Assembly: GCF_020144665.1 (NCBI RefSeq)
Contig: NZ_JAAHBQ010000012.1
Span: 1 to 64,000 of the forward strand
Direction of reading: 5' to 3'
DNA from: Oscillatoria salina IIICB1
Lineage (GTDB): Bacteria > Cyanobacteriota > Cyanobacteriia > Cyanobacteriales > SIO1D9
DNA: 64,000 bases
Below, piece by piece: positions 1 to 64,000 of the stretch; position 1 is the first letter of the stretch; the number at the start of each line of letters is the position of its first letter. The position numbers and the translations under genes were made by a program. The notes under the pieces are model-generated. The model searched no databases. It saw only the letters and a list, made by a program, of their open reading frames with translations, and had not been told where the DNA came from.

Positions 1-2
1 CG

Positions 3-107
3 GCTAATATTCTCAAAAAAGTAGCGGCGACTTTGAAATTTTCTCTCAAAGGAGTCAGTAGGGGCGCTTTGACTACGCCAAATAGAGTCCATTTTTGGAT
101 GGCTTAA
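3..107 (+). pseudogene. tnpB: C-terminal end of an IS200/IS605-family TnpB (runs off left edge)
   Basis: Translating from base 3 gives a peptide beginning ANILKKVAATL, containing RGALTTPNRV and ending FWMA-stop. This resembles the basic tail that follows the last catalytic motif of cyanobacterial TnpB proteins. TnpB is the RNA-guided nuclease that accompanies IS200/IS605 transposons. Only about 34 residues are inside the window, so it cannot be judged whether the full gene is intact. A terminal hairpin follows directly and then a disrupted host gene, as expected for the right end of such an element. Family assignment rests on the tail motif and the hairpin. Confidence 0.7.
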
Positions 108-150
108 GAATCCCCTCCCTTTAGCAACGCGGAGGGAGGGGAGCAGTCAA
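108..150 (+). mobile_element. Right-end hairpin of IS200/IS605-type element
   Basis: A perfect 10-bp stem (111-120 pairs with 133-142, arm TCCCTCCCCT on one strand) has a 12-base loop and begins four bases after the tnpB stop. Just beyond it is TCAA (147-150), like the 3' cleavage tetranucleotide known from some IS200/IS605 elements. Host coding sequence resumes immediately after it (GAC TGG from 152). These elements make no target duplication, so the exact edge (about 146-151) is inferred. Confidence 0.65.
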
Positions 151-151
151 T

Positions 152-1963
152 GACTGGAATACAATTGGTAATGCTAGTATTCAAACCGCCGACTTTGGTA
201 ACTCTCCGACTGAAGGACAGTTTCAAGCTTTAATTACTACTGGTAATAATTCAGTCAGCGATTTTGAATTAGAAAGTTTTCTCGGATTAAATGGGGGAAT
301 ATTAGATAATCTGGGTAACGGAAATGCGATTGAAGGGTCTGCCTTGCAATTTATTCCGATAACTGTCGAAGCTGGCGAGATTCTTAGTTTTGATTGGAAT
401 TTCCTGACTAATGAGTCTATTCCTGGCACTGTTTATAACGACTTGGGTTTGGTTTCTATTTCCTCAGATTTAGCCAAGTTAGCCGATACTAATAGTAACT
501 TGTTCCGCTCTAGCAACTCTTTTGGTCTAGAAACAAATTATGGAACGTTCAGTTACGAGTTTACAACGGCTGGTACTTTTACGGTAGGAATTGCGGTAGT
601 AGACACTGGCAACCAAGCTGTTGATTCAGCATTGCTGATTGATAATTTGAGATTAGAATCTGCTCAAGTATTTGGTTTTGAAACTGGTGATTTTACTGAT
701 TGGCAAGTTATCGGTGATGCTAGTATCCACACTGCTGAATTTGGTCTTAATCCAACTGAAGGGACGTTTCAGGCTTTGATTACTACTAACGATAATGCTG
801 TTAGCGGTGAGGAAATTGCTAGTTTTCTAGGATTAAATTCTGCTCAGATTAGTAGTTTGGGTAATGGCAATGTTGCTGAGGCTTCAGCTTTACAATTAAT
901 GCCGATAACAGTCAAAGCTGGAGATGTTTTAAGTTTTGATTGGAATTTCTTAACTAATGAATCTACTCCTAGTAGTTCGTTTAATGATTTTGGCTTTGTC
1001 TCAATTTCTAATTCTTTGTTCGAGTTAGTGGATACAAATAGTTCTTTTGATTCTTTCAATAGTCAATTTCGTTCCCAGACTGGTTACGGTAGTTTTAGTT
1101 ATGAATTTACTCAGGGAGGTACTTACACAATTGGTATTGGAGTAGCAGATGCAGAAGATCCTGCGGTTAATTCGGCATTACTAATTGATAACTTAAAAAT
1201 TGTCTCGAATACTTCCAAAGTTAAACTTAGCAATCAATCTGAGACAGTATTGAGCAATGATGCTAATGAACTAATCTCGCCGCGCGCTAATTCTCACTCA
1301 TCTGTAACAAAATTATCAACCAGTGAATCGTCACCACTAACTGATGTTACTTCAGTAACCACGAGTAATCAATCCGAGACAGGGCTGGGCAATGGTGTCA
1401 ATGAACCAATCTCCGATTTCGTTAATTCTCAGTCATCTCTAACACAATCGTCAACTACCAACTCACCAGAATTAATTGATTTAACTTCATCGACAAATCA
1501 ATCAGTACCAGTTACTATTCCAGTAGTTGAAAGCGATGCAGCTTTTGAGAATTTTGCAGGTTTGTACGCTGTGGAAAACTCGCGCGGAACGGTTATCGAT
1601 CCTTTAACTGGTCAACGTTTCGATCCTGGAGAAGCAGGTTATATTGGTGCAGCGATTCGCCAAAGTCAGCTTCCCGGTAAAGGAGTCAGTTTCAATCGCG
1701 ACGGTATTGATGCAGCAACCATTTTTCTCGAAAGTTCTCTATACGCACCATTTCTGATTGCTGATGGCACACCCGAAAAGCTTTTGGATGCTAATTCTGC
1801 TAACGATCCTGCGGTTTACTTTGCTTTCGCCAATGCTAACCCAGATCGACAAAATCACCTTCGTGCGCTAGGAAACAATACTTTTGGTTTTGAGGATATG
1901 TTTGGCGGTGGCGACTTTGACTTCAACGATCTGACGTTTAGTGCTGATTACGCGATCGCCTAA
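152..1963 (+). pseudogene. DUF4114 repeat surface/secreted protein, 5' end removed by IS insertion
   Basis: Open from 152, but with an in-frame stop at 122-124 inside the IS end and no credible start (first possible is a TTG at 344). The protein has two tandem repeats of roughly 165-180 residues. Each begins DW..IG.ASI.TA.FG and contains PTEG.FQALITT, SFLGLN, GNGN and SFDWNFLTNES. A Ser/Thr/Asn-rich linker follows, then a C-terminal DUF4114 domain ending in the acidic motif FGGGDFDFNDL, which in this family is thought to bind calcium. Repeat 1 has lost its start at the transposon junction, so signal peptide and promoter are missing. Related proteins are usually extracellular. The frame is otherwise clean, which suggests a recent insertion. 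Confidence 0.75.
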
Positions 1964-2005
1964 ACTTGTTTCAAATACAATGATGTTTTCTGAACATTGT
2001 TACTT

Positions 2006-2035
2006 TGTAGAGGCGTTATACATAACGTCTCTACA
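2006..2035. repeat. Dispersed TGTAGAGACGT hairpin, copy 1
   Basis: Arms 2006-2019 and 2022-2035 are complementary over 14 bp with one G-T pair and a two-base loop. It belongs to a family of near-perfect hairpins scattered through this window (also 8049, 27580, 62931, 63869). It lies just after a stop codon, so it could also act as a terminator. Confidence 0.7.
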
Positions 2036-2125
2036 CAATATATTTAACATTCTCTTTTCAATTTCATCTTACAGAATGATAATTTAACTATCACAATTAC
2101 TAACAAGAGAAAATGTCTGACGGAG

Positions 2126-2311
2126 TTATAAGCTAGGTTTTGGTTTAGAATCAGGTAATTCTGGAGAAGGTTTTCCTTTTTTCAATTGATAGCCTTGTCT
2201 TTCTAACTGTTTGACAAATTGAGTTGAGTCATATTTCGGTTTAGGAGATTCGGAAGATGGCTTGGCTTTGGCTTCTCTTCGTTGTTGTTTAAGTTTAGCT
2301 TGTTTACCCAT
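2126..2311 (-). CDS. Small basic hypothetical protein (61 aa)
   Basis: A lysine/proline/serine-rich protein beginning MGKQAKLKQQRREAKAKP, likely largely disordered with a short helical segment around YDSTQFVKQLERQGYQL. A strong ribosome binding site (GAGGAG) sits about six bases before the ATG, which supports real translation despite the low-complexity composition. It lies 26 bases after the TPR gene on the same strand and is probably co-transcribed with it. No domain is recognised and no function is assigned. Confidence 0.6.
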   Translation of the reverse strand: MGKQAKLKQQRREAKAKPSSESPKPKYDSTQFVKQLERQGYQLKKGKPSPELPDSKPKPSL

Positions 2312-2337
2312 AAAATTCTCCTCGCTTGAGAGTTAAA

Positions 2338-2835
2338 TTAGTTTCTGAGATAAATTAGGGCGGAGTTACGCTTTTGCCTTGCTAAATCAAAATCTGGAAA
2401 AATTTTTAAAGCTTCGTCGAAAGAAGATACTGCTTCTTGGTAACGTCCCAATTGCATAAACATGATACCGTTATTATACCAAGTTCTCGACATTAGATCG
2501 GCGCGATCGGGATTAATTTTTATTACTTGGTGATAAGATTCGACGGCTTCGTTAAAGCGTCCGAGACTGCTGAGAATTACAGCCCGATTATACCAAGTTA
2601 AAGCCAAAGATTCATCATCGATATTTTCAAAAGAAAGGGCGCGATCGCAAGCGGCGATCGCTTCTGTGGGGTTATTAGATTCGCTACAAGATTGCGCCCA
2701 GTATTCAAAGTTATTCTCTGGTTGTGCGATTTCTTGTGCTAGCAGTCTAACTTGGAAATTACTCACCACCGAAGTTGCGATCGCCAAGAAACTAACTATT
2801 GTCGATATTCCCAAAATCCTAAAATTAGTTTTCAT
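2338..2835 (-). CDS. Tetratricopeptide repeat protein (165 aa)
   Basis: An N-terminal hydrophobic segment (residues about 8-27) looks like a signal peptide or anchor. It is followed by TPR units with the usual spacing: TWYNRAVILSSLGRFNEAVESY, then TWYNNGIMFMQLGRYQEAVSSFDEAL. TPR motifs mediate protein-protein contacts, so this is likely a periplasmic or membrane-attached scaffold. It precedes the 61-aa basic protein and follows the kinase gene in the same direction. No specific partner can be named. Confidence 0.8.
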   Translation of the reverse strand: MKTNFRILGISTIVSFLAIATSVVSNFQVRLLAQEIAQPENNFEYWAQSCSESNNPTEAIAACDRALSFENIDDESLALTWYNRAVILSSLGRFNEAVESYHQVIKINPDRADLMSRTWYNNGIMFMQLGRYQEAVSSFDEALKIFPDFDLARQKRNSALIYLRN

Positions 2836-2893
2836 CTTACTTTACTAGCAAAAAACCTCAAAATAGTCCTAAATTACCAGTAATCTTGTTAGT

Positions 2894-4513
2894 TTAAGTA
2901 ATTTCTTTTGGTAATGGTATGCCGACGCTAGTATGAAAATCTTTTTGTACTTTACGGGCAAGTCGGCGCGAAACTTGACGGACAATTTGTCTTAACAAAC
3001 GATCCCCAGTGCTTTCTACAATTGTAGCTGGCATATTACGAATAAAGCCAGGAAATTGCACGGCAACTTCTAAATTTAGCTGCCAGATCCATTGAGTAAA
3101 AACCGCAGGTATTGCTGCATTTGAAGATTCTGGAAATGTAAATTTTGTTCCTTCAAAAGGAACTTCTTGTAAATAAAAGCTCCCTTGAAAATCTACCTCA
3201 TAACCAGGAGGAGTATAATCCGCTAAAGGAATAGTGCTAATCCGATAAATTCCTCGATCGTCTGGCGGTACTAATTCTAAACCAATTCTAACTTCTTGTT
3301 CGTAGTTAAAAGCACCATAACGCCCGATTAATAAATCGTAGGCATTAGCACCCATTGGCGAGACTTGCATTGGTGTAGCGCAGCGAGGAAACCAACTGTT
3401 ATGCTGAGTAAGATATTCAGCTACTCGTGCTTTTGGGGCGTATAGTTTGATAGAATCTTCATAATATAGGTGAAATCGAGTCCAGTCCAAGGCGATCGCC
3501 TCAGACACTTTACTTGATACGGTACTAGAAAATGCTTTGATTTTATTACCTAAAGCTACACGAACTTTAGGCTTATTTCCTTCTATTTGAATGTCATTTT
3601 GCTTGTCTAAGTTTTCTAAATCTTTCATTACTTCCCCAACAAATTTATAGCGCTGCTTGATATTCATTTTAATCATTTTGTCAAGCAAATTTGCTAATTC
3701 TTTACTTACTGGATTAGCTACTAAATAATGTCGCCATATTAACTCACTTTCGAGCGCGTCGTAAAGGTCAAACGGCTCAACATTAGTGAGTAAATGAATA
3801 CAAGTAACACCCAAGCTAAAAATATCGCTAGCAAAGATAGCTTTGCCAAAACTTTGTTCCGGTGCGACATAACTTGCTGAGCCAATTTGCGTTCCTGTTT
3901 TGGCAAAATTTACCGGATTCAGATATTTAGCCGCACCAAAATCTACTAATACTAAATTGCCTTTTTCTTCTGCTAAACTAGAGTGAGAATAAACTTGACG
4001 ACGGATAATGTTTTCTGGTTTAATATCGCGGTGAATTATTTTTTCGGAATGAATAAATTGCAAAACTGGTAATAAATCTCTAAGCAAATTTTTGATTTTA
4101 CTTTCGTTAAAGGCTCCGGTTTCTGTTAATTCTTGAGCTAAATTTTGTCCTTCAATAAATTCTTGAATAATATAGAGGCGTTGCTCTTGCTCAAAATGAG
4201 CTAAAAGTTCGGGGATTTGCGGATGTTTTCCTAAAGCTTCTAAACGCTCTGCTTCTTGATGAAATAAAATTGCTGCTTTCTGAGGATTACTAGTACCTTG
4301 AGATTGAGGATAAAACTGTTTAATCGCGCAGTGAGGTTGAGAGGGTTTATACTCATCTCTAGCTAAAAAAGTTCTGCCAAAACCACCACCACCAAGAGGT
4401 TTTATAGCACGATAGCGTTCGGCTAGCAAGAGTTTAGTTCCGCAATTTTGGCAAAACTTATTTTGGTGCGGATTTTGTGGTTTTGGGCAATTAGGATTAA
4501 GACAGTAGCTCAT
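2894..4513 (-). CDS. Zinc-ribbon Ser/Thr protein kinase fused to DUF1997
   Basis: 539 residues in three parts. (1) An N-terminal zinc ribbon with Cys4, Cys9, Cys21 and Cys24, as in many cyanobacterial 4-Cys kinases. (2) A eukaryotic-type kinase domain (about 30-300) with glycine loop GGGGFGRTF, catalytic lysine in CAIKQF, HRDIKPEN, DFGAA and APEQ, so the active site is complete. (3) A C-terminal region (about 340-535) starting ALDWTRFHLYYEDS that resembles the cyanobacterial/plastid DUF1997 family, normally a stand-alone protein. No transmembrane segment is seen, so it is likely cytoplasmic. The fusion suggests that the DUF1997 part receives or localises kinase activity; this is inference. 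Confidence 0.85.
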   Translation of the reverse strand: MSYCLNPNCPKPQNPHQNKFCQNCGTKLLLAERYRAIKPLGGGGFGRTFLARDEYKPSQPHCAIKQFYPQSQGTSNPQKAAILFHQEAERLEALGKHPQIPELLAHFEQEQRLYIIQEFIEGQNLAQELTETGAFNESKIKNLLRDLLPVLQFIHSEKIIHRDIKPENIIRRQVYSHSSLAEEKGNLVLVDFGAAKYLNPVNFAKTGTQIGSASYVAPEQSFGKAIFASDIFSLGVTCIHLLTNVEPFDLYDALESELIWRHYLVANPVSKELANLLDKMIKMNIKQRYKFVGEVMKDLENLDKQNDIQIEGNKPKVRVALGNKIKAFSSTVSSKVSEAIALDWTRFHLYYEDSIKLYAPKARVAEYLTQHNSWFPRCATPMQVSPMGANAYDLLIGRYGAFNYEQEVRIGLELVPPDDRGIYRISTIPLADYTPPGYEVDFQGSFYLQEVPFEGTKFTFPESSNAAIPAVFTQWIWQLNLEVAVQFPGFIRNMPATIVESTGDRLLRQIVRQVSRRLARKVQKDFHTSVGIPLPKEIT

Positions 4514-4640
4514 TGTGATGCGATCGCTAGATAATAAGTGTAAGGCAATTTTCCAAGAGAATCGCGTTTTTTTTCAATTCAGGATAATTAAAAAGTTGTA
4601 AATCGCTATCTTGGAAAGAAATGAGCGTTTAACTAGCATT

Positions 4641-5258
4641 TTAAATTTTTAAACTGAAAATTGCTAGTAGTCCCAAGCTGACGATCGCTACCCCAGAAAT
4701 GCGGTTAAGCAGGTGCATTCTTCGCAAAATTGCTTGTTGGCGAAACAGAGAGATGCCACTGCATAGTAACAGCCACCAGAAAGTTGAACCTGCAAAAACT
4801 CCGACAACTAATGCCATTGCTTCCGCGAGGCTGCGGCGATCGCTACCTAAGCCTACACTAGCAAACACTCCCGCAAAAGAGATAATTGTCGTCGGGTTGC
4901 TCAAAGTGAGGAGAAACGTTGAAAAATAAGCATTCAGCCAGCCTTGACTGTTTGAGGAAGTTGTTTGTTTTGCTGGTGGTTGGCGAAAAGTCTTCACTCC
5001 CAAGTAACACAGGAAAACACCACCGAGTAACCGCAACCAAAATTCTTGTTGAATCAAGAAATTAGAGATCAAACTTAAGCCAAATCCTGCGATACTACCA
5101 TAAATAGCATCCGCAGTAGCCGCACCTAGCCCGGAAACAAAACCAACTAGATATCCCTGAGTTAGGGTGCGATTAATGCACAATAAGCCAATAACTCCCA
5201 CTGGCGCAGCGATCGCGAAACCAATCGCTACCCCTTGCCCAAAAAAACTAATTTCCAT
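4641..5258 (-). CDS. LysE/RhtB-family amino-acid exporter
   Basis: 205 residues, about six hydrophobic segments, with the family N-terminus (GVAIGFAIAAPVGVIGLLCINRTLTQG) and conserved glycine-rich helix G.VSGLGAATADAIYG. LysE-family proteins export amino acids or derivatives across the inner membrane using ion gradients. The gene is divergent from an Lrp/AsnC regulator 116 bases away. This is a common arrangement in which the regulator senses the amino acid and controls the exporter. The substrate is not deducible. Confidence 0.88.
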   Translation of the reverse strand: MEISFFGQGVAIGFAIAAPVGVIGLLCINRTLTQGYLVGFVSGLGAATADAIYGSIAGFGLSLISNFLIQQEFWLRLLGGVFLCYLGVKTFRQPPAKQTTSSNSQGWLNAYFSTFLLTLSNPTTIISFAGVFASVGLGSDRRSLAEAMALVVGVFAGSTFWWLLLCSGISLFRQQAILRRMHLLNRISGVAIVSLGLLAIFSLKI

Positions 5259-5374
5259 AGTTTTAAACTCTACTATTAAGGTTTACCTTAAATTAATTTA
5301 GATAATTTATTGCTCATTTTGAACAGTAATTTCTAAGTATTTTTGTCAAAATACATAAAAAATCAAGGTAAAAA

Positions 5375-5860
5375 GTGATTATGGCTTTAAATAATGACAA
5401 ATTAAAATTATTAGACGAAACAAGCTGGCAACTGTTAGAGGCTTTACAAACTAACGCACGGCTTTCTTTTTCTGAATTAGGGCGGATGGTAAAACTATCC
5501 TCACCAGCCGCCGCCGAAAGAATCAGGCGTTTAGAAGAAGCGGGAGTGATTCTGGGATATCAAGCGCAATTGAATGCAAAAGAAATTGGTTTACCTCTAA
5601 GTGCCATAATTCAACTAACTACTTCTCCAGAAAAGTATCCGCAAATTATTGCCTTACTTCATGAGTTGCCAGAAGTGTTAGAATGTCATCATGTAACGGG
5701 AAATTACTCTTTGTTCCTCAAAGTAATTTCTTCTTCGATTTCTCATCTAGAGGAGTTGATTGGTAAACTCAGTTTGCACGGAAAAACGAGTACCTCGATT
5801 ATACTTTCTTCGCCAATCAACGCCAGAGCAATAAATTCCCAGTCCTTTCCTCGAATTTAA
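5375..5860 (+). CDS. Lrp/AsnC-family transcriptional regulator
   Basis: 161 residues: an N-terminal AsnC-type helix-turn-helix (LDETSWQLLEALQTNARLSFSELGRMVKLSSPAAAERIRRLEEAGVI) and a C-terminal RAM ligand-binding domain (LNAKEIGLPLSAIIQ through the CHHVTGNYSLFLKV motif). GTG at 5375 lies seven bases from AAGG; an ATG at 5381 is a fair alternative and would remove two residues. It is divergently transcribed from the LysE exporter and probably controls it from the shared intergenic region. Confidence 0.9.
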   Translation: MIMALNNDKLKLLDETSWQLLEALQTNARLSFSELGRMVKLSSPAAAERIRRLEEAGVILGYQAQLNAKEIGLPLSAIIQLTTSPEKYPQIIALLHELPEVLECHHVTGNYSLFLKVISSSISHLEELIGKLSLHGKTSTSIILSSPINARAINSQSFPRI

Positions 5861-5916
5861 ACTACTAACAAATGTGTTTTTGGGAGATTTTTCGCTCTTT
5901 TCCTCAACGATCGCCC

Positions 5917-5952
5917 AAAAAAAATTACCTCCCTAGTGGGAGGTATTTTTTT
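5917..5952. terminator. Bidirectional rho-independent terminator
   Basis: A 7-bp stem (5927-5933 with 5938-5944, loop TAGT) is flanked by an A-run on the left and a T-run on the right. It sits between the convergent lrp-type and infC genes and can terminate both. Confidence 0.85.
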
Positions 5953-5975
5953 AATTGAATGAAGAGAAAATTAAT

Positions 5976-6479
5976 TTAAGAAGCCGGAACCACTTGGACG
6001 ATCAGCGATCGCCGATCGAAGGTTTGTACTTTTGCGGCTTCACCGAGATCCGAAATTACTCTTTCTAGTAATTCAATTGCGCGATCGCGGTGTTGACGTT
6101 CCCGACCTCGTAAGCGAACTTGAAACTTAACTAAATTGCCTTTGTCCAACCATTGTACTGCTCTGTCGATGCGGATGCCATAATCAGAGTCACCCACGTT
6201 AGGACGAAGTTTAACTTCTTTGAGAGTTGGTTTCGCACTCTGATTTTGACGCTGACGCTTTTGTTGTTGGTACTTATGTTTACCGTAGTCGAGAATTTTT
6301 GCTACGGGAGCGTCATTTTTTCTCTGCGAAACGACCACTAAATCTAGTCCGGCTTGTTTCGCTTCTCGTAAAGCTTCTGAAGTGTCAGTTAAACCACGAT
6401 TGTTGTTTTCTTTGTCGATCAACAAAACTTGGTCAGCTTTGATATGACGGTTAATCTGTTGCTTAGACTTAAATGCGAT
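5976..6479 (-). CDS. infC: Translation initiation factor IF-3 (divergent paralogue), likely ATC start
   Basis: IF-3 binds the 30S subunit and proofreads start-codon choice. The protein shows the family core: LVVVSQRKNDAPVAKILDYGKHKYQQQ..., KEVKLRPNVGDSDYGIRI..A, the FQVRLRGRE motif and IVQVVPAS. Starting at the first usual start codon (TTG, 6425) would cut off the conserved QINRHIKADQVLLID segment. Reading upstream in frame reaches ATC at 6477-6479, eight bases after AGGAG, giving 167 residues. No ATG, GTG or TTG suits that ribosome site. Rare AUU/AUC starts are known for infC in other bacteria, where IF-3 represses its own translation. The sequence is atypical for the main cyanobacterial IF-3, so a second copy may exist elsewhere. 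Confidence 0.85.
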   Translation of the reverse strand: MAFKSKQQINRHIKADQVLLIDKENNNRGLTDTSEALREAKQAGLDLVVVSQRKNDAPVAKILDYGKHKYQQQKRQRQNQSAKPTLKEVKLRPNVGDSDYGIRIDRAVQWLDKGNLVKFQVRLRGRERQHRDRAIELLERVISDLGEAAKVQTFDRRSLIVQVVPAS

Positions 6480-6540
6480 AACAATTTCTCCTGTAATTCA
6501 ACATTGGTGTTGTTACTACCATACTAGCTTAACTATCAAT

Positions 6541-6568
6541 AATCTCTCATTGATAAATGAGAGATTTT
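6541..6568 (-). terminator. Hairpin between SDR gene and infC
   Basis: A 10-bp perfect stem (6541-6550 with 6557-6566) lies 30 bases downstream of the SDR stop and 60 bases upstream of infC. There is no clear T-run on the minus strand, so it may be a weak terminator or an element of the infC leader. Confidence 0.45.
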
Positions 6569-6595
6569 AAGAATCTGCAAAATCAAAGTATAAGT

Positions 6596-7393
6596 TTACA
6601 CGCTAGCGACTGAACCACCATCGACTCGATAATTAGAACCGACTACAAAACTAGCTAATTCTGAGCAAAGGAAAGCAATGACTGCGGCTACTTCTTGAGG
6701 TTTTCCTCGTCGTTTCAGTTCCAAATGAGGACGTTTCTCTTCCAGAAAAGTAGCGATCGCTTTATCGAAGCTTACTCCTAACTTTTGCGATCGCTTCTCC
6801 ATCATTTTGTCGGTCATTGGTGTCTCGATAAATGCTGGAGCCACACTATTGACTAAAATCCCATCTTGTGCATAAGCTTTCGATAAATTTTTCGCCAGAT
6901 TGATAATTGCCGCTTTGGCGGCACAGTAAGGCATTTCATCAGGATAAGGCTGAAGCGCATCTTCGGAACTAACTAAAACGATTCTTCCCCAACCTGCTTC
7001 GCGCATCGAAGGAATAAAAGCGCGACAAACTCGGACTGCTGCCATCAAGTCTACATCAAGAGTATCAAACCAATCGCGATCGCTGAGTTCGAGAAATTCT
7101 TTCGTAGCCCCGGTAATTCCTGCCGCATTAACCAGAATATTAACTTCACCAAAGCGATCGAGAATCTGCTTTTGGGCTGATTCTACATCTTCTAAATTAG
7201 TTAAATCTGCTTGTACCGGAAAAGTTTCACCAACTTTTTTAACTTCCTCCACTGCTTGTTCGAGTTTGTCCGCAGTTTTATCCACTAAAGCAATTTTCGC
7301 ACCTTCGGAAGCAAGTAATTTCGCAGTTTCTTGACCGATACCCGAATCTCCTCCAGTAATTACAGCTACTTTTCCTTTGATTCCAAAATCCAT
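6596..7393 (-). CDS. Short-chain dehydrogenase/reductase (SDR)
   Basis: 265 residues, classical SDR. The Rossmann cofactor motif is TGGDSGIGQ (residues 13-21), with D following the second strand (VDKT, suggesting NAD preference). NAAG, the catalytic Ser in LVSSEDA and the YCAAK active-site Tyr/Lys are also present, and the C-terminus is SNYRVDGGS. The enzyme oxidises or reduces an alcohol/carbonyl substrate that cannot be specified. It is oriented the same way as infC but separated from it by a hairpin. Confidence 0.88.
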   Translation of the reverse strand: MDFGIKGKVAVITGGDSGIGQETAKLLASEGAKIALVDKTADKLEQAVEEVKKVGETFPVQADLTNLEDVESAQKQILDRFGEVNILVNAAGITGATKEFLELSDRDWFDTLDVDLMAAVRVCRAFIPSMREAGWGRIVLVSSEDALQPYPDEMPYCAAKAAIINLAKNLSKAYAQDGILVNSVAPAFIETPMTDKMMEKRSQKLGVSFDKAIATFLEEKRPHLELKRRGKPQEVAAVIAFLCSELASFVVGSNYRVDGGSVASV

Positions 7394-7574
7394 CTGAATA
7401 ATATCTCCGATAATTTAGCCAGATTCAACACTTAAAATTAATTAGCCTATTGATGGTAAATAAAAGCATTTTGTGCGAATCCTGTCGCTCATGATAAAAA
7501 TTATTAAGATATTTTTTGTCTATCGTGGAGTAGAGATATTTACTCAGTTTGACAATTCAGCGCAGGAGTTAAAC

Positions 7575-8051
7575 ATGATTCCCCAAAATCATACTACAAG
7601 CGATGATGACCAATTTGACTTAAATCGCTTCCTCAAAGCCCAAGCAAGAGTCTACGATCCTGTAATTACCGAGTTAAGAAATGGTCGAAAGCGAACTCAT
7701 TGGATGTGGTATATCTTGCCACAGATAGATGGATTAGCCCAAAGTGCAACTTCAAAACATTATGCAATCAAAAGCAGAGAAGAAGCAGAAGCATATCTCA
7801 ATCATCCTATTTTGGGAAAAAGATTATTAGAATGTACCGAAACAGTTTTAGCGATCGAGGGACGTACAATTTCGGAAATATTTGGTTATCCTGACGACCT
7901 CAAGCTAAAATCTTCCATGACTTTGTTTGCTCATTTAACAAGTCCTAATTCAGTATTTTTGCGCGTACTGGATAAATATTTTCAGGGAGAAAAAGATTTC
8001 AAAACACTCCAGTTATTAGAGAAACTTTCAGGAGAAAAAAATGTTATGTAG
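7575..8051 (+). CDS. DUF1810 family protein
   Basis: 158 residues from the ATG at 7575, preceded by AGGAG seven bases upstream. A longer frame back to 7473 lacks a ribosome site and adds a non-conserved tail. DUF1810 landmarks: DLNRFLKAQARVYDPVITELRNG, the HWMWYILPQIDGL motif and an SSMTLFAHL segment. The family is small, soluble and of unknown biochemical role. The stop codon lies inside a dispersed hairpin repeat. Confidence 0.85.
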   Translation: MIPQNHTTSDDDQFDLNRFLKAQARVYDPVITELRNGRKRTHWMWYILPQIDGLAQSATSKHYAIKSREEAEAYLNHPILGKRLLECTETVLAIEGRTISEIFGYPDDLKLKSSMTLFAHLTSPNSVFLRVLDKYFQGEKDFKTLQLLEKLSGEKNVM

Positions 8052-8074
8052 AGACGTTGCACGCAACGTCTCTA
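8049..8074. repeat. Dispersed TAGAGACGTTGC hairpin, copy 2
   Basis: Perfect 12-bp inverted repeat (8049-8060 and 8063-8074) with a two-base loop. It supplies the TAG stop of the DUF1810 gene and lies between convergent genes. Confidence 0.8.
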
Positions 8075-8078
8075 GCTA

Positions 8079-9278
8079 TTAAACCAAAGCTTCAGATTGA
8101 TAGCGAATACCTGCTTGCTGAAAACGCCGTAAAGCTTCACCCAAGCGATCGCGATCGGCAATTAAACTAACTCTCACGTATCCTTCTCCAGCCGCACCAA
8201 AAGCATTTCCTGGTGTTACCACAACTCCGGTTTTTTGTAAAGTATCTAAAGCAAAATCTGTGGAACTCATTGACGGCGGACAAGGAACCCAGAGATACAT
8301 TGTTGCTTTCGATTTTGGCACATTCCAACCTAATTTTCCTAAACCTTGAATCAGGAAATCGCGTCGAGTTCGATAGCGATCTTGTACTTGTTGAACGTAG
8401 CTATCTGGTAATTGTAAAGCAGTTTCCGCCGCCGATTGAATCGCCGAAAAAATGCCATAATCCAAGTTAGTTTTCAAAGTCCGCAAACCTTGAATAATTT
8501 GCGAATTACCAACCACAAAACCAACGCGCCAACCAGCCATATTGTAAGTCTTAGAAAGCGTGTGAAACTCAACACCAATTTCTTTTGCCCCTGGAATTTC
8601 TAATAAACTCGTTGGTTGATAGCCATCAAAAGCTAATTCAGCATAACAAAGATCGTGAACCAACAAAATTTGGTAGCGACGGGCAAAAGCAACAATTTCC
8701 TCAAAAAATTCCCTGGGTGCAGTGGCAGTTGTGGGATTATTAGGATAGTTAAAATAAAGAATTTTTGCTCTTTCAGCTACTCGATCGGGAATCGCTGTGA
8801 GATCGATCAACCAATCTTGTTCAGCCTGGAGATGCAAATTGTAAATTTCGCCACCCGCGATCGCCGGACCGCGAAAATGAGCGGGATAGGCTGGGGAAGG
8901 AACTAAAACCACATCTCCCGGATTCACATAAGCCAAAGCCAGGTGAGTCAATCCTTCCTTAGAACCCAACAATGGCAAAGCTTCGCTATCCGAATCAAGA
9001 TTAACACCGTAGCGACGATGATACCACTTGGCGATCGCACTGCGAAAACTCGCCGTGCCTTCAAAAGGAGGATAACCGTGATTTTGGGCATGGGCAAAAG
9101 CCGCGATCGCTGCTTCAATTACAGGTTGAGGCGCAGATCCATCCGGGTTGCCCATCCCTAAATCTATTAAATCTAATCCTTGTTCTCTCGCACGCGCTTT
9201 TAACTCATCGAGACGGGCAAATACATAAGGCGGTAAAGCGCTAAGGCGTTTTGCAGGGGCGATCCAATCTAGTTTCAT
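8079..9278 (-). CDS. Class I/II aminotransferase (LL-diaminopimelate/aspartate aminotransferase-like)
   Basis: 399 residues of fold-type I PLP enzyme. DLGMGNPDG is near the N-terminus, NYPNNPTTA binds the cofactor ring side, and the lysine in HTLSKTYNMAGWRVGF forms the Schiff base. RVSLIAD near the C-terminus carries the substrate-carboxylate arginine. The sequence resembles the cyanobacterial group annotated as LL-diaminopimelate or aspartate aminotransferase, which links to lysine and peptidoglycan precursor synthesis. Substrate choice between these is uncertain. It ends next to the convergent DUF1810 gene. Confidence 0.85.
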   Translation of the reverse strand: MKLDWIAPAKRLSALPPYVFARLDELKARAREQGLDLIDLGMGNPDGSAPQPVIEAAIAAFAHAQNHGYPPFEGTASFRSAIAKWYHRRYGVNLDSDSEALPLLGSKEGLTHLALAYVNPGDVVLVPSPAYPAHFRGPAIAGGEIYNLHLQAEQDWLIDLTAIPDRVAERAKILYFNYPNNPTTATAPREFFEEIVAFARRYQILLVHDLCYAELAFDGYQPTSLLEIPGAKEIGVEFHTLSKTYNMAGWRVGFVVGNSQIIQGLRTLKTNLDYGIFSAIQSAAETALQLPDSYVQQVQDRYRTRRDFLIQGLGKLGWNVPKSKATMYLWVPCPPSMSSTDFALDTLQKTGVVVTPGNAFGAAGEGYVRVSLIADRDRLGEALRRFQQAGIRYQSEALV

Positions 9279-9350
9279 CAGTTAACAGTTATCAGTTACC
9301 AGTTATTAGTTACTAATCATCCCATCATCTCATCATCGCATCATCCAAAC
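9279..9350. repeat. Short heptamer-type tandem repeats (CAGTTA-rich and ATCATC-rich)
   Basis: Runs of CAGTTAACAGTTATCAGTTA type units are followed by ATCATCCCATCATC-type repeats. Such short tandemly repeated sequences are typical of intergenic cyanobacterial DNA. No coding potential. Confidence 0.7.
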
Positions 9351-9354
9351 AATC

Positions 9355-10533
9355 TCAATCCTCACTAACTACCGAAGAGACACTGCGACTCGCTTCTCCA
9401 GGTAAAGTAGTGGAAACCATTGCCGCCATTAGTTGTTCCGGTGACACAGAAAACGGCAGTCGATGAATATCTGAATCAGGATGACAAGCAATTTCGGCAG
9501 CTTGTCGTAATTCAGCTAAGGTCACATTTTCTAGTCCTAAAGCTTCTAAACTAGTAGGTAAACCAATCTCAGCGTAGAACTTTAATAACTGTTGTCTGGC
9601 TGAAGCGGCTAATTGATTATTTTGGACCATTTCTTCGAGGCGTAGCTGAACGAGAATACCGTAAGCTACTTTTTCCCCATGTAAAGCATCGTGGGCGGCG
9701 GCTATATGCGTCAAGCCGTTATGGACGGCGTGTGCAGCGACGGTTCGACAAGCAGCGCCACCCAATCCACCAATCACTCCCGCTAACAAGACAGTCGCAT
9801 CAACCACTTCCCGCCAATCTTCACCACCAGGAGATTCTAAAGCAGCCGCCGATTTTTGGAAGAGAAGATCGCGCAAAACTCTTGCTTGTTGAACTGCGGC
9901 AATAATCAGAGTAGAAGTAGAACTACCGCTACTCACAGAAGCTTCGTACCATTTAGCGATCGCGTCGCCAATTCCTGCTACTAAAGTTCGTTTTGGCGCT
10001 GTTTCAATCAGATTGTAATCGAGAATCAGTAAATCCGGACAGCGATCGAGGGCAACATCATATTGAAATGCACCCTCATCTGAATAAATATTAGAAAGTG
10101 CCGTCCAAGCTGCACAAGTGGCGGCGGAAGTCGGTATCGTCACTACAGGTAACTGAGATTTATAGCCCAGTAATTTAGCTGTATCCATCGCTTTTCCGCC
10201 ACCCACACCAATTATTAAATCTGCTCGATCTTGGGCAACTTTATTTTTCAGTTCCGCGAGAGAAACTTCGGAACAATCAGGATTATAAGTTGCGGAAGAT
10301 ACTGTTAGTTGATGTTTGTTAAAGAGTGGTTGTAGCTGATTTTTTACAAAATCGAGAGTGCGAGATCCGCCCACTACTAAAGGACGCTCGCCCAAACTAG
10401 CCATATTTTTCATTGCTTGTTCGATTATCCCAGCACCTCGGAAAACTTGATTTGGCGCTATAGATAAAGATGTGAAAACGTTAGTTTTTGTCTTAGGATT
10501 ACTTGACAATTCAGCAGCAGTTTTTTTGACCAT
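9355..10533 (-). CDS. Iron-containing alcohol/glycerol dehydrogenase-like protein
   Basis: 392 residues. GVGGGKAMDTAKL is the nucleotide-binding signature of the metal-dependent (type III) dehydrogenases. IPTSAATCAAWTALS follows, and metal-ligand histidines appear in AAHAVHNGLTH and AHDALHGEKVAYG. The best general match is the glycerol-dehydrogenase-like branch, which oxidises polyols with NAD. The actual substrate is unknown. It lies upstream of the aminotransferase in the same direction but separated by repeat DNA. Confidence 0.85.
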   Translation of the reverse strand: MVKKTAAELSSNPKTKTNVFTSLSIAPNQVFRGAGIIEQAMKNMASLGERPLVVGGSRTLDFVKNQLQPLFNKHQLTVSSATYNPDCSEVSLAELKNKVAQDRADLIIGVGGGKAMDTAKLLGYKSQLPVVTIPTSAATCAAWTALSNIYSDEGAFQYDVALDRCPDLLILDYNLIETAPKRTLVAGIGDAIAKWYEASVSSGSSTSTLIIAAVQQARVLRDLLFQKSAAALESPGGEDWREVVDATVLLAGVIGGLGGAACRTVAAHAVHNGLTHIAAAHDALHGEKVAYGILVQLRLEEMVQNNQLAASARQQLLKFYAEIGLPTSLEALGLENVTLAELRQAAEIACHPDSDIHRLPFSVSPEQLMAAMVSTTLPGEASRSVSSVVSED

Positions 10534-10596
10534 ATTTTCTAAGCTTAGAAGTCAATAACTAATTATTTATAACTGGTAAATGCGCTGGCGCGATCG

Positions 10597-11115
10597 CTAA
10601 GAGGTTGATTCAGCTAGCTGCGCGAAACTTTCTGAGAAAATTTCTAAAGCTAGTTCATCGTCATTGCGATCGGACAGCGATCGCCTTACTTGACCTAAGT
10701 ATAACGGCTGAGAAAGCCCTGGTTCGGGGTGAACGATCGTTCTCGCGCGGATCGTTAAGCGATCGCTACTTCCTCCCAATCTTCCCGAAGAATATAAATC
10801 AGCCGCAGCTTGGCGTAAAGTTGCTTCTAATTCCGATTTCGTTATCTCTGGAGGTACAGCAATTACTGCTTGATTTGCACCATTATCATAAACCACCGAA
10901 AAGCGCACTGAACCGGGAATTACTGTATGACTAAATAAACCCAATTCTAGGGCAAATAAACCCACCGTCAACACTCCCATAAAGCCGGTAACGCCTACTA
11001 AACGGAAGCGAATACCCCATTTGAAAATAAACCCTAAACCAGCAATAACTAAACCAACTAAGGTTAAAATTCCCGACCATTTAGCATAGGTATAAAAATC
11101 GAGTGAAATTTCCAT
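10597..11115 (-). CDS. ycf51: Ycf51-family membrane protein
   Basis: 172 residues. Two N-terminal transmembrane segments (about 12-31 and 38-63) are followed by a soluble domain with VIPGSVRFSVVYDNG, VPPEITKSELEATLRQAA and LTIRARTIVHPEPGLSQPLYLG. This resembles the Ycf51 family of cyanobacteria and some red-algal plastids, whose function is unknown. Location is predicted in the plasma or thylakoid membrane with the soluble part on one face. Confidence 0.82.
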   Translation of the reverse strand: MEISLDFYTYAKWSGILTLVGLVIAGLGFIFKWGIRFRLVGVTGFMGVLTVGLFALELGLFSHTVIPGSVRFSVVYDNGANQAVIAVPPEITKSELEATLRQAAADLYSSGRLGGSSDRLTIRARTIVHPEPGLSQPLYLGQVRRSLSDRNDDELALEIFSESFAQLAESTS

Positions 11116-11390
11116 CTTTCTTTTATTTTTTAACTATTATCATCTAAATTTTTCTGGAAAAAGCTAAATTTTAATTATTTTTCACTAACTGTCAATTTGG
11201 CTTTTTTATTGTTACTTAATTCTACTTAATTCGCACTTATAACCAGTAAGATCTATCGATAGAGCTATCCCTTTAATAGTAAATACTTGGTGTAAATACC
11301 AACCTCTGACAGAGGCAAGAAAAATTATTTCTGTTCATTATTTAAGTATAACGAGCGAAATAATAATTGTCTAAAAAAGAGAAAATTACC

Positions 11391-11900
11391 ATGAAAATTA
11401 CTAATTTTATTAAGTGCTTACCTGCGATTTTAACTATTGGTTTGTTTTTCCCTTTAGGAGCATCAGCGCAATCAGTAGAAACTCCAGCGAGCAATTCAGT
11501 TACCAGTGACGAACCTGCTGGTACAAATTACAACGAACCTCCTTACAATCGCTATATGAGATTAGGCTACGCTGCTTCTCAGAGAGGAGATTACACTGAC
11601 GCATTGAGGTATTTTGCGAGTGCGCTAGCAGAACGTCCGCGCGATCGCAATGCGACCCTTGCTTACTGGAATGTCTATGATATTATCAACAACCAAACCC
11701 AGCAGCAAGCAGCAACGAATAATTCTGAGATTGAAAGCGATTACGATCGCTACATGAGAATCGGTTACGATGCTACTCAGCAAGAAGACTATCAAACCGC
11801 TTTGATTAATTTTAGACGAGCGCTCGAAGAACGTCCTCAAGATCCCTACGCACTCCAAGCAATTAGAAACGTTTCTACTTATATTAATCGAGGTCAATAG
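11391..11900 (+). CDS. Secreted TPR-like protein with internal duplication
   Basis: 169 residues from ATG 11391; an in-frame TTG at 11367 would extend into what should be untranslated leader. The signal peptide MKITNFIKCLPAILTIGLFF...GASAQS has a predicted cleavage after ASA. The mature part contains two near-identical TPR-like units, each YxRYMRxGYxAxQxxDYxxAL followed by A.L.ERP.D. A periplasmic or secreted scaffold is likely; no function can be assigned. Short repeat DNA follows. Confidence 0.75.
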   Translation: MKITNFIKCLPAILTIGLFFPLGASAQSVETPASNSVTSDEPAGTNYNEPPYNRYMRLGYAASQRGDYTDALRYFASALAERPRDRNATLAYWNVYDIINNQTQQQAATNNSEIESDYDRYMRIGYDATQQEDYQTALINFRRALEERPQDPYALQAIRNVSTYINRGQ

Positions 11901-12025
11901 AGATTGGTGATTGGTGATTGGTGACTGGGGACTAGGTTCAGTTATCAGTGAACAGTTTATTCGCTAATTGCTTCTTTTCTCCAATCTCTACTGAAAACTG
12001 ATAACTGAAAACCCCCAGTCCCCAA
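11901..12025. repeat. Short tandem and inverted repeats between convergent genes
   Basis: GATTGGTGATTGGTGATTGG units and CAGTTATCAGTGAACAGTT are followed by the complementary sequence TCAGTTATCAGTTTTCAGT-type units and CCCCAGTCCCCAATCACC. The left and right ends are largely complementary and could form one long hairpin. The same family recurs at 20335, 25946, 44640 and 54603. Confidence 0.7.
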
Positions 12026-13231
12026 TCACCTCGTAGGGACTCCTCGACGTTGGGTTCCACCTCTAGAAGGACGAGGTTTTTGCAGAGGAACTACTTCGGC
12101 TTCATTGCTTTCTCTAGCAACCCGAATCAGTAAAGCCATGCTAATTAAACTAGCAATAATCGAATTACCGCCGTAACTAAACAACGGTAAAGGTAAACCA
12201 GTGGTAGGTAAAGCCCCAGTAGCGACACCAATATTAATTAAAGATTGTCCGACAATCAAAATCATTACGCCGATCGCTACTAATCTTTGTACCGGATGCC
12301 GTGATTTGGAAGCAACTACGAGAGCCATTGTCGCATAAGTCATCAGTAGCAAAAGCAAAACCAAGCTACCGACAAAGCCAAATTCTTCAGCAAAGACGGC
12401 AAAAATAAAGTCTGTATGTTGAATGGGTAAATAAAACAGCTTTTGTTGAGAGAGTCCAAAACCAGATCCCCAAGTACCGCCAGATCCTACTGCTAACAAG
12501 CTTTGTACTAATTGATAGCCATCACCCATCGGATCGTTCCAAGGATTGAGAAAAGACATTACTCGACGGCGCTGGTAATCTTGGAGACTAATACTAATTA
12601 AAGCGGAAATAAATCCGGCGATCGCGACTCCTGAGAGTTGGAAATAAGGCAATCCGGCTGCGAGGGCGATTAGCCATAATGTCATCCCACACAACGCGGT
12701 AGTACTTAAATTTGGCTGTAACAAAATTCCCCCTAAAATGAGGGCGAAAACTAACAGCCACCAACCGCGAACTAGCCAACTATGGCGTTCCCACTGTCCG
12801 AATAAGCAAGCACCTTGAATTACTAAGAAGGGTTTGAGTAATTCAGACGGCTGCATTACTAACGAGCCAACTGGTATCCAACGAGTTGCACCGTTGATCG
12901 TCGTTCCTACTCCTGGAACTAAGGTAAAGATTAGCAAACCCAGTAAGACTAAAACCATCCAACGGGCTGTTTTGAGCAAATATTGCAGTGGCGATCGCAC
13001 GAGGATATTAAATGCCACTAAGCCGATTAAGACCCACAGTAGTTGTCTTTTGAAATAATACAGCCCATCTCCATACTCGGCATCAGCGATCGGATAAGAG
13101 GCTGAAAACAAAGTTACTAAGCCGATCGACAGCCAAATAAAAGTCAACCAACGCAGCAAACGTGCTTCCATAGCCCAAGAACGGACTTCGGGGTCGAAAA
13201 AGGGAATTAAATAGCGTAGAACTACCAACAA
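12026..13231 (-). CDS. ftsW: FtsW/RodA-family peptidoglycan glycosyltransferase
   Basis: 401 residues with about ten transmembrane helices, SEDS family. Landmarks: INGATRWIPVGSLVMQPSELLK (the SEDS signature around the catalytic region), QPNLSTTAL, GDGYQLVQSLLAVGSGG, FIFAVFAEEFGFVG and the PLPLFSYGGNSI motif near the end. SEDS proteins polymerise lipid II glycan strands with a partner class B PBP. FtsW (division) is favoured over RodA by overall resemblance, but the two are hard to separate by eye. It lies downstream of apcC in the same direction, beyond a terminator, so it is an independent unit. Confidence 0.88.
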   Translation of the reverse strand: MLVVLRYLIPFFDPEVRSWAMEARLLRWLTFIWLSIGLVTLFSASYPIADAEYGDGLYYFKRQLLWVLIGLVAFNILVRSPLQYLLKTARWMVLVLLGLLIFTLVPGVGTTINGATRWIPVGSLVMQPSELLKPFLVIQGACLFGQWERHSWLVRGWWLLVFALILGGILLQPNLSTTALCGMTLWLIALAAGLPYFQLSGVAIAGFISALISISLQDYQRRRVMSFLNPWNDPMGDGYQLVQSLLAVGSGGTWGSGFGLSQQKLFYLPIQHTDFIFAVFAEEFGFVGSLVLLLLLMTYATMALVVASKSRHPVQRLVAIGVMILIVGQSLINIGVATGALPTTGLPLPLFSYGGNSIIASLISMALLIRVARESNEAEVVPLQKPRPSRGGTQRRGVPTR

Positions 13232-13435
13232 TTACTTACACCGTTTCGCTATTGTCATCTTATCTTCTCTGCTCTGAAAAACAAGCAAGATTTTTGAATT
13301 CAGCTATAGTAGAGAACGAATTTGCTCAAGACATCCTCATTTTCGGAAAACCTTGCTAGCTTATGCTTCGATCGTTGTTAACTGTTAACTGTTTACTGTT
13401 CGCTCACTGCTATAGCTTCAACCTTTTCTTACACG

Positions 13436-13460
13436 CAAAAAAGAGGTCTATAACGACCTC
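13436..13460 (-). terminator. Terminator of the apc cluster
   Basis: On the minus strand GAGGTC (13460-13455) pairs with GACCTC (13448-13443) and is followed by a run of T. It lies about 30 bases after the apcC stop. Confidence 0.8.
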
Positions 13461-13488
13461 CCCAGATGATTTCAAGAGTTTAATTATT

Positions 13489-13692
13489 TTATAGCAATCC
13501 GGTATTCGTGCCTCTTTTTCCGGTAGCTAACTCTACCTTCATAATTTTGCCGCCCATTTTCATGATTCGCTGTTGCTCGCGGAACCAGTTATCATAAGGA
13601 ACCAATTTTGTAAAGTAAGTATTCTGTAATTCTCGCTGAGTCCGAATCCGAGTTTGACTGGGAACGCAAGCAGTCACTTTAAACATTCGCAT
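13489..13692 (-). CDS. apcC: Phycobilisome core linker polypeptide ApcC (about 7.8 kDa)
   Basis: 67 residues of CpcD-type small linker: MRMFKVTACVPSQTRIRTQREL, then TYFTKLVPYDNW and IMKMGGKIMKVELATGK. It caps allophycocyanin trimers at the ends of core cylinders and sets their stability and spectra. A good ribosome site (AGAAGGAG) precedes the ATG. It is the last gene of apcE-apcA-apcB-apcC. The 265-base gap after apcB is long, so its level may be set by partial termination or processing. Confidence 0.97.
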   Translation of the reverse strand: MRMFKVTACVPSQTRIRTQRELQNTYFTKLVPYDNWFREQQRIMKMGGKIMKVELATGKRGTNTGLL

Positions 13693-13957
13693 GGTACTAC
13701 TTTCTCCTTCTGTTTTTAGTGGGAAAAATTTTCTTATCTTTAGTTTCTCAAAGAATTCCGATGAGCTTGCTTACTCTAGTCTAGTGCTTGGTATACAAAA
13801 CTTAACACATATAGCAAAGTTCGGGGGTCAAGAGTCAATACTAGCTCGTCAAAACAAATCTTCACTTAGACAAGCCTTGAAACAGCTAGCACTCACTCTG
13901 GACTTCCCGAACCTTTAAGCGATCTCTACCAGCAAGCTCAGAACACCAGAGCGAATT

Positions 13958-14443
13958 TTAGCTCAAGCCAGAGCAGATGTAGTCGAAGTAGACGCCCATT
14001 TCTTTACCTGCATCAGCACCTACTAAGCTAGCGGTTACTTCTTTCATAGCTTGAATAGCATTAACAGTAGCGCCGATGGGTACTCCGAGGGAGTTGTAGG
14101 TTTCTTTTAAACCGTTGAGTACGCGCTCGTCAAGAATGGAAGGATCGCCTGCTAACATTGCGTAGGTAGCGTAGCGTAGATAGTAGTCTAAGTCGCGAAT
14201 ACAAGCTGCATAGCGACGGGTGGTGTACATATTACCACCGGGACGAGTGATATCAGAATACAACAAGGACTTAGCAACAGCTTCCTTAACAATTGCTGCT
14301 GCATTAGCACTGATTACACTAGCTGCACGAACGCGTAGTTCGCCAGTTTGGAAATAGCCCTTGAGCTTATCCATTGCGCTAGAGTCAAGGTATTTACCTT
14401 GAACGTCAGCCGAGTTGATTACTGAGGTAATTGCGTCTTGCAT
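13958..14443 (-). CDS. apcB: Allophycocyanin beta subunit
   Basis: 161 residues, the usual length. The chromophore-binding Cys81 lies in [20 protein letters not shown], and Asn71 in GGNMYTTRR is the position methylated in beta-type phycobiliproteins. ApcB pairs with ApcA to form the (alpha-beta)3 trimers of the phycobilisome core that pass light energy to photosystem II. It is 106 bases downstream of apcA and clearly co-transcribed. Confidence 0.98.
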
Positions 14444-14549
14444 GATTTTTTTCCTTTTTTCTGCACGCCAAAGGCGCTGATTTCACCTAGTTTTGTTAAC
14501 GAGCTTTGAACAGCAGAATAGCTGTTGCTTGTTTTGAGTAGGTAGATAC

Positions 14550-15035
14550 CTACTGCATTGCACCAATTACATAATCGAAGTAAGAACCTGCTTCGCCAGC
14601 GTCTTCAGCAGACATCATCGAAGTAGCAACTTCTTTCATTGCACGGACGCTTTCAGCAACCGCATCAATTGGGGTTCCTAAAGACTTGTACATTTCGGCT
14701 ACACCAACCAAACCAATTTCTTCAATTGGAGTGGTGTCACCAGCTACTACACCGTAGGTGACGAGACGGAGGTAGTAGTCCATATCACGCAAGCAAGTAG
14801 CAGTCATTTCTTCGCCATAAGCATTTCCGCCAGGGGAAACAACGTCAGGGCGCTTTTGGAATAATTTGTCGCCTGCTTGCTTAACGATGCGCTCGCGAGA
14901 CTCAGTTAGAGTTTGAGCAATACGCAAGCGACGTTCGCCACTGGTGACGAAGCCTTTGATTCTATCTAATTCGCCAGGGCTGAGATAGCGAGCCTCGGCA
15001 TCTGCATTCACGATTGATTTCGTGACGATACTCAT
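14550..15035 (-). CDS. apcA: Allophycocyanin alpha subunit
   Basis: 161 residues. Phycocyanobilin is held by Cys81 in [44 protein letters not shown] and the C-terminal [12 protein letters not shown] are typical of ApcA. A strong GGGAGGAAT-type ribosome site precedes the ATG. It is the second gene of the apc cluster, and the 406-base gap after apcE probably holds its own strong promoter, since ApcA/B are needed in large excess over ApcE. Confidence 0.98.
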
Positions 15036-15441
15036 GTTTTGGATTCCTCCCGTAGGTATGTAAAGTTAGTGACCTAGAGATTTGGTTGTCGTACTTTTTG
15101 AGTAGGCGTGTTGTTAGTTTACACCTTTGACAGGTAGTATCCCGGCTGCGGCAGAAGCTGATTGGGATTATTTACTTACCTGCTTGCACTCTGAGCGAAT
15201 AATTATCTCTGGACACTTGCCGCAGTTACTAAGCAACCTTCCGAAATAATTTTGCGGCATTTATTTCACCTTCGCTCTTATTACTTAATATCTTTTAACA
15301 ATTTTCCTCATTTTTGTAACCAAGGTTAGGGATCGCGATCGCCACAGAAACGGCGGCGATCGCGCTTATCTGACCCAGAAACGGCAGCGAGCGAGTAAAA
15401 GGCAAAGTGCGATCGCGCTTTAACCTTACTCTTGAAAGACC
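15036..15441 (-). promoter_or_regulatory. apcE-apcA intergenic region (probable apcA promoter and leader)
   Basis: 406 bases without a gene. The apcE-proximal part carries three HIP1-type GCGATCGC sites within about 90 bases. The rest is leader sequence for apcA. A promoter is expected here from the stoichiometry of the complex, but I cannot point to a specific -10. Confidence 0.4.
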
Positions 15442-19113
<3,672 letters not shown>

Positions 19114-20331
19114 GTGAATAAAACTAAACCAGAATCAGGGAATCGGGAAATTAGTACGGCTGTGCAACGGCTTTATGATACTTATCCGTTTCCCCCAGAA
19201 CCTCTTTTAGATGAACCACCTCCGGGATACAATTGGCGCTGGAATTGGGTAGCTGCTTATAATTTCTGTCTCGGTCAAAAACCGCCAACAGAAAAGATTC
19301 GGATTTTGGATGCGGGCTGCGGTACTGGTGTGGGGACAGAGTATTTAGTTCATTTGAACCCGGAAGCGGAAGTGGTCGGAATTGATTTGAGTTCGGGTGC
19401 TTTAGAGGTAGCGAAAGAGCGCTGTCGTCGTTCTGGAGCAAATCGAGTTCAGTTTCACCAGCTTAATTTGGTGGAGGCTGACCAATTACCGGGAGAGTTT
19501 GATTTAATTAACTGTGTGGGCGTTTTGCATCATTTACCCGATCCGATCGCCGGAATTCAAGCTTTAGCGAAAAAGTTAGCGAACGGTGGCTTGATGCACG
19601 TTTTTGTCTATGCTGAGTTGGGACGTTGGGAAATTCGTTTGATGCAACAGGCGATCGCCCTTTTGCAAAATAACCAGCGAGGCGATTATCAAGATGGGGT
19701 ACAAATTGGCAGAAAAATTTTTGCTTCACTACCAGAAAATAATCGAATTGTCAAGCGCGAAAAAGAACGTTGGTCATTGGAAAATCAACGAGATGAGTGT
19801 TTTGCGGATATGTACGTCCATCCCCAAGAAATTGATTACAATATCGAGACTTTATTTGAGTTAATCGAGGCAAGTGGGTTAAAATTTATTGGCTTTTCTA
19901 ATCCCCAAATTTGGAAACTAGAGCGACTTTTAGACAAAGCACCAGAGTTGATCGCTAGAGCATCACAATTAAGTGAAAAAGAGCGTTATCGACTCATTGA
20001 GTTACTCGACCCCGATAATATTACTCACTACGAATTTTTCCTAGGACGAGAACCCTTAAGTTCGGTAGATTGGTCGAGTGAGGAAAAGTTAAAAGCAGCA
20101 ACTCCCGAACTACATCCTTGTATCGACGGTTGGGAGAGTCAGTGTTTGTTTAATTACGACTATCAGATTATCAACTTATCCGAAGCAGAATTTGAATTTA
20201 TGAAAGCTTGCGCTCGTAATACTGAGTCAAAACGAAGTATAGGCGAGATTTTAGCTGAAAATCCTTTAGAGATCGAGAAAGTGCGATCTTTACTGAAAAA
20301 TCAATTAATTATTCTTACCAATGAGCAGTAA
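19114..20331 (+). CDS. Class I SAM-dependent methyltransferase
   Basis: 405 residues from GTG. YPFPPEPLLDEPPPGYNWRWNW is a characteristic N-terminal segment. The SAM-binding motif I is ILDAGCGTGVGTEYL, followed by VGIDLSSGALEVA (acidic end of strand 2) and DLINCVGVLHHLPDP (motif IV region). About 200 further residues form a C-terminal domain without a recognised name. Target unknown: it could modify a small molecule or a protein. It stands alone between apcE and the atp operon, followed by repeat DNA. Confidence 0.85.
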   Translation: MNKTKPESGNREISTAVQRLYDTYPFPPEPLLDEPPPGYNWRWNWVAAYNFCLGQKPPTEKIRILDAGCGTGVGTEYLVHLNPEAEVVGIDLSSGALEVAKERCRRSGANRVQFHQLNLVEADQLPGEFDLINCVGVLHHLPDPIAGIQALAKKLANGGLMHVFVYAELGRWEIRLMQQAIALLQNNQRGDYQDGVQIGRKIFASLPENNRIVKREKERWSLENQRDECFADMYVHPQEIDYNIETLFELIEASGLKFIGFSNPQIWKLERLLDKAPELIARASQLSEKERYRLIELLDPDNITHYEFFLGREPLSSVDWSSEEKLKAATPELHPCIDGWESQCLFNYDYQIINLSEAEFEFMKACARNTESKRSIGEILAENPLEIEKVRSLLKNQLIILTNEQ

Positions 20332-20749
20332 TTAGTGATTGGGGTTTCAGTTATCAGTGAGCAGTTATCAGTTTATCCTCCCCCTCTTCCTTGTCTCCCC
20401 CCAATCCCCAATCCCCTCCTCCCCAATCAATCTCAGAAAAATTTAGAAAATGTTAAGTATTGTCACCGTGCCGTGATAATATTGCTTCTGGCTTGTGTTA
20501 TGACTCTTCGCCGTAAGGGTCTAGTCATAACCTGAGTAAAAGCAGGACGCAACGTGAGTAGCGGACTGATAAGTCAAACTAGAGATCTGGAAATCTAGAC
20601 ACTAACTTAGTGTTTAGAGTGGGGCGATCGCAGTCAACTTACTGCTATCGTTGACTGGTGATGGAGAAAAACATTTGTATTCAGGGTAAACTTACCCAGA
20701 ACGACAAGAAAATCTCCAACCAGTAAAACTGACCAATAACCGATTAGCC
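20332..20749. other. Repeat-rich spacer and atp operon leader
   Basis: The first 90 bases are CAGTTATCAGTGAGCAGTTATCAG and CCCCAATCCCC-type repeats. The rest (about 20450-20749) contains a short palindrome (GATCTGGAAATCTAGAC area) and presumably the atp promoter, which I cannot pinpoint. Confidence 0.45.
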
Positions 20750-21193
20750 GTGAATCCGTCAAACCCATCTAGTGAAACCACACTCCAAACAGACGAACTT
20801 AGCTCAGAAAGTTCATCCTCATCCACAGTCAATAATTCAATGGAAGAGTTTTACCAACTGCAAAAAACCTTGTATTTGGTGACTTTAGGAATGAGCGTAG
20901 TTATTTTTATCTCAGTTTGGTTTTTTTACTCCCTAAACACTGGCTTAAATTATGCGATCGGTGCGTGCGCGGGTATGGTTTACTTAAAAATGTTAGCCAG
21001 AGATGTGCAAAGGCTGGGGGTACAAAAAAAGAGACTCGGTTCCGGTCGCTTAGCACCATTCATCGGGCTAATAGTATTAGCAACTCAATTGCAAAAGTTG
21101 CAAATTTTGCCCATATTTCTCGGATTTATGACTTATAAAGCCGCCATTCTCGTCTATGTACTGCAAACCACAATTGTCCCAGCGCAAAAGTAG
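20750..21193 (+). CDS. atpI: ATP synthase protein I (assembly factor)
   Basis: 147 residues from GTG. A Ser/Thr-rich hydrophilic N-terminus (1-35) is followed by four predicted membrane helices, including YLVTLGMSVVIFISVWFFY and GLNYAIGACAGMVYLKMLARDV. AtpI helps assemble the c-ring in other bacteria and is not part of the final enzyme. As usual it is the first gene of the atp operon, 66 bases before atpB. Confidence 0.9.
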   Translation: MNPSNPSSETTLQTDELSSESSSSSTVNNSMEEFYQLQKTLYLVTLGMSVVIFISVWFFYSLNTGLNYAIGACAGMVYLKMLARDVQRLGVQKKRLGSGRLAPFIGLIVLATQLQKLQILPIFLGFMTYKAAILVYVLQTTIVPAQK

Positions 21194-21259
21194 CTTGATA
21201 AACTGTACTTAAGAAATTTTTGCTTCACGTTGTCTCGCTCTCCAGGTAAATAGAGCCGC

Positions 21260-22015
21260 ATGGAAATTATCGATGGTTTAAATGCAATAATTAGTTTGCC
21301 TCTCGCAGAATTAGAAGTTGGTAAACACTTTTATTGGGAAATTGGCAATATCAAACTCCACGGACAGGTATTTCTTACCTCTTGGATTGTAATTGTCATT
21401 CTCTTGATTGCTTCCATCCTGGCAACGAGAAACATCAAGAGAATTCCCAGTGGAATCCAAAATTTTATGGAATATGCTCTAGAATTTGTTCGAGAGCTAG
21501 CAAGAAACCAAATTGGGGACAAAGAGTATCGACCTTGGGTACCATTTGTCGGTACATTATTTTTGTTTATCTTCGTCTCCAACTGGTCAGGGGCGCTTGT
21601 ACCGTGGAAACTGTTTGAGATTCCTAACAGTGAACTAGCAGCACCAACGAATGACATTAATACTACTGTCGCCTTGGCGCTATTAACATCATTGGCATAT
21701 TTTTATGCAGGATTTAGCAAGCGCGGTTTAGGTTACTTGAAAAAGTACATCGAGCCAACCCCAATCTTGTTACCGATTAATATTTTGGAAGATTTTACCA
21801 AGCCCCTCTCCCTAAGTTTCCGTCTCTTTGGTAATATCTTAGCGGACGAATTAGTCGTAGCAGTATTAGTGTTACTGGTTCCCCTGTTTATACCTTTGCC
21901 AGTGATGGCTTTGGGGTTATTTACCAGTGCAATTCAAGCACTAATTTTTGCCACCTTAGCAGCCGCTTACATTGGAGAGGCGATTGAGGGGCATGGTGGA
22001 GAAGAGCATGAGTAA
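21260..22015 (+). CDS. atpB: ATP synthase F0 subunit a
   Basis: 251 residues with five to six helices. The essential arginine lies in [19 protein letters not shown], and the C-terminal helix contains [17 protein letters not shown]. Subunit a forms the proton half-channels next to the c-ring in the thylakoid and plasma membranes. Second gene of the operon. A small hairpin (22024-22040) lies directly after the stop. Confidence 0.97.
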
Positions 22016-22183
22016 TCTTCGTTTTTAACCGCAGGTTAAAAGCTGTTTTAGTTAAGTCAGAATCGGAAAATAACTAAACAGTAGACGTGCAGTTAAGAAA
22101 CGAAAACTCAGTCGAGCGAAGGGTGAACGATCTCTCTATAGCCAATAATTTAGCAAATCCAAGCAGATTAGCGCTATTTGTGA

Positions 22184-22483
<300 letters not shown>

Positions 22484-22493
22484 ATTTTAGGGT

Positions 22494-22545
22494 GATGGTT
22501 GGAAAGAGATTACTCAAGTAAAAACAGAAATCTCTTCCAGCCATC
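22494..22545 (+). terminator. Long intercistronic hairpin after atpE
   Basis: GATGGTTGGAAAGAGATT (22494-22511) pairs with AATCTCTTCCAGCCATC (about 22529-22545) with one bulge and one G-U pair. No T-run follows, so it is more likely an mRNA 3'-end stabiliser or partial attenuator that raises c-subunit output than a full terminator. Confidence 0.6.
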
Positions 22546-22635
22546 AAAACTCTAGATCGCATCGAAATAAGCAAAGCAAATTGAATTGAGTTGACAAACT
22601 GACCCGAAGATAGGCTCAGTGGGGTCGAAAAAATT

Positions 22636-23133
22636 ATGATGCACTGGACATTTATTTTAGCAACAGAGGCAGTTGAGACAACTGTAAAAGAGGGAGGGCT
22701 GTTTGATTTTGATGCTACTTTGCCCTTAATGGCAGTGCAGTTTGTCATTTTGGTGGCGCTGCTAAATGCGGTTTTTTATAAACCATTAGGCAAAGCAATA
22801 GACGAGCGAGCAGATTATATTCGGAAAAATATCGCTGATGCTCGCGAACGCAAACAGAAAACTCAAAATCTAGCTCAACAACTGGAATTAGAGTTAAGAG
22901 ATGCGCGTCGGAAGTCTCAAGATGTAATTGCCGCAGCCCAAGCAGAAGCTCAGAAAGTTGCTGATGCAAAAATTAAGGAAGCACAGCAAGAAGTACAAGC
23001 AGAGCGCGAAAAAGCGGCTCAAGAAATAGAAGCTCAAAAAGCAGAAGCATTCGGTTCCCTCGAAGGAGAAGTGGAGGCACTTAGCAACCAAATTTTAAAT
23101 AAGCTTTTGGGAGCTGAGTTAGTAAATAAGTAG
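22636..23133 (+). CDS. atpG: ATP synthase F0 subunit b' (also named atpF2)
   Basis: 165 residues: one N-terminal membrane helix ([27 protein letters not shown]) followed by a long charged coiled coil (about 60-160). Photosynthetic bacteria use a b/b' heterodimer as the peripheral stalk instead of two identical b subunits. Two consecutive ATGs (22636, 22639) could start it. The upstream neighbour is atpE, downstream is atpF. Confidence 0.95.
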
Positions 23134-23245
23134 AGATGTGCGAAGGTACGTCTCTGCACTCCTCACTAGAGCGAAACAGTCGCTCGCCTTCACGAAGAAT
23201 TAATCAGAGTAAAGAAGTTGGAGTAGCGCCGGGGAGTTGGGGATA

Positions 23246-23785
23246 GTGATAAATTTTCTCTACCTAGCCACCGAAGCGGCAGAAGCAGCCGAAGAGGGTG
23301 GTTTTGGTTTGAATTTTGACATTTTAGAAACTAATCTGATTAACCTGGTAATTATTATCGGGGTCTTGTTCGTGTTTGGGCGGAGATTCTTAGGGAAAAT
23401 TCTCGAAGAAAGACGCTCAAAAATCCAGTCAGAAATTAAGGAAGCTGAAGTTCAAGCGAAAGAAGCGGCTGCGGCTTTAGCCGATGCCCAGCAGAAGTTG
23501 GCTCAGGCTCAGGCAGAAGTAGAAAAAATTCGGACGACGGCTGAACAAACAGCCCAGAAAGCGAAAGAATCAATTTTAGCTCAGGCAAACACAGAAGTAG
23601 AGCGAATTAAAGCAGATGCAGTCGCTGATGTCAATACCGAAAAAGAACGGGCGATCGCGGAATTGAAACAGCGAGTGGCGACATTGGCGATCGATCGTGT
23701 TGAGTCTCGGATGAAGGAGATTTTAGACGAATCAACTCAACAACAATTAATTGACCGCAGCATTGCACGGCTCGGAGGTAGCTGA
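23246..23785 (+). CDS. atpF: ATP synthase F0 subunit b
   Basis: 179 residues. The GTG at 23246 is preferred because GGGGAG lies nine bases before it; a TTG at 23237 would abut that ribosome site. An acidic N-terminus ([11 protein letters not shown]), one membrane helix ([21 protein letters not shown]) and an Ala/Gln/Glu-rich coiled coil are seen. It forms the peripheral stalk with b'. Its TGA stop shares one base with the ATG of the delta gene, so the two are translationally coupled. Confidence 0.95.
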
Positions 23786-24342
23786 TGAAGAAAAGTTTAG
23801 TAAGTGCCGAAATCGTCGAACCTTATGCTGAAGCTTTGATGTCTTTGGCACAGCAAAGAGATTTGACAGAACCTTTTGGCGAACAACTCCGCTCTTTGCT
23901 GGAACTACTGGAAAATTCGAGCGAACTAAACGAGTTTTTGAGTAATCCAGTGGTCAAAGATGAAGACAAAAAAGCTGTACTTCGACGTATTGGCGGGGAA
24001 GAATTTGACCCTTTGCTGATGAACTTTTTAATGCTGCTGGTTGATAAACGGCGCATTATTTTCATAGAAGAAATTTGTCAGCAATACTTAGAATTACTGC
24101 GGAAGTTGAATAATGCGGTTTTAGCAGAAGTAAGCTCTGCCGCAGAATTGAACGACGAACAAAAACAGGCAGTTTCCAACAAAGTTAAGGCGATGACAGG
24201 TGCTAGCGCTGTGGAACTGAAGACAAAAATTGACCCCGATTTAATCGGTGGGGTAATTATTCGTGTCGGTTCTCAGGTGCTAGATGCTAGTATCCGAGGA
24301 CAACTGCGTCGTATTAGCTTGAGCTTGAAAAGTGCAGCTTAA
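23785..24342 (+). CDS. atpH: ATP synthase F1 subunit delta (atpD in older cyanobacterial naming)
   Basis: 185 residues, OSCP/delta family. The N-terminal helical domain begins [20 protein letters not shown], and the C-terminal motif [25 protein letters not shown] is diagnostic. Delta joins the peripheral stalk to the top of the alpha3-beta3 head. GGAGG precedes the ATG, which overlaps the atpF stop. Confidence 0.96.
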
Positions 24343-24415
24343 AATAGGGTAATTGTCTGGGTGGCAATTACCGATTCTCAGTTAGCCCATTAACCAACTA
24401 TTAACTAACGTCTAA

Positions 24416-25945
<1,530 letters not shown>

Positions 25946-26035
25946 GTGGTTAGTAGTTAGTGGTTAGTAGTTAGGGGTGGAGTTACCAAAAAAACTAACT
26001 ACTAATTACTAGCAAAGAATAACTAACAAAGGATA
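25946..26035. repeat. Short repeats (GTTAGTAGTTAGTGG type) between atpA and the gamma gene
   Basis: GTGGTTAGTAGTTAGTGG is followed, about 30 bases on, by the roughly complementary ACTAACTACTAATTACTAG, which can form a hairpin within the operon. Invasion of an operon spacer by this repeat class is notable. Confidence 0.6.
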
Positions 26036-26040
26036 AAGTT

Positions 26041-26985
26041 ATGGCAAATCTCAAAGCAATCCGCGATCGCATTCAGTCAGTTAAAAATACTAAGAAAATT
26101 ACCGAGGCGATGCGCCTGGTAGCCGCAGCGAAAGTACGTCGCGCCCAAGAACAGGTTACATCTACTCGTCCTTTTGCCGATCGCTTGGCGCAAGTTCTCT
26201 ATGGTTTGCAAAATCGTCTTCAATTTGAAGATGCCGATTTGCCTTTGCTTAAGCAAAGAGAAGTTAAAACTGTAGGGTTACTGGTAGTGTCCGGCGATCG
26301 TGGTCTTTGTGGCGCTTACAATAGCAATATTATCAAGCGTACAGAGAGCCGCGCTAGAGAATTAGAAGCCCAAGGAATTGATTACAAATACATTATCGTG
26401 GGACGCAAAGCTACGCAGTATTTCCGCCGTCGTGAAGCTCCCATTGAAGCCAGTTATACTGGTTTAGAACAAATTCCTACCGCCGCAGAAGCTTCTAATA
26501 TTGCGGATGAGTTATTGTCTTTGTTTCTTTCGGAAACTGTAGACCGAGTAGAATTAGTTTACACTCGATTTGTTTCTTTAATTAGTTCTCGCCCAGTAAT
26601 TCAAACTCTGCTACCTTTGACAGCCCAAGGGTTAGAAACTACTGATGATGAAATCTTCCGCTTGACTACTCGTGGCGGTGATTTTCAAGTCGAACGAGAA
26701 AAGGTAAGTACCGAAACTCGCAGCTTTCCTAGAGATATGATTTTTGAGCAAGATCCAGTGCAAATTCTCGACGCACTCTTGCCTTTATATCTCAATAATC
26801 AATTGCTGCGAGCATTGCAAGAGTCAGCCGCTAGCGAACTCGCAGCGCGAATGACAGCAATGAATAACGCTAGTGACAATGCTAGTGAGTTAATTGGTAC
26901 GCTTACTTTGTCTTATAACAAAGCTCGACAAGCGTCAATTACTCAGGAAATTCTTGAAGTTGTTGCTGGTGCTGAAGCACTTTAA
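26041..26985 (+). CDS. atpC: ATP synthase F1 subunit gamma
   Basis: 314 residues, called atpG in E. coli naming. The N-terminal helix [35 protein letters not shown] and the C-terminal [23 protein letters not shown] form the rotating coiled coil. [12 protein letters not shown] is conserved. The length exceeds the E. coli protein by about 30 residues, consistent with the regulatory insertion of cyanobacterial gamma (around 200-240), which lacks the redox cysteine pair found in plants. Last gene of the operon. Confidence 0.97.
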
Positions 26986-27028
26986 GAAAAGTGTTTTTAG
27001 CGTTGCTAAAATCTTTCGCTTATGTAGT

Positions 27029-27055
27029 GGCAGCATCTTGCTGCCTAATTTCTTT
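27029..27055 (+). terminator. Terminator of the atp operon
   Basis: Stem 27029-27035 with 27039-27045 (GGCAGCA/TGCTGCC) is followed by a T-rich tract, 44 bases after the gamma stop. Confidence 0.75.
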
Positions 27056-27175
27056 TATTGGTTAATCGACAAAGCTCGTCTGGGCTTAAATTTTTTTTAT
27101 CTTTTCTGTAACTTGATGACGATTTAGCGATAAATTAGATCGGGGTCACTTAAATTTTAGATAATACAGTCGTTT

Positions 27176-27493
27176 ATGTCTCAAACTTATACTGTTGAAA
27201 TCAATCACCAAGGCGAAACTCACTCAATTCAAGTCAAGGACACAGAAACGATTTTACAAGTTGCTTTGGATGCGGGAATAGAGTTACCAAGTTCTTGTCA
27301 GGCGGGAGTTTGTACGACTTGCGCTGCTAAAATTTTAGCAGGTGAGGTCGAGCAAAATGATGCTATGGGGGTTTCTCCAGAGTTGCAAGAGGAAGGATAT
27401 GTATTGTTGTGCGTGGCTCATCCGCGTTCGGATTTGAAGATAGAATCGGAAAAAGAAGAGGATATTTATCAAAGACAATTCGGACAGCCTTAA
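27176..27493 (+). CDS. Plant-type [2Fe-2S] ferredoxin
   Basis: 105 residues. Cluster ligands Cys41, Cys46, Cys49 and Cys79 have exact plant-type spacing (CX4CX2CX29C) in SSCQAGVCTTCAA and YVLLCVAHP. It resembles but differs from the main photosynthetic ferredoxin: it has an Asp/Glu-rich C-terminal extension (ESEKEEDIYQRQFGQP). It probably serves a specific acceptor rather than bulk photosystem I electron flow; this is inference. A terminator follows directly. Confidence 0.92.
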   Translation: MSQTYTVEINHQGETHSIQVKDTETILQVALDAGIELPSSCQAGVCTTCAAKILAGEVEQNDAMGVSPELQEEGYVLLCVAHPRSDLKIESEKEEDIYQRQFGQP

Positions 27494-27500
27494 TGAAAGT

Positions 27501-27526
27501 AAAGGGCGTAATGCCCTTTATTTTTG
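27501..27526 (+). terminator. Terminator after ferredoxin gene
   Basis: Perfect 7-bp stem AAAGGGC/GCCCTTT (27501-27507 with 27513-27519) followed by ATTTTTG. Confidence 0.88.
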
Positions 27527-27579
27527 TAGTTTGTTTGGCGAAAAATATACGAAATGGAAAATAAAATGCTACGGATTTT

Positions 27580-27611
27580 ATGTAGAGACGTTGCCTGCAA
27601 CGTCTCTACAT
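27580..27611. repeat. Dispersed ATGTAGAGACGTTGC hairpin, copy 3
   Basis: Perfect 15-bp inverted repeat (27580-27594 and 27597-27611) with a CT loop. It lies in a 374-base gene-free stretch (27494-27867) that otherwise holds only the ferredoxin terminator. Confidence 0.85.
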
Positions 27612-27867
27612 AGTAATGATGTGTAGCAAATATTACTTGGAACCAGAAGATGTTAAAGCTAGTTGGCAATATCCTTTTTTAAAGTAGGAGTAAAGCTTGA
27701 AATTCTTAACAGATGTAGATGATATAGCAATAGTAGATGATTTGTGAAAATTGTTAATTGTCTGATGTAGAAATGTTGCATTTTAGTTTCTACAAATTTC
27801 ACGAATGATTTACCATTGCTATAGTGATAAACTGATTAAGTTACTCGTAATCGGAAACTATACCGAG

Positions 27868-28047
27868 ATGACTACTCACTTTATTACGGCTGAAATTGAC
27901 CTGCAAGCAACGCCAACCGAGTTAAATAAGGAAATTGAAGCAGAATTGCAAAAACGTGGCGAACCTTTGCGCTGGGCGGTTACAAGCGTTGATGACGAGA
28001 AGCAAAAAGTTACTGTTGAAGCGATAGTTACTCAAGATTCCGAGTGA
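27868..28047 (+). CDS. Small conserved-looking hypothetical protein (59 aa)
   Basis: Begins MTTHFITAEIDLQATPTELNKEIEAELQKRGEPLRWAVTSVDDEKQKVTVEAIVT, a compact predicted alpha/beta fold. The ATG at 27868 is preferred over an upstream ATG at 27805 because the extra 21 residues look like untranslated leader. Its TGA overlaps the GTG start of the DUF3326 gene (GTGA), indicating tight co-expression. No known domain. Confidence 0.7.
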   Translation: MTTHFITAEIDLQATPTELNKEIEAELQKRGEPLRWAVTSVDDEKQKVTVEAIVTQDSE

Positions 28048-29120
28048 AGCAACGTCCTTATAATGTGGTTTTAATCGTTCCTACTGGGGTAGGAGCGTCG
28101 ATTGGCGGTTATGCTGGAGATGCGCTCCCGGTGGCTAAGGCGATCGCGTCAATCTCCGCTCGTCTCATTACTCATCCTAATGTCCTCAACGGCGCACAAT
28201 TATACTGGAATCTGCCCAATACTTATTATGTTGAAGGATTTGGGCTTGACAAATTTGCCAATTTATGCTGGGGATTGCGTCCGGTAAATCGAAACCGGGT
28301 GGGTTTAATTCTCGATTCGGCGATCGAACCAGAATTACGTTGGCGACATTTACAAGTCGCAGACGCAGCGAGAGCAACTTTAGGCTTAAATTTGACCGAT
28401 TATGTCTTGACAGATGCACCCTTAAATGTTCAACTGCGGACAGCGCGATCGGGAGCCAGTTGGGGTACAATAGGGAATCCGGACAGCTTATTACGGGCAG
28501 CAGAAAGATTAATTAAGCAAGCTGGAGCAGAAGCGATCGCCGTAGTCGCCCGTTTTCCTGACGACATGGAAACCCAAGCCTTACAAGACTATCGCCACGG
28601 CTCCGGAGTAGACCATCTCGCGGGTGCAGAAGCGATCGTTTCTCACCTGATTGTGCGTCATTTTCGCATACCCTGCGCCCACGCACCAGCTTTAAAGCCT
28701 TTACCAGTTGATCCTGATATCTCACCTCGCGCCGCAGCCGAAGAATTAGGTTATACATTCCTACCTTGCGTCCTCGTCGGACTAGCCCGCGCCCCTCAAT
28801 TTATTGTAGGACAAAATCGGGCATTACCGGGCGATATTTGGGCAGAAGAAGTAAATGCCGTAGTTATTCCGGCAACCGCTTGCGGTAGTAGCGCAATTCT
28901 CAGCTTTAGTAACCTAAAAGCCAAAATTATCGCCGTAGAAGAAAATCAAACCCAGATGCAAGTTCCCCCAGAAAAATTAGGAATCAAAGCGATTCGGGTA
29001 AACTCGTATTTAGAGGCGTTAGGCGTAATTGTAGCCGATCGCGCAGGGATCGACGAGAATGCCCTACGCCCATATATGTCGTCTTTGCATTGTTTATCTC
29101 AAACCAGTGACAAACTCTAA
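28044..29120 (+). CDS. DUF3326 family protein
   Basis: 358 residues beginning VVLIVPTGVGASIGGYAGDALPVAKAIAS. The motifs HPNVLNGAQLYWNLPNTYYVEGFGLD and ARFPDD...DYRHGSGVDHLAGAEA are typical of the DUF3326 family, found in cyanobacteria and plants without an assigned reaction. No signal peptide is seen, so it is probably soluble. The gene is coupled by overlap to the 59-aa gene upstream and to the CPBP protease downstream. Confidence 0.85.
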   Translation: MKQRPYNVVLIVPTGVGASIGGYAGDALPVAKAIASISARLITHPNVLNGAQLYWNLPNTYYVEGFGLDKFANLCWGLRPVNRNRVGLILDSAIEPELRWRHLQVADAARATLGLNLTDYVLTDAPLNVQLRTARSGASWGTIGNPDSLLRAAERLIKQAGAEAIAVVARFPDDMETQALQDYRHGSGVDHLAGAEAIVSHLIVRHFRIPCAHAPALKPLPVDPDISPRAAAEELGYTFLPCVLVGLARAPQFIVGQNRALPGDIWAEEVNAVVIPATACGSSAILSFSNLKAKIIAVEENQTQMQVPPEKLGIKAIRVNSYLEALGVIVADRAGIDENALRPYMSSLHCLSQTSDKL

Positions 29121-29685
29121 TAACTCCGAAATCGAACCCCTCACTCGAATACAAATTTTAGTCGTCATGGGGGTAACAGCAGTAATTTTACTAGCGATCG
29201 CCAAACTCTGGCAACAATTTGGCGCGATCGCCCTTTTACCTTTACAGTTTGAACCTCAAGCTTTCATATTAGGTATAGGTATGGCACTAGGAATTAGTGC
29301 TGCTAGTAGCACAGTTTATCGTTTTTGGGCTGCATACCGTCGCAGTGCAGATTACTATTTAGAATTGGTAATTAAGCCTTTGGTATTGCCAGATTTAATC
29401 TGGTTAGGGCTTTTACCTGGTTTGAGCGAAGAATTACTATTTCGGGGTGTAATGTTACCCGCATTAGGTTTAGATTGGTTTGCGGTAATTGTTTCTAGTA
29501 TTCTTTTTGGCGTTCTTCACTATAGCGGTTCCCAGCAATGGGCTTATGTAATTTGGGCAACAATAGTCGGATTTTTGTTAGGTTCAAGTGCTTTACTAAC
29601 AGGTAATTTGCTAGTCCCAATTATTGCTCATATTATTACGAATATGATTTCTAGCTTTATGTGGAAATTAAGTCATCAAGAATAA
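29107..29685 (+). CDS. CPBP-family intramembrane metalloprotease
   Basis: 192 residues from GTG 29107; an upstream ATG at 29059 would overlap the previous gene by 62 bases. About five membrane helices carry the family motifs: EELLFRG (motif 1), FGVLHYS (motif 2) and HIITN (motif 3). Together these hold the catalytic Glu and metal/histidine residues. CPBP proteases act in prenyl-protein or membrane-protein processing and regulation. It is the last gene of a three-gene overlapping unit with DUF3326. Confidence 0.88.
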   Translation: MTNSNNSEIEPLTRIQILVVMGVTAVILLAIAKLWQQFGAIALLPLQFEPQAFILGIGMALGISAASSTVYRFWAAYRRSADYYLELVIKPLVLPDLIWLGLLPGLSEELLFRGVMLPALGLDWFAVIVSSILFGVLHYSGSQQWAYVIWATIVGFLLGSSALLTGNLLVPIIAHIITNMISSFMWKLSHQE

Positions 29686-29882
29686 ATCTTCTGTTCGCAA
29701 TCAGAGGTTTAGTTCGCTAATTTAACTAATTGAAAAGCGAGCGATAGTTCGGCAAAAGTTGAATTGTTATTCAGTGAAATTAAAGCAAAAACTAATCGAT
29801 GCGAGAAGTGTAACTAACTGAATAATAATTTTTGCTTGATGTCGAGCGACTTCTTTCTTATGAATTAAGGTGAAATTTAACT

Positions 29883-30578
29883 ATGTCCAATTCTGCTGAA
29901 TTTTTGAATTTTCTTCAAGAGCAAATTAACAATAATCAGTTTTTATCTCCAGAGGAACAAACTATTTTTTTGGAGACAGAAAAGCTAGTTGTCACTGACA
30001 AACCCTTATCAAATAAGACATCTAAAACCGTTATTTTAACACCTCATGCTTCAATTATTAGTTCTATATTTGCCCAACTAACTGAAAGACTAAATTGGAT
30101 TTTTGACTTTATAAATACTGAGGAATTTTATCAAAGTCTAGCGACAGCAGTTATTAATAACGATCCTAATTCATCAGCCAAAAATCTCTTAACCGCCATC
30201 GTGCAAAAAATAGCAAATATTTTCAATGATTATCGCGTAAATGTATTTGTTTACGGGACGCTCCTTCCAGGAGAAATTAATCATTATCTGATGGCAGGTT
30301 CGGTATTTTTAGCAGATGATAGTCTGGCAAATGCCGAACTTTATAATGCCAGCAAATATCCAATTCTAATTATTGGTAAAGGCGTCGTTCATGGCAAACA
30401 CTATCAAGTACCTTTAAAAAATATGGAAGCTTTAGATAAACTTGAAGAACATCCTAATTACTATTGCCGTGAAATTTTAACTTTAACTAGTGGTAAGCAA
30501 GCATGGGTTTATCTAGGTAAAAAAAGTTTGGTTCGAGATTTACCGAGAATAACTAGCGGTAATTGGTACAAACGTTAA
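29883..30578 (+). CDS. Gamma-glutamylcyclotransferase-like (AIG2 fold) protein with N-terminal extension
   Basis: 231 residues. The C-terminal half (about 120-231) matches the GGCT/AIG2 fold: VFVYGTLLPGEINHYLM (substrate-binding loop YGTL), KYPILIIG, VHGKHYQV and LDKLEEHPNYYCRE, with the catalytic-type glutamate in EEHP. Proteins of this fold release 5-oxoproline from gamma-glutamyl compounds. The first 115 residues are Asn/Ser-rich helical sequence of no recognised family. It could also be a GGACT-like enzyme. Confidence 0.75.
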   Translation: MSNSAEFLNFLQEQINNNQFLSPEEQTIFLETEKLVVTDKPLSNKTSKTVILTPHASIISSIFAQLTERLNWIFDFINTEEFYQSLATAVINNDPNSSAKNLLTAIVQKIANIFNDYRVNVFVYGTLLPGEINHYLMAGSVFLADDSLANAELYNASKYPILIIGKGVVHGKHYQVPLKNMEALDKLEEHPNYYCREILTLTSGKQAWVYLGKKSLVRDLPRITSGNWYKR

Positions 30579-30628
30579 AATGAGTTATTAATAGTAGAAA
30601 TTGGGGTAGGAGTAGCAACAAAGAAAAG

Positions 30629-30733
30629 CTATTCTCCCCAAGGAATCCGGATCGCGAAGGTCGTTCCCCGTCCGAGTTTTGAGTGACATTCAATCTTTCC
30701 ATTGTGTTTTTCTTCAACAATTTGCCGTGCGAT
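30629..30733 (-). pseudogene. Histidine kinase C-terminal remnant
   Basis: On the minus strand this reads IARQIVEEKHNGKIECHSKL, then GRGTTFAIRIPWGE-stop. This is the end of a HATPase domain just past the G2 box. Nothing upstream in this frame resembles the rest of a kinase; instead the TrpD-like gene ends inside it in another frame. It is a fragment left by a deletion or recombination, not expressed as such. Confidence 0.8.
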
Positions 30734-31820
30734 TTTTTCTACTGAGGCGATCGCTGCTTTTAATGACTTCTATTGCTTGGGTTATTTCTTTTAATTTAGC
30801 TGCTACCTTACCTTTTATTAACATTCCTTCCGCTTGAGCAAAACCTGTGTTAATATCTGCACAAATCCCACAATGCCAAAGATAAAATCCACCGTTCCAA
30901 ATTGCATCTTGCATGAGGGCGATCGGTTTGCCTTGAATAATATTTTGTAAATCTTTTGCTAATTGAATGATAGATTCTAAAGGTACATCTTTACCTGCAA
31001 AACCGTATTCGTGGGGATGTAAGAAAATACGTTCAAAATCTGGTTCCCCATCTGGTTTACATACTCCGATAATTCCGGTACGACTTCGGGCTAAATCGCA
31101 ACTACCTTCTAAACCTTTAATAGTTGTCAGTTGAGTAATATTATTGGTTAATTGGGCAGTCTTACAGAAACGTTCTTCAGTGGGTGGATGAACAAAACCT
31201 GCAATGATGCGGGCATCGCCAGCGTAAGGCGACCAAATTAATTCTAAAGTTGCGATGGGCGGACGTTTGCCGATTTGCTCTCGATAGGGAACTAATTGAT
31301 TAGCTTGAGGAAAATGTTGAGGAAGATAAACAAAAGTTAAGCCAGTTTTTTCTAATAATTTTTGAGCTTGAATCAGTGATAAATTAGTGAAATCTACACC
31401 TAAGTTTTGCCAAATTTCGCTCATCGGAATCCCAAATTTAGTTGGCATACAATCGCCACCGTGCATGATAATTGGTACTCCAGCGATCGCTAACATTAAA
31501 GCAGTTATGGGCGTAACAGGTGAAGTACGATTTCGTCCATCATAAGGCGTTCCCAAGACAGTTACTAGATGTGAAGATTGCCCCTCAAAGGGCTTAAGTT
31601 TCGGTCCAATTTCGTGATAAGCGTCGAGCATTCCTGCTAATTCTTCAGCCGTGGGGCGTTTGATCCGATGAGCAATCATATAAGCGCCAATTTGGGCTGG
31701 TGTTGCTTGTGAGTGCAACATCATTTGCATTGCTTCCTTAGCTTCTGTGCGACTTAAATCTTTACTTGTATGAGCGCCACTACCGATTTTTTTCAACAAT
31801 TCTCGAAATTGATTGCTCAT
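30714..31820 (-). CDS. Anthranilate phosphoribosyltransferase-like (TrpD2-type) protein
   Basis: 368 residues. An N-terminal helical domain (SRTEAKEAMQMMLHSQATPAQIGAYMIAHRIKRPTAEELAGM) is followed by the phosphoribosyltransferase body with GTPYDGRNRTSPVTP and IIMHGGDCMPTKFG in place of the classical glycine-rich and GN.A motifs. This points to the cyanobacterial TrpD-like family rather than true TrpD. The reaction is unproven. The last few residues (about RKNRTANC) are read out of frame through a histidine-kinase remnant, so the C-terminus may have been changed by rearrangement. Confidence 0.8.
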   Translation of the reverse strand: MSNQFRELLKKIGSGAHTSKDLSRTEAKEAMQMMLHSQATPAQIGAYMIAHRIKRPTAEELAGMLDAYHEIGPKLKPFEGQSSHLVTVLGTPYDGRNRTSPVTPITALMLAIAGVPIIMHGGDCMPTKFGIPMSEIWQNLGVDFTNLSLIQAQKLLEKTGLTFVYLPQHFPQANQLVPYREQIGKRPPIATLELIWSPYAGDARIIAGFVHPPTEERFCKTAQLTNNITQLTTIKGLEGSCDLARSRTGIIGVCKPDGEPDFERIFLHPHEYGFAGKDVPLESIIQLAKDLQNIIQGKPIALMQDAIWNGGFYLWHCGICADINTGFAQAEGMLIKGKVAAKLKEITQAIEVIKSSDRLSRKNRTANC

Positions 31821-31934
31821 GGTTTGTTGCTGATGGTTTCATTTTAGAGGAATGACTCAATCGATTATTCCCTGAGTAGTAGAGACGCACGATTTTAGGA
31901 TTGAAACTGTAATCGCAGTTTTTCCTCTGGTGAT

Positions 31935-32921
31935 TTAACCAACTAAAGCAGTCAAAGAAGATAGAGAAAGATTACTGAGAAAGTTGGCTTGTGGAATCAT
32001 CATATCTCGAACTAGGTCGCAGAAATGTTTAATGGGAGGAATATCGAGGCGATCGCGGGTTGTCACCAAAGCCACTTCGCGACTAAAATTAGGCTCAAAA
32101 TTGGTAGAACTATGACCAGATTTGCTATTATTGGTGACAATAGGACGAACGGCTAAAGTTGAATCTTGACCTGCTTCAATTAAAGCTGATTGAGGTAATA
32201 AGGCGATCGCTTTTCCTTGACGTACTACTCCTCGGAAAGCATCTAAAGTGTTTAACTCCATCACTGCTTTGAGAGTAACACCTTGACGTGCAAACCACTC
32301 TTGCACGAGGCGCTGCATTCCATAACCATCTTTAAATACGACTTGGGGATATTCCACCAGTTTTTCCCAAGGTATTTCTTGATATTCTGCTAAAGGATGA
32401 TTAGCTGACATTAACACTTCGATCGCTTCATTAAATAATACCTCGATGACCATTTCTTGACTAGCCGTGAGAAAGCGATTATTCATGACAATAGCTACAT
32501 CTACCAAACCATCACGCAACACTTTCAAAGCGCGATCGCTGCCTAATGCGGTTACTCGTAATTGTACCTCAGCGTAATCGCCGCAAAATTGCTGTAATAC
32601 TGGCGGTAAGTAATAAGCGCAAACCGAATGAATTGCTGCGACACAAAGTTCTGGCTGTTTTCCCGCAACTAAATCCTGGATTTCGGCGATCGCATTTTGC
32701 CATTCTAAACAAATTTTGCGAGCGCGAGGAAATAAAGTTTCTCCTCCTAAAGTCAACTTGGCTTGGGAAGTGCGATGAAATAGCTGCAAACCGAGGTCGC
32801 TTTCTAAAGACTGAATCTGACGACTGATGGTAGACTGGGTTACGCCACACTTTTGTGCTGCCTGTCCAAAGTTTCCTGTTTCAGCGATCGCTAAGAATGC
32901 TTGCAACTGCTCAATACGCAT
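31935..32921 (-). CDS. ntcB: LysR-type regulator, probably NtcB (nitrate assimilation activator)
   Basis: 328 residues: an N-terminal winged helix (MRIEQLQAFLAIAETGNFGQAAQKCGVTQSTISRQIQSLE) and a LysR substrate domain from about residue 90. NtcB activates nitrate-assimilation genes in response to nitrite. Identity is supported by an exact NtcA-activated promoter in front of the gene and by nirA-nrtP-narB 8 kb away. The coding sequence alone would allow another LysR regulator such as a RbcR/CmpR type, so the name is probable rather than certain. Confidence 0.65.
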   Translation of the reverse strand: MRIEQLQAFLAIAETGNFGQAAQKCGVTQSTISRQIQSLESDLGLQLFHRTSQAKLTLGGETLFPRARKICLEWQNAIAEIQDLVAGKQPELCVAAIHSVCAYYLPPVLQQFCGDYAEVQLRVTALGSDRALKVLRDGLVDVAIVMNNRFLTASQEMVIEVLFNEAIEVLMSANHPLAEYQEIPWEKLVEYPQVVFKDGYGMQRLVQEWFARQGVTLKAVMELNTLDAFRGVVRQGKAIALLPQSALIEAGQDSTLAVRPIVTNNSKSGHSSTNFEPNFSREVALVTTRDRLDIPPIKHFCDLVRDMMIPQANFLSNLSLSSLTALVG

Positions 32922-32959
32922 GATGATTGGTAATTTGATTACATTTTGTAATTTTTTTG

Positions 32960-33001
32960 AAGATAGCCTATTTTTTTTTGTAGTTCGGTAGAGCTTGATA
33001 C
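32960..33001 (-). promoter_or_regulatory. NtcA-activated promoter of the ntcB-like gene
   Basis: On the minus strand GTA-N8-TAC (33001-32988) is followed after exactly 22 bases by TATCTT (32965-32960), matching the consensus GTAN8TAC-N22-TAN3T. Transcription would start about 30 bases before the ATG at 32921. Confidence 0.85.
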
Positions 33002-33098
33002 AGTAAAAAGAATTTTTTATGCGCGATCTGCATAATTGAGGTTGACAAATGCGCCGAATCAGACAAATAACAAAAATGCCAGTGCTTTCAACATAATT

Positions 33099-33252
33099 CG
33101 CCAGGATTCCCCCACCTCGAAGCTTTGCTTTTTTTAGCTCACAAAGCGCAGGTGGAGGGAGGTATGGCGAGATGGATAAAATATGGAGTCAGACAAGACC
33201 CCCCAAAGACTTACGACTACGCTAGGATAAACAAAAGTCGTAAGAACCAGGA
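33099..33252. mobile_element. Hairpins ahead of a tnpB remnant (IS200/IS605-like)
   Basis: Two inverted repeats: an imperfect one around 33106-33158 (CACCTCG..GCTTTG with CAAAGC..AGGTG) and a perfect 9-bp stem (33210-33218 with 33236-33244). They lie immediately before a truncated tnpB and are probably the remains of the element's left end. The exact borders are not visible. Confidence 0.5.
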
Positions 33253-33400
33253 ATGTTGCAAACCCTAACCGCCAAACTAAAACTAGAAGTCACTTCCTTT
33301 TCAAAAAGAAATGCTACGTCGGGCTTGTTTGGCATATCGGGATGCACTTAACTTTACCTCCGAAATTGCGTACCAAATGGAAAAATTGTCGATATTTTAA
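33253..33400 (+). pseudogene. tnpB: Frameshifted N-terminal fragment of TnpB
   Basis: It starts MLQTLTAKLKLEVT in one frame. After a one-base shift near an A-run at about 33303-33307, it continues KEMLRRACLAYRDALNFTSE and then IAYQMEKLS before a stop. This is the N-terminus of an IS200/IS605 TnpB. Everything after residue 48 or so is gone, and the mntB stop lies only 18 bases beyond. It is a dead remnant between ntcB and the mnt operon. Confidence 0.8.
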
Positions 33401-33417
33401 GTGAGAAAAAGTTGAGA

Positions 33418-34338
33418 TTACGAGCGATCGCCAACTAAATCTCGCTCTTCAGCTTCATCTAAACCAGGCTGAGAGTGTCGTCGAAAATTTTGCGCCAAAA
33501 CACCGTACTTCGGTGCAAATACCATCGCCACTACAAAGAAAATCGTTAAAAGTACGACAATTGCGCCACCTGTGGAGATATCCAAATGATAGCTGAGGTA
33601 AGTTCCCAACACACAAGATAAAACACTGGTTGCCAGGGAAATTAAGAGCATATAATCAAAGCGATCGCTTAACAAGTACGCCGTCGCCCCAGGTGTCACC
33701 AGCATCGCAATCACCAAAATAATCCCTGCGGTTTGCAAAGCCGTGACAATCGTTAGAGCAAGCACCGAGAGCAACGTATAATACATAAATTGAGTATTTA
33801 ACCCAATTGCTTTAGCATGATTAGGGTCAAAACAAAATAGTAACAAGTCCTTACGTCGCAACAAAATCACCAGCAAAGTTATCGAACCTGCAATCAAAGT
33901 TTGAATAATATCTTCCTGAGAAATACCCAACACATTGCCAAAGAGAATATGAAACAGGTCAATATTACTAGGAATTTTCGTCACCAAAACAATCCCAAAG
34001 GCAAAAAAACCCGTAAACACCACCCCAATTACTGCATCTTCTTTCAGACGGGTTTTTGATTTGATATAACCAATCGCTACTGTAGCCCCAAAGCCAAACA
34101 AGAAAGCTCCGACAGCAAAAGGAATATTCAGAGCATAGGCTACTACAACTCCCGGTACCACGGCATGGGAAACAGCATCACCCATCAAAGACCAACCTTT
34201 GAGCGTAATGTAGCAGGAAAGTACCGCACAGACGACCCCAACAAAAGCACTAACCCAAATAGCTTGAACGAGAAACCCATACTGCAAAGGTTCAACCAGC
34301 CAATTCCACAGAGGAATTACCATCATTAAATCGCTCAC
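33418..34338 (-). CDS. mntB: Manganese ABC transporter permease
   Basis: 306 residues, ABC-3 family permease of metal ions with eight or nine helices. The signature region is CYITLKGWSLMGDAVSHAVVPGVVVAYALN, and the FFAFGIVLV and GIILVIAMLVTPGATAYLL segments are typical. It forms the membrane channel for Mn(II) with the MntA ATPase. Its ATG overlaps the mntA stop by four bases, so they are co-translated. Metal specificity is inferred from mntC. Confidence 0.92.
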   Translation of the reverse strand: MSDLMMVIPLWNWLVEPLQYGFLVQAIWVSAFVGVVCAVLSCYITLKGWSLMGDAVSHAVVPGVVVAYALNIPFAVGAFLFGFGATVAIGYIKSKTRLKEDAVIGVVFTGFFAFGIVLVTKIPSNIDLFHILFGNVLGISQEDIIQTLIAGSITLLVILLRRKDLLLFCFDPNHAKAIGLNTQFMYYTLLSVLALTIVTALQTAGIILVIAMLVTPGATAYLLSDRFDYMLLISLATSVLSCVLGTYLSYHLDISTGGAIVVLLTIFFVVAMVFAPKYGVLAQNFRRHSQPGLDEAEERDLVGDRS

Positions 34339-35117
34339 GCATCCACCTCAGACTTGTGAAACATCTGGCGTAAGCTAGTCACAGGTAAACCGCCGAAAGT
34401 CATTGTCAGATTCTCTTCAGTAAAAGTTTCCTCAGTAGTTCCCGAAGCCAGGATAGTTTGATTGAGGAGAATCGTGCGATCGCAAAATGTGGAAATCGAG
34501 GCAAGATCGTGAGTAGATACCAAAATCGTATGTCCTTCTGCTCGCAACTGGATCAACAGATCGATAATTCGCTTTTCAGTCTTAACATCTACCCCAGTAA
34601 AAGGCTCATCTAACAAAATCACCTTACCTTCTTGAGCAAGCGCCCGCGCTAAAAAAGCCCGTTTTTTCTGACCTCCGGAAAGTTCGCCAATTTGATGATG
34701 GCGAAAATTGCTCATTCCCACTCTTTCCAAGCTTTCCATCACCAGCCGACGATCTTTCGCACTCGGAATTCGCAGTAAGTTCATGTAGCCATAACGCCCC
34801 ATCATCACCACATCAAAGACACTCACTGGGAAATTCCAGTCCACTTCGTCTGATTGAGGTACGTACGCCATCAACTGCTGCTTTTGCGCTTTTTGGACAG
34901 AAAAACTACCAATCCGAATCTTTCCCTGGCTGGGCTGTAAAAAGCCCATAATTGATTTAAATAAAGTAGACTTACCGCCGCCGTTTGGTCCCACTAAACC
35001 AGTAATCGTGCCAGGTTCTACAATGCAGTTAGCGTTATAAAGAGCTAATCGAGCATTGCTGTAAGTGACGCTCAGGTTATCCACTGTAATGCTAAAAGGT
35101 TGAGTCATAGTTTTCAT
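34335..35117 (-). CDS. mntA: Manganese ABC transporter ATP-binding protein
   Basis: 260 residues. Walker A GPNGGGKST, Q-loop YVPQSDEVDW, signature ELSGGQKKR, Walker B VILLDEPFTGVD and the switch histidine in VSTHDLAS are all present, so the ATPase is complete. An alternative ATG three codons later (MTQPF) is equally possible. Middle gene of mntC-mntA-mntB, 24 bases after mntC. Confidence 0.94.
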   Translation of the reverse strand: MKTMTQPFSITVDNLSVTYSNARLALYNANCIVEPGTITGLVGPNGGGKSTLFKSIMGFLQPSQGKIRIGSFSVQKAQKQQLMAYVPQSDEVDWNFPVSVFDVVMMGRYGYMNLLRIPSAKDRRLVMESLERVGMSNFRHHQIGELSGGQKKRAFLARALAQEGKVILLDEPFTGVDVKTEKRIIDLLIQLRAEGHTILVSTHDLASISTFCDRTILLNQTILASGTTEETFTEENLTMTFGGLPVTSLRQMFHKSEVDA

Positions 35118-35141
35118 AAGCTTGCTAAATATTTTCTGGAA

Positions 35142-36131
35142 CTACCGAGAATTGCTACCTGCTAACAAACCGTTAGTAATCGTGCGAGCATCGTATTCCA
35201 GCAAATCGATAAAAGTCGGCACTGGTCCTTCTTCAGTAGAAAGTGAATCTACATAAAGGTTGCCACCGAACCGCGCTCCTGTCGTTTTTGCTACTTGCTT
35301 TTGTCCTTCGTCGCTGACGGTGCTTTCACAAAAAATTGTTGGCACATCGTTGTTTTCTACCTTATCGATGACAGATTTTACCTGTTTAGGTGTAAACTGC
35401 TGTTCGGCATTAATCGGCCACATATAAATTTCTTTGAGGTTATAGTCGCGAGCTAGGTAGGAAAATGCACCTTCACAACTAACTAGATAGCGCTGCTTTT
35501 CAGGTACCTTTGCTAAATCTGCCTGAAGTTGAGCGTCGATTTCTTTGAGTTTTTCGCTGTAAGCTGCCGCATTTGCGTTGTAGGTGTCGGCATTTTCGGG
35601 GTCTAATTCCACAAAAGCTTGGCGAATATTCTCGACGTAAACTAGCGCATTTCTTGGTGACATCCAAGCGTGAGGATTAGGTTTGTCAGTATAGGGTCCT
35701 TCAGCAATGGGAATTGGCTCAATTCCTTCAGTTAGCAGCACTGAGGGAACATCTTCTACATTACCTAAAAACTGTTCAAACCAACGCTCTAAACCCATTC
35801 CATTATAAAGAACTAGGTCGGCATCTTGAGCTTTGGTAATGTCGCTTGGTGTGGGTTCGTAACCGTGGATTTCTGCGCCGATACGAGTAATTGATTCCAC
35901 GACTAGTTTGTCACCTGCTACGTTTTGAGCAATGTCAGCTAAGACGGTAAAGGTGGTGAGGACTTTCTTTTTACCTTCTGTGTTCGCTGGTTGGTTGCTA
36001 GTAATCTCAGTTGTCTCTTCTGAGGTTGCAGAAGGTGAATTTACTTCTGTCCCGCTACAGCCAGCTAGCCAGACTCCTAGCGCTAAACTGAAGGTAAGAA
36101 CAATGCCCCGTGGAAAGAAAGTTTTTGTCAT
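35142..36131 (-). CDS. mntC: Manganese-binding lipoprotein of ABC transporter
   Basis: 329 residues, cluster A-I solute-binding protein. The lipobox LAGC places the lipidated cysteine at residue 25. The metal site is built from His in GAEIHGYEPTPSD and NPHAWMSPRN, Glu in VSCEGAF and a C-terminal Asp. Cysteines in SCEGAF and FCESTV correspond to the pair that forms the regulatory disulfide in Synechocystis MntC, which favours Mn over Zn. It delivers Mn(II) to MntB, ultimately for the photosystem II oxygen-evolving cluster. Confidence 0.93.
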   Translation of the reverse strand: MTKTFFPRGIVLTFSLALGVWLAGCSGTEVNSPSATSEETTEITSNQPANTEGKKKVLTTFTVLADIAQNVAGDKLVVESITRIGAEIHGYEPTPSDITKAQDADLVLYNGMGLERWFEQFLGNVEDVPSVLLTEGIEPIPIAEGPYTDKPNPHAWMSPRNALVYVENIRQAFVELDPENADTYNANAAAYSEKLKEIDAQLQADLAKVPEKQRYLVSCEGAFSYLARDYNLKEIYMWPINAEQQFTPKQVKSVIDKVENNDVPTIFCESTVSDEGQKQVAKTTGARFGGNLYVDSLSTEEGPVPTFIDLLEYDARTITNGLLAGSNSR

Positions 36132-36151
36132 TGAGCTATGGTTGAGCTTGG

Positions 36152-36184
36152 TTTCATATTTGTCTCATTTTTCATATTTATCTC
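36152..36184 (-). promoter_or_regulatory. 15-bp direct repeat upstream of mntC
   Basis: On the minus strand GAGATAAATATGAAA and GAGACAAATATGAAA (one mismatch, 18-base period) lie 21-53 bases before the mntC ATG. Same-face AT-rich direct repeats are typical response-regulator sites, and in cyanobacteria mnt genes are repressed by ManR. The assignment is inferred. Confidence 0.5.
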
Positions 36185-36202
36185 ATATTCTTCTCCTTTG
36201 GT

Positions 36203-36239
36203 CAAGTAGGGGCAATCCCCCCGCGATCGCCCCTACTTG
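36203..36239. repeat. CAAGTAGGGGC inverted repeat
   Basis: Perfect 11-bp arms (36203-36213 and 36229-36239) surround a C-rich loop with a HIP1 site. It looks like a dispersed repeat of the GTAGGGGC...GCCCCTAC kind and lies upstream of the mntC regulatory repeats. Confidence 0.6.
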
Positions 36240-36352
36240 CAAATTAATCGATTCGGACTTAGGCAAAAACCCCAGCGAGTAAGATGTTTGAGTTAGGCGA
36301 TCGAGATTATCGCTGATTTCAAGTAAAGTAAGACGAAGATGAAAGATAACAA

Positions 36353-36375
36353 AAAAGCCCGTCGATGCGGGCTAG
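36353..36375 (-). terminator. Terminator of the porin gene
   Basis: On the minus strand AGCCCG/CGGGCT pair around a six-base loop and are followed by TTTTTTG, about 32 bases after the porin stop. Confidence 0.85.
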
Positions 36376-36406
36376 AAGGTGAATTTAGCGAATTTGATTC
36401 AAGTAT

Positions 36407-38242
36407 TTAGAATCGGAATGTAGTTCGTAGCGTACCGATAAATATGTCGCTATTACTAGCATTTTGGTTAGGAGAAGGTAGCCAAATTACGCCGGGAGTA
36501 ATGGAAATATTATCCGAGACTCGCATTTTGTAGAAAGCTTCAACGTGAAAAGCTAAGTCATCTTCAAAATCTTCATCACCAGGGATTTCAAGATCGATTA
36601 AAGTAGGTGCAGCACCACCAACAAAACCTAAGAGATTACCTTCACCACCGAAGTTGGGGAAACCAACGTTAACAGCGAAGTTCAAGATTCTTGCGTCACC
36701 TAAACCAACTAAACGAGCATCAGTTAAACCTACCCAACCGTTGATGATAAAGTTGGGGCTCAAGCCGAGAGAAGCTTCGATACCGTAGGAGTTGGAGACA
36801 ACGGGGGTATTCAGTTGTGCGGCGCTCAGTTCGGTAACATTGGAGAGTTGAGCGGGGTTAAGATTAGCATAGGCGGTTCCGGTACCGCCGAGGACGAAGC
36901 GGTTGGGGAAATCGCTAGCGCTAGTACCGTCGTAAGCGTGGACGTAAGTTAATCCTAGTTTGTAACGAGTACCAAAAACAAGTTGGGCGATCGCGGAATA
37001 GTTTCCGTTGAATAAACCTGCACCTTCGGAAGGATCTTCGGCTTCGTTGGAAATATATCCTAAGTCTAGGCGAATACTGTTGCTGGGTCGGTATGCTAAA
37101 GCTGCACCTGCACCAAACGGTCCAATACGATATATTGGGTTACGTTCGGCGAAACGAGAAATCGCATTTTCACCACCTGCACGACCTTCAAAAAAGGGGT
37201 TGACAGTATCGACATAATAGTGGTGGAGTCCATTATTAGCGATTAGTTCGACTGAAGCGCGATCGCCTAACGGAAAACGATAGCGTAAAATGTCGATAAT
37301 GACATCATTACCGTTACTACCATCATAAGTAAAGCGTCCTTCTTGAGTAGCACTGGAACCATCGTCAAAAACTGTTCCTGGAAGCAACAACTCTGCATTA
37401 CCAGCTTGTAAACGAGTTTGCAGTAAGTCTCTCCCAGTAAAACTGGTTAGGAAATTGAGACGGACGCGATCGTGTAAGACTGTATTAACATCATCGCCTA
37501 CATCCTCACCGAAAGCATCAGCCACACCAACGATAACTTCTCCGGCTAATTTAGTAGTAGTTGAAAACTGATTGTCTTCGAGAAAAGCTACTCTTGCTTC
37601 TAAGTCGTCTACTCTAGTTCCTAAAGTAGCTAATTCTGCTTCAAATTCTTGAATTAAACGCCGCAAAACTACTAAATCTTCTTCGGTGACAGATGAAGTA
37701 ATAGTCGTACCTCCACCTTCACGAATTCGGGCTGCTAAGACTTCTAAACAAGCATTTAAACCTGCGGCAAATTCGTAGCGAGTTAACGCCCGATTTCCTC
37801 GAAATGTACCATCAGGATAACCTTGAATACAGCCGTAATTATTAACTAAATTTCGCAGTGCTTCATAAGCCCAATCGCTAGGAGAAACGTCCCGTAATTG
37901 GTTAACGTTCGTAATCTGTTCCATTGAGTTACTATCAGGAAGATTCAAAAATTCCTCAGTTGGAGGTAATTGATTTTCCTGAAGTTGATTGACTTGGGGA
38001 ATTTGCTCTATCTCTTCGTTGTTGAGAAATGGCGTTTGACTGTAGAAAACGGGGGAATTTGTGGTTTCTTCAATTGCCTCGGATGCAGTTGTGGTTATTT
38101 CCGTTGCTACAGTCGCTTCAATGGTTGAGTTAGCTAAAATAGAAAAGTTATCTTCAGTTGCGTTTACTCTTCCTGAGTTGACAAAAATTGCTCCGAATAT
38201 TGCTGGAAAGTAAATTAAAGAAAGCCAAACTTTTTGTGGCAT
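36407..38242 (-). CDS. Iron uptake porin (SLH domain plus OprB-type barrel)
   Basis: 611 residues from ATG 38242, which has AAGGA five bases upstream; a TTG 36 bases earlier is less likely. Order: signal peptide; Glu/Thr-rich linker; SLH domain SPSDWAYEALRNLVNNYGCIQGYPDGTFRGNRALTRYEFAAGLN (about 123-167); short coiled coil (EEDLVVLRRLIQEFEAELATLGTRVDDLEARVAFLE); then a 16-strand-type OprB beta barrel ending in TLRTTFRF with a terminal aromatic. Such cyanobacterial outer-membrane porins admit inorganic ions including iron; the SLH part binds peptidoglycan. It lies directly upstream of mntCAB on the same strand but behind its own terminator. Confidence 0.88.
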   Translation of the reverse strand: MPQKVWLSLIYFPAIFGAIFVNSGRVNATEDNFSILANSTIEATVATEITTTASEAIEETTNSPVFYSQTPFLNNEEIEQIPQVNQLQENQLPPTEEFLNLPDSNSMEQITNVNQLRDVSPSDWAYEALRNLVNNYGCIQGYPDGTFRGNRALTRYEFAAGLNACLEVLAARIREGGGTTITSSVTEEDLVVLRRLIQEFEAELATLGTRVDDLEARVAFLEDNQFSTTTKLAGEVIVGVADAFGEDVGDDVNTVLHDRVRLNFLTSFTGRDLLQTRLQAGNAELLLPGTVFDDGSSATQEGRFTYDGSNGNDVIIDILRYRFPLGDRASVELIANNGLHHYYVDTVNPFFEGRAGGENAISRFAERNPIYRIGPFGAGAALAYRPSNSIRLDLGYISNEAEDPSEGAGLFNGNYSAIAQLVFGTRYKLGLTYVHAYDGTSASDFPNRFVLGGTGTAYANLNPAQLSNVTELSAAQLNTPVVSNSYGIEASLGLSPNFIINGWVGLTDARLVGLGDARILNFAVNVGFPNFGGEGNLLGFVGGAAPTLIDLEIPGDEDFEDDLAFHVEAFYKMRVSDNISITPGVIWLPSPNQNASNSDIFIGTLRTTFRF

Positions 38243-38565
38243 CTTTTCCTTTTTCCTCACACCTAAATTGCCGTTCAAAACTAACTTTTGTTAATTCAGT
38301 TAGTCTTTACTTTTATGACTAATGCCTTGTTTCACTTTAGGTTTTTGTATGCCTGGATACAAAATTTTTGTTTTTATGCAGAAGTAGGATTTTGCTGATG
38401 CACAAATGAGATTAAAATTCGTTATTTAGTTGTATAGTCGTGGGGATACTCTAACTACCAAAATACCAGACTATTGAGACAGTGAGAGAATCTTAAGCTT
38501 TCGTTTTTGGTGTTTTTTTATACTTAATATGAATATTTTATATAACGAGCGAAATTTAGCCTCAC
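38243..38565. other. Gene-free region upstream of the porin
   Basis: Low-GC DNA that should contain the porin promoter. I see no clear operator. It ends at the terminator hairpin of the HEAT-repeat gene. Confidence 0.35.
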
Positions 38566-38605
38566 CTAAAAAAATACTCTCACAAGCTAAAGCTGAGAGA
38601 GTATC
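38566..38605 (-). terminator. Terminator of the HEAT-repeat gene
   Basis: On the minus strand ATACTCTC pairs with GAGAGTAT around a 15- to 20-base loop and is followed by TTTTTTTAGG. It lies about 110 bases after the stop. Confidence 0.7.
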
Positions 38606-38713
38606 ATTGATGTGGTGTGAGGAACAAAGCTTTGTTTTCTGTATCGAAAAAGTGAAATTTCATCACCGCTCGTTCAATAAGCAAACTGTGTTATCCGAGC
38701 CCAAAAATTTCTT

Positions 38714-39997
38714 TTATCCACTTACTTTTTCAGTTTTTTCTTGGGGCTGTGAGGATTTTCGATCGGATAATGATAACTTTTTCAAAGCAGCGATCGCGTG
38801 TAATTTTACTACTCGTTCGGAATCGCCTGCTAATTTCTCTAACGCCTCGATCGCTTGGGGTTCTCCGAGTTGTCCTAAAGAAGTAGCGATCGCTTGTTTG
38901 ATTGTCGCTTCAAAGGTAGCATTTTGTCCAGAATAAAGAAACTCAATTAAAATTTGAGTAGCCTTTGCTTTCAGCGTGGGTGATTTTACTCGCCCTAACA
39001 GTGTAATAATTTGCCGACATACTTCTGGTGCTGACCAACGCAGTCCTTCTTGTAAATATTCTAAACTAGCGGTGGTTTCTGCCCAAGCTAAAGCACGAAC
39101 AAGGTCTATTTTCAACACTAAAGGCGTTGCGGCTGACTTGAGGACGCGAAATAAAGCATCAGCAGCTTCATCGGTACCAAAACGTCCGAGGGCGATCGCT
39201 GCTTGACGACAAACTTCGATTGATAAGTCATTTAGCAAGGGTTTGATCTGATTAACTAAATCAAATTCTGCTAAATCCGCAGTCCGAAAACTAAGCCCGA
39301 TTGCTGCTTCTTTTCTGACGGCTTTGGCTGGATCTTGAAGTGCTTTAATGAGGATTAAAGTAATGCGGCGATCGTGAAAACTACTCAAAGCTTCAATTGC
39401 GGCAGTGCGTATTTCTGGGTGGCGATCGCCAACCACTTGTAGTAAAGGTTCGATCGCTTCCGAACGGCGAATTTGCGCTAATGCTTGCACTGCTAACAGT
39501 CTAGTTTGTTCTTCGACTAGAGGCGCATCGATGGCAAGTTTTGGTAATAATAATTTACTTAATTCTTCAATTGCTGAAGTACCCAAATTTCCTAAAGCTT
39601 GGGCTGCCATTGTTGCTAATTCTTCATCAGTATCGGGATTTTGTAGCAGTTTCACTAAAGATAATACCACCGCCGGATCCTCATATTCTCCTAAAGTTCG
39701 ACCTGCAAACCAACGAACTTCAGAATCTTCTTGTTCGTCTTCGAGAATTGTTAATAAAGGTGCAACTACACCTTGACCTAATTTAGGCAGCAGTTTAGCT
39801 ACATCCCATCTTTGCTGAAAGTCTCCTTGATGCAAAACTTGTATCGCCAACTCAATCGCATCCGCGATCGCTAACTCGGAAAGTTCTGCGGTCGAGTTTT
39901 CTTTTTTCCCTAGTGGTAGCCGTCGTAAATAGTTACACACTTCTAACCAATTTTCTTGTTCTGCGGCTGTTCTAGCTTGCTTGAGTATTTGAGACAT
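38714..39997 (-). CDS. HEAT-repeat protein
   Basis: 427 residues made of about ten HEAT/PBS-lyase-like repeats, for example EVRWFAGRTLGEYEDPAVVLSLVKLL, EIRTAAIEALSSFHDRRITLILIKAL and KAVRKEAAIGLSFR. HEAT solenoids act as protein scaffolds; in cyanobacteria related proteins include phycobilin lyases, but the lyase subfamilies are usually shorter. No signal peptide. Function unknown. Confidence 0.85.
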   Translation of the reverse strand: MSQILKQARTAAEQENWLEVCNYLRRLPLGKKENSTAELSELAIADAIELAIQVLHQGDFQQRWDVAKLLPKLGQGVVAPLLTILEDEQEDSEVRWFAGRTLGEYEDPAVVLSLVKLLQNPDTDEELATMAAQALGNLGTSAIEELSKLLLPKLAIDAPLVEEQTRLLAVQALAQIRRSEAIEPLLQVVGDRHPEIRTAAIEALSSFHDRRITLILIKALQDPAKAVRKEAAIGLSFRTADLAEFDLVNQIKPLLNDLSIEVCRQAAIALGRFGTDEAADALFRVLKSAATPLVLKIDLVRALAWAETTASLEYLQEGLRWSAPEVCRQIITLLGRVKSPTLKAKATQILIEFLYSGQNATFEATIKQAIATSLGQLGEPQAIEALEKLAGDSERVVKLHAIAALKKLSLSDRKSSQPQEKTEKVSG

Positions 39998-40723
39998 AGC
40001 TATTAATTTTAATCGCTCTACTTTTGGTTCAGACTAAGCATTTTTCTTGGTCTTTTCTTTTGGGCATTTTTTATTTTCAATATTTAGTTAATTTCGAGTT
40101 TATTCTCTTATTTATATGAGTAATATTTTAAACCAATCTTTAACCAATAACCAATTATTTCTCTAGATAATTATCAAAAAATTACGAACTTAATATCTTT
40201 ACTTTTGCTTATCTTCTTTGTCCTCTCTAGATTATTCGCTAAATAGCATTATTTACGCTAGCTTTCTCACTTTATGCTTTCCGCGCATTAAATATATTCA
40301 AAAAACGGATAATCGCTAATTATAAGTCAACTCAATCTAAGAAAATACCAACGAAAAGAAATTAAGAAAACCAAAATTTTAACTAAACAATGAATCCACT
40401 CAAACAAGATCGATTCACCAAAAAATTCTTGTGGATACCCCCACCTCGCAGAAAGCAGGTGGGGGTTATTGAATCTTCTAACCAGCGATCGCCACCAAAT
40501 CGCGCCTACCTTTTCCCAAGGACAAGTCTAAAAGATGATTTTAAAAGAAGTAAATCTCGATTGCAATAGCAATTGTCGAGTTTTCTTTCTCAAAGCAAAC
40601 TTTCTCTAGAAGCTTGTTTGCTTAACAGCAAGATTCTACAGGGTCACTTTTTGTGAGGAAGCTCGGTTATTATGTTAAAACTACATAATTATAATGTGCT
40701 AACTGCAACCTAGCGAAAAAATT
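39998..40723. other. AT-rich gene-free region upstream of nirA
   Basis: About 725 bases of low-complexity AT-rich DNA with no credible gene. It contains one strong hairpin (40437-40466). The nirA control region begins at its right end. Confidence 0.4.
40437..40466. repeat. Perfect ACCCCCACCT hairpin, solitary IS200/IS605-type end
   Basis: Perfect 10-bp arms (40437-40446 and 40457-40466) surround CGCAGAAAGC. The arms share CCCCCACCT with the hairpin that precedes the tnpB remnant at 33.1 kb, so this may be a stranded transposon end or a mini-element. No coding sequence is attached. Confidence 0.55.
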
Positions 40724-40766
40724 GTAACAAAAGTTACAAAAACCCCAGATATTTCCGCAATAAATA
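40724..40766 (+). promoter_or_regulatory. NtcA box and probable promoter of nirA
   Basis: Exact GTAACAAAAGTTAC (GTAN8TAC, 40724-40737) is followed at 23 bases by TAAATA, a fair -10. This is the usual organisation of NtcA-activated nitrogen genes. The leader to nirA is about 170 bases. Confidence 0.75.
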
Positions 40767-40939
40767 GTAAACAAGAAAGCCAAGAACGCCATTCGTACCC
40801 ACGCGTCAGCGCAGCCATTACCCGATTTAGCTGCATAACATAATTTCACGCATATCAAAAATTTATTTATTCAAGCCAAATTTTTACCCTCAGCAAACGG
40901 GAAAAAGCATCAAAAAGCTCAAAATTAGGAGGAAATTCT

Positions 40940-42490
40940 GTGACACAGGCAATTACACCACCCACAAAAAACCAAAAGCTGAATAAATTTGAAAAACTTA
41001 AAGCCGAAAAAGATGGTTTAGCAGTCAAAGATCGATTAGATTATTTTGCCAAAATCGGTTGGGAAGCAATGGATAAAGACGATTTAGAGCATCGTCTCAA
41101 GTGGGTAGGAGTATTTTATCGTCCTGTAACTCCAGGCAAATTTATGCTGAGAATGCGGACTCCTAACGGTATCCTTAGCAGCACTCAAATGCAAGTATTA
41201 GCCGAAATAGTACAACGTTATGGCGAAGATGGTAACGCTGACATCACCACCAGACAAAACCTGCAACTGCGAGGAATTCGTTTAGAAGACATTCCCGATA
41301 TTTTCTCTCGATTTGCCGAAGTTGGTTTAACCAGCGTACAGTCAGGAATGGACAATGTGCGTAACATTACCGGATCTCCTGTCGCGGGAATTGATGCTGA
41401 CGAATTGATTGACACTCGCGATTTAGTGCAACAAGTCCAGGATATGATTACTGGAAATAGTCAAGGTAACTACGAATTTACTAACTTACCACGTAAATTT
41501 AACATTGCCATTGAAGGCGGTCGAGACAATTCCGTTCACGCTGAAATTAACGATATTGCTTTCGTTCCCGCCGATAAAGATGGAGAATTAGGTTTTAACG
41601 TCCTAGTTGGTGGTTTCTTTTCTGCTAAACGTTGCGATGCAGCAATTCCTCTTAAGGTTTGGGTTCCACCAAATCGCGAAGTAGTCGATCTTTGCCGCGC
41701 CATTTTAGAAGTTTATCGCGACAATGGTTCGCGAGCAAATCGACAAAAAGCTCGGATGATGTGGTTAATTGACGAGTGGGGAATTGAAAAATTCCGTGCT
41801 GAAGTCGAGAAGCAGTTGGGAAGAAAGTTACAAAGTGCAGCCCCAGAAGACAAAATTGACTGGGAAAAACGAGATTGTTTGGGTGTTTACCAGCAAAAGC
41901 AACCAGGATTAAATTATGTAGGTTTGCACGTTCCCGTCGGTAGATTGTACGCGCAAGATATGTTTGATTTAGCGCGAATGGCGGAAGTATATGGTAATGG
42001 CGAAATTCGCTTGACAGTCGAGCAAAATGTCATTATTCCCCATATTCCCGACTCTCGTTTGAATGACTTTTTAGCCGAACCTTTATTAAATAAGTTTTCC
42101 ATCGCACCGAAACCGCTAGCGCGATCGCTAATTTCTTGTACTGGCGCTCAATTTTGTAATTTTGCTTTGATCGAAACGAAAAATCGCGCCTTAGAAATAG
42201 TTCGTATTTTGGAAGAAGAGTTAGAAATAACTCAAAAAGTTCGCATTCACTGGACTGGTTGTCCCAATTCTTGCGGTCAACCACAAGTTGCCGATATCGG
42301 TTTAATGGGAACTAAAGTGCGTAAAGATGGTAAAACTGTTGAAGGTGTAGATATTTATATGGGTGGCAAAGTTGGTAAAGATGCTGCACTGGGAACTTGC
42401 GTGCAAAAAGGTATTGTCTGTGAGGATCTTTTACCAGTTTTGCGCCATTTGCTCATTGAAAATTTTGGTGCTAAATCTCGGCAAACTTAG
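40940..42490 (+). CDS. nirA: Ferredoxin-nitrite reductase
   Basis: 516 residues from GTG, with AGGAGGA just upstream. The coupled [4Fe-4S]-siroheme site is CTGAQFC...CPNSC with the spacing of nitrite/sulfite reductases. NITGSPVAGID, RKFNIAIEGGRDNSVHAEINDIAF and the ferredoxin-docking lysine-rich C-terminus are typical of cyanobacterial and plastid NirA. It reduces nitrite to ammonium with six electrons from ferredoxin. First gene of the nitrate cluster nirA-nrtP-narB. Confidence 0.97.
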   Translation: MTQAITPPTKNQKLNKFEKLKAEKDGLAVKDRLDYFAKIGWEAMDKDDLEHRLKWVGVFYRPVTPGKFMLRMRTPNGILSSTQMQVLAEIVQRYGEDGNADITTRQNLQLRGIRLEDIPDIFSRFAEVGLTSVQSGMDNVRNITGSPVAGIDADELIDTRDLVQQVQDMITGNSQGNYEFTNLPRKFNIAIEGGRDNSVHAEINDIAFVPADKDGELGFNVLVGGFFSAKRCDAAIPLKVWVPPNREVVDLCRAILEVYRDNGSRANRQKARMMWLIDEWGIEKFRAEVEKQLGRKLQSAAPEDKIDWEKRDCLGVYQQKQPGLNYVGLHVPVGRLYAQDMFDLARMAEVYGNGEIRLTVEQNVIIPHIPDSRLNDFLAEPLLNKFSIAPKPLARSLISCTGAQFCNFALIETKNRALEIVRILEEELEITQKVRIHWTGCPNSCGQPQVADIGLMGTKVRKDGKTVEGVDIYMGGKVGKDAALGTCVQKGIVCEDLLPVLRHLLIENFGAKSRQT

Positions 42491-42605
42491 AGCGAAATTT
42501 GGCAATTATTAATTGGCAAGAATTGATTGAGCGTAGCTAGCAAGTACCATTAGTTGACCTTGCTCTTAGATTCAAGCTGTCTCGTGCAAATCATTTTAAT
42601 TACAA

Positions 42606-42678
42606 ATTCCAGCTTGCTGAATTCAGAAAAGCTGGAAATTTTACGACTAGAAAATTTTTTAGTCGTTATTTTTTTGTA
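42606..42678 (+). terminator. Tandem terminator hairpins after nirA
   Basis: The first hairpin is TTCCAGCTT/AAGCTGGAA (about 42607-42637). The second is ACGACTA/TAGTCGT (42643-42649 with 42660-42666), followed by TATTTTTTT. They make nirA largely monocistronic. Confidence 0.8.
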
Positions 42679-42756
42679 AGTAGAATTACGATGCGTCAGC
42701 AGAATAATATTTATGCAAATTACGGATTAAATTGAAAAAATTGTAACTAAATATAC
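42676..42756 (+). promoter_or_regulatory. Two NtcA boxes upstream of nrtP
   Basis: Exact GTAN8TAC palindromes at 42676-42689 and 42743-42756, 54 bases apart. A -10 at the canonical 22-base spacing is not evident for either. About 320 bases remain to the nrtP start, so the leader is long or another promoter exists. Confidence 0.6.
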
Positions 42757-43077
42757 GATTTTTCAAAAAAGTAAATGTAACCCTGATAGCAAGATGAAAA
42801 GTTAAGTCTATCGAGAGGAAGATTTATTTGGTTAAAGGCTTTTGTTTGTTACAAAAAATACCGAGTAATTGGCAAAAGCTAACTAACCTGGAAAAAATCC
42901 TCGTTTAAACTTAAATTGACAAATTGAAAATTAATCAAAGCAAATAATCTAATCGATAGAAGTTAACTAAACATCAAAGAAAATTTTCCAACTAGTCAGC
43001 CCAAAATCAGTAATTAGACAGATTAAATAATCTATCAGTTCGTTTGGAAGCGTTTAAAGAATCAAGGAAGGTAACAG

Positions 43078-44598
43078 ATGCTCAAAGAATTATGGTCATT
43101 TCGCGATAGATATAAAATCTTACACATGACCTGGTTTGCATTCTTTCTCTCGTTTGTAGTGTGGTTTAACTTTGCCCCATTCGCCACAGCAATTCAGGAA
43201 GACTTAGGATTAGCACCAGAGCAAATCAAAACAATTGCTATTTGTAATGTGGCTTTAACAGTACCAGCCCGGATTATTATTGGGATGCTGTTAGACCGTT
43301 TCGGACCGAAACTAACTTATTCATTACTACTAATGTATGCGGCAATTCCTTGTCTTGCCTTTGCCGCCGCCCAAAATTTCAGCCAATTAGTAATTAGTCG
43401 CTTGGCGTTAAGTATAGTGGGTGCGGGTTTTGTAATTGGTATCCGCATGGTTGCTGAGTGGTTTCCCCCCAAAGAAATTGGTTTAGCTGAAGGAATTTAT
43501 GGTGGTTGGGGTAACTTTGGTTCCGCAGCAGCAGCATTTACCTTACCCTCGATCGCCTTATTTCTAACTTTCGGTTCAGGAAATCTACTGAATTGGCGGA
43601 TGGCGATCGCGCTAACAGGTATCGTCGCGGCTGTTTATGGTGCGCTTTACTACTTTAGTGTCGAAGATACTCCTCCAGGCAAAGTTTATCAAAGACCCAA
43701 CCGTCAAGGCGGTTTAGAAGTTACGACTGTAAAAGACTTCTGGTTTTTGATGCTGATGAATGTACCTCTAGTTGGTATTCTCGCTGTTCTCGCTTGGCGT
43801 TTAGCGAAAATTGGATTCTTCGATACTACCGGACTAACTATCACTTTGTTAGCATTGCTCGGTTTGTACTTATTCCAAGCTTATAAGTGCTGGGACGTCA
43901 ACAAAGACCTCTTAATGGGTAAAAAGCGTTATCCTCCTGAAGACCGCTACAAGTTCTCCCAAGTTGCCATGTTAGAGCTAACTTATTTAGTTAATTTTGG
44001 TTCAGAATTAGCCGTAGTTTCGATGCTACCAGCATTCTTTGAATTAACCTTTGGCTTAAGCAAACCAGCCGCCGGAATGATTGCTGCTAGCTACGCTTTT
44101 ATGAACTTGATGTCTCGTCCTGGTGGTGGTTTAATTTCCGACACTTTAGGTAGCCGGAAATGGACAATGACTGTTTTAACAGGCTGCATGGGGATTGGCT
44201 ATTTGCTGATGGGTACAGTGACAGGTGGTTGGTGGCTACCTGGTGCGGTATTACTGACAATGGCTTGTTCGTTCTTTGTCCAAGCAGGTGAAGGTTCAAC
44301 CTTTGCGATCGTTCCTCTAATTAAGCGGCGCGTCACTGGTCAAGTTGCTGGTAACGTTGGTGCTTATGGAAACGTCGGTGCAGTAGCTTACCTCACAATT
44401 TATAGTTTGTTACCTGAAGGTGATGTTGGCAACCGCGTCTTTTTCCAAGTTCTCGGAATTACGGCTTTGATTATTACTTTCCTCTGCTGGTTTTTCCTCA
44501 AAGAACCGAAAAATTCCTTCGCCGAACATCATGAAGGTGATGAACCAGAATTGCCAGTACCACCAGTACCAACTCTTGCAGACGAGCAAACCTACTAA
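43078..44598 (+). CDS. nrtP: Nitrate/nitrite permease, MFS type
   Basis: 506 residues, 12 helices, NarK/NRT2 family. ARIIIGMLLDRFGPK is the MFS loop, and the nitrate signatures appear as GIYGGWGNFGSAAAAF and GNVGAYGNVGAVAYL. The long loop between helices 6 and 7 and a Glu-rich C-terminal tail match the cyanobacterial NrtP type. It imports nitrate and nitrite by ion symport and replaces the ABC NrtABCD system used by many freshwater strains. AAGGTAAC precedes the ATG. Confidence 0.93.
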   Translation: MLKELWSFRDRYKILHMTWFAFFLSFVVWFNFAPFATAIQEDLGLAPEQIKTIAICNVALTVPARIIIGMLLDRFGPKLTYSLLLMYAAIPCLAFAAAQNFSQLVISRLALSIVGAGFVIGIRMVAEWFPPKEIGLAEGIYGGWGNFGSAAAAFTLPSIALFLTFGSGNLLNWRMAIALTGIVAAVYGALYYFSVEDTPPGKVYQRPNRQGGLEVTTVKDFWFLMLMNVPLVGILAVLAWRLAKIGFFDTTGLTITLLALLGLYLFQAYKCWDVNKDLLMGKKRYPPEDRYKFSQVAMLELTYLVNFGSELAVVSMLPAFFELTFGLSKPAAGMIAASYAFMNLMSRPGGGLISDTLGSRKWTMTVLTGCMGIGYLLMGTVTGGWWLPGAVLLTMACSFFVQAGEGSTFAIVPLIKRRVTGQVAGNVGAYGNVGAVAYLTIYSLLPEGDVGNRVFFQVLGITALIITFLCWFFLKEPKNSFAEHHEGDEPELPVPPVPTLADEQTY

Positions 44599-44599
44599 C

Positions 44600-44730
44600 G
44601 GAGACAAGGGGGACAAGGGGGACAAGGAAGACAAGGGGGAATTAGAGTATAAACTGCTAAGTGTTCACTGATAACTGAACCCAATCCCCAGTCACCAATC
44701 CCCAATCCCCAGTCACCAGTCCCCATCAAA
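44600..44730. repeat. GGGGGACAA tandem repeats and CAGTTATCAGTG/CCCCAGTCACC repeats
   Basis: Four copies of a roughly 10-base unit (GGGGGACAAG) are followed by heptamer-type and CCCCAATCCCC-type repeats. They occupy most of the nrtP-narB spacer. Confidence 0.7.
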
Positions 44731-44756
44731 GCAGAATTATAAGAGGTGCGATCGCC

Positions 44757-46982
44757 ATGACTGATTCTACGAAAACACTTTGTCCTTACTGTGGTGTCGG
44801 CTGCGGGTTGGAAGTTTCTCCTCCAGCCCAACCAGGAAAAGCTACCAATCGAGATAGTCAAGGAAATCCAATTTGGCAAGTGAGAGGCGATCGCGCTCAT
44901 CCCTCTAGTAAAGGTATGGTTTGTGTTAAGGGTGCGACTGTTAGCGAATCTCTCGACAAAAGCCGCCTGAAATATCCGATGATGCGCGATTCTTTAGATG
45001 AGCCATTTCGCCGCGTTAGTTGGGATGAAGCTTTAGATAGAATCGTCAATCATTTGCAAACTGTTCGCTTTACTTACGGTCCGTCAGCAATTTGTATGTA
45101 CGGTTCCGGTCAATTTCAAACTGAAGATTACTACGTTGCTCAGAAATTGCTCAAAGGTTGTCTCGGTACAAATAACTTTGATGCTAATTCTCGCTTATGT
45201 ATGTCTTCAGCCGTAGCGGGTTATATTCAAAGTTTCGGTTCTGATGGTCCTCCTTGTTGCTACGATGACCTCGAAGAAACTGATTGTGCGTTTCTGATTG
45301 GGACAAATACGGCTGAGTGTCACCCGATTATTTTTAATCGCTTGGCTAAGTATCACAAAAAGAATCGTAAGGTAAAAATGGTTGTCGTCGATCCCCGACG
45401 CACGGATACGGCGGCAAAAGCGGATTTGCATTTAGCTATTAAACCAGGTACGGATATCGACCTTTTTAACGGTATCGCTCATTTGCTCATGCGTTGGGGT
45501 GCAATTGACACTTATTTTATTGATGAGTGTACGAAGGATTTTCCTGCTTATGCTGAGATCATTCAACATTATCCACCGGAACTGGTTGCTCGTCGTTGCG
45601 GTATTCGTTTGGATGATTTGGAAAAAGCGGCTCGTTATTGGGCTGAGGCTGATAAAGTTCTCTCTCTGTGGTCGATGGGCTTGAATCAGTCGAGTGAAGG
45701 AACGGCGAAGGTACGCACGTTAATTAATCTGCATTTGATGACTGCTCAAATTGGTAAACCTGGGTGTGGACCTTTTTCTCTCACAGGTCAACCAAATGCA
45801 ATGGGTGGTAGAGAAGCCGGGGGATTGGCTAATTTGTTACCAGGCTATCGTCAGGTGAAAAATCCTCAACATCGCGCTGAAGTTGAACGGTTTTGGGGTT
45901 TACCTTCGGGTCGCATTCCGAGCGAAAATGGACTTAATGCTTGGGAAATGATTACTGGTTTGGAAACTGGAGATGTCCAATTTCTCTGGGTTGCAGCGAC
46001 TAATCCGGCGGTGAGTATGCCCGATATCAATCGTACCAAAGCAGCTTTGCTCAAGTCGCCTTTTACGGTGTATCAGGAAGCTTATTATCCCACGGAAACG
46101 GCTGCTTATGCTCATGTTTTGCTACCTGCGAAGCAGTGGAGTGAGAAGACGGGAATTATGACTAATTCTGAACGTCGAGTTACCTTGTGTCCAGCTTTTC
46201 ACCAACCCCCAGGTGAAGCGAGGGCAGATTGGGAAGTTTTGGCGGAAGTTGGTCGTCGCTTAGGTTTTACTGAAGAGTTTGCTTTTGCTAGTTCGGCTGA
46301 TGTTTATGCTGAGTTTGTGCAATTGACGCGGGGACAATTGTGCGATATGACTGGACTTAGCCACGAGTTCTTGGCGAAATATGGTCCGCAACAGTGGCCC
46401 TTTCCAGAAGGTTCCGAACCGACAACGGAAAGTAAGCGTTTGTATACTGATTGGCGGTTTAAGACTGCTGATGGACGGGCGCGATTTGGGGCTTTCCACT
46501 CGCGGGGATTGGCAGAACCACCCGATTCTGATTATCCTTTTGTCTTGACAACGGGACGACTTTATGGTCACTGGCACACCCAAACTCGCACGGGTAGAAT
46601 TGAGAAAATTACGAAGATGCACCCAAATCCGTTTTTAGAGGTTCATCCTCGCGATGCGAGTAAGTTGGGTGTTGAAGATGGTTGTTTGGTGGAAGTGCGA
46701 TCGCGTCGCGGTCTGAGTCGTTTACCTGTTAAAGTAACTAAAGCGATCGCTCCGGGTACAGTTTTTGTCCCGATGCACTGGGGCGAACTTTGGGCGCAGG
46801 ATGCTGAAGCTAATGCTTTGACTCACCCTGAATCTTGTCCCTATTCTAAGCAACCCGAATTGAAGGCTTGTGCAGTACAGATTGTACCTGTTACAGCAGA
46901 GTTAGATTCTCTTCCCGCCGAGGAAAAGTTAACTCCAGTTAATAAGTTACTTTCTTTAGTTGTGGGCGCAAGCGAAAGTTAA
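44757..46982 (+). CDS. narB: Ferredoxin-dependent assimilatory nitrate reductase
   Basis: 741 residues, molybdopterin oxidoreductase. The N-terminal [4Fe-4S] site uses Cys9, Cys12, Cys16 and Cys56 (CPYCGVGC...GMVCVKG). The bis-MGD domains include [18 protein letters not shown], with the likely molybdenum-ligand Cys in [30 protein letters not shown] and the C-terminal beta-barrel domain ending near [10 protein letters not shown] are typical of NarB. It reduces nitrate to nitrite, which NirA then converts to ammonium. Confidence 0.97.
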
Positions 46983-47103
46983 TCGGCTCGATCTATAGTT
47001 ATCCGATTGGTAATTTTAAATTAAATTTTGGCTAGGTTTTGAGTTTGTTAGTTACTGACTTAAAGAAGTTAATTTAGTTGGAAAATTACCTGCTAAAATA
47101 TTT

Positions 47104-47328
47104 TTAAGTTCTTTCGCCCAAAACTTGCCAAACATTAGTTTGACTAGGTCTTGCTGAATTTTGAGTTAGGTTTTCTCCTGCTAGCAAAATAGCAATAAGA
47201 GGTAAAGAACCAAAAATCAATGAACTTAAAACTACTAAGAAAACTGTCGAGACTCTTTTTTGGATTCGGATTGCTTCCGAATAAGAAGAATTAAATTTTA
47301 TTTCGCTAGTAAGTTCGTGCGCGTTCAT
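47104..47328 (-). CDS. Small single-pass membrane protein (74 aa)
   Basis: A cytoplasmic-looking N-terminus (MNAHELTSEIKFNSSYSEAIRIQKR), one membrane helix VSTVFLVVLSSLIFGSLPLIAILLA and a short polar tail. AGGAAG lies seven bases before the ATG, supporting translation. It shares its upstream region, including an exact NtcA box, with the divergent nitrate-reductase-associated gene, so a link to nitrogen supply is plausible but unproven. No known family. Confidence 0.6.
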   Translation of the reverse strand: MNAHELTSEIKFNSSYSEAIRIQKRVSTVFLVVLSSLIFGSLPLIAILLAGENLTQNSARPSQTNVWQVLGERT

Positions 47329-47422
47329 CGTTATCTTCCTAATATTTACTAATTTTGCTTGGGATTGAGGTTTGACTTCTGATGTCCCAGATTTCCAGTC
47401 CCTATTTTAAATTTAAGCAAAT

Positions 47423-47436
47423 GTAGCGAATGTTAC
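47423..47436. promoter_or_regulatory. NtcA box between divergent genes
   Basis: Exact GTAGCGAATGTTAC (GTAN8TAC). It lies 95 bases before the 74-aa protein start and 106 bases before the nitrate-reductase-associated start. No canonically spaced -10 is obvious on either side. Confidence 0.6.
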
Positions 47437-47541
47437 AGAAAGTTTTAACTAAATGTAAAAGAGTTTACATATTTTCTTAAGATTTTGCCTAAAGGCGATC
47501 GCCAATAGATTGCTAAAACTGAGACATTGCAGGAATGAAAC

Positions 47542-47994
47542 ATGAGTAAATTTTTTGACTTTGAAGCCGATTTTGTCGATTCTCTGCGCTGCATTCCCAT
47601 GCAAGTGCGTTATAAACTAGATACTTGTGGCGTGAAACTGAAGCTAAACCATTGGCATCAATTCAGCGAAGAAGAACGACGGACATTAGTCGAAATCCCT
47701 TGTCAGACTGAATCAGAAGCCAGAGGATATCGAGAATATTTACAAAATTTAGTCACAAGATATACAGGTAGCGAAGCCAAAGAACTAGCGATTGCCGAAC
47801 ATCCTCCCTGGTTAGATGGGGAGACAGTACCCACTGATACCCAAATTAAAGCACAAGAATTCGGAGTAGCGATCGCCCCCCAACAATGGGCAAATTTAAC
47901 TCCCCTCCAACGCTTCGCTTTAATTAAACTTTCTCGCCCTTCCCACGAAAACAAAAACTTTTATCCTGCCCTCAAAGAATTCCACTTGATTTAA
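47542..47994 (+). CDS. Nitrate reductase-associated protein
   Basis: 150 residues beginning FFDFEADFVDSLRCIPMQVRYKLDTCGVKLKL and containing LNHWHQFS, HPPWLD and LTPLQRFALIKLSRPSHENKNF. This matches a small family found next to nitrate reductase genes in cyanobacteria and plants. Its role is unknown; assembly or regulation of NarB has been suggested from context only. It follows narB by 560 bases and has an NtcA box upstream. Confidence 0.88.
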   Translation: MSKFFDFEADFVDSLRCIPMQVRYKLDTCGVKLKLNHWHQFSEEERRTLVEIPCQTESEARGYREYLQNLVTRYTGSEAKELAIAEHPPWLDGETVPTDTQIKAQEFGVAIAPQQWANLTPLQRFALIKLSRPSHENKNFYPALKEFHLI

Positions 47995-48552
47995 GTATTA
48001 ATAAAGTGAAATACAATCTGTTTTATTTACCAAAAATTAACTATAAAAAAGCTATAAATAATTGATAAAGTGTTTGTCATTTAAACACAAATATTAGTAA
48101 TTAAAATTCTGGAGGGCGATTATCGCGATCGCTATTTATTATTCGCTGCTATATATCTAACTTAGCAATTTATTTTTATTGAAATAAACTTTTTGAATTT
48201 TACTAATAGCTTACTTCTTCGTTGACAAATCACTGATTTTACTAACCATAAGCTTCCTGAGATTTGAGTAAATTTTTCAGCAGCAATCTGAATAGAAAAG
48301 TCAAATGATGCTGTCTAACAGAATACAAATTTTCCAAGATTAACCCAACTAAACAGAAAAAATTACTTTTTGGTAAAGATATTTAACTCAAAGTATCGGC
48401 TTTGTTACCATATTTCAGTCTATTGATAGTTGAATAACTAGTGAAATTAAGCTTAAAATAGCGATTGATTGTCGCGATTTTAATTATCGTAAAAATAATT
48501 AAAATCGCTTAAAACTTCTTAACACACTTATTTAAGATCGGAAAAAATAGGA
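47995..48552. other. Gene-free region upstream of the ethylene-receptor-like kinase
   Basis: 558 bases, AT-rich, no open frame of note and no clear hairpin. It presumably holds the promoter of the kinase gene. Confidence 0.35.
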
Positions 48553-50055
48553 ATGATTAATTCTTTTTTAGTAAATTATTTTATACCTCACGGTCATTGC
48601 TATTTGTGGAAAACCGGACTTGTAGGTCTACATACTAGCTCAGATGCTTTAATTAGTTTAGCTTATTTTTTGATACCTCTTGAGTTAATTTACATTGTCA
48701 AGAAGCGCCAAGACATACCTTTTGATTGGGTATTTATGCTCTTTAGTTCTTTTATTATTTGTTGTGGAATTACTCACGTCATGGAAATTTGGACGCTTTG
48801 GCATCCTAATTATTGGCTTTCAGGTTATCTCAAAGCAGTCACAGCAGTTGTTTCACTTTGTACTGCTTGGGTGGTTGTAGAATTGATTCCTAAAGTTTTA
48901 GCAATTCCCAGTCCCGAACAACTAAAAAGGGCAAATTTAGCTCTGGAAAACGAAATTAAAGAGCGAAAACAAATTCAGGAAAAATTGAGTCAACTAACCT
49001 CAGAATTAGAAGAAAGAGTACAACAAAGAACGGCAGAATTAGAAAGAGCAAATAAACTCTTGCAACAGGAAAATAAAGAACGCTCCTTAGCAGAAGAAGC
49101 TTTACGTCAATCGGAATACAGACTTCAGCAAAAAGCTGAAGAACTGGCGATTACGCTCCAAGAACTCCAACAAGCAGAAGCTCAATTAGTGCAGAGTGAA
49201 AAAATGACATCTCTAGGGCAGATGGTAGCAGGTATTGCCCACGAAATCAACAATCCTATCAATTTTATTTATGCCAATATTCCACCAATTAACGAATATA
49301 CCAAAAATTTTTTAGAATTAATTGAACTATATCAAAAACATTATCCTCAACCTGTTGCTGAAATTGCCGAAAAAATTGAAGAAATAGAACTAGATTTTAT
49401 TGCCAAGGACGTTGGCAAAATTGTTAATTCTATCAAAATTGGCTCGGAAAGAATTAGAGGAATTATTAAATCTTTACGCACTTTTTCTCGTTTAGATGAA
49501 TCAGAAAAGAAAGAAATAGAAATTCATGAGGGAATTGACAGTACATTAATGCTTTTGCAGCATCGAATTAAAGAAAACTCTCATTGTTCAGCAATTGAAA
49601 TCATTAAAAATTATGGCGAATTACCATTAGTTGAGTGTTATGCAAGTAAAATCAATCAGGTATTGATGAATATTTTTAGTAATGCCATCGATGCGTTAGA
49701 AGAAAAGCAAAGAAAAATGAAAGCCAATACAGAGTATAATTCGTTAGAAGCAAATTTTTCTCCACGAATTGAAATTAGTACCAACGTAGTTGAAAATACG
49801 TGGGTACAAATTGAGATTACTGATAATGGTATTGGTATTAGTCCGGACGTTTGCCAAAAAATTTACGATCCATTTTATACAACTAAACCTGTAGGTTATG
49901 GAACTGGATTAGGTTTAGCAATTTCTTATCAAATTATTAACAACGAGCATCGAGGAATTTTAACGTGTGTTTCGGAACTAGAAAAAGAAACTAAATTTAT
50001 TATTAAAATTCCTCTTAATACTAGCAAGAAAAAAGTTAACAACTTTTGCTCTTAA
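48553..50055 (+). CDS. Histidine kinase with ethylene-binding (ETR1-like) N-terminus
   Basis: 500 residues. Three membrane helices (about 26-115) closely resemble the plant ethylene receptor: SDALISLAYFLIPLELIYIVKK, then FIICCGITHVMEIW. They keep the copper/ethylene ligands Cys71 and His75 (C-x3-H) and the essential Asp31. A long coiled coil (about 125-215) leads to the HisKA phosphoacceptor in GIAHEINNPINF and a HATPase with NIFSNAID, DNGIGI, DPFYTTKP and GTGLGLAISYQ boxes. No GAF, PAS, phytochrome or receiver domain is present, unlike plant receptors and Synechocystis SynEtr1. The partner response regulator is not nearby. Confidence 0.9.
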   Translation: MINSFLVNYFIPHGHCYLWKTGLVGLHTSSDALISLAYFLIPLELIYIVKKRQDIPFDWVFMLFSSFIICCGITHVMEIWTLWHPNYWLSGYLKAVTAVVSLCTAWVVVELIPKVLAIPSPEQLKRANLALENEIKERKQIQEKLSQLTSELEERVQQRTAELERANKLLQQENKERSLAEEALRQSEYRLQQKAEELAITLQELQQAEAQLVQSEKMTSLGQMVAGIAHEINNPINFIYANIPPINEYTKNFLELIELYQKHYPQPVAEIAEKIEEIELDFIAKDVGKIVNSIKIGSERIRGIIKSLRTFSRLDESEKKEIEIHEGIDSTLMLLQHRIKENSHCSAIEIIKNYGELPLVECYASKINQVLMNIFSNAIDALEEKQRKMKANTEYNSLEANFSPRIEISTNVVENTWVQIEITDNGIGISPDVCQKIYDPFYTTKPVGYGTGLGLAISYQIINNEHRGILTCVSELEKETKFIIKIPLNTSKKKVNNFCS

Positions 50056-50112
50056 ACCGTTAGTAACCGCAAAAAAGAAGAATATGACTGCTCAGAAACC
50101 AACTTTAATTAT

Positions 50113-51339
50113 TTAATTTTTTGAACCTTTTTCCGGGTTAATAGTAAAAGCAAAAAATCCTGCTAGGATTGTAATTACGCCAGTTACCCAGAAAGAAGAT
50201 CGATAGCCAAAATAATCTACTAATAGTCCGGCTGTAGCGGGACCTAAAGCTTGAGAAATACTAAAATAAGAGGTATTAACTCCTAAAATTTCTCCTTGTT
50301 CTGCCTCTTTTGTTTTTGTTGACAAAATTGATGTAACTAGAGGTCTCGGGAAAGCATTAGTTACTCCTAAGAAGGCAGCTAAAATAAAAAAGATGACAAT
50401 TTCTGGAAAAGTTGGCATGAGGAGAAAAACTATGCCTCGTGCTAGCAAAGCTACGCCAAGAATATAGATAATTTTAAATTTTTGATTGAGAGGTTCTAAG
50501 AAGAAAATTTCAGTGATTACACCAAATAAGCCAATTAGAGCAAATAAAATTGCGATAGTTTGTTCTTTTTGGTTAAGAACATTAAGCAAAAATGGTTGAA
50601 AGGCGAAGGCGAAAATTGTAAAGGTAAAACCAATTAAAAAAGTTATCAAAAATAGATCGCCAAATTGCCGAGTTAAATTAAATTTAAGCAGTTGACCAAA
50701 ACCCAAATCGCGCCAATTTAAAGAAAAGTTATTGTTTTCTTGTTTGGCGGGAGGAGCGGTTTCTGGTAAGAAAAATAAAACTAAAGAAGTAGCGATTGAG
50801 GCAATACCTGATGCTACTAAAAAACTCATTCCTAAAGAAGAAACTCCAGGAACTGTGGGTAAATTTTGAGCTATGTAACTTAAGGTTGGACCTGCAACAA
50901 CACCTAAGCGAAAACAAGCGCCAAAAATGCCAAAAGCTTTGGCTCGTTCTTCCTTACTAGTAGTATCGCTAATTACAGCGCGAGCGATGGATATATTTCC
51001 ACCTGTCAAACCATCAAAAATGCGGGCGACAAACAATAGCCAAGCCCAAGAAGTGAAAGCAGCAATGATATTAGCAATTACGGTTCCGAGGAGACTAACT
51101 ACTAATACTGGTTTGCGCCCAAAATAGTCAGATAGTTTGCCTAAAACTGGTGTAGCAATAAATTTAGAGATCGGGAAAACACTGACTAACAAACTTGCCT
51201 GAAAATCATTTAAGCCAAATGTTCTTGCATAGGGATAAATGATGGGAATAATAATAGTAAAAGTAACTGAATTGATAAAAGCAACTGAGGCAGCAATCCA
51301 AAACCGGAGCGGGAGATTAAAGTTTTGCAAAAAATTCAT
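50113..51339 (-). CDS. MFS transporter (drug/sugar efflux type)
   Basis: 408 residues with 12 predicted helices. The loop 2-3 motif is GKLSDYFGRKPVL, and FDGLTGGNISIARAVISD resembles TetA-like efflux pumps of the DHA1 group. It is likely a proton-driven exporter of unknown substrate in the plasma membrane. It is convergent with the ethylene-receptor-like kinase, 57 bases apart, without a clear shared terminator. Confidence 0.87.
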   Translation of the reverse strand: MNFLQNFNLPLRFWIAASVAFINSVTFTIIIPIIYPYARTFGLNDFQASLLVSVFPISKFIATPVLGKLSDYFGRKPVLVVSLLGTVIANIIAAFTSWAWLLFVARIFDGLTGGNISIARAVISDTTSKEERAKAFGIFGACFRLGVVAGPTLSYIAQNLPTVPGVSSLGMSFLVASGIASIATSLVLFFLPETAPPAKQENNNFSLNWRDLGFGQLLKFNLTRQFGDLFLITFLIGFTFTIFAFAFQPFLLNVLNQKEQTIAILFALIGLFGVITEIFFLEPLNQKFKIIYILGVALLARGIVFLLMPTFPEIVIFFILAAFLGVTNAFPRPLVTSILSTKTKEAEQGEILGVNTSYFSISQALGPATAGLLVDYFGYRSSFWVTGVITILAGFFAFTINPEKGSKN

Positions 51340-51518
51340 AACTTAAGGTTATTTGTTTGATTCTGTTGCCTGCTCAATCCAATTTTCAAGTGGCGAGTGA
51401 AAGCTTCTCATTTTTTAGTTAATTTACCACTTATATTCTTTTAAATATTTTCGATCTTGCTGAACTTCTATCTCGAGAATGAAGTTTGCTTTTCAAGAGT
51501 TAGAAAAACAAAAAAAAG

Positions 51519-52499
51519 TTAAGTTTGCATTTTTGCTAAGATACCTAAAACTTGATTATGAATTGCGCCATTGCTAGCAACAATTCCGCGATTATTACTT
51601 AATTTCGCTCCTAAAGAAAAGTCTAAATTTTTACCGTCAAGGTCGGTGACTTTTCCCCCAGCTTCAGTAACTACGATCGCGCCCGCCGCATGATCCCAAA
51701 TATTTTCTCGTCGCGAAATTTTTTCGGGTCGCGGAATACGCAAATATAAATCAGCTTGTCCTCGCGCTACTGCACCATATTTAGCCTGAGAATCCATTTG
51801 TAAAAAAGTTTGAGTAATCCCGAGTTGAGCGGCAAGCGCGTGATGTTTCGAGCGATCGCTGTGGGCTGATTCAACACTTTCAATTAAACGTAATTTTTCC
51901 CCATCTTGCCATTGATTTACTCGTATCGAAATCGACCGATCGCTATTCAGGGAAATCATCTCTGTCCCTTCACCTCGGACAGCAACGAATAAAACGCCTC
52001 GATCTTGAGTTGGTTGTTCGGGATTGAAAGGTAAACTCGGACAAGCAAGAACACCTAATCTAACCTCACCGTCCTCAATCAAGGCTAAAGCGATCGCATA
52101 CCGATCGCCGCGAATAAATCCTTTCGTACCATCAATGGGGTCTAAAGTCCAGTAACGACGAGCAACTTGACCATTACCGCGATCGATCCAGACAGCCACA
52201 TCCTCTGGTGTAGCAGCAGGAATCAGAGTTTTGACATATTCAGTTATTTGCAGCCAGCGAGAGTGATTCGACTGCTGCTTTAACATCGCCGCATCTTCTT
52301 CCGCTACTACCGGGTCATCAGGAAAATTTGTTTGCAAAGCTTGACAGATCGCTGCTTGACAACCAAAGTCGGCTATAGTGACCGGAGAGCGGTCTGTTTT
52401 TTGGATAGTTTGCTCGTCTTGTTGAGCGCGAACTTGCTCGCAAAGAGCAGCAGCCGAACGAGCAGCCGCGATCGCAACCTGTTTTTCAATTTGCAACAT
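51519..52499 (-). CDS. 3'(2'),5'-bisphosphate nucleotidase / inositol-monophosphatase-like protein
   Basis: 326 residues from ATG 52499 (MLQIEKQVAIAAARSAA); an extension to 52532 lacks a ribosome site. Metal-site motifs of the lithium-sensitive phosphatases are VAEEDAA, DPIDGTKGF and WDHAAGAIVVTEAGG. Length and the HAL2-like insertions suggest cleavage of 3'-phosphoadenosine 5'-phosphate (sulfate assimilation by-product) rather than inositol phosphate. Substrate is inferred. Confidence 0.85.
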   Translation of the reverse strand: MLQIEKQVAIAAARSAAALCEQVRAQQDEQTIQKTDRSPVTIADFGCQAAICQALQTNFPDDPVVAEEDAAMLKQQSNHSRWLQITEYVKTLIPAATPEDVAVWIDRGNGQVARRYWTLDPIDGTKGFIRGDRYAIALALIEDGEVRLGVLACPSLPFNPEQPTQDRGVLFVAVRGEGTEMISLNSDRSISIRVNQWQDGEKLRLIESVESAHSDRSKHHALAAQLGITQTFLQMDSQAKYGAVARGQADLYLRIPRPEKISRRENIWDHAAGAIVVTEAGGKVTDLDGKNLDFSLGAKLSNNRGIVASNGAIHNQVLGILAKMQT

Positions 52500-52735
52500 G
52501 GTGGCTTGACCAATTAAGCTAACACAGCACAAATACTAGCGAAATTTTGCACTTTTTTGACAAAACAGGATCGAATCCCAGAAAAAATTTCCAACTACCC
52601 TAGATTCCTGTAAATTTGTAGAATTGGGATGTTTCCCTGGTCAAACGACTCCTAACAAGCCTAAATTTTAGTTAGCATTGAAGCGCAACCAGGGCGTATC
52701 TTAAATAGGGATGTAGCCAATAAGCGAAGCGATTA

Positions 52736-53962
52736 ATGTCTCAGGAAACCTCCAGCAAAAACCCCCAGACACAACAGCAGTCAAGAACCTCTGTTCCCGT
52801 CCAACCTTGGTCAGCAGAAAGTGAAGCAGATCGACTCATGGACGATCTGTTCTTGGATCTGGAAAAAATGTTAGTACGCGGTGCAAAGTTGCCCACAGAA
52901 CCAGCAAAACCAGAATATGTTTCTCTACAGCCTGTTTCTGTACCTAAGCTTGTTCCTACCTCTACACCCGGACAATCCGGACAGTTGGTAGAACCATCTC
53001 CAGCAGTATCTACTCCTCAAGAAATTACGGAAACTTCTCCGGCGAGGAAGTCGAAAACCAAAACTAGCAAAGCCAAAACAAATAAATATCTAGACAAAAT
53101 TCTCTTTGGTATTGCTTGTGCATCATTAGTAGCAGTGGTGTTCTGGTTAGTCACTCAAGAAAAGCTAAAATTACCACAATTTTTAGCTAATAAAGTGGGA
53201 ACGACAGCTACACCATCAGATTCTCTTTCTTCAGGAGATGCCCAGTTTATTCAATATATGCTGCGATCGCTGGAAGTTATCGATCGCAAAACAGAGCAAC
53301 AACAGAAAATTGCTTCTGCGGGAGAAACTTCTGTTCCCTCGGCAGCTAATCTGGCTCCTGGTGCTAATGGCGCTCCTACGGTTCTCGAAAGAGTTTACAT
53401 CCCTGTCTATCCACCGACACAAACTCCTTCGGTAGTAGTCGTACCTCCCCAAACTGAGGTGGCTCCTGCACCCGCTCCGGCTCCTTCGGCGGTGCAACCT
53501 GCACCTCCGCCACCACTAACCCAAGCAGCGCCATCGCCTTCTCCTCAACCTTCGCCTTCGGTGCAAGCAGCAGCGCCATCGCCTTCTCCTCAACCTTCGC
53601 CTTCGGTACAAGCCACAGCGCCATCGCCTTCTCCTCAACCCTCGCCTTCGGTACAAGCCACAGCACCATCGCCTTCTCCTCAACCTTCTCCTTCTCCTCA
53701 AACTTCAGCAACATCACCAACTGAGGTAGAAACTACACCAGAAGAAACTGTTGCCGCATTGCCGCAACATACCTTAGTCGGATTGTTAGAATTAGGATCT
53801 CGCTCGGCGGCTTTATTTAACATTAATGGCATCACCCAACGTTTTCGCGTCGGTGAGGCGATCGGTTCTAGTGGCTGGATTTTGGTAGAAGTCGCTAACC
53901 AAAAAGCAATTATTCGCCGTAATGGTGAGGTACGCTCGATTTATGTCGGACAAAAGTTCTGA
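52736..53962 (+). CDS. Membrane-anchored proline-rich protein with GspC/PilP-like C-terminus
   Basis: 408 residues. The cytoplasmic N-terminus (1-120) includes a Lys-rich stretch before one membrane helix (ILFGIACASLVAVVFWLVT). A periplasmic Pro-rich linker follows with about four copies of a 15-residue unit (APSPSPQPSPSVQAT). It ends in a 65-residue domain, LVGLLELGSRSAALFNINGITQRF then VGEAIGSSGWILVEV...IRRNGEVRSIYVGQ. That domain looks like the small beta domain of GspC/PilP proteins, suggesting an envelope-spanning role such as pilus or secretion-machine assembly. The fold match is by eye only. Confidence 0.7.
   Translation: MSQETSSKNPQTQQQSRTSVPVQPWSAESEADRLMDDLFLDLEKMLVRGAKLPTEPAKPEYVSLQPVSVPKLVPTSTPGQSGQLVEPSPAVSTPQEITETSPARKSKTKTSKAKTNKYLDKILFGIACASLVAVVFWLVTQEKLKLPQFLANKVGTTATPSDSLSSGDAQFIQYMLRSLEVIDRKTEQQQKIASAGETSVPSAANLAPGANGAPTVLERVYIPVYPPTQTPSVVVVPPQTEVAPAPAPAPSAVQPAPPPPLTQAAPSPSPQPSPSVQAAAPSPSPQPSPSVQATAPSPSPQPSPSVQATAPSPSPQPSPSPQTSATSPTEVETTPEETVAALPQHTLVGLLELGSRSAALFNINGITQRFRVGEAIGSSGWILVEVANQKAIIRRNGEVRSIYVGQKF
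53525..53700 (+). repeat. 45-bp in-frame tandem repeat
   Basis: Three to four copies of a 45-base unit containing CCATCGCCTTCTCCTCAACC encode the APSPSPQPSPSVQAT repeats. Copies differ by a few bases, so copy number probably varies between strains. Confidence 0.85.
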
Positions 53963-54009
53963 GATATCCTAGTGGCTAGTAGCAAATAACAATTAAATAA
54001 CAATTAACG

Positions 54010-54591
54010 ATGGGAATATTTGATGATTTAAGTCGGTTTCTGGAAACTAGACTAGAGGAATTTTTGCGTAATAATCCTCATTTAGAGCTACAAGCCCTAG
54101 AGGAACAACTCAAAGAACAAGAAAAAGACACCTTGCGCTTGATTATTGATTTACAGAAGCAAGAAAAAAGTTTGCAAGAGGAAATTTTGGCGATCGCTAA
54201 AGATATCCAAATTTGGCACGCTCGCATTGACAAAGCCAAAGCTGCTGGTAGACTCGATTTGGCTCAAGCTGCACAAGAACGAGAAGCTGCTCTCCTACGC
54301 CAAGGAAATCAACGTTGGGGACAAATGGAAGGCTTAAAAAAGCGTATTGTTCAAGCTAAGGAATTGGTGCGTCAAATTCAGCAACGACAGCAAGAAGTGA
54401 AAACTAAGGCGGCTGAAGCCCAAGCTGCTCAAACTGCTGCGAATGCTTCTACCTGGGAAACTTCTGGTTGGAACCAAGGATATACTACCACCAACAGTTA
54501 CCGTCAAGTTGCCGATCCCCTCGAAGCTCAGTTTCAACGCTGGGAAATGGATGAAGAGTTAGAACAAATGAAACGCAATATGGGGCGCTAG
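54010..54591 (+). CDS. Coiled-coil protein, TIGR04376-like
   Basis: 193 residues. MGIFDDLSRFLETRLEEFLRNNPHLELQALEEQLKEQEKDT opens a long charged coiled coil (about 25-140). A Thr/Ser/Asn linker and a short terminal helix (DPLEAQFQRWEMDEELEQMKRNMG) follow. It resembles a cyanobacterial family of unknown role (TIGR04376) with a PspA-like look. It starts 47 bases after the proline-rich protein and is probably in its operon. Confidence 0.75.
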   Translation: MGIFDDLSRFLETRLEEFLRNNPHLELQALEEQLKEQEKDTLRLIIDLQKQEKSLQEEILAIAKDIQIWHARIDKAKAAGRLDLAQAAQEREAALLRQGNQRWGQMEGLKKRIVQAKELVRQIQQRQQEVKTKAAEAQAAQTAANASTWETSGWNQGYTTTNSYRQVADPLEAQFQRWEMDEELEQMKRNMGR

Positions 54592-54602
54592 TTGGGGGTT
54601 TT

Positions 54603-54770
54603 CAGTTAACAGTTAGCAGTGAACAGTTAGCAGTTAGCAGTTAGCAGTTAGCCGTTAGCAGTTAGCCGTTAGCAGTTAGCCGTTAGCAGTGACCAACGAC
54701 CAATTAACAGCGATCGGTTTATCTCCCTTGTCTCCCAATCCCCAGTCCCCAGTCCCTAATCCCTAGTCCT
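54603..54770. repeat. CAGTTAG/CCGTTAG heptamer tandem array
   Basis: About a dozen 7-base units, CAGTTAG alternating with CCGTTAG in a 14-base superperiod (54603-54692). They are followed by CCCCAGTCCCCAGTCCC-type repeats. This is the longest array of this kind in the window. Confidence 0.85.
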
Positions 54771-55070
54771 GTTGATTTTAAAGGAAATTGAGCGCTTCGC
54801 TTGAGATGTAGAGCTTTCACTCAACTGAGGATAACTATTATTTCCTTCTAAACTGTTGACAAAATTATTATTTTGTGGTAATGAGTTAGTTAAATCATCG
54901 GGAGATTCTTGCCCAAGAAAAGAACAAATCCCTTTTTCATAGTTAGAAGCGATCGCCAAAAAAGCCCCAGCCAAGATAAACACTGGTAGCGGTAAGGTAA
55001 TATCTTTCGCCCACTGATACAGTTCAGCTAATCCGAACAAGAGAAAGAAACTAACAATCCAGACTTTCAT
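54756..55070 (-). CDS. Small membrane protein (104 aa)
   Basis: Two hydrophobic helices (VWIVSFFLLFGLAELYQW and LPLPVFILAGAFLAIASNY) are followed by an Asn/Ser-rich soluble tail that ends in a basic patch. It looks like a small cyanobacterial membrane protein of unknown function. Its stop lies inside the repeat zone. No partner is evident. Confidence 0.65.
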   Translation of the reverse strand: MKVWIVSFFLLFGLAELYQWAKDITLPLPVFILAGAFLAIASNYEKGICSFLGQESPDDLTNSLPQNNNFVNSLEGNNSYPQLSESSTSQAKRSISFKINRTRD

Positions 55071-55227
55071 AGCAAAGGCTAGGGTACTTTAAGAGTATTT
55101 TATCGTTGGTCTGGTTTTTGTGCCAATTTTAGCTCCAGAAATCGCCCCGGAAAACAAACAGAAGGCATCGCCAAGATTTTAGCTGGAAACAACTCAACCA
55201 AAAACCTAACAATGCCTTCAGTGGAAA

Positions 55228-55490
55228 AATAGGTGCCTCAGCGAAGCCTCAGAAAAGGCGATTAGGCAAAACCTAGCGGCGCAAACAGCGATCGCCTGTA
55301 TCTACCGAGATTGACAACTCCCCTGCCTAAAGGCGAGTGGATTCTCGCTTCATTGGGAGAGTCTAGCCGATACACATAGTATCAACCCCGATCTCTTTAC
55401 CCTCGACGAGCATTTTTCCCGTCTGCCCGAAGGTACTTACTCACTGAGTTTAGCATCAAGCCGTCCTTATAGGACGGGGCTAATAACCCA
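55228..55490. mobile_element. Possible degraded IS200/IS605 end sequence
   Basis: Non-coding DNA with several short inverted repeats (GCGAAGC..GCTTC, CTGCCTAAAGGCGAG) and a terminal CCGTCCT/AGGACGG hairpin (55461-55477). The arrangement resembles the non-coding 3' part of cyanobacterial tnpB elements, but no tnpB sequence is recognisable. Low confidence. Confidence 0.3.
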
Positions 55491-55503
55491 AATTTTTCAG
55501 TAA

Positions 55504-56505
55504 CTATACCTTCGCAGGAACCTTTTCTTCCGCAGCAATTAATTTTTCGTAAGTTTCTCTCATTTTCATCCCAACAAGCACTTGGAACAAACCGGAACCA
55601 TTATTTGAGCCTGGATAATCCTTGTGCTTGAGCAACAACTCAGTCATTTCACCGTAGTGTTTAGCTCCAGTATTGCTGAGATGGCTTTCAATATAAATTA
55701 GTTCTTCCAGGTTGTCGAACTGACCATCTACTTCCAAAACCGAGACATCATGTCCGTAGTAGCTATCAGGACCATAGAAAAGTTTGATTCCTGGGAAAGC
55801 ACAAGTTAACTTACGTCCACAAGGTCTCCAGTCAATCGTCGAACCTTCATCAAACAAATATACTGGCTCAAAGTTAACCACATGATCCTTTTGTAGCAAG
55901 CGCACGCGAAGATACTTACACTCTTTATCTTCAATTAATTGAGTGGGCAGTACCTGAATAACTACATCAGCGTATTCTTTTTGTGGCTCAATGTAGGCAT
56001 TAAAATCTGGTCGTCTGGCATTAATCGAAGCAATCACATCTTCATAAGAGTGACCGCGTTCTGCCATATCGCGCTGAATTTTCCAATTAATTTTCACTTC
56101 ATCGCTGATATCGAGATAAACACCGAAATCTACCAGCGATCGCACCCGCTCATCATATAACGGATGAAGACCTTCGATCACAATCACCTTATTTGGCTCA
56201 ATTCTTTCGGGAGGATCGATTTCTCCAGTTTCGTGATTGTAAATCGGTTTGTCAATCGCTTTACCTCCTTTGAGCGCTTTGATTTGTTCGTACATCAAAT
56301 CAAAATTATTTGCCTTTGGGTTCAGCGCCGTCACCCCAGCTTTTTTTCTGCCTTTACGGTCGAGACTATGATAGTCATCCAGACAGATAACCGTCATAAA
56401 CTCTTCACCGAACAAATCCGCCAATCTTTTCAAAAATGTTGACTTACCGCATCCTGAGTCTCCGGCAACACCTATTACAACCACGCGGTCTGACTGCATC
56501 GTCAT
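55504..56505 (-). CDS. prk: Phosphoribulokinase
   Basis: 333 residues. P-loop GDSGCGKST (15-23). The thioredoxin-controlled N-terminal cysteines are Cys19 and Cys41 (VICLDDYH), and the C-terminal pair is in WRPCGRKLTC. HPLYDERVRSLVDFGVYLDISDE is conserved. It phosphorylates ribulose 5-phosphate to ribulose 1,5-bisphosphate for Rubisco and is inactivated in the dark by oxidation and binding to CP12 and GAPDH. It is divergent from petH across a 541-base spacer. Confidence 0.98.
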   Translation of the reverse strand: MTMQSDRVVVIGVAGDSGCGKSTFLKRLADLFGEEFMTVICLDDYHSLDRKGRKKAGVTALNPKANNFDLMYEQIKALKGGKAIDKPIYNHETGEIDPPERIEPNKVIVIEGLHPLYDERVRSLVDFGVYLDISDEVKINWKIQRDMAERGHSYEDVIASINARRPDFNAYIEPQKEYADVVIQVLPTQLIEDKECKYLRVRLLQKDHVVNFEPVYLFDEGSTIDWRPCGRKLTCAFPGIKLFYGPDSYYGHDVSVLEVDGQFDNLEELIYIESHLSNTGAKHYGEMTELLLKHKDYPGSNNGSGLFQVLVGMKMRETYEKLIAAEEKVPAKV

Positions 56506-58246
<1,741 letters not shown>

Positions 58247-58352
58247 ACATTCGTAATTCACATTGTCTTGACAAAAAAAACTAAAATTGCGATCGCTTTG
58301 CCCCATCGCAACCAGTTTCTCAAGGCTCTGGCGAAACCTCAAAATTTAACAC

Positions 58353-58412
58353 GAGCGCGTTCCCATTCTCCGCTCTAGGAGGAAAAGTGGACGCGCTCAG
58401 TTTTTGTTGATG
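58353..58412 (+). terminator. Terminator after petH
   Basis: Long-range stem GAGCGCGT/ACGCGCTC (about 58354-58361 with 58391-58398) is followed by AGTTTTTG. Confidence 0.7.
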
Positions 58413-58715
58413 ACATTTTAGTTCGGATGTCACACCAAGCTAAAGTTGCGAGTAAGATGAAAATTAAGTTAAATTTGATTAAGATAGCTGGGCAATTAAG
58501 GCATTTCGACGGTATGAAACAAAAAGCTTGACAAAAAAACCATAATAATATCCAAAAATCAAAAAACCGTTGAGATAAGGATTTTCCCTCGTGGAAAACT
58601 ATTCCCCAAATTGAAAACTAGCGGCAATACAGGGCGTAATCGCACGTCCAGTAAAGGTAAAACTTTACAAAACATTTTGAGAGAACAATAACCATTATTC
58701 AGAGAAGAATAGGCA
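58413..58715 (+). promoter_or_regulatory. ftsH leader region
   Basis: About 300 bases between the petH terminator and ftsH with no gene. It should contain the ftsH promoter. No specific motif is recognised. Confidence 0.35.
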
Positions 58716-60602
58716 ATGAAAATTTCTTGGAGAATAGTGCTACTGTGGACGTTACCCGCCCTGGTAATCGGGTTTTTCCTCTGGCAAGGTGCGTTTGCTT
58801 CCAATCCAGCAGAAATGGGTGGTAACACAGCTAGCACTCGTATGACTTACGGTCGCTTTTTAGAATATTTAGATGCAGGTAGAGTTACTAGTGTAGACCT
58901 TTATGAAGGTGGTCGAACGGCGATCGTGCAAGCGGTTGACCCACAATTAGATAATCGCGTACAAAACTTGCGTGTAGATTTACCGACTAAAGCTCCTGAG
59001 TTAATTGAAAAGCTCAGAAAAGCAAACGTAAGACTCGAATCTCATCCCATCCGCAATGATGGTGCGTTGTGGGGACTTTTAGGTAACTTAATCTTTCCAG
59101 TTTTGTTGATTGGAGCGTTATTTTTACTTTTCCGTCGCTCTAGTAATATACCGGGCGGTCCTGGTCAAGCAATGAATTTTGGCAAGTCCCGCGCTCGTTT
59201 TCAAATGGAAGCTAAGACTGGCGTGAAGTTTGATGATGTAGCGGGAATTGAGGAAGCGAAGGAAGAATTGCAAGAAGTTGTAACTTTCTTGAAGCAACCG
59301 GAACGTTTTACTGCCGTTGGCGCTCGGATTCCTAAAGGTGTGTTGTTGGTAGGACCTCCGGGAACTGGTAAAACTTTGTTAGCAAAAGCGATCGCTGGGG
59401 AAGCAGGTGTACCTTTCTTTAGCATCTCTGGTTCTGAGTTTGTCGAGATGTTTGTCGGTGTCGGTGCTTCTCGCGTGCGCGATTTGTTCAAAAAAGCGAA
59501 AGAAAATGCTCCTTGCTTAATTTTTATCGATGAGATTGACGCAGTTGGTCGTCAGCGTGGGGCGGGAATTGGTGGTGGTAATGACGAACGGGAACAAACC
59601 CTGAACCAGTTACTCACCGAAATGGATGGTTTTGAAGGCAATACCGGGATTATTATTATCGCGGCTACCAACCGTCCTGATGTTTTAGATGCTGCTTTAT
59701 TGCGTCCAGGACGCTTTGACAGACAAGTAATTGTCGATGCACCAGACTTAAAAGGACGAATTGGTGTCTTAGAAGTACACGCCCGCAATAAGAAATTAGC
59801 GCCCGAAGTTTCCATTGAAGCGATCGCCCGTCGCACTCCTGGTTTTACTGGGGCAGATTTGGCTAATTTGCTCAACGAAGCGGCGATTTTAACCGCACGT
59901 CGGCGCAAAGAAGCGATTACGATGCACGAAATTGACGATGCAGTTGACCGGGTAATCGCGGGAATGGAAGGTACTCCTCTGGTTGATAGCAAAACCAAAC
60001 GTTTGATTGCTTATCACGAAGTCGGTCACGCGATCGTCGGTACGCTAGTTAAAGACCACGATCCCGTGCAAAAAGTGACCTTGATTCCACGCGGACAAGC
60101 CCGTGGTTTGACTTGGTTTGTCCCTGATGAAGAACAAGGTTTAGTTACCAGATCCCAGCTAATTGCGCGTATTGCTGGCGCTTTAGGCGGTCGTGCGGCG
60201 GAAGAAGAAATCTTCGGTCACGATGAAGTTACCACAGGTGCAGGTGGTGACTTACAACAAGTAGCAGAAATGGCGCGACAAATGGTCACTCGTTACGGGA
60301 TGAGCGATTTAGGTCCGCTATCTTTAGAAGGACAAGGTGGAGAAGTGTTTCTTGGTGGCGGTTTGATGAATCGTGCTGAGTATTCTGAAGAAATTGCTAC
60401 TCGGATTGATGCTCAAATACGCGAAATTGCCGAACGCGGTCATCAGTTAGCCCGCAAGATTATTCGGGAGAATCGCGAAGTAATTGACCGTTTAGTAGAC
60501 CTTTTAATTGAGAAGGAAACTATCGACGGTGAAGAGTTCCGTCAGATTGTTGCTGAGTACACTGAAGTTCCTGAAAAAGACCAGTTTGTACCTCAGTTAT
60601 AA
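58716..60602 (+). CDS. ftsH: ATP-dependent zinc metalloprotease FtsH (photosystem II repair type)
   Basis: 628 residues: two membrane helices (about 5-24 and 115-136) flank a lumenal/periplasmic domain. The AAA+ domain has Walker A GPPGTGKT, Walker [10 protein letters not shown] and SRH arginines in [10 protein letters not shown]. The protease domain has the zinc motif HEVGHA, with Val where E. coli has Ala, as in the cyanobacterial/plastid FtsH2/FtsH8 group. That group degrades damaged D1 protein. Which of the usual four cyanobacterial FtsH copies this is cannot be proven here. Confidence 0.96.
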
Positions 60603-60665
60603 GTTCGAGAAATAAGCTCAAATTCGGTTAGTTAGTCATCGGCTGGTTTGTAATTATCATTGGTT

Positions 60666-60744
60666 TGGAGGTAGTTGAGATCGCCTCCATTTTTTCTTTG
60701 TTGACAAGCAAAGATAAGGCAGTTTAGGTAACTAAATCTGCCTC
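60666..60744. terminator. Terminators between convergent ftsH and glyS
   Basis: TGGAGG/CCTCCA (60666-60671 with 60684-60689) followed by TTTTTTC ends ftsH. A second hairpin (AGGCAG..TCTGCCT, 60717-60744) lies next to the glyS stop. Confidence 0.75.
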
Positions 60745-60762
60745 GATTTTTAGTTACAAATT

Positions 60763-62907
60763 TTATTTAACAATCGAACCAAAATCTGCTAAAATTCGAG
60801 CGTGATTGCGCAACAAACCTAATAAATTTAAGCGATTTTCCTGAACTTTTGCATCTTCAGTCATGACTAAAACGCTGTCTTCGCCGTCAAAAAATCTGCT
60901 GACTGTGGGCGCAATTTTGGCTAATTCATCTACTAATAATTGATAGTTACGTTCGGCTTGGGAAGCTTTAGTTTTGGGGAGTAATTCTCCTAATGCGTCG
61001 TAGAATGCTTGTTCGGAAGATTGCTCGAATAATTCTGGTTTAACAACTTGTTTGGGTTCGAGTTGTTTGGTGTCTAAATTGCCTTTGACTGCTAAACGAG
61101 CCGAACGATTCACGGTTTCATAGATTGCATCCATTTTACCGTTATTGCGGATTTTTTGGAGGAATAAGGCGCGCGATCGCACATCTAACAAATCTTCTAA
61201 AGCTTTTTCGGTGTATTCGGGATCGTCTTCTCCTAACACCGCATTGACTAAATCGTAGTCGATTTTCAGGTCGTCTTGTAGTAACGTGCGAATGCGCTGC
61301 AAAAAGAATTCTTCTAAGTTGGCTACGGGATTTTCTTTGTCTGGATGTTCCTTAACAAAATCTGCGGCAATTTGCTGTATATTTTGATACAAATTAAATT
61401 TTAATTCCGAGTTCCAGGTAATATTAATAATCGCATTAGCGGCGCGGCGCAAAGCGAAGGGATCGGAGGAACCTGTGGGGATCGTTCCCAAGCCAAAAAT
61501 ACTGACTAAGGTATCGAGGCGATCGCTAATTCCGACGATTTGACCTGTGAATGTTTCTGGTAAAATATCATCTGCCCCGCGAGGTAAATAATGGTCAAAA
61601 ATCCCGTTAGCGACAACTTCCGCTTCTTGGCTAGCAAGAGCGTATTTTTGTCCCATAATTCCTTGTAATTCTGGGAATTCGTAGACCATTTGCGTAACTA
61701 AATCGGCTTTACAAAGTAGGGCAGTACGAGATACTTGTTCGCATTTTTCTTGACTTAAATTTAATTCTTCTGCCAAGCTTAAAGCAATTTTGCCGATGCG
61801 TTCCACTTTGGCAAAAATTGAACCTAAATCTTCCTGGAAAGTAATTTTTTCTAGTTGCGGAACATACATTTCTAACGGCTTACAAAGATCGGCTTTATAG
61901 AAAAATTGTGCATCAGACAAACGGGCGCGAATTACTCTTGCGTTACCCGCAGCAATAATCTCTCCTTTTTGGGGATCTCCATTAGAAATAGTGATAAAGT
62001 TAGGCAAAAGTTTGCTTTTTACGTCGTCACTTTCTTTGACAGGAAAATAGCGCTGGTGACTTACCATCACAGTAGTAATTACTTCCGTGGGAAGACTGAG
62101 AAATTCTTCATCGAATTTACCCACAACTGCGGTGGGATATTCCACCAAGTTAATAACTTCTGCTAGTAAATCCGGGGAAATATCAGCCACTCCATTAATT
62201 TTTTCTGCTTCAGTTTTGGTTTGCTGCTGAATTTTCTGGCTGCGGACTTCCGGGTCAACTTCAATATAAGCTGTTTGTAAGGTTTCCACATATTTAGAAG
62301 CGTGAGGAATAGTCACAGCTTCCGGATGCAAAACCCGATGTCCCCAAGATAGGCGATCGCTGACAATCTTACTCGAACCATTGACCAATTCTACTGGTAA
62401 AATTTCCTCATCTACTAATGCTACCAACCAACGAATCGGTCGAGAAAAGCGTAAGTCACCATCTCCCCAACGCATAAATCGCCTTCCTTCCAACTTAGCG
62501 ATCCATTCGGGAATTAATTCGTTTAAAATCTCCTTAGCAGCACGTCCGGGAATCTTCTTTTGTACAAAGACAAATTCTCCCTTTTCCGTTTCCCGAACTT
62601 CTAAATCATTTAATTCTACCTCTTGTTTGCGAGCGAATCCTTCAGCCGCTTTGGTGGGTTGACCATTTTTAAACGCTACTTGCGCGGGAGGTCCTTTTAT
62701 TTCCTCTTCTCTGTCAGGTTGTTGAGAAGGAAGTCCCTGAATCATCACAGCGAGACGACGAGGAGTACCATAAACATTAATCCCCTCTGGAGTCAAAAAT
62801 TCTGACTCTAAGCTTTGGGGAATGAGATGTTTCCATTGCGCGATCGCGCTAGCAACAAAATCTGCGGGTAATTCTTCTGTACCAACTTCTAATAAAAATG
62901 CAGGCAT
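60763..62907 (-). CDS. glyS: Glycine-tRNA ligase beta subunit
   Basis: 714 residues. The N-terminus [19 protein letters not shown] is diagnostic. [44 protein letters not shown] and [12 protein letters not shown] follow, with a C-terminal tRNA-binding region ([24 protein letters not shown]). It works with the separate alpha subunit GlyQ as an alpha2-beta2 enzyme; glyQ is not in the window, as is usual in cyanobacteria. Confidence 0.97.
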
Positions 62908-62930
62908 AATCGAGAAATTAATTTAAGGGT

Positions 62931-62956
62931 TAGAGACGTTAGAGCTAACGTCTGTA
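62931..62956. repeat. Dispersed TAGAGACGTTAG hairpin, copy 4
   Basis: Arms 62931-62942 and 62945-62956 match with one mismatch. It lies in the divergent spacer upstream of glyS. Confidence 0.65.
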
Positions 62957-63022
62957 CATTTTATCGCGTTTGTCACCTGAGAAAAGTTTCTCGCTTGGGA
63001 AGGAAGTCAAGCAGGTGCTAAA

Positions 63023-63211
63023 TTGACAGCGAGGAATAAAATTACTACTCAAAACCAAGTTAGCGATCCCACAGTGGAAAAAGATGCTGTAGAAGAAATC
63101 AGCGATCGCTACACTGAAACTAAGACTCTCGATCCGAAAACGGAAAAGGAATTAGGTAAAGTCGAACGTGCAACTGAAAACTTGACACTGGGGATCGAAG
63201 ATGCTTCTTAA
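63023..63211 (+). CDS. Small acidic hypothetical protein (62 aa)
   Basis: Glu/Lys/Thr-rich, probably disordered: MTARNKITTQNQVSDPTVEK then DAVEEISDRYTETKTLDPKTEKELGK. It begins with TTG and has only a distant GGAAGG, so translation is not assured. It is kept because the composition is protein-like and no gene lies on the other strand. No known family. Confidence 0.4.
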   Translation: MTARNKITTQNQVSDPTVEKDAVEEISDRYTETKTLDPKTEKELGKVERATENLTLGIEDAS

Positions 63212-63533
63212 GCTAAGTCTTTGAGATTGGGTAACTCAGTGAGATTGAATTCTTCGACAAACTTAGATTTACGGTGATGTCTGTTTGTCTGTAGAAGTAA
63301 AATCTCTTTTACCCAGTTTTCCCTAACTTGTCGCCTTTCCCGTTTTTATTAAAATAATTTAAGTTTTGTTTCTTTTGAGTAAGAAAACCTTTTCTTTTAT
63401 TTAATCTTTTTTTATAATTTGTGTAAAACATTATAATCACCATTGGAGTAGAAAAAGCGGGAAAACAGCGTATTAAAAATCACGTTTGCTAAAAAAAAGA
63501 TTTTCCAAAAACTATTTTTGAGGCGCTCGTCCT
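63212..63533. other. AT-rich gene-free region
   Basis: 322 bases without a gene. The right half is very AT-rich (TTTTATTTAATCTTTTTTTATAA type) and probably carries the promoter of the next gene. Confidence 0.35.
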
Positions 63534-63845
63534 ATGGCTAGAGCTATTGTTAATTTGACAGGCTCATTAGTAGTAGAAGAAATAGACAGACTACTAGGAG
63601 CTTACCCGGACGGACATATCTATAATACCACTTTTGCTAATCCGGGATTGCGGCGACGGTTAGCAGCATTTGTACTTAGCAAAGTTCGGAATCGCTATGC
63701 AGTTTTAGAAGACAACCAAGGAAGACCAATTTATCCAAATTTTCAATCCGCTTCGTTAGAAAAAAGATTACATATAGAAGAAATAATTAAACAAGGTATA
63801 GAATTAATTATTTTCGAGAATAATCCAAATAAATACTTCAATTAA
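63534..63845 (+). CDS. Hypothetical protein (103 aa)
   Basis: Soluble alpha-helical protein beginning MARAIVNLTGSLVVEEIDRLLGAYPDG with LRRRLAAFVLSKVRNRYAVLED in the middle. The EEIDRLL...RLAAFVLSKVRNRY pattern faintly recalls ComFB-like proteins, but the cysteines of that family are absent, so no name is given. The frame is clean and codon use is like its neighbours. The ATG follows GAGGCGC at seven bases or so. Confidence 0.6.
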   Translation: MARAIVNLTGSLVVEEIDRLLGAYPDGHIYNTTFANPGLRRRLAAFVLSKVRNRYAVLEDNQGRPIYPNFQSASLEKRLHIEEIIKQGIELIIFENNPNKYFN

Positions 63846-63868
63846 ACCGAGGAGCGATTCGGAGAAAA

Positions 63869-63896
63869 GTAGAGACGCTTTCTCCTACGTCTCTAC
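63869..63896. repeat. Dispersed GTAGAGACG hairpin, copy 5
   Basis: Perfect 9-bp arms (63869-63877 and 63888-63896) with a 10-base loop between convergent genes. Confidence 0.75.
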
Positions 63897-63908
63897 AACT
63901 AATAACTG

Positions 63909-64000
63909 TTAAGCCACCCCCCAAATTTTCAGATCCAGGTTACCACCACTAACGATAAATTGTCCATCAGGGCTAACAGCAACCGCTTTTACACCTCCAG
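63909..64000 (-). CDS. C-terminal end of a WD40-repeat protein (runs off right edge)
   Basis: The minus strand reads GGVKAVAVSPDGQFIVSGGN then LDLKIWGVA-stop, the last blade of a WD40 propeller (VAVSPDG, S.GGN.LKIW). Only 30 residues are in the window. Cyanobacterial WD40 proteins of this kind are often long, with N-terminal NTPase or kinase domains, which cannot be seen here. Confidence 0.8.
   Translation of the reverse strand, partial: GGVKAVAVSPDGQFIVSGGNLDLKIWGVA

Follow-up and report, generated by a model that had tools for sequence, protein, structure and literature searches.

A compact ethylene-receptor-like histidine kinase of Oscillatoria salina IIICB1 and the putative adenylyl cyclase operon of its close relatives

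Introduction

Plant ethylene receptors are thought to derive from cyanobacteria, and the plant receptor ETR1 has a copper cofactor. In the open literature that we consulted, the sole cyanobacterial output pathway described runs from SynEtr1 through slr1213 to csiR1. The stretch of DNA analysed here (64,000 nucleotides of Oscillatoria salina IIICB1, contig NZ_JAAHBQ010000012.1; hereafter the window) carries a gene that an earlier note, made from the sequence alone, had described as encoding a minimal ethylene-receptor-like histidine kinase. The locus raises two questions: whether so short a protein has what an ethylene sensor requires, and which output it could serve.

Results

The window gene is one open reading frame, from ATG to stop, encoding 500 amino acids. 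The following features were assigned to it:

48553..50055, + strand: compact ethylene-domain histidine kinase (open reading frame; PF25487, E = 6.1e-41; HATPase_c, E = 2.7e-20)
48613..48900, + strand: three predicted transmembrane helices (residues 21–51, 58–83, and 87–116), putative ethylene-binding domain (AlphaFold2 model, hydropathy, helical phase, and alignment)
48913..49197, + strand: linker, a long helix/coiled coil of about 95 residues (about 121–215) (Pfam and AlphaFold2 model)
49237..50019, + strand: kinase core (Pfam, motif inspection, and PDB fold matches to histidine kinases)

Pfam analysis bore out the claim of an ethylene-receptor-type N-terminus, with PF25487 (ETR1_N) covering residues 23–118 (profile positions 2–97 of 97) at 139 bits (cut-off 27). 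The kinase core had been called a complete HisKA/HATPase unit. This held for HATPase_c, which was complete (residues 365–489), whereas the HisKA profile matched the H-box helix only (residues 221–242) and at 26.2 bits fell below its cut-off of 26.9; yet the phospho-acceptor His230 and the N (373–382), G1 (424–429), F (439–445), and G2 (450–456) boxes were intact, and both DHp helices were present in the AlphaFold2 model. We read the partial match as an effect of a longer stretch between the two DHp helices, which, according to the family consensus, is common to a large cyanobacterial kinase family. Foldseek recovered PDB histidine kinases as fold matches to the model. As had been stated, no PAS, GAF, or phytochrome domain was detected by Pfam between sensor and kinase, and the protein accordingly lacks the GAF domain that plant-type receptors have in this position.

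The ETR1 positions that we take to be required for ethylene binding are D25, Y32, I35, P36, I62, C65, and H69. All seven were identical in the window protein (D31, Y38, I41, P42, I68, C71, and H75), and the Asp, Cys, and His for copper and ethylene binding, which had been said to be retained, aligned with their ETR1 counterparts as D31, C71, and H75. K94, the counterpart of ETR1 K91, was also conserved. To judge conservation, the protein was aligned with ETR1 and with about 90 relatives; in the ETR1 sequence used, D25, C65, and K91 agree with PMC11819568. The same seven binding residues are present in experimentally studied cyanobacterial receptors, for which a single N-terminal cysteine has been noted (PMC6682694); the window protein likewise has a single one, C16.

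Structure prediction from the single sequence was poor (mean pLDDT 51.5), and a model built with 32 sequences was used instead (mean pLDDT 79.7). In this model, three helices are followed by one continuous helix (residues 121–263) that runs into the kinase, and much of the ATP-binding core exceeds a pLDDT of 90. Judged by helical phase, which gives no distances, C71, H75, and I68 lie on one face of helix 2, and D31, Y38, and P42 lie on another helix face. A sequence search of the PDB returned no solved homologue of the sensor domain. Domain, residue, and model evidence support the proposed compact arrangement of a putative copper/ethylene sensor, a coiled coil, and a histidine kinase.

Comparison with known systems showed both likenesses and differences. 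SynEtr1 of Synechocystis PCC 6803 (slr1212/UirS/PixA/Hik44) is also cyanobacterial, with an N-terminal ethylene-binding domain and a C-terminal histidine kinase, but it has a light-sensing cyanobacteriochrome in between and a cognate response regulator, slr1213, whereas the window protein has a helix only and no adjacent regulator. GeiEtr1 and GeiEtr2 of Geitlerinema PCC 7105 share all seven binding residues and the single N-terminal cysteine, yet they have additional domains, either a GAF domain or a combination of PAS, GAF, and receiver (PMC6682694). AzoEtr1 of Azospirillum brasilense is likewise a compact ethylene-binding histidine kinase (525 amino acids), but it has a PAS domain, and its gene and that of a response regulator overlap (PMC11819568). 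Plant ETR1 and ERS1 share the ethylene-binding helices, with 38% identity to ETR1 (43 of 113 aligned residues), and differ in having a GAF domain, two N-terminal cysteines, and signalling mainly via a Ser/Thr kinase without histidine-kinase activity. In the open literature searched, which did not extend to subscription surveys, only forms with GAF (GeiEtr1), PAS (AzoEtr1), or a cyanobacteriochrome (SynEtr1) were described. By its sequence, the window protein is a bacterial ethylene receptor with a stripped architecture; the new part is its genomic context, a paired-sensor/cyclase operon found in its relatives.

The compact form is a recurrent architecture and not a singularity, because 18 relatives in the order match the window protein over its full length with 64–67% identity (E below 1e-200); the next matches stand clearly apart, at about 1e-166. 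Matches at E ≤ 1e-125 were found in 33 of the 389 genomes of the order, and the ethylene domain itself occurs in 114 of 148 sampled genomes. The genome of O. salina IIICB1 (5.96 Mb, 163 contigs) encodes six ethylene-domain proteins, namely the window protein and the following five:

Ethylene-domain protein 2: 1480 amino acids, PAS-kinase-receiver-Hpt
Ethylene-domain protein 3: 1258 amino acids, GAF-kinase-receiver
Ethylene-domain protein 4: 746 amino acids, PAS-GGDEF-EAL
Ethylene-domain protein 5: 1048 amino acids, PAS-GAF-kinase
Ethylene-domain protein 6: 1400 amino acids, PAS-GAF-kinase-receiver-Hpt

The fusion of an ethylene domain to PAS-GGDEF-EAL, on contig C64 (domain at 25993–26352; L069:7925–10165), places the sensor directly on c-di-GMP enzymes. 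The same contig carries a run of four genes (C64:4300–15176; L120) encoding an ethylene-domain GAF-kinase-receiver, a GAF-kinase-receiver, a receiver-GGDEF-EAL, and a receiver-kinase; this run parallels the operon of the relatives described below, but terminates in c-di-GMP enzymes.

The neighbourhoods of the 18 relatives were annotated for domains, and examples were rechecked by Pfam. In all 17 relatives with enough downstream sequence, a same-strand gene for a large hybrid kinase-receiver came next, and in 14 of these 17 the third gene encoded a receiver fused to a class III adenylyl cyclase (377–642 amino acids). The third gene encodes a receiver-GGDEF-EAL protein in G103 and is missing in G151; in G354, the contig terminates within the receiver of the third gene. 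At the nine loci where the intergenic distances were measured, the extremes were an overlap of 4 bases and a gap of 210 bases. The cyclases examined have the metal Asp pair together with the Lys and Asp residues that typically confer specificity for ATP, and cAMP is therefore the expected product. The output, which the earlier note had called unknown, is thus narrowed through the relatives, although the window copy itself has no such neighbours. Thirteen of the 18 relatives belong to one family (f2), so that independent support comes from approximately four families plus a second cyclase-linked clade. The open literature searched, with subscription papers outside its coverage, contained no such paired-sensor/cyclase operon, and on links between ethylene receptors and adenylate cyclase or MHYT it gave only reviews and irrelevant papers. 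In most relatives, the operon is preceded by a divergent AAA_35 (NB-ARC-like) gene (e.g., L072:6884–8215), and in L241 a similar gene adjoins the locus of the second cyclase-linked clade.

The hybrid-kinase partner begins with a second ethylene domain in 13 genomes, whereas in five others (G316, G151, G164, G103, and G007) an MHYT domain takes this place; in G007, the contig breaks off within an MHYT-PAS gene, which is what an MHYT hybrid kinase would show. In one direct comparison, the hybrids of G164 (h164, MHYT) and G055 (h055, ethylene domain) were 68.5% identical over their common remainder, which points to a sensor swapped on one scaffold. This swap suggests that the ethylene domain and MHYT are interchangeable copper-gas sensors. 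The MHYT regulator CoxC is a copper-dependent membrane gas sensor that detects CO through copper (PMC11347149), although it belongs to another domain family and is a LytTR-type repressor. Such partners lend some weight to the alternative that the window protein is a general copper-gas sensor with a different ligand, which could be CO, NO, O2, or the copper, and that ethylene is incidental. We consider this unlikely, since the window protein keeps every ETR1 ethylene-binding residue, and ethylene is bound by the ethylene-domain proteins of both Synechocystis and Azospirillum (PMC6682694, PMC11819568).

The association with cyclases was compared with that at 69 control loci, which have the same kinase core and no ethylene domain (flanks of at most 8 kb; locus length above 14 kb in 50 cases). 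A cyclase lay within two genes at none of these loci and anywhere in the flanks at one. No cyclase was found near the next-nearest compact ethylene-domain kinases (L075, L077, L080, L082, and L135–L137), among which L075 and L082 have a gene for a receiver-GGDEF-EAL protein in their vicinity. The second cyclase-linked clade also consists of compact ethylene-domain kinases, but their kinase core is a different one. At L085:4040–7499 and L241:1153–4917, the kinase is followed by a single-domain response regulator and a cyclase protein, identified in L085 by Pfam as receiver-GAF-cyclase. Within this clade, the order of regulator and cyclase was seen in G007 and G021, and only the response regulator follows the kinase in G135. 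Related kinases in L115, L116, L117, L119, and L141 have shortened or altered ethylene domains, in which the Asp25 position is absent from the open reading frame and the His is changed in some; in this clade, the same kinase scaffold may have lost the ability to bind ethylene.

The window gene has the following neighbours:

47542..47994, + strand: Nitr_red_assoc (nitrate reductase-associated protein), end of the nirA-nrtP-narB cluster, upstream neighbour
50113..51339, − strand: convergent MFS transporter gene, downstream neighbour, occupying the position of the relatives' hybrid kinase

The gap from Nitr_red_assoc, on the same strand, is 558 bases, and the MFS gene ends 57 bases downstream of the window gene. 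The statement that no response regulator is adjacent was therefore correct; neither a receiver nor a cyclase gene lies beside the window gene, and the window copy is not part of a paired-sensor/cyclase operon. NtcA-like GTAN8TAC sites precede nirA (40724), nrtP (42676 and 42743), and Nitr_red_assoc (47423 and 47455).

In a maximum-likelihood tree of 19 rows, the window gene fell inside the operon clade (support 100/100) as sister to G316 (support 99/92), which is still in the operon and has an MHYT partner; both branches are rather long (0.51 for the window gene and 0.46 for G316). Given this nested position, the window lineage probably lost or left the operon. The lack of partners beside the gene and its moderately long branch would also fit a drifting orphan whose function was lost along with the operon, but the frame is full-length, all catalytic and binding residues are intact, and the branch of the operon-borne sister is similar, which makes such decay quite improbable. 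Recruitment to nitrate assimilation, to which the same-strand position after Nitr_red_assoc and the NtcA-like sites of the preceding genes might point, is very improbable, as the nearest relatives adjoin signalling genes and the nitrate-gene neighbourhood recurs in none of the 18 relatives; nitrogen control of the window gene is likewise disfavoured by its own upstream gap (47995–48552), which has no GTAN8TAC site.

If the window lineage did leave the operon, a partner may be encoded elsewhere in the genome, where one candidate is the sole MHYT protein:

C45:24388–28026 (L229:6889–10530): lone MHYT hybrid kinase-receiver, 1213 amino acids

This protein aligns with the G316 partner over its whole length (45%). 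Its pairing with the window protein remains a guess because other kinases are better matches to its kinase half. Its MHYT part matches NCBIfam NF038348, the other half of which is the best NCBIfam match of the kinase core of the window protein. At least four receiver-cyclases are encoded elsewhere in the genome (C24, C96, C41, and C10). With more than 150 receiver or cyclase matches, the kinase network is large and partner assignment is therefore uncertain; for any particular partner in this genome, we consider the assignment doubtful.

Discussion

We propose that the three membrane helices of the window protein hold a Cu(I) site (Cys71, His75, and Asp31) that would bind ethylene or a similar small gas, and that binding would shift the continuous helix that connects the membrane with the DHp domain, thereby altering autophosphorylation of His230. 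Binding of copper and of ethylene (or a related gas) is likely on the evidence of the conserved residues and the predicted fold, and the kinase would be controlled through the long helix. Autophosphorylation would probably be lowered on binding, as reported for ETR1; ethylene inhibits ETR1 kinase activity, and there is indirect evidence of the same for SynEtr1 (PMC11819568). The phosphate would then pass to receiver domains.

In the relatives, the receivers would be those of the partner hybrid kinase, which carries a second sensor of the copper-gas type (ethylene domain or MHYT), and of the receiver-class III adenylyl cyclase. From the placement of these receivers, the ancestral output would be cAMP, and c-di-GMP in one relative; we lean slightly towards an ancestral pathway that ended in cAMP. 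In the genome of O. salina IIICB1, the operon context appears to have been lost, and the window protein, if functional, would work with an unlinked receiver. Taken as a whole, the reading of the window protein as a copper-dependent ethylene-sensing kinase with an ancestral cAMP output (c-di-GMP in one case) seems to us reasonably probable.

More tentatively, and with less confidence than in that reading, filamentous cyanobacteria may possess a paired copper-gas module, in which an ethylene kinase and an ethylene or MHYT (CO-type) kinase jointly feed a receiver-adenylyl cyclase and so connect ethylene and CO to cAMP. The window gene could then be a relocated member that signals via unlinked partners, for example the C45 MHYT hybrid.

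The compact kinase, with nothing between the sensor and the DHp domain, would be a convenient object for studying how ethylene binding controls phosphorylation. An operon that joins ethylene-domain kinases to an adenylyl cyclase would, if true, constitute a second, biochemically tractable cyanobacterial output. In Synechocystis, motility involves cAMP (PMC7076178), and such an ethylene-to-cAMP operon would explain how ethylene could act on motility.
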